NCBI GenBank assembly: GCA_937872275.1
Contig: CALMSE010000292.1
Span: 1-13,579, forward strand
Reading direction: 5' to 3'
From: an uncultured Leucobacter sp.
GTDB taxonomy: Bacteria; Actinomycetota; Actinomycetes; Actinomycetales; Microbacteriaceae
DNA: 13,579 nt
A program made the position numbers and the translations under genes. Every line of letters begins with the position of its first letter. The stretch's first letter is position 1. Positions 1 through 13,579 of the stretch are shown here, piece by piece. Under the pieces are notes generated by a model, which was given only the letters and a program-made list of their open reading frames with translations, was not told where the DNA came from and made no database searches.

Positions 1-133
1 CGACGTGCGCCCAGCGGACCTCGCGATCCACCCCCGCCTCGCCCGCGAGCAGCACGGGCGACCCGGCCCGCAGCTCGGGCAGCTCGAGCACGTCCCGCAC
101 GCGCGGCAGCGGTGAGCGATCCGTCTCCTGCAC
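1..133 (-). CDS. PucR-family transcriptional regulator, N-terminal fragment (runs off the left edge)
   Basis: The reverse strand gives an open frame of about 44 residues that continues past the window edge. Its core, PRVRDVLELPELRAGSPVLL followed by AGEAGVDREVRWAHV, matches the start of the PucR N-terminal domain: a VRDLL-like opening, leucine/alanine-rich helix, then G-x-x-G-x-D-R-x-V-x-W-x-H-V. PucR proteins are cytoplasmic regulators with a C-terminal helix-turn-helix. In Corynebacterium one such protein (GabR) activates an adjacent aminotransferase/aldehyde dehydrogenase operon, and this gene likewise diverges from a dehydrogenase/aminotransferase pair. The start is uncertain. GTG at 133 lies six bases after a good -10 (TATGAT) and would be leaderless; an in-frame ATG at 169 lacks a clear ribosome site. 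The family call is fairly firm and the start is not. Confidence 0.75.
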   Translation of the reverse strand, partial: MQETDRSPLPRVRDVLELPELRAGSPVLLAGEAGVDREVRWAHV

Positions 134-289
134 ACGTCGATCATACAGAATGTCCGATTTCAAACCCATCTTGCGATGGAATGACCTGCAAAGCATCGGA
201 AGCCCATTGGAATACTGGGTTCCATCGGGTGCTCGTGCCCGAACACTCTGACCTGAAATCCCGAGCAGCACTGAAAGAGACCCAGCAGC
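134..289. promoter_or_regulatory. Divergent control region between the PucR-family gene and the dehydrogenase gene
   Basis: This gap between two divergent genes must hold both promoters. It is clearly more AT-rich than its surroundings. Visible structure: CCATC (166-170) and GATGG (175-179) form a small dyad with a 4-base loop, and GATGGAA (175-181) is mirrored by TTCCATC (220-226). These dyads are candidate sites for the PucR-family regulator. I see no good sigma-70 promoter for the rightward operon, which would suit an activator-dependent promoter; this is inference. Confidence 0.35.
140..145 (-). promoter_or_regulatory. Putative -10 element of the PucR-family gene
   Basis: On the reverse strand the hexamer TATGAT stands six bases before the GTG at 133, so transcription would begin at or next to that codon. 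Leaderless starts are common in actinobacteria. No convincing -35 is visible at 16-18 bp, so this is tentative. Confidence 0.35.
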
Positions 290-1774
290 ATGGCACGCAT
301 CCCCCACGTCATCGCAGGCTCGCGCGTCACCGACGCCGAGCGCACCCAGCCCGTCTACAACCCCGCCACCGGCGAGGCGCAGCACGAGCTCGGCATCGCC
401 TCGGCCGAGACCGTCGAGCAGGCCATCGCCGCGGCGGCGGCCGCGCTTCCGGCCTGGCGCGCGACGAGCCTCACCAGGCGCGCCGACGTGTTCTTCAACC
501 TGCGCCAGCTGCTGAAGCAGCGCACCCCCGAGCTCTCGGCGATCGTCACGAGCGAGCACGGCAAGGTGCTGAGCGATGCGGCGGGCGAGGTCGCGCGCGG
601 CCTCGAGAACGTGGAGTTCGCCGCCGGCCTGCTGCACCTGCTGAAGGGCGAGCGCGACGAGCAGGTCTCGACCGGCGTCGACGTGCACTCGGTGAAGCAG
701 CCGGTCGGCGTCGTCGCGGCGATCACCCCCTTCAACTTCCCGGTCATGGTGCCGCTGTGGATGATCGCGAGCGCCATCGCCTGCGGCAACACCGTCGTGC
801 TGAAGCCCTCCGAGCGCGATCCCTCCGCCTCGGTGTTCATCGCCGACCTCTTCCGCGAGGCCGGGCTGCCCGACGGGGTGCTGAACGTCGTGCACGGCGA
901 CAAGGTCGCGGTCGACACGCTGCTCGACAGCCCGACCGTCAAGGCCGTGAGCTTCGTGGGCTCCACCCCGATCGCCAAGTACATCTACGAGCGCGCGGCC
1001 GCGAACGGCAAGCGGGTGCAGGCCCTCGGCGGTGCGAAGAACCACATGCTCGTGATGCCCGACGCCGACCTGCGGGTCACCGCGGACGCCGCGATCTCCG
1101 CGGCCTACGGCTCCGCCGGCGAGCGCTGCATGGCCGTCTCCGTCGTGGTCGCGGTCGGCGACATCGCGGATCGCCTCATCCCCGAGCTGACCACCCGCAT
1201 CGCGGCGCTCAAGATCGGCGACGGCACCGATCCCGCCAGCGAGATGGGCCCGCTCATCACCCGCGAGGCGAAGGAGCGCGTCGAGTCGTACGTCGCCGGC
1301 GCCGAGGCCGAGGGCGGGGTCGTCGTGGTCGACGGCCGCGAGGCGAAGTTCGAGGGCGACGGCTTCTTCACCGGCGTCTCGCTCATCGACCACGTGAAGA
1401 CCGACAGCAAGGTGTACCGCGAGGAGATCTTCGGCCCGGTGCTCGCGATCGTCCGCGTCGACAGCTACGAGGAGGGTCTGCGCCTCATCAACGAGCACCA
1501 GTTCGGCAACGGCACTGCGATCTTCACCCGCGACGGCGGCACGGCCCGCCAGTTCGAGTTCGACGTCGAGGCCGGCATGGTCGGCATCAACGTGCCGATC
1601 CCCGTGCCGGTGGGGTCGTTCTCCTTCGGCGGCTGGAAGGACTCGCTCTTCGGCGACTCGCACATCTACGGCCCCGAGTCGATCCACTTCTACACCCGTT
1701 CGAAGGTCGTGACGACCCGCTGGCCCGATCCCGACCAGTCGAAGATCGACCTGGGCTTCCCGAGCAACCACTGA
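290..1774 (+). CDS. mmsA: CoA-acylating (methyl)malonate-semialdehyde dehydrogenase
   Basis: Predicted cytoplasmic aldehyde dehydrogenase of 494 residues, the normal family length. It would oxidise malonate semialdehyde or methylmalonate semialdehyde with NAD+ and CoA, losing CO2, to acetyl-CoA or propionyl-CoA. The nucleophile is Cys280 in GERCMAVS, close to the MMSDH signature GQRCMA. LGGAKNHMLVMPDAD (about 246-260) carries GAKNH at 248-252, the MMSDH hallmark where ordinary aldehyde dehydrogenases have a catalytic glutamate. ITPFNFPVMVPLWM and the late SFGGWKDSLFGD are also typical. The ribosome site before ATG 290 is weak (GAAAGAGACC). It is first in an operon with the aminotransferase 18 bases downstream, which would supply the semialdehyde; beta-alanine is the likeliest source. 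A role in valine or inositol breakdown cannot be excluded, but no such genes are nearby. Confidence 0.93.
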   Translation: MARIPHVIAGSRVTDAERTQPVYNPATGEAQHELGIASAETVEQAIAAAAAALPAWRATSLTRRADVFFNLRQLLKQRTPELSAIVTSEHGKVLSDAAGEVARGLENVEFAAGLLHLLKGERDEQVSTGVDVHSVKQPVGVVAAITPFNFPVMVPLWMIASAIACGNTVVLKPSERDPSASVFIADLFREAGLPDGVLNVVHGDKVAVDTLLDSPTVKAVSFVGSTPIAKYIYERAAANGKRVQALGGAKNHMLVMPDADLRVTADAAISAAYGSAGERCMAVSVVVAVGDIADRLIPELTTRIAALKIGDGTDPASEMGPLITREAKERVESYVAGAEAEGGVVVVDGREAKFEGDGFFTGVSLIDHVKTDSKVYREEIFGPVLAIVRVDSYEEGLRLINEHQFGNGTAIFTRDGGTARQFEFDVEAGMVGINVPIPVPVGSFSFGGWKDSLFGDSHIYGPESIHFYTRSKVVTTRWPDPDQSKIDLGFPSNH

Positions 1775-1792
1775 GGCTGAGAGGATCGCAGC

Positions 1793-3184
1793 ATGTCTGA
1801 TTACACCGACCTGAACGGCGCCCCCCACAGCTTCGGCGATGCCGAGGCCGAGCGGGAGGTGCGGGCGAACGACCGCGGCTACGTCTTCCATTCCTGGTCG
1901 GCGCAGGCGCAGATCGATCCGCTCCCCATCGCCAAGGGCGAGGGTGCGCGCTTCTGGGACTACGCCGGCAAGGAGTACCTCGACTTCTCCTCGCAGCTCG
2001 TGAACCTCAACCTCGGCCATCAGCATCCGGCGCTCGTGCAGGCGATCCAGGATCAGGCGGGCCGGCTCGCGACGATCCAGCCCGCCTTCGCAAACGACGT
2101 GCGCGGTGAGCTCGCCAAGCGCATCGTCGAGCACTCCTTCGCGGGCGCGCGCTCGGTGTTCTTCACGAACGGCGGCGCCGAGGCGATCGAGTACGCGGTG
2201 CGCCTGGCGCGGCAGTCGAGCGGCAAGCGCAAGATCCTCAGCCGCTACCGCTCGTACCACGGCTCCACCGGCACCGCCATCACGATGACGGGCGAGCCCC
2301 GGCGCTGGGCCAACGACGTCATCGACGGCGAGGTCGTGCACTTCTTCGGGCCCTACGCCTACCGCAGCGCGTTCTGGGCCGAGACGCCCGAGCAGGAGGC
2401 CGAGCGCGCGCTCGCGCATCTCGAGCAGCAGATCCAGCTCGAGGGCCCCGGCACGATCGCCGCGATCGTGCTCGAGACCGTGACGGGCACGAACGGCGTG
2501 CTCGTGCCGCCGCCCGGCTACCTGCCCGGCGTGCGCGAGCTCTGCGACCGCTACGGCATCCTCATGATCTGCGACGAGGTGATGGTCGGCTTCGGCCGCA
2601 TCGGCGAGTGGTTCGCCTACCAGGCGTTCGACGTGACGCCCGACCTCGTCACCTTCGCGAAGGGCGTCAACTCGGGCTACGTGCCGCTGGGCGGCGTGGT
2701 GATCAGCGAGCGGATCCACGATGCCTTCGCGGATCGCCCCTTCCCGGGCGGCCTCACCTACTCCGGCCACCCGTTGGCCTGCGCGGCGGGCGTCGCGACC
2801 TTCGACGTCTTCGAGCAGGAGGGCATCATCGAGCGGGCGCGGGATCTCGGCGCGAGGGTCGTTGAGCCGCGCCTCGCCGAGCTCGCAGAGAAGCACCCGT
2901 CGGTCGGGGAGTACCGCGGCCGGGGCCTGTTCTGGGCGCTCGAGCTGGTGGTGGATCGCGCCACCCGAGAGCCGCTCGTGCCGTTCAACGCCGCGGGCGA
3001 GGCGGCGGCGCCGATGGGCGCGGTGGCCGCGGCGTGCAAGAGCGCGGGTCTGTGGCCGTTCGCGGTGGCGAACCGCCTGCAGATCGCCCCGCCGCTCATC
3101 GTCTCCGAGGCGGATCTGCGCCGCGGCCTCGGCATCATCGACGAGGCGCTGACGGTCGCAGACGGGTACTGCACCGGGGCCTGA
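1793..3184 (+). CDS. Class III (omega) aminotransferase, PLP-dependent
   Basis: 463-residue fold-type I aminotransferase of the omega-amino acid:pyruvate / GABA transaminase class. Visible landmarks: the start of the large domain at FWDYAGKEYLDFSS, the phosphate-binding NGGAEAIEYAVRLAR, YHGSTG, the cofactor-pyridine aspartate Asp261 in MICDEVMVGFGR, and the Schiff-base lysine Lys290 in FAKGVNSGYVPLGG. GLTYSGHPLACAAG completes the set. It begins 18 bases after the dehydrogenase stop, with a modest GAGAGGA ribosome site, so the two are co-transcribed. Known chemistry of the family moves the terminal amino group of beta-alanine, GABA, taurine or similar to pyruvate or 2-oxoglutarate. Pairing with an MMSDH points to beta-alanine giving malonate semialdehyde. 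The exact amino donor cannot be read from the sequence. Confidence 0.88.
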   Translation: MSDYTDLNGAPHSFGDAEAEREVRANDRGYVFHSWSAQAQIDPLPIAKGEGARFWDYAGKEYLDFSSQLVNLNLGHQHPALVQAIQDQAGRLATIQPAFANDVRGELAKRIVEHSFAGARSVFFTNGGAEAIEYAVRLARQSSGKRKILSRYRSYHGSTGTAITMTGEPRRWANDVIDGEVVHFFGPYAYRSAFWAETPEQEAERALAHLEQQIQLEGPGTIAAIVLETVTGTNGVLVPPPGYLPGVRELCDRYGILMICDEVMVGFGRIGEWFAYQAFDVTPDLVTFAKGVNSGYVPLGGVVISERIHDAFADRPFPGGLTYSGHPLACAAGVATFDVFEQEGIIERARDLGARVVEPRLAELAEKHPSVGEYRGRGLFWALELVVDRATREPLVPFNAAGEAAAPMGAVAAACKSAGLWPFAVANRLQIAPPLIVSEADLRRGLGIIDEALTVADGYCTGA

Positions 3185-3215
3185 GCGGCGCTCCTCCCCG
3201 CGGTCTCGTCGGCCC

Positions 3216-3239
3216 CCTCTCCCTCCGCGAGCGGAGAGG
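3216..3239. repeat. Small hairpin before the large palindrome
   Basis: CCTCTCC (3216-3222) pairs with GGAGAGG (3233-3239). An alternative overlapping fold pairs CTCCGC (3223-3228) with GCGGAG (3231-3236). It sits just upstream of the 25-bp palindrome and may help termination of the aminotransferase transcript. Confidence 0.4.
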
Positions 3240-3241
3240 AC

Positions 3242-3292
3242 AAGCGCGAGAGGCGACGAAAGATCCTGGATCTTTCGTCGCCTCTCGCGCTT
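3242..3292. terminator. Perfect 25-bp inverted repeat, probable bidirectional terminator or REP-like element
   Basis: Bases 3242-3266 are the exact reverse complement of 3268-3292, with a single T between them (a working loop would open a few base pairs). The stem contains GCGAGAGGCGACGAAAGATC. It lies between the 3' ends of the rightward aminotransferase gene and the leftward VOC gene, where a shared terminator is expected, and short T-runs (TTTCC, CTTTC) follow on the plus strand. The length and perfection exceed a usual terminator, so a dispersed palindromic repeat is an alternative. Confidence 0.65.
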
Positions 3293-3391
3293 TCCGTCGT
3301 CTTTCGGGTTGCGGGGCGGGGCCGGGCGGGGTGAACTCGTGTTGCGGAGTCGGGCGGGGCGAGACCGACCGGGGCGGGTGCGGCCGCCGCG

Positions 3392-3835
3392 TCAGGTGTC
3401 CCCGCCGCCCTGCTCCTCCATGTAGGCATCGGGACCGTGCTCCGCGGCGGCGGGCTCCATGAAGATGAACCCCAGCGCGTTGCCGTCCGGATCGTCGAGA
3501 TCGCGCGAATACATGAAGCCGAGATCCTGCGCGTCGCGCGGTTCGGTGCCGCCGGCGGCGAGGCCGAGCGCCAGAATGCGGTCGACCTCCTCGCGCGACT
3601 CGCAGCTGAAGGCGAGACTCGTCTGCGCGTGGGTGCTCGGGTCGACGATCTCCTTGTCGGTGAACGTCGCGAAGTACTCTCGGCGCAGCACCATGAAGAA
3701 GACGTCGTCGCTCCAGACGACGCAGGCGGCGTTCTCGTCGGAGAAGAGCGGATTGATCGTGCAGCCGAGCGCGGTGTAGAAGTGGCGGCTGCGGTCGAGA
3801 TCGCTCGTGGGCAGGTTGACGAAGATCATGGTCAT
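3392..3835 (-). CDS. VOC-superfamily protein (glyoxalase/dioxygenase-like fold), function unknown
   Basis: 147-residue single-copy VOC protein. It opens with the first beta strand and helix typical of the fold (MIFVNLPTSDLDRSRHFYTA, residues 3-22) and ends with DDPDGNALGFIFMEP, the DPDGN turn and last strand of the second module. An open frame extends 25 codons further upstream, but ATG 3835 is preferred: GAGGAAAGG lies about 8 bases before it and the extra residues are arginine-rich noise. An ATG two codons later is also possible. Such proteins include glyoxalases, extradiol dioxygenases and antibiotic-binding proteins; this sequence does not separate them. It is transcribed divergently from the monooxygenase operon, does not carry the shared operator close to its start, and may be unrelated to it. 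Confidence 0.85.
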   Translation of the reverse strand: MTMIFVNLPTSDLDRSRHFYTALGCTINPLFSDENAACVVWSDDVFFMVLRREYFATFTDKEIVDPSTHAQTSLAFSCESREEVDRILALGLAAGGTEPRDAQDLGFMYSRDLDDPDGNALGFIFMEPAAAEHGPDAYMEEQGGGDT

Positions 3836-3881
3836 CAGAGGTCCCTTTCCTCGTGCACCGCGAGCGCGGCGCCGCACCTCG

Positions 3882-3910
3882 ATGCTCGCAAGACGGCGCC
3901 GTGCCGTCAA
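3882..3910 (-). promoter_or_regulatory. Possible promoter of the VOC gene
   Basis: On the reverse strand TTGACG (3905-3910) is followed after 17 bases by GAGCAT (3882-3887), about 45 bases before the chosen start. The -35 is good and the -10 poor, so the call is tentative. Confidence 0.35.
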
Positions 3911-3989
3911 GGGGTCGGCCGGGCCGGATCGACGCCCGGCGGCGAAGGGAGGAGGGGCCGGGGAGGCCGGATTCCGGGCTGCCGTTACC

Positions 3990-4024
3990 GTCCATGGACA
4001 GTTCTGTTTCGTCTTGAAGTCAAG
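3990..4024. promoter_or_regulatory. Cluster of three short dyads upstream of the monooxygenase promoter
   Basis: Just before the -35 element lie GTCCATGGAC (3990-3999, a perfect palindrome), ACAGTTCTGT (3998-4007, 4-bp arms) and CTTGAAGTCAAG (4013-4024, 5-bp arms). Their position suits an activator site, but none matches a motif I know. The rest of the 366-base gap 3836-4201 holds the two promoters and an untranslated leader, with no gene. Confidence 0.3.
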
Positions 4025-4026
4025 GG

Positions 4027-4055
4027 TTGACGGGGGTCGAAACGCCGCCTATCTT
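4027..4055 (+). promoter_or_regulatory. Sigma-70 type promoter of the monooxygenase/transport operon
   Basis: TTGACG (4027-4032), a 17-base spacer, then TATCTT (4050-4055). Both hexamers are close to consensus and the spacer is optimal. Transcription would start around 4062, giving a leader of about 140 bases before ATG 4202. The predicted start falls on the first bases of the palindromic operator. Confidence 0.75.
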
Positions 4056-4061
4056 CAGTAG

Positions 4062-4077
4062 TAGGTCAAATGTCCTA
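4062..4077. promoter_or_regulatory. Palindromic operator at the monooxygenase operon start site
   Basis: TAGGTCAAATGTCCTA is a palindrome at 12 of 16 positions (TAGGnCA-nn-TGnCCTA). It begins six bases after the -10, so a bound repressor would block initiation. A nearly identical element controls the cupin gene (13466-13481), and a related one lies before the flavin reductase gene (12899-12914). The size and symmetry suit a TetR-family dimer, and two TetR genes are in the window. Which of them binds is not shown. Confidence 0.75.
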
Positions 4078-4201
4078 GACATATGTACTGCGAAGGTGCG
4101 TACCCCGACCCCCCGGCTCCAGCCGTCTCCGAACCCGCGGAGATCCGCACCGTCGTACCCACCGACCCTGCGATTCACATCCCCAACGAAAGGATCCACC
4201 A

Positions 4202-5281
4202 ATGAAGTTCGGTATCTTCAACGTCCCGTACGCGGCGCAGTACCTCGAAGGGACGAAGACGCTCAAGCAGGTGATCGACTGGGACATCCAGATCACCAAG
4301 TGGGCGGATCAGTACGGCCTCGACGAGGCGTTCTTCGCCGAGCACCACACCCTCGGCGGGGAGCCGTCGCCGTCGCCCGAGACGATGATCGCCGCGGCTT
4401 CGCAGGTGACGGAGAACATCACCCTGGGCGCGGCCGCGCACCTCGTGCCGTACCACAACCCGGTCGCCCTGGCCGACCGCATGATGTGGCTCGACCACAT
4501 GACCGGCGGCCGCTACATCGCGGGCGTCGCCCCGGGCGGATACCCGAGCGACGCGCAGCTGTTCGGCACCGGCACCGACAACCCCAAGATGATGATCGAG
4601 GGCCTCGACATCATCGAGGCGATCTTCAACCGCGACGGGGCGTTCAAGATCGAGGGCGAGTGGTTCAAGGTCGACATGCCCGCCTACTCGGAGGACATCG
4701 CCGGTCCGCACCTGAAACCCCTCCGGGCGAAGATCCCGATGATGATGACCGGCATGTCGGCGGATTCTCCGACGCTCAGGATCGCCGGGAGCCGCGGCTA
4801 CATCCCGCTCAGCCAGGAGGTCCACGAGAGCGCCCTGATCAAGCACTGGGAGATCTACTCCGATGCCGCCACGGCCGCCGGCTACACGCCGGATCGCTCG
4901 GAATGGCGGGTCTGCCGCGACATCTTCGTCGCCGACACCGACGAGCAGGCGATGGACCTCGTCGCCAACGGCCCCATGGGGCACCTCTGGGAGAAGTGGA
5001 ACATCCCCACCTTCATCGGGCTCGGCATCGGCGACCTGCTCGCCGGTGGTCAGATCCCCGTGGAAGACCTCACCATCGAGTGGATGCTGGAGAACTTCCT
5101 CATCGTGGGTTCCCCGGACACGGTGGTGCAGAAGCTCGAGGCGCTCTACGAGACCGTGGGCGGCTTCGGCACGGTGGTCTCGTTCGCCCACGAGTACAAC
5201 CTCGATCCCGAGCCGTACCGTCGCAACTTCGAGCTGATCGGCAGCGAGGTCAAGCCGCGCCTCGCGCATCTCAAGGGCTGA
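4202..5281 (+). CDS. LLM-class flavin-dependent monooxygenase (luciferase-like)
   Basis: 359-residue TIM-barrel oxygenase of the bacterial luciferase superfamily. It would use FMNH2 made by a separate reductase, plus O2, to insert one oxygen into an organic substrate in the cytoplasm. Family marks: first strand MKFGIFNVPY, DEAFFAEHH (41-49), LVPYHNP (81-87), LDHMTGGR (97-104) and PGGYPSDAQLFG (111-122), a pattern also seen in limonene 1,2-monooxygenase-like LLM proteins. An SRGYIPLS loop and a C-terminal GSPDTVVQKLE follow. The start is clear: AAAGGA lies seven bases before the ATG. It is the first gene of the operon and sits next to the shared operator. A flavin reductase-like protein under a related operator is the probable partner. 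The substrate is unknown; an epoxidase, Baeyer-Villiger or hydroxylase role are all possible. Confidence 0.9.
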   Translation: MKFGIFNVPYAAQYLEGTKTLKQVIDWDIQITKWADQYGLDEAFFAEHHTLGGEPSPSPETMIAAASQVTENITLGAAAHLVPYHNPVALADRMMWLDHMTGGRYIAGVAPGGYPSDAQLFGTGTDNPKMMIEGLDIIEAIFNRDGAFKIEGEWFKVDMPAYSEDIAGPHLKPLRAKIPMMMTGMSADSPTLRIAGSRGYIPLSQEVHESALIKHWEIYSDAATAAGYTPDRSEWRVCRDIFVADTDEQAMDLVANGPMGHLWEKWNIPTFIGLGIGDLLAGGQIPVEDLTIEWMLENFLIVGSPDTVVQKLEALYETVGGFGTVVSFAHEYNLDPEPYRRNFELIGSEVKPRLAHLKG

Positions 5282-5297
5282 CCGCGCACGAACCCCG

Positions 5298-5324
5298 CGG
5301 CGGGGCGCGGACGCCGCCCCGCCG
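5298..5324 (+). repeat. GC-rich hairpin between monooxygenase and SDR genes
   Basis: CGGCGGGGC (5298-5306) pairs with GCCCCGCCG (5316-5324) around a 9-base loop. No T-run follows, so it looks more like an mRNA-stabilising or processing element than a terminator. Confidence 0.4.
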
Positions 5325-5358
5325 CCCAGCAGGAGCAGGAAGAAAGGAACCATCAGCC

Positions 5359-6189
5359 ATGGGGCTACTCGAAGGCAAGACCGTGTTCATCACGGGAGGC
5401 GCGGCCGGTCAGGGCCGGGCGCACGCGCAGGCATCGGCCCGTGAGGGCGCCGACGTGATCCTGGTCGATATGGCCGACCCGGCGAGCGGCGCGTACGACG
5501 AGACCGTCGCAGGGGTCGAGGCCCAGGGCCGCCGGGCACTCGCCGTGAGGGGCAACGTCACCTCGCAGGCGGATCTCGACGCCGCGGTCGCCGCGGGCAT
5601 CGAGCGCTTCGGCAAGATCGACGCCGTGATCGCCAACGCCGGCATCCACCGCTCGGGCCTCTTCTGGGAGCAGAGCGAGGAAGACTGGAACGCCGTGATG
5701 GACGTCAACCTCAACGGCGTCTGGAAGACCGTGAAGGCCGTCGCCCCGCACTTCATCGAACGCCAGAGCGGCTCCGTCGTGCTGATCTCGTCGGTCGACG
5801 CCTACGATCCCGAGAGCGAATCGACCGCCTACGGCGTGACGAAGACCGCGGTGCTCGGGCTGCTGAAGTACATGGCCTACGAGCTCGCCCCGCACGGCGC
5901 GCGCGTGAACGCCGTGGCCCCCGGCTTCATCGACACCGCGATGGTGAACAGCCAGGAATTCTACGACATCCTGGCCGGCGGCCAGGGGCTCGGCACCCGT
6001 CAGCACCTCGTCGACTACGTGCACAAGTTCACCGCGATGAAGGACGTCTCGATGCTCGATGCCATCGAGGTGGCGAACACCGCGGTCTACCTGAACTCCG
6101 GGCTCGCCCAGTACGTGACCGGCGTGTGCATCCCCGTCGATGCCGGACACCTGCTGGTCAAGCGCGGCGAGGACAATCTCGTCCACTGA
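5359..6189 (+). CDS. SDR-family oxidoreductase, mycofactocin-associated type
   Basis: 276-residue short-chain dehydrogenase that would oxidise an alcohol (or reduce a carbonyl) with a bound nicotinamide cofactor. The Rossmann glycine motif is TGGAAGQG (12-19), with the acidic VDM after the second strand. IANAG is followed by catalytic Ser145 (ISSVDAYD), Tyr158 and Lys162 in YGVTK. The GQG form of the glycine motif, the long loop after GFIDTAMV and the YVTGVCIPVDAGHLLVK ending resemble mycofactocin-coupled SDRs such as Rhodococcus carveol dehydrogenase. In that group the nicotinamide stays bound and mycofactocin re-oxidises it. ATG 5359 has AAAGGA about ten bases upstream; a long in-frame extension reaches back through the monooxygenase gene and is not real. 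Second gene of the operon, 77 bases after the first. The fold is certain and the mycofactocin link is inference. Confidence 0.9.
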   Translation: MGLLEGKTVFITGGAAGQGRAHAQASAREGADVILVDMADPASGAYDETVAGVEAQGRRALAVRGNVTSQADLDAAVAAGIERFGKIDAVIANAGIHRSGLFWEQSEEDWNAVMDVNLNGVWKTVKAVAPHFIERQSGSVVLISSVDAYDPESESTAYGVTKTAVLGLLKYMAYELAPHGARVNAVAPGFIDTAMVNSQEFYDILAGGQGLGTRQHLVDYVHKFTAMKDVSMLDAIEVANTAVYLNSGLAQYVTGVCIPVDAGHLLVKRGEDNLVH

Positions 6190-6223
6190 CACGACGACCA
6201 GCCAAGCGAAGAGGAGAAGGTTC

Positions 6224-6988
6224 ATGGAATCACAGCGTCTGAGCGGACGGATCGCGCTCGTCACCGGCGGCGCGCAGGGCCAGGGCGAGGCCCACGTGCG
6301 GCGCCTGCTGGCGGAGGGCGCCGTCGTGCACTTCGCCGACATCAGCGAGGAAGGCGGGCGCCGGCTCGAGGCCGAGCTGCGAGGCGCCGGCCTGCCCGCG
6401 ACGTTCCACACGATGGACGTCTCGTCCTTCGACGACTGGCGGCGGGTGACCGCCGCCATCGACGAGAGCGACGGCCGCCTCGACGTGCTCGTCAACAACG
6501 CCGGCGTGCTCGACATGCTCGGCCCCGAGGACGCCACCGAGGACACCTGGAACCGCACGATCGCGGTCAACCAGACGAGCGTGTTCCTGGCGACGAAGAC
6601 CGCGATCCCGCTGCTGCGCAAGTCGTCGTGCGCGAGCGTGATCAACACCTCGTCCATCTTCGGCCTGATCGCCGCCCCCGACTACTTCGCCTACACGGCG
6701 TCGAAGGGGGCGGTCGCCTCGATGACGCGCGCCGCCGCGGTGACCTACGGCAAGGACGGGATCCGCTTCAACAGCGTGCACCCCGGCTACGTCGACACCC
6801 CGATGCTGCGCCGCGAATTCGAGGTGCTCGGCGGTACCGCGGAGCAGGAGTCGCTCGATCTCATCCCGCTCGGCCGCTTCGCCGCCGCCGACGACATCGC
6901 GAAGGCCGTGGTCTTCCTGGCGTCGGACGACTCGGCGTACATCACCGGCACCCAGCTCGTCATCGACGGCGGCGTGCTCGCCATGTAA
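6224..6988 (+). CDS. Classical SDR-family NAD(P)-dependent dehydrogenase
   Basis: 254-residue classical short-chain dehydrogenase. It shows TGGAQGQG (14-21), FADIS at the end of the second strand (acidic residue favouring NAD), NNAG, catalytic Ser144 in INTSSIFG, and Tyr157/Lys161 in YTASK. HPGYVDTPM and the usual YITGTQLVIDGG end close the sequence. It is shorter than the preceding SDR and lacks that protein's extended C-terminal loop, so the two are homologues with different roles rather than a recent duplication. A strong GAGGAGAAGG lies just before the ATG. It lies 34 bases after the first SDR, in the same operon. It would act on the product of the monooxygenase or of the first SDR. Relatives include hydroxysteroid and cyclic-alcohol dehydrogenases; substrate unknown. 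Confidence 0.9.
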   Translation: MESQRLSGRIALVTGGAQGQGEAHVRRLLAEGAVVHFADISEEGGRRLEAELRGAGLPATFHTMDVSSFDDWRRVTAAIDESDGRLDVLVNNAGVLDMLGPEDATEDTWNRTIAVNQTSVFLATKTAIPLLRKSSCASVINTSSIFGLIAAPDYFAYTASKGAVASMTRAAAVTYGKDGIRFNSVHPGYVDTPMLRREFEVLGGTAEQESLDLIPLGRFAAADDIAKAVVFLASDDSAYITGTQLVIDGGVLAM

Positions 6989-7057
6989 CCTCGGTCTTCG
7001 TCCGCCCGAAGGGGCGCCGGGGACCATCGCAGAACACAACGAAGTGAGGAAGAGGAA

Positions 7058-8185
7058 ATGAAACGGAAGAGCATCAGAATCGGAGCCGCCATCGCCGCGG
7101 TGACCGCGAGCGCGCTCGCGCTCGGCGGTTGCTCGTCGGGCGGCGGGGACGGCGCCCCCGCAGAGGTGAAGGAGATCAACCTCCTCACCTGGACCGGTGA
7201 TCACGAGCCCGACTGGCTGGTCCCCTTCGAGGAGGAGACCGGGGTGAAGGTGAACGTGCAGTACATCACCTCGGTCCCCGAGGCCTTCGCCAAGGTGCAG
7301 GCCGACCCGAACGCCTTCGACATCGTGCTCGTCACCTCGGGCTGGGTCGAGAACTACGTCGACGCCGACCTCGTCGTGCCCTTCGACGAGTCGAAGCTGA
7401 CGAACCTCGGCAATACGATCGAAGAGCTCGACTGGCGGGCGACGACCACCTACAACGGCACGAACTACGGCCTCACCTACACGTGGGGCGTGCAGCCGCT
7501 CGTCATCGCCACCGATCGGGTCAGCGAGGTGCCGACCTCCTGGAACGCGCTGTGGGAGCCGCAGTTCACCGGCCGGGTCAGCATGCTCGACGACGCCACG
7601 ACGCAGCTGCCGGCGATCGCGCTCGCCGCGGGGATCGAAGACCCCTACGCGATGAGCGACGAGGAATTCGAGCTCTTCCAGGAGAAGCTGACCTCGCTCC
7701 GCCCGCAGCTCACGCATGTCGCGGGCTCGATCCAGGATCAGACCACCGACTTCACGAGCAACCAGACCGACATCGGCATCCTCTACAACGTGAACACCTA
7801 CACCGGGGCGAACGACGCGGGCACCCCGCTGCAGATGATCATCCCCGAGGAGGGCGTCGCCGGCTGGACCGACAACTACGTGATCACCAAGGCCGGCGCG
7901 GCCAAGGGCGACATCATCTACGAGTTCATCGACTCGACGATGACGCCGGAGTGGATGGCCCGCATGGCGGCCGAGATGGGCATCTCCGGCAACCTCTCGC
8001 TCGAGCAGATGCAGAGCGACGAGGCGGTCGCCGCGGGGCTCACCCCCGAGCTGCTGGCGCGCACCGAGGTGGGCATCGCGATCGACGACCCCGAGTTCTT
8101 CGGTCAGGTGAAGATGCTGCGCCGCGTCGACAACGTCGAGGAGTGGCTCACGCTGTGGAACGAGTTCAAGCTCAACGTCCACTGA
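7058..8185 (+). CDS. Substrate-binding lipoprotein of a PotD-like ABC importer
   Basis: 375-residue extracellular solute-binding protein of the spermidine/putrescine type. It has a lipoprotein signal: KRK start, alanine-rich core, lipobox LGGC with Cys25 as the lipidated residue, then a glycine-rich linker. The mature part begins INLLTWTGDHEPDW, the usual PotD-like first strand, and holds the DDATTQLPAIALA helix start (178-190) and GWTDNYVITK (269-278). By recall of E. coli PotD, Trp45, Asp179, Trp270 and Asp272 match amine-pocket residues, while Asp48 and Thr182 replace a tyrosine and a glutamate. This suggests a cationic or amine ligand that is not a standard polyamine. GAGGAAGAGGAA precedes the ATG. 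It lies 69 bases after the second SDR and before the ATPase and permeases. Confidence 0.9.
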   Translation: MKRKSIRIGAAIAAVTASALALGGCSSGGGDGAPAEVKEINLLTWTGDHEPDWLVPFEEETGVKVNVQYITSVPEAFAKVQADPNAFDIVLVTSGWVENYVDADLVVPFDESKLTNLGNTIEELDWRATTTYNGTNYGLTYTWGVQPLVIATDRVSEVPTSWNALWEPQFTGRVSMLDDATTQLPAIALAAGIEDPYAMSDEEFELFQEKLTSLRPQLTHVAGSIQDQTTDFTSNQTDIGILYNVNTYTGANDAGTPLQMIIPEEGVAGWTDNYVITKAGAAKGDIIYEFIDSTMTPEWMARMAAEMGISGNLSLEQMQSDEAVAAGLTPELLARTEVGIAIDDPEFFGQVKMLRRVDNVEEWLTLWNEFKLNVH

Positions 8186-8194
8186 TCGAATGCC

Positions 8195-8228
8195 GCGGTC
8201 GGCGGGCTGGGCAGAGCCCGCCGACCGC
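8195..8228 (+). terminator. Strong hairpin after the binding-protein gene (attenuator or 3' stabiliser)
   Basis: GCGGTCGGCGGGCT (8195-8208) pairs perfectly with AGCCCGCCGACCGC (8215-8228) around a 6-base loop, followed by a pyrimidine-rich stretch (TTCCTCCCGTTCCTGTT). It starts nine bases after the lipoprotein stop. Partial termination or mRNA protection here would make binding protein exceed ATPase and permeases, as in many ABC operons. Confidence 0.65.
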
Positions 8229-8286
8229 TTCCTCCCGTTCCTGTTACTCGTGTCACCGGACGGTGATGACCGAAGGAGAGACTGAT

Positions 8287-9309
8287 ATGGCTGACAGTGT
8301 GGATCGGCCCGAAGGAAGCATCCGGCTGAACGGGGTGATGAAGACCTACCCCGGCACGTCGCAGCCGGCGCTGCACCCGCTCGACCTGAGCATCCGCGGC
8401 GGGGAGTTCTTCTCGCTGCTGGGGCCCTCGGGCAGCGGCAAGACGACGCTGCTCCGTCTGATCGGCGGCTTCGAATACCCGAACGCGGGCACGGTGTCCG
8501 TCGGCGGCAGGAACGTGACCGACCTGCCGCCCAACAAGCGCCCGCTGCACACGGTGTTCCAGAACTACGCGCTGTTCCCGCATCTGACGATCGAGAAGAA
8601 CGTCGCCTACCCGCTGCGCATGGCGGGCGTCGGCAGGGCGGAGACCGCGACCCGGGTGGGCGAGGCGCTCGAGTACGTCGAGCTCGGGGCGTTCGCCCGC
8701 CGCAAGCCCGATCAGCTCTCGGGCGGGCAGCGGCAGCGCGTCGCGCTGGCTCGGGCGCTCGTCTCGCGGCCGCCCGTGGTGCTGCTCGACGAGCCGCTCG
8801 GGGCGCTCGATCTCCGCCTGCGGCAGGAGATGCAGATCGTGCTGAAGCAGATCCAGCGCGATTTCGGCACCACCTTCGTCTACGTCACGCACGACCAGGG
8901 CGAGGCGCTCGGCATGAGCGACCGGATCGCGGTGCTCGCTCAGGGGGAGGTGCACCAGATCGGGTCGCCGCACGACATCTACCTGCGGCCCGAGACCCCC
9001 TTCGTCGCGCAGTTCGTCGGCAAGTCGAACCTCATCACGGTGACGGGCGCCGACGGAGGCGAGCGCAGCATCAGCATCAGGCCAGAGTCGATCCGCCTCG
9101 CCGCGGATGCCGCGGCGTGCGACCAGCGCTTCGACGGCCGGGTCATCGAGTCGCTGTTCCAGGGGGCCTTCGCCGAGGTCGAGGTCGAGACCCAGCACGG
9201 TCAGCAGCTCTTCGTGCACGCCCCCGCGAGCAGCACGCCGCAGGCGGGGGAGGGCATCGCCATCGGCTGGATGCGGGCCGATGAGATCGTACTGAACGGG
9301 GCCCGCTGA
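8287..9309 (+). CDS. ABC transporter ATP-binding protein, PotA-like
   Basis: 340-residue ATPase that powers the importer from the cytoplasmic side. Walker A GPSGSGKTT (46-54), Q-loop Gln92 in VFQNYALFPHL, signature LSGGQRQR (144-151), Walker B VVLLDEP (164-170), D-loop GALD and switch His202 are all intact. After about residue 245 comes a regulatory TOBE-like domain with SISIRPESIRLA, typical of the PotA/FbpC/MalK group. The frame stays open far upstream, but ATG 8287 is chosen because GAAGGAGA lies about eight bases before it and similarity begins with IRLNGVMKTYPG. It lies 101 bases after the lipoprotein stop, across the hairpin, and its stop overlaps the next start. Confidence 0.93.
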   Translation: MADSVDRPEGSIRLNGVMKTYPGTSQPALHPLDLSIRGGEFFSLLGPSGSGKTTLLRLIGGFEYPNAGTVSVGGRNVTDLPPNKRPLHTVFQNYALFPHLTIEKNVAYPLRMAGVGRAETATRVGEALEYVELGAFARRKPDQLSGGQRQRVALARALVSRPPVVLLDEPLGALDLRLRQEMQIVLKQIQRDFGTTFVYVTHDQGEALGMSDRIAVLAQGEVHQIGSPHDIYLRPETPFVAQFVGKSNLITVTGADGGERSISIRPESIRLAADAAACDQRFDGRVIESLFQGAFAEVEVETQHGQQLFVHAPASSTPQAGEGIAIGWMRADEIVLNGAR

Positions 9310-10241
9310 TGAGTGCGACGGACGCCGCTCCTCGGGCGAACGCGGATGCGGACGCGGACTCGCGCCCGACGCCCCGCAGGAGCGCGAAGGCGAAGGCGAC
9401 CTTCTGGGGGCGGTTCCGGGGCATTCCGGTGATCGGGTGGGTGCTGCTGTTCTCGGTGCTCCCGAACCTCATCCTCGTGGTCTACAGCTTCTGGACGAGC
9501 ACGCTCGGCACGGTGAAGCCGACCTTCACCCTCGAGAACTACGGTCAGCTGATCGGGCAGGAGGCGACCCGGATCCTGCTGGGGCGCACGCTCATGCTCG
9601 CCTCGCTGTCGGCCGTGATCGCCGTCGTGATCGGCTTCCTCACCGCCTATGCGGTGATCCGCTGGTTCCCGAAGCAGAAGCTCTTCCTCACCATCCTCGT
9701 GATCATCCCGCTGTGGTCGTCGTTCCTGATGCGCATCTTCTCGTGGAAGGTGATCCTCGGCGAGGAGGGCGTGCTGAACACCGTGCTGATGCAGCTCGGC
9801 CTCATCCAGCAACCGGCCTCAGTGCTGCTGTACTCGCAGTTCTCGGTGCTCATCGCGCTCGTGTACGTCGGCATCCCGTACGCCTACCTCGCCGCGTTCG
9901 TGACGCTCGACCGCATTCCGAACCGCCTCTACGAGGCCTCCTCCGATCTCGGCGCGAACGGCTTCGTGACGTTCTGGAAGGTGGTGTGGCCGATCGGGCG
10001 GCCCGCGGTCGGGCTGGGCTTCGTGCTGGTGTTCATCATCACCTACGGGGACTACGTCACCCCGTCGCTCGTCGGCGGGTTCGACGGCACGATGGTCGGA
10101 TCGCTCGTGCTGCAGGCGTTCGGGGCGCTGAACAACTGGCCGCTCGGAGCGGCGCTCGCCGTGATCACCCTGGTCTCGGGACTGGTGGTCGTGGCGATCG
10201 CCACCCTGCTGACCCGCTCGCGCGTGGTATTGGAGGATTGA
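9309..10241 (+). CDS. ABC transporter permease, PotB-like
   Basis: 310-residue inner-membrane permease. After a polar 35-residue tail with an alternating Ala/Asp run (NADADADAD) come about six membrane segments, near 40-61, 93-118, 124-146, 175-199, 234-252 and 281-302. The cytoplasmic EAA loop that docks onto the ATPase is EASSDLGANGFVTFWKVVWP (209-228). The stop of the ATPase gene and this ATG share one base (TGATG), so translation is coupled. It pairs with the PotC-like protein downstream to form the membrane channel. The family is clear and the transported substrate is not. Confidence 0.92.
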   Translation: MSATDAAPRANADADADSRPTPRRSAKAKATFWGRFRGIPVIGWVLLFSVLPNLILVVYSFWTSTLGTVKPTFTLENYGQLIGQEATRILLGRTLMLASLSAVIAVVIGFLTAYAVIRWFPKQKLFLTILVIIPLWSSFLMRIFSWKVILGEEGVLNTVLMQLGLIQQPASVLLYSQFSVLIALVYVGIPYAYLAAFVTLDRIPNRLYEASSDLGANGFVTFWKVVWPIGRPAVGLGFVLVFIITYGDYVTPSLVGGFDGTMVGSLVLQAFGALNNWPLGAALAVITLVSGLVVVAIATLLTRSRVVLED

Positions 10242-10242
10242 C

Positions 10243-11139
10243 ATGAGTACGCCATCCGCTCAGCCGGGATCGATTCCCGAGATGCTGCCCGGCCGTACCG
10301 AGGCCGTGCGCGTCGTCTCACCCGGGCAGACCGGGCGATCCGCGCGCGGCCGCCTGCAACGGGTGCTCGTGGGCGTGCTCATCGCCCTGGTGTTCTTCGT
10401 GCTCTACCTGCCGCCCGCCATCATGGCGATGTTCTCGTTCGGCTCGAAGAAGGTGCAGACGCTGCCCCTCGGGGACTTCACCCTGGACTGGTACGCGAAG
10501 CTCATGAGCAACGACACGCTGCTCTCCGCGCTCGGATACAGCCTCAGGGTGAGCCTCACCGCGGTGCTCATCGCGCTCGTGCTGGGCACCCTGTTCGCCC
10601 TGATCCTGTGGCGGCCGTTCCGGAGCTCGAGGGTGTGGCAGGGACTGCTGGCGCTGCCGATGCTGCTGCCCGGCATGGTGCTCGGCGTCTCGCTGCTGCT
10701 CACGTTCAAGATCCTCGGCATCGAGCGGGGCTTCCTCTCGCTCGTGATCGGCCACGCGGTGTTCATCGTGCCGGTGATCGTGTTCGTCGTCGGTCAGCGC
10801 CTGAACTCGCTCGATCCGACGCTGCTCCACGCCTCGCGCGATCTCGGTGCGACGCCCTGGCGGGCGTTCTGGTCGGTGACCTTCCCGCTGCTGCGCACCG
10901 CGCTCCTCGCCGGGGGTCTGCTCGGGCTCACGCTCTCCTTCGACGAGCTCGCGGCGTCGTTCTTCATCTCCGGCTTCGAGCAGACGCTGCCGGTCAGCGT
11001 GTGGGGCATGCTCCGCCTCGGCTTCGACCCCCAGGTCAACGCGGTCTTCACCCTGCTGCTGATCGTGTCGATCCTGGTGGTCTTCATCGCCTACCGGCTC
11101 ATGCGCCGGCAGCTCAAGGCGGCCGAGAAGCGCAGCTGA
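10243..11139 (+). CDS. ABC transporter permease, PotC-like
   Basis: 298-residue second membrane subunit of the importer. A polar tail of about 38 residues precedes membrane segments near 40-65, 99-122, 133-155, 166-186, 217-240 and 265-287. The EAA loop is HASRDLGATPWRAFWSVTFP (196-215), and SFDELAASFFISG follows, a stretch typical of PotC-type permeases. It starts one base after the PotB-like stop, with GGAGG just before the ATG. It is the last gene of the operon; two GC-rich palindromes follow its stop. Confidence 0.92.
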   Translation: MSTPSAQPGSIPEMLPGRTEAVRVVSPGQTGRSARGRLQRVLVGVLIALVFFVLYLPPAIMAMFSFGSKKVQTLPLGDFTLDWYAKLMSNDTLLSALGYSLRVSLTAVLIALVLGTLFALILWRPFRSSRVWQGLLALPMLLPGMVLGVSLLLTFKILGIERGFLSLVIGHAVFIVPVIVFVVGQRLNSLDPTLLHASRDLGATPWRAFWSVTFPLLRTALLAGGLLGLTLSFDELAASFFISGFEQTLPVSVWGMLRLGFDPQVNAVFTLLLIVSILVVFIAYRLMRRQLKAAEKRS

Positions 11140-11145
11140 TCCCTT

Positions 11146-11202
11146 CGATCCCGGGCCCGGGTCGCATCGTCGTTCAGCGGCGGAGCGCCCGGGCCCGGCG
11201 CT
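11146..11202. terminator. Pair of GC-rich palindromes between convergent genes
   Basis: CCCGGGCCCGGG (11150-11161), flanked by CGA/TCG, and AGCGCC...GGCGCT (11184-11202) share the 11-mer CCCGGGCCCGG. They fill the gap between the end of the transport operon and the end of the leftward TetR gene, where termination is needed in both directions. No T-run is present, so intrinsic termination is uncertain. Confidence 0.45.
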
Positions 11203-11211
11203 GCGCGGGGT

Positions 11212-11766
11212 TCAGTCGGCGCGCGAAGCGGCGATGATCTCGTTCAGCGCCGCTCGCATCGTCTCGATGTCGATCGGGTGCTCGGTGAGCGCGCGGAGGA
11301 AGATGAACCCTTCGAGCAGCGACTCCAGCTTGAGCGAGGTGGCCGGGTCGAAGACGCGACGGATGGATCGCTGGGTCGAGGCGGACCACCCGCTGACGAG
11401 CTGGAAATAGCGCGGATCGCGAGCCGCCTGCGCGTAGAGCTCGTACATCAGCACGATGTCGTCCTGGTCGCGGTGGATGTTGAGCACCAGCGTGATGATG
11501 GCCTCGACCATCTGCTCGGGGGTGTCGATCCGCTGCGAGGGCTCGTAGCGATCCCGTGCCGAGGTGACGTACCGCTCCATCGACTCGTAGAGGATGTTCT
11601 GGATGTTCGAGAGGTGATAGCTGGTGGCGCTCAGCGAGACGCCGGCCTCTGCGGCGACCTTGCGGTGCGTGACGGCGCGCATCCCCTCCTTCGCGATCAC
11701 CCGCAGGGTCGCCTCGAGGAGGGCATCCCGGGTGGAGAGGGGGGTGGTGTTCTCGGTTTGTGACAT
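11212..11766 (-). CDS. TetR/AcrR-family regulator (first of two)
   Basis: 184-residue one-domain-plus-sensor repressor. The N-terminal helix-turn-helix is at about 31-55 (AVTHRKVAAEAGVSLSATSY then HLSNIQNILYESM), the standard TetR layout. The remaining helices form the ligand-binding and dimerisation part, with MYELYAQAARDPRYFQLVSG near 106-125. It shares this pattern with the adjacent TetR protein, so the two are homologues. It starts 62 bases after that gene's stop with a weak ribosome site, and is probably the last gene of the leftward flavin reductase operon. Its ligand is likely the substrate or an intermediate of the neighbouring pathway; this is inference from context. A private promoter in the 62-base gap is not apparent. 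Confidence 0.9.
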   Translation of the reverse strand: MSQTENTTPLSTRDALLEATLRVIAKEGMRAVTHRKVAAEAGVSLSATSYHLSNIQNILYESMERYVTSARDRYEPSQRIDTPEQMVEAIITLVLNIHRDQDDIVLMYELYAQAARDPRYFQLVSGWSASTQRSIRRVFDPATSLKLESLLEGFIFLRALTEHPIDIETMRAALNEIIAASRAD

Positions 11767-11828
11767 GGGCTCGTATCGGGTAGCTTCGCGTGTTCCTCGG
11801 TGGTCGGGTTGTGCGGATGACGCTCGGG

Positions 11829-12386
11829 CTAGGCGGTGACTCCGCCCGCGCGCAGAACGGTCGTGAGGAGCCTGCGCAGTTGCGCATCCGAGGGTCCGTC
11901 CTCTCCGATCGCCTTCTGCAGAATTGCGCCCTCGACTATGGCCTCTATTTCAATCGTAAGGCCCGTGGGCATGTGCGCGCCGAGAGCACCCCGGGTTCTG
12001 GCCATCCATCTCCGCACCAGGGCCCGATAGCGGTCGTTGCGGGCGGCATGAGCGTAGAGGGTGTACATGAGCGTGGCGTCGTTCGGATCGCTGAGCATGC
12101 GCTGCCCGGTGATCCCGACGAGCACGTCGAGCAGCTCGGAGAGGGAGCGGGCGTCTCTGAGGTCGTCGACGTAGCGCTGGGCCACCGAGTCGACGTAGTA
12201 CTCGAAGGACTTGAACAGGAGTTCTTCGAGGTCGGCGAAGTGGTACTTGATCGTTCCGACGGAGGTTCCCGCCTTCCCGGCGACATTGCGGTAGGTCACA
12301 CCGCGCGGGCCGCGTTCGGTGGCGACCGCGAGCGTGCCCCGGAACAGTTTCTCGGCCGTGGAAATGATGGGCCTACTCGGCGGCAT
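11829..12386 (-). CDS. TetR/AcrR-family regulator (second of two)
   Basis: 185-residue TetR-type repressor. Its helix-turn-helix lies at about 29-52 (GVTYRNVAGKAGTSVGTIKY then HFADLEELLFKS), the TIKYHF form being very typical. The C-terminal part holds LMYTLYAHAARNDRYRALV, parallel to the other TetR protein. Its ATG overlaps the end of the flavin reductase gene by 14 bases, so the two are translationally coupled and under the same promoter. That promoter carries a palindrome of the right size for this protein, so autoregulation is likely. Candidate repressor of the monooxygenase/transport and cupin units as well, though the sequence does not show which TetR acts where. Confidence 0.92.
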   Translation of the reverse strand: MPPSRPIISTAEKLFRGTLAVATERGPRGVTYRNVAGKAGTSVGTIKYHFADLEELLFKSFEYYVDSVAQRYVDDLRDARSLSELLDVLVGITGQRMLSDPNDATLMYTLYAHAARNDRYRALVRRWMARTRGALGAHMPTGLTIEIEAIVEGAILQKAIGEDGPSDAQLRRLLTTVLRAGGVTA

Positions 12387-12855
12387 GGCTCTTCGTGAGC
12401 GGCGGGTATTCGTCGGAGAGGAAGTCGACCGATTCGTCCGCGCCGTCGCGGATCTCCATCTCGATCATCGAGGCCAGCACGATGATCCGGCCGTCGGTGT
12501 CGATCATGCTGTCGATGGCGCACTCGATCCAGGCCGCGCCCGCGGGTGCGAGCGGGTGCTGGAAGGTGGGCGAGGCGGGCAGGGCCGCCGTTCCGGTCGT
12601 CCGGGCGGCGTCCCACCAGTCCGACCCGCCGGTCGGGAAGGAGGAGAAGCTGACCGCGAAGGAGCCCACCTCCTCGAGCAGCGACCAGTTCTCGGGGGTG
12701 TTCTCGACCGAGAGCAGGATCAGCGTCGGGTTGAAGGACACGGACTGGAACGAGAAGAGCGGAAGGAAGCGGGGGCGTCCGGCGCTCGTGCTCGAGAGGA
12801 CGCCGGCGGAGAAGCGGGTGAGGGTGGAAGCTGAAGGGCAGTTGGCTTCGGGCAT
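12373..12855 (-). CDS. Flavin reductase-like (FMN-binding split barrel) protein, divergent
   Basis: 160-residue protein resembling the HpaC/RutF-type flavin reductase domain. After a serine-rich start, FSAGVLSSTSAGRPRFLPLF leads into SFQSVSFNPTLILLSVENTP (the family's SFTSVSLDPPLVLF strand) and then WSLLEEVGSFAVSF. WIECAIDSMIDTDGRIIVLA and VDFLSDEYPPL fit the later strands. It would make FMNH2 or FADH2 from NAD(P)H for the LLM monooxygenase, which needs such a partner. The match is looser than usual: the conserved DPP is NPT. ATG 12855 is chosen for AAAGGA nine bases upstream; an in-frame ATG at 12906 lies inside the operator and is unlikely. Its stop overlaps the start of the TetR gene. A non-catalytic flavin-binding relative is the alternative. 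Confidence 0.75.
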   Translation of the reverse strand: MPEANCPSASTLTRFSAGVLSSTSAGRPRFLPLFSFQSVSFNPTLILLSVENTPENWSLLEEVGSFAVSFSSFPTGGSDWWDAARTTGTAALPASPTFQHPLAPAGAAWIECAIDSMIDTDGRIIVLASMIEMEIRDGADESVDFLSDEYPPLTKSHAAE

Positions 12856-12898
12856 GGTTCGCGATCCTTTTCCATCGGTGTCGTCATCGAGTGATGGT

Positions 12899-12914
12899 TT
12901 GAACATTTGTTCAA
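12899..12914. promoter_or_regulatory. Palindromic operator before the flavin reductase-TetR operon
   Basis: TTGAACATTTGTTCAA has perfect 7-bp arms around a TT centre and begins seven bases after the -10 on the reverse strand. It shares the pattern TnGnnCAwwTGnnCnA with the operators at 4062-4077 and 13466-13481. It is the probable autoregulatory site for a TetR protein encoded in this operon. Confidence 0.75.
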
Positions 12915-12921
12915 TACGACG

Positions 12922-12950
12922 ATGGTAGGTCAGTCCGGGTGTCGGTGCAA
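12922..12950 (-). promoter_or_regulatory. Promoter of the flavin reductase-TetR operon
   Basis: On the reverse strand TTGCAC (12945-12950), a 17-base spacer and TACCAT (12922-12927). Transcription would start near 12915, at the edge of the operator, leaving a leader of about 60 bases. The -10 overlaps TAGGTCA (12926-12932 on the plus strand), a half-site of the monooxygenase-type operator. Confidence 0.65.
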
Positions 12951-13015
12951 GGCATTTCGTGCCGCATCCCGGAAGCCGCGCTCCGGCGCGGCCCCGGGGC
13001 TACGGGCACGGGTGC

Positions 13016-13050
13016 GCGCGGGGCGGCTCCCGGGAGCGGCCGCCCCGCGC
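13016..13050 (-). terminator. GC-rich hairpin downstream of the cupin gene
   Basis: GCGCGGGGCGGC (13016-13027) pairs perfectly with GCCGCCCCGCGC (13039-13050), with an 11-base loop. It starts ten bases after the cupin stop and would end that transcript before the flavin reductase promoter. There is no T-run on the reverse strand, so its strength as a terminator is uncertain. Confidence 0.5.
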
Positions 13051-13059
13051 GGCCGGCGA

Positions 13060-13404
13060 TCAGCTGTCGCGGTGGATCGCGTAGACCTTGCGCACGGTCT
13101 CGTGCACGACCCAGGTCGCGGTCTCGCCCTCGTCGATGACGAAGAGGTCGCCGGGGGTCAGCTCGACCGTCTCGCCGGTCTGGTCGACGGTGACGGTCGC
13201 GCGACCCGCGATCAGGGTGATGGTCTCGGGGCCGGGGAAGCTCGTGAGCGTGCCCGGGGCCATCTGCCAGATGCCGTGCGTGATGCCGCCCATCTTCCAG
13301 ACCGGGAGGGCGCTGATCTCCCCGTTCTCCGGGCCGATCTTGTCCCGTGCTTCGAGGGCGGCTTCGCTGACCTTCAGGTGGCGGGGCGCGATGATGTTCG
13401 ACAT
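13060..13404 (-). CDS. Small cupin-domain protein, DUF861/Cupin_3 type
   Basis: 114-residue single cupin. MGGITHGIWQMAPGTLTSFP (38-57) opens the barrel, then ETITLIAGRATVTVDQTGETVELTPGDLFVIDEGETATWVVHETVRKVYAI, the pattern of the (S)-ureidoglycine aminohydrolase-like Cupin_3 family. The usual HxH pair of metal-binding cupins is absent at the first motif, where PETITL occurs, so metal binding by the standard set is doubtful. AAAGGG lies just before the ATG. It stands alone, but its promoter carries nearly the same operator as the monooxygenase operon, so it belongs to the same regulon. Possible roles: hydrolysis or isomerisation of a pathway intermediate, or ligand sensing. Function unknown. 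Confidence 0.87.
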   Translation of the reverse strand: MSNIIAPRHLKVSEAALEARDKIGPENGEISALPVWKMGGITHGIWQMAPGTLTSFPGPETITLIAGRATVTVDQTGETVELTPGDLFVIDEGETATWVVHETVRKVYAIHRDS

Positions 13405-13465
13405 GGTTCCCTTTCGTGGGGCCGTGGGGCGGGCTCGGGAGGAGTCCGGTCCTGGTACGTACGTC

Positions 13466-13481
13466 TAGGACAAATGACCTA
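13466..13481. promoter_or_regulatory. Palindromic operator before the cupin gene
   Basis: Read on the reverse strand as TAGGTCATTTGTCCTA, it differs from the operator at 4062-4077 only in the two central bases. The likeness continues downstream: over the 27 bases 4062-4088 against 13481-13455 (reverse strand) I count 23 identities. It starts 11 bases after the cupin -10, overlapping or just beyond the start of transcription. Confidence 0.75.
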
Positions 13482-13492
13482 TTCCCCTCGCT

Positions 13493-13521
13493 ACGATAGC
13501 CCCCTTCCGCCGCCCGGTCAA
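13493..13521 (-). promoter_or_regulatory. Promoter of the cupin gene
   Basis: Reverse-strand TTGACC (13516-13521), a 17-base spacer and TATCGT (13493-13498). The layout is the same as at the monooxygenase operon. The -35 overlaps the stop codon of the gene upstream. Confidence 0.7.
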
Positions 13522-13579
13522 CGCGCGGTCCGCCCCGCGGCGAGCTTCGCGGCGAGGCGCTCGAGCTCGGCGAGCTCCG
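13518..13579 (-). CDS. C-terminal end of an unidentified leftward gene
   Basis: The reverse strand enters from the right edge with an open frame reading ELAELERLAAKLAAGRTAR and a TGA stop at 13518-13520. The leucine/alanine/glutamate pattern suggests a final amphipathic helix. Its codon use is strongly GC-ending, like the neighbours. Too little is present to name a family, and the same strand could be open by chance in such GC-rich DNA. Confidence 0.45.
   Translation of the reverse strand, partial: ELAELERLAAKLAAGRTAR

Follow-up and report, generated by a model that had tools for sequence, protein, structure and literature searches.

Putative TetR-family operators at three promoters of a predicted Baeyer-Villiger-type gene cluster in an uncultured Leucobacter

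Introduction

The locus studied here, a 13,579-nucleotide stretch of the genome of an uncultured Leucobacter sp. (contig CALMSE010000292.1, hereafter the window), carries two closely similar 27-mers in separate intergenic regions, TAGGTCAAATGTCCTAGACATATGTAC (4062-4088, plus strand) upstream of a luciferase-like flavin monooxygenase (LLM) gene and TAGGTCATTTGTCCTAGACGTACGTAC (13481-13455, minus strand) upstream of a small cupin gene. An initial annotation had taken them for a common operator or leader module. The question raised by this locus is what the shared element is, which regulator would act on it and which genes would be controlled through it.

Results

A predicted two-component monooxygenase cluster

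Among solved structures, the LLM (Table 1) is best matched by 4uwm (E 7.6e-66), the 3,6-diketocamphane 1,6-monooxygenase, which the accessible part of PMC4631483 describes as a CAM plasmid enzyme of the type II Baeyer-Villiger class. Like that system, the cluster combines an oxygenating component with a separate flavin reductase (PMC4631483, same part), and the corresponding Bac_luciferase and Flavin_Reduct domains pass the Pfam cut-offs; unlike it, the cluster includes a cupin, an ABC importer and SDRs, and is preceded upstream by genes for a class III aminotransferase and a methylmalonate-semialdehyde dehydrogenase. LLM and flavin reductase together have the gene make-up of a type II Baeyer-Villiger system, the activity itself being a prediction, and we read the cluster as a putative two-component Baeyer-Villiger-type degradation pathway whose ABC importer genes are probably co-transcribed with the LLM gene; as to its substrates, we guess at terpenoid ketones, alicyclic amines and lactones. 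In the pdc progesterone cluster of Caenibius tardaugens, an LLM was shown to carry out Baeyer-Villiger oxidation and, as here, lies beside regulator genes, a likeness by description; unlike ours, it is a steroid cluster from another organism, and the word "cupin" is absent from its main text, as far as that text is available (PMC12239570). The literature matches listed contained no report of the present cluster or of its operators.

Table 1. Genes, predicted promoters and candidate operator sequences of the window
Feature	Coordinates	Strand	Remarks
Predicted promoter of the LLM monooxygenase genes, TTGACG-17-TATCTT	4027..4055	+	promoter scan
Operator 1, TAGGTCAAATGTCCTA (putative)	4062..4077	+	6 bases 3' of -10
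Second core, ACATATGT (tail in the initial annotation)	4079..4086	+	centre 13 bp downstream of operator 1 centre
LLM, luciferase-like flavin monooxygenase	4202..5281	+	Pfam; best solved match 3,6-diketocamphane 1,6-monooxygenase
SDR1, carveol-dehydrogenase-like short-chain dehydrogenase	5359..6189	+	start chosen within longer open frame
SDR2, short-chain dehydrogenase	6224..6988	+	start chosen within longer open frame
PotD-like ABC importer: binding protein, ATPase, two permeases	7058..11139	+	
TetR1 (TetR_N, TetR_C_31)	11212..11766	-	
TetR2 (TetR_N, TetR_C_31)	11829..12386	-	start overlaps flavin reductase gene end
Flavin reductase	12373..12855	-	start 12855 chosen by us
Operator 3, TTGAACAAATGTTCAA (putative), perfect palindrome	12899..12914	-	7 bases after weak -10 TACCAT
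EutQ-like cupin (Cupin_3)	13060..13404	-	
Second core, ACGTACGT	13457..13464	-	centre 13 bp downstream of operator 2 centre
Operator 2, TAGGTCATTTGTCCTA (putative)	13466..13481	-	11 bases after -10
Predicted cupin promoter, TTGACC-17-TATCGT	13493..13521	-	promoter scan

Two further features were observed in the left part of the window. A near-perfect long inverted repeat (3242-3292, 26/27 in a self-match) separates the convergent aminotransferase and VOC genes and is perhaps a bidirectional terminator. At the left edge, a fragment on the minus strand (1-139) matches PucR weakly, scoring 26.1 bits where the Pfam cut-off is 33.5, and reads divergently from the gene pair for the semialdehyde dehydrogenase and the aminotransferase, which may be controlled separately.

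Two matched 27-mers behind similar promoters

The recounted agreement of the 27-mers is 23 of 27 positions, the figure given in the initial annotation, and the palindrome TAGGnCA-nn-TGnCCTA described there is present in both. Positions 5 and 12 of this palindrome are T and T, and are therefore unpaired, in both copies. When the two intergenic regions were dinucleotide-shuffled (1000 trials), the best 27-mer match never exceeded 21, and when all pairs of the 11 intergenic stretches were considered (100 trials) the maximum was 22, reached in 2 of the 100. A match of 23 thus occurred in no shuffle (0/1000 for the pair, 0/100 for all intergenic stretches), in line with the earlier claim that the resemblance would not arise by chance. 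The promoter scan likewise places each 27-mer just after a TTGAC(G/C)-17-TATC(T/G)T promoter, as had been noticed by eye. A sigma70-like consensus scan of the window returned two sites, which are these two promoters; shuffled sequences average 1.0 (sd 1.0), so that the number of promoters is in itself unremarkable.

A third site and a second core

A third related site, absent from the initial annotation, is the perfect 16-base palindrome TTGAACATTTGTTCAA (operator 3), which stands upstream of the minus-strand flavin reductase-TetR2-TetR1 genes. Its promoter is too weak to appear among the two hits of the sigma70-like scan, and the open frame of the flavin reductase extends back to an ATG at 12906, within the operator. 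Operator 3 has 11 of 16 bases in common with operator 1 and contains an exact ACA-NN-TGT core, from which operators 1 and 2 each depart by one core mismatch; the half-sites found in the window are TAGGNCA and TTGAACA. Palindromic sites are thus situated at the predicted promoters of the targets and of the TetR genes, 6, 11 and 7 bases after the -10 box.

The regulon proposed at the outset has to be redrawn accordingly: the cupin does share the operator of the monooxygenase, and control of both through this operator is well supported by the sequence comparison, but the promoters concerned are three rather than two and the cupin is not the isolated gene that it had been taken for. Similarly, the tail said to be shared after the palindrome is indeed common to both copies, as GAC(A/G)TA(T/C)GTAC, and is better described as a second ACA-NN-TGT-like dyad. 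Compared with ACA-NN-TGT, the second core has 0 mismatches at the monooxygenase promoter (ACATATGT) and 2 at the cupin promoter (ACGTACGT) of the window; in Candidatus Leucobacter sulfamidivorax GP the counterparts ACAAATGT and ACATACGT have 0 and 1, respectively. None of the other 15 tabulated sites has a second core at +13; among the sites tabulated, this feature is limited to the monooxygenase and cupin promoters of the two Leucobacter.

The shared stretch lies at the predicted start of both transcripts, where an RNA leader element could also be expected. We rejected this reading, which we consider highly improbable, on the grounds that four leaders fold with z-scores of -0.46, 0.43, -1.57 and -1.20 relative to shuffled sequences and that Rfam yields no match at the gathering threshold. 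In addition, what recurs is a symmetric DNA palindrome, and its distance from the promoter differs.

Pattern searches in the own genome and in relatives

The genome from which the window derives is 76.6% complete in 346 contigs, and further sites may therefore be missing from the counts. A genome-wide search with TAGGNCANNTGNCCTA gave 2 exact matches and 0 with one mismatch in this genome, as compared to 0 exact matches and 4 at up to one mismatch for the reversed control. A joint pattern made from operators 1, 2 and 3, TWGRNCAWWTGNYCWA, returned the three operators as its 3 exact matches, 0 sites with one mismatch and 6 with two. At up to two mismatches its reversed control has 27 matches versus 9, so that only close matches are telling and loose ones mean nothing.

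Across 249 genomes of the family, exact matches to TAGGNCANNTGNCCTA occur in 8, two in the own genome and one in each of seven others, where the middle bases are different. The reversed control matches in 35 of these genomes (table count), in four of them more than once, and two matches per genome are thus not in themselves rare for such a pattern. A looser pattern, TWGRNCANNTGNYCWA, allowing up to one mismatch, gave 25 to 97 matches per genome in four relatives versus 60 to 244 for its reversed control and is therefore uninformative on the size of the regulon.

Conservation of the sites

Strain GP holds the entire cluster with gene order kept and an LLM 96% identical; the main text of its genome paper, in the part available, does not contain the words "luciferase", "limonene" or "cupin" (PMC6868719). 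The region upstream of the LLM gene is strongly diverged between the two Leucobacter, although TTGACG, TAGGNCANATGTCC, ACANATGTAC and all but one of the six -10 bases are kept. The cupin upstream region is 83% alike overall with promoter and operator almost unchanged: operator 2 differs by one base and both promoter hexamers are identical. Operator 3 differs at one end base in GP, where the leader that follows it is conserved throughout, so that its own conservation says little.

We then considered 22 upstream regions from ten loci, hand-chosen and some of them selected after sites had been seen, and scored as a site an ACA-NN-TGT core with at most one core mismatch and at most two arm mismatches. 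Core palindromes are present in 18 of these 22 regions, and in 12 of the 16 outside Leucobacter, whereas shuffles of all 22 regions give a mean of 1.4 regions with a site and at most 6. The regions free of sites are the Gordonia region, both R. opacus PD630 regions and one M. aquaticum region. Seven loci (L016, L017, L018, L023, L027, L028 and L062) were kept out of this count; among them the scan found no site at L017 and L023 and one weak match of score 10 each at L018, L027 and L028. L026, another PD630 plasmid record, and L036 were not part of the site scan.

The half-site is TTGGACA in Arthrobacter hankyongi, TTGAACA in Mycobacterium sp. DL99 and M. aquaticum, and TTCTACA-like in L034 and L035. 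Of 13 tabulated sites outside Leucobacter, five stand 9 or 10 bases after a TTGAC-17-TAnnnT pair; the best promoters for the other eight are weaker or more distant (0 to 31 bases), in a promoter search run without a control. At a further A. hankyongi locus (L063), two perfect palindromes TTGAACA-NN-TGTTCAA were observed 25 bp apart (4131-4146 and 4156-4171); a gene that distantly matches an aldehyde dehydrogenase lies some 2 kb away.

These data also bear on whether two AT-rich stretches beside promoters merely resemble each other by chance. The all-intergenic shuffles come within one position of the observed match in their best trials; the sites are, however, kept in the sister Leucobacter, similar ones stand at the promoters of related clusters and the own genome has no other close match, and we give chance hardly any credit.

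Distribution of the cluster and association of the cupin

A named genome scan identified six LLM loci. The LLM was found in 2 of 54 genomes of the genus (one of them the own genome, E 1e-100), in 5 of 249 of the family (own counted if searched, E 1e-40), in 1 of 396 of the phylum, which is the own genome (E 1e-120), and in 4 of 401 of another family (E 1e-125), and the cluster is therefore accessory.

Such a distribution, with only those two genomes of the genus carrying the monooxygenase, and the fact that the 27-mers face each other about 9.4 kb apart, would suit terminal inverted repeats of a mobile element. This was nevertheless rejected, and we regard it as extremely improbable, because a third related site lies inside and the sites recur at promoters: the ten loci have zero to four sites each, in both orientations. 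Furthermore, there were 0 transposases among the 15 proteins scanned with Pfam, and no flanking duplication was seen by eye.

The cupin gene precedes the flavin reductase gene on the same strand, with 204 bp from its end to the reductase start, and its position in GP is as in the window. It is present in the fetched stretch at 9 of the 11 loci with an LLM more than 60% identical. Besides GP, these are Arthrobacter hankyongi, Mycobacterium sp. DL99, Gordonia amicalis and L033, where cupin and LLM genes are neighbours, and two R. opacus PD630 plasmids, L034 and L035, where the two are separated by no more than about 5 kb. The fetched stretches of M. aquaticum (L022) and of a second GP copy (L062) have no cupin, and at the five loci with a more distant LLM (L016, L017, L018, L023 and L027) the only cupin match is a weak one at a distance of 5.5 kb. 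Quite apart from the operator, the association at 9 of 11 close loci indicates that the cupin is part of the pathway.

Several peculiarities of individual records were observed. The own genome has a second LLM (L016 10466-11539, contig C119), 54% identical and accompanied by SDRs and another TetR, and GP has one (L062 11306-12379; 66%) about 30 kb from its first, where an SDR and a TetR are also matched; no operator of the present kind was found at either. The LLM gene of Gordonia amicalis (L024 10001-11084) seems interrupted, as it matches in two tblastn pieces, and the LLM match in genome G935 contains one internal stop. The semialdehyde dehydrogenase of GP (L019 5588-7068) is matched by two pieces that abut but are in different frames, which may reflect a frameshift in that record.

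The TetR proteins as candidate regulators

TetR_N and TetR_C_31 pass the Pfam cut-offs in both TetR1 and TetR2. Their nearest named relative of solved structure is E. coli RcdA (E 1.5e-19 for TetR1 and 1.2e-16 for TetR2), which is outscored for both by 2dg8, a "putative tetR-family" entry. The RcdA alignment takes in residues 12-175 of 184 in TetR1 and 11-177 of 185 in TetR2. The two proteins are 29% identical to each other, whereas the two TetRs of A. hankyongi are 84% identical, and among the loci examined two strongly diverged TetRs occur only in the fetched stretches of the two Leucobacter. In a TetR tree, the placement of TetR1 and TetR2 relative to the others has a support of about 0.5, and the starts of L019_far, L033 and L034 are over-extended.

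According to the accessible part of PMC3535384, RcdA (YbjK) recognizes the palindrome TTGTGTACAttTGTACACAA, printed elsewhere in that paper in a slightly different form, with a consensus TTGTnnACA or TTGTnTACA and highly cooperative binding. RcdA is, like the proteins discussed here, of the TetR type, its box lies next to its own gene and has the same ACA-tt-TGT centre; unlike the present case, it acts on csgD and stress genes rather than on a local catabolic cluster, and its full half-site TTGTnTACA is not matched, the outer half-site being different here (PMC3535384, same part). We regard this core match, found after the motif had been defined, as the best independent pointer to binding by a TetR protein, within what that part of the source conveys.

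Could the operators be real and yet be recognized not by TetR1 or TetR2 but by some regulator whose gene lies elsewhere? The stretch fetched for DL99 shows sites and no TetR match, the Gordonia locus has a related TetR and no site, and in the R. opacus PD630 clusters the regulator genes are different ones and the two regions tested contain no site. Against this, sites co-occur with TetRs of this kind in A. hankyongi, M. aquaticum, L033, L034, L035 and both Leucobacter, the core is that of the RcdA palindrome (PMC3535384, accessible part) and operator 3 stands at the TetR genes' own promoter. We consider such an outside regulator improbable; a local regulon of three promoters under TetR1 and/or TetR2 is very probably what the sequence encodes.

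Discussion

The sites, their positions, their partial conservation and the lack of another close match in the own genome are features of the DNA itself. Binding, repression, an inducer, the operon extents and the assignment of the TetR proteins to the sites are what we infer for them, and with a probability of roughly 0.8 we propose that the shared element serves as operator in a local TetR regulon, in which TetR1 and/or TetR2 would block three promoters until released by a compound of the pathway. A dimer of TetR1 and/or TetR2 would bind palindromes of the form T(A/T)G(A/G)NCA-NN-TGN(T/C)C(A/T)A, located 6 to 11 bases after the -10 box, and the bound repressor would prevent initiation at the promoters of monooxygenase-SDR1-SDR2-ABC importer, of flavin reductase-TetR2-TetR1 and of the cupin. 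A substrate or intermediate of the pathway would release the repressor, so that the pathway genes and the repressors' own genes would be induced jointly.

At the monooxygenase and cupin promoters, the core located 13 bp downstream probably takes a second dimer. It is conceivable, although we hold it to be rather unlikely, that these two promoters carry a composite operator for two diverged paralogues, with one dimer on TAGGNCANNTGTCC and a second one, perhaps of the other paralogue, on the +13 core, the repressors' promoter being single-site. If true, the composite operator would act as a two-input lock on the pathway, and the outer half-site bases would have evolved in step with the recognition helix around an unchanging core. 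It is to be noted that gene control of this general kind is ordinary, and that the two-part landing site at two promoters is what is unusual.

The putative operators provide a testable regulon for an uncharacterised Baeyer-Villiger-type cluster that is thinly spread over actinobacteria, and tie a small cupin to a degradation cluster. The series TAGGNCA, TTGAACA, TTGGACA and TTCTACA-like, with its near-constant core, could serve for the study of how TetR operator specificity changes, and the compound that would release the repressor offers a route to the substrate of the pathway.
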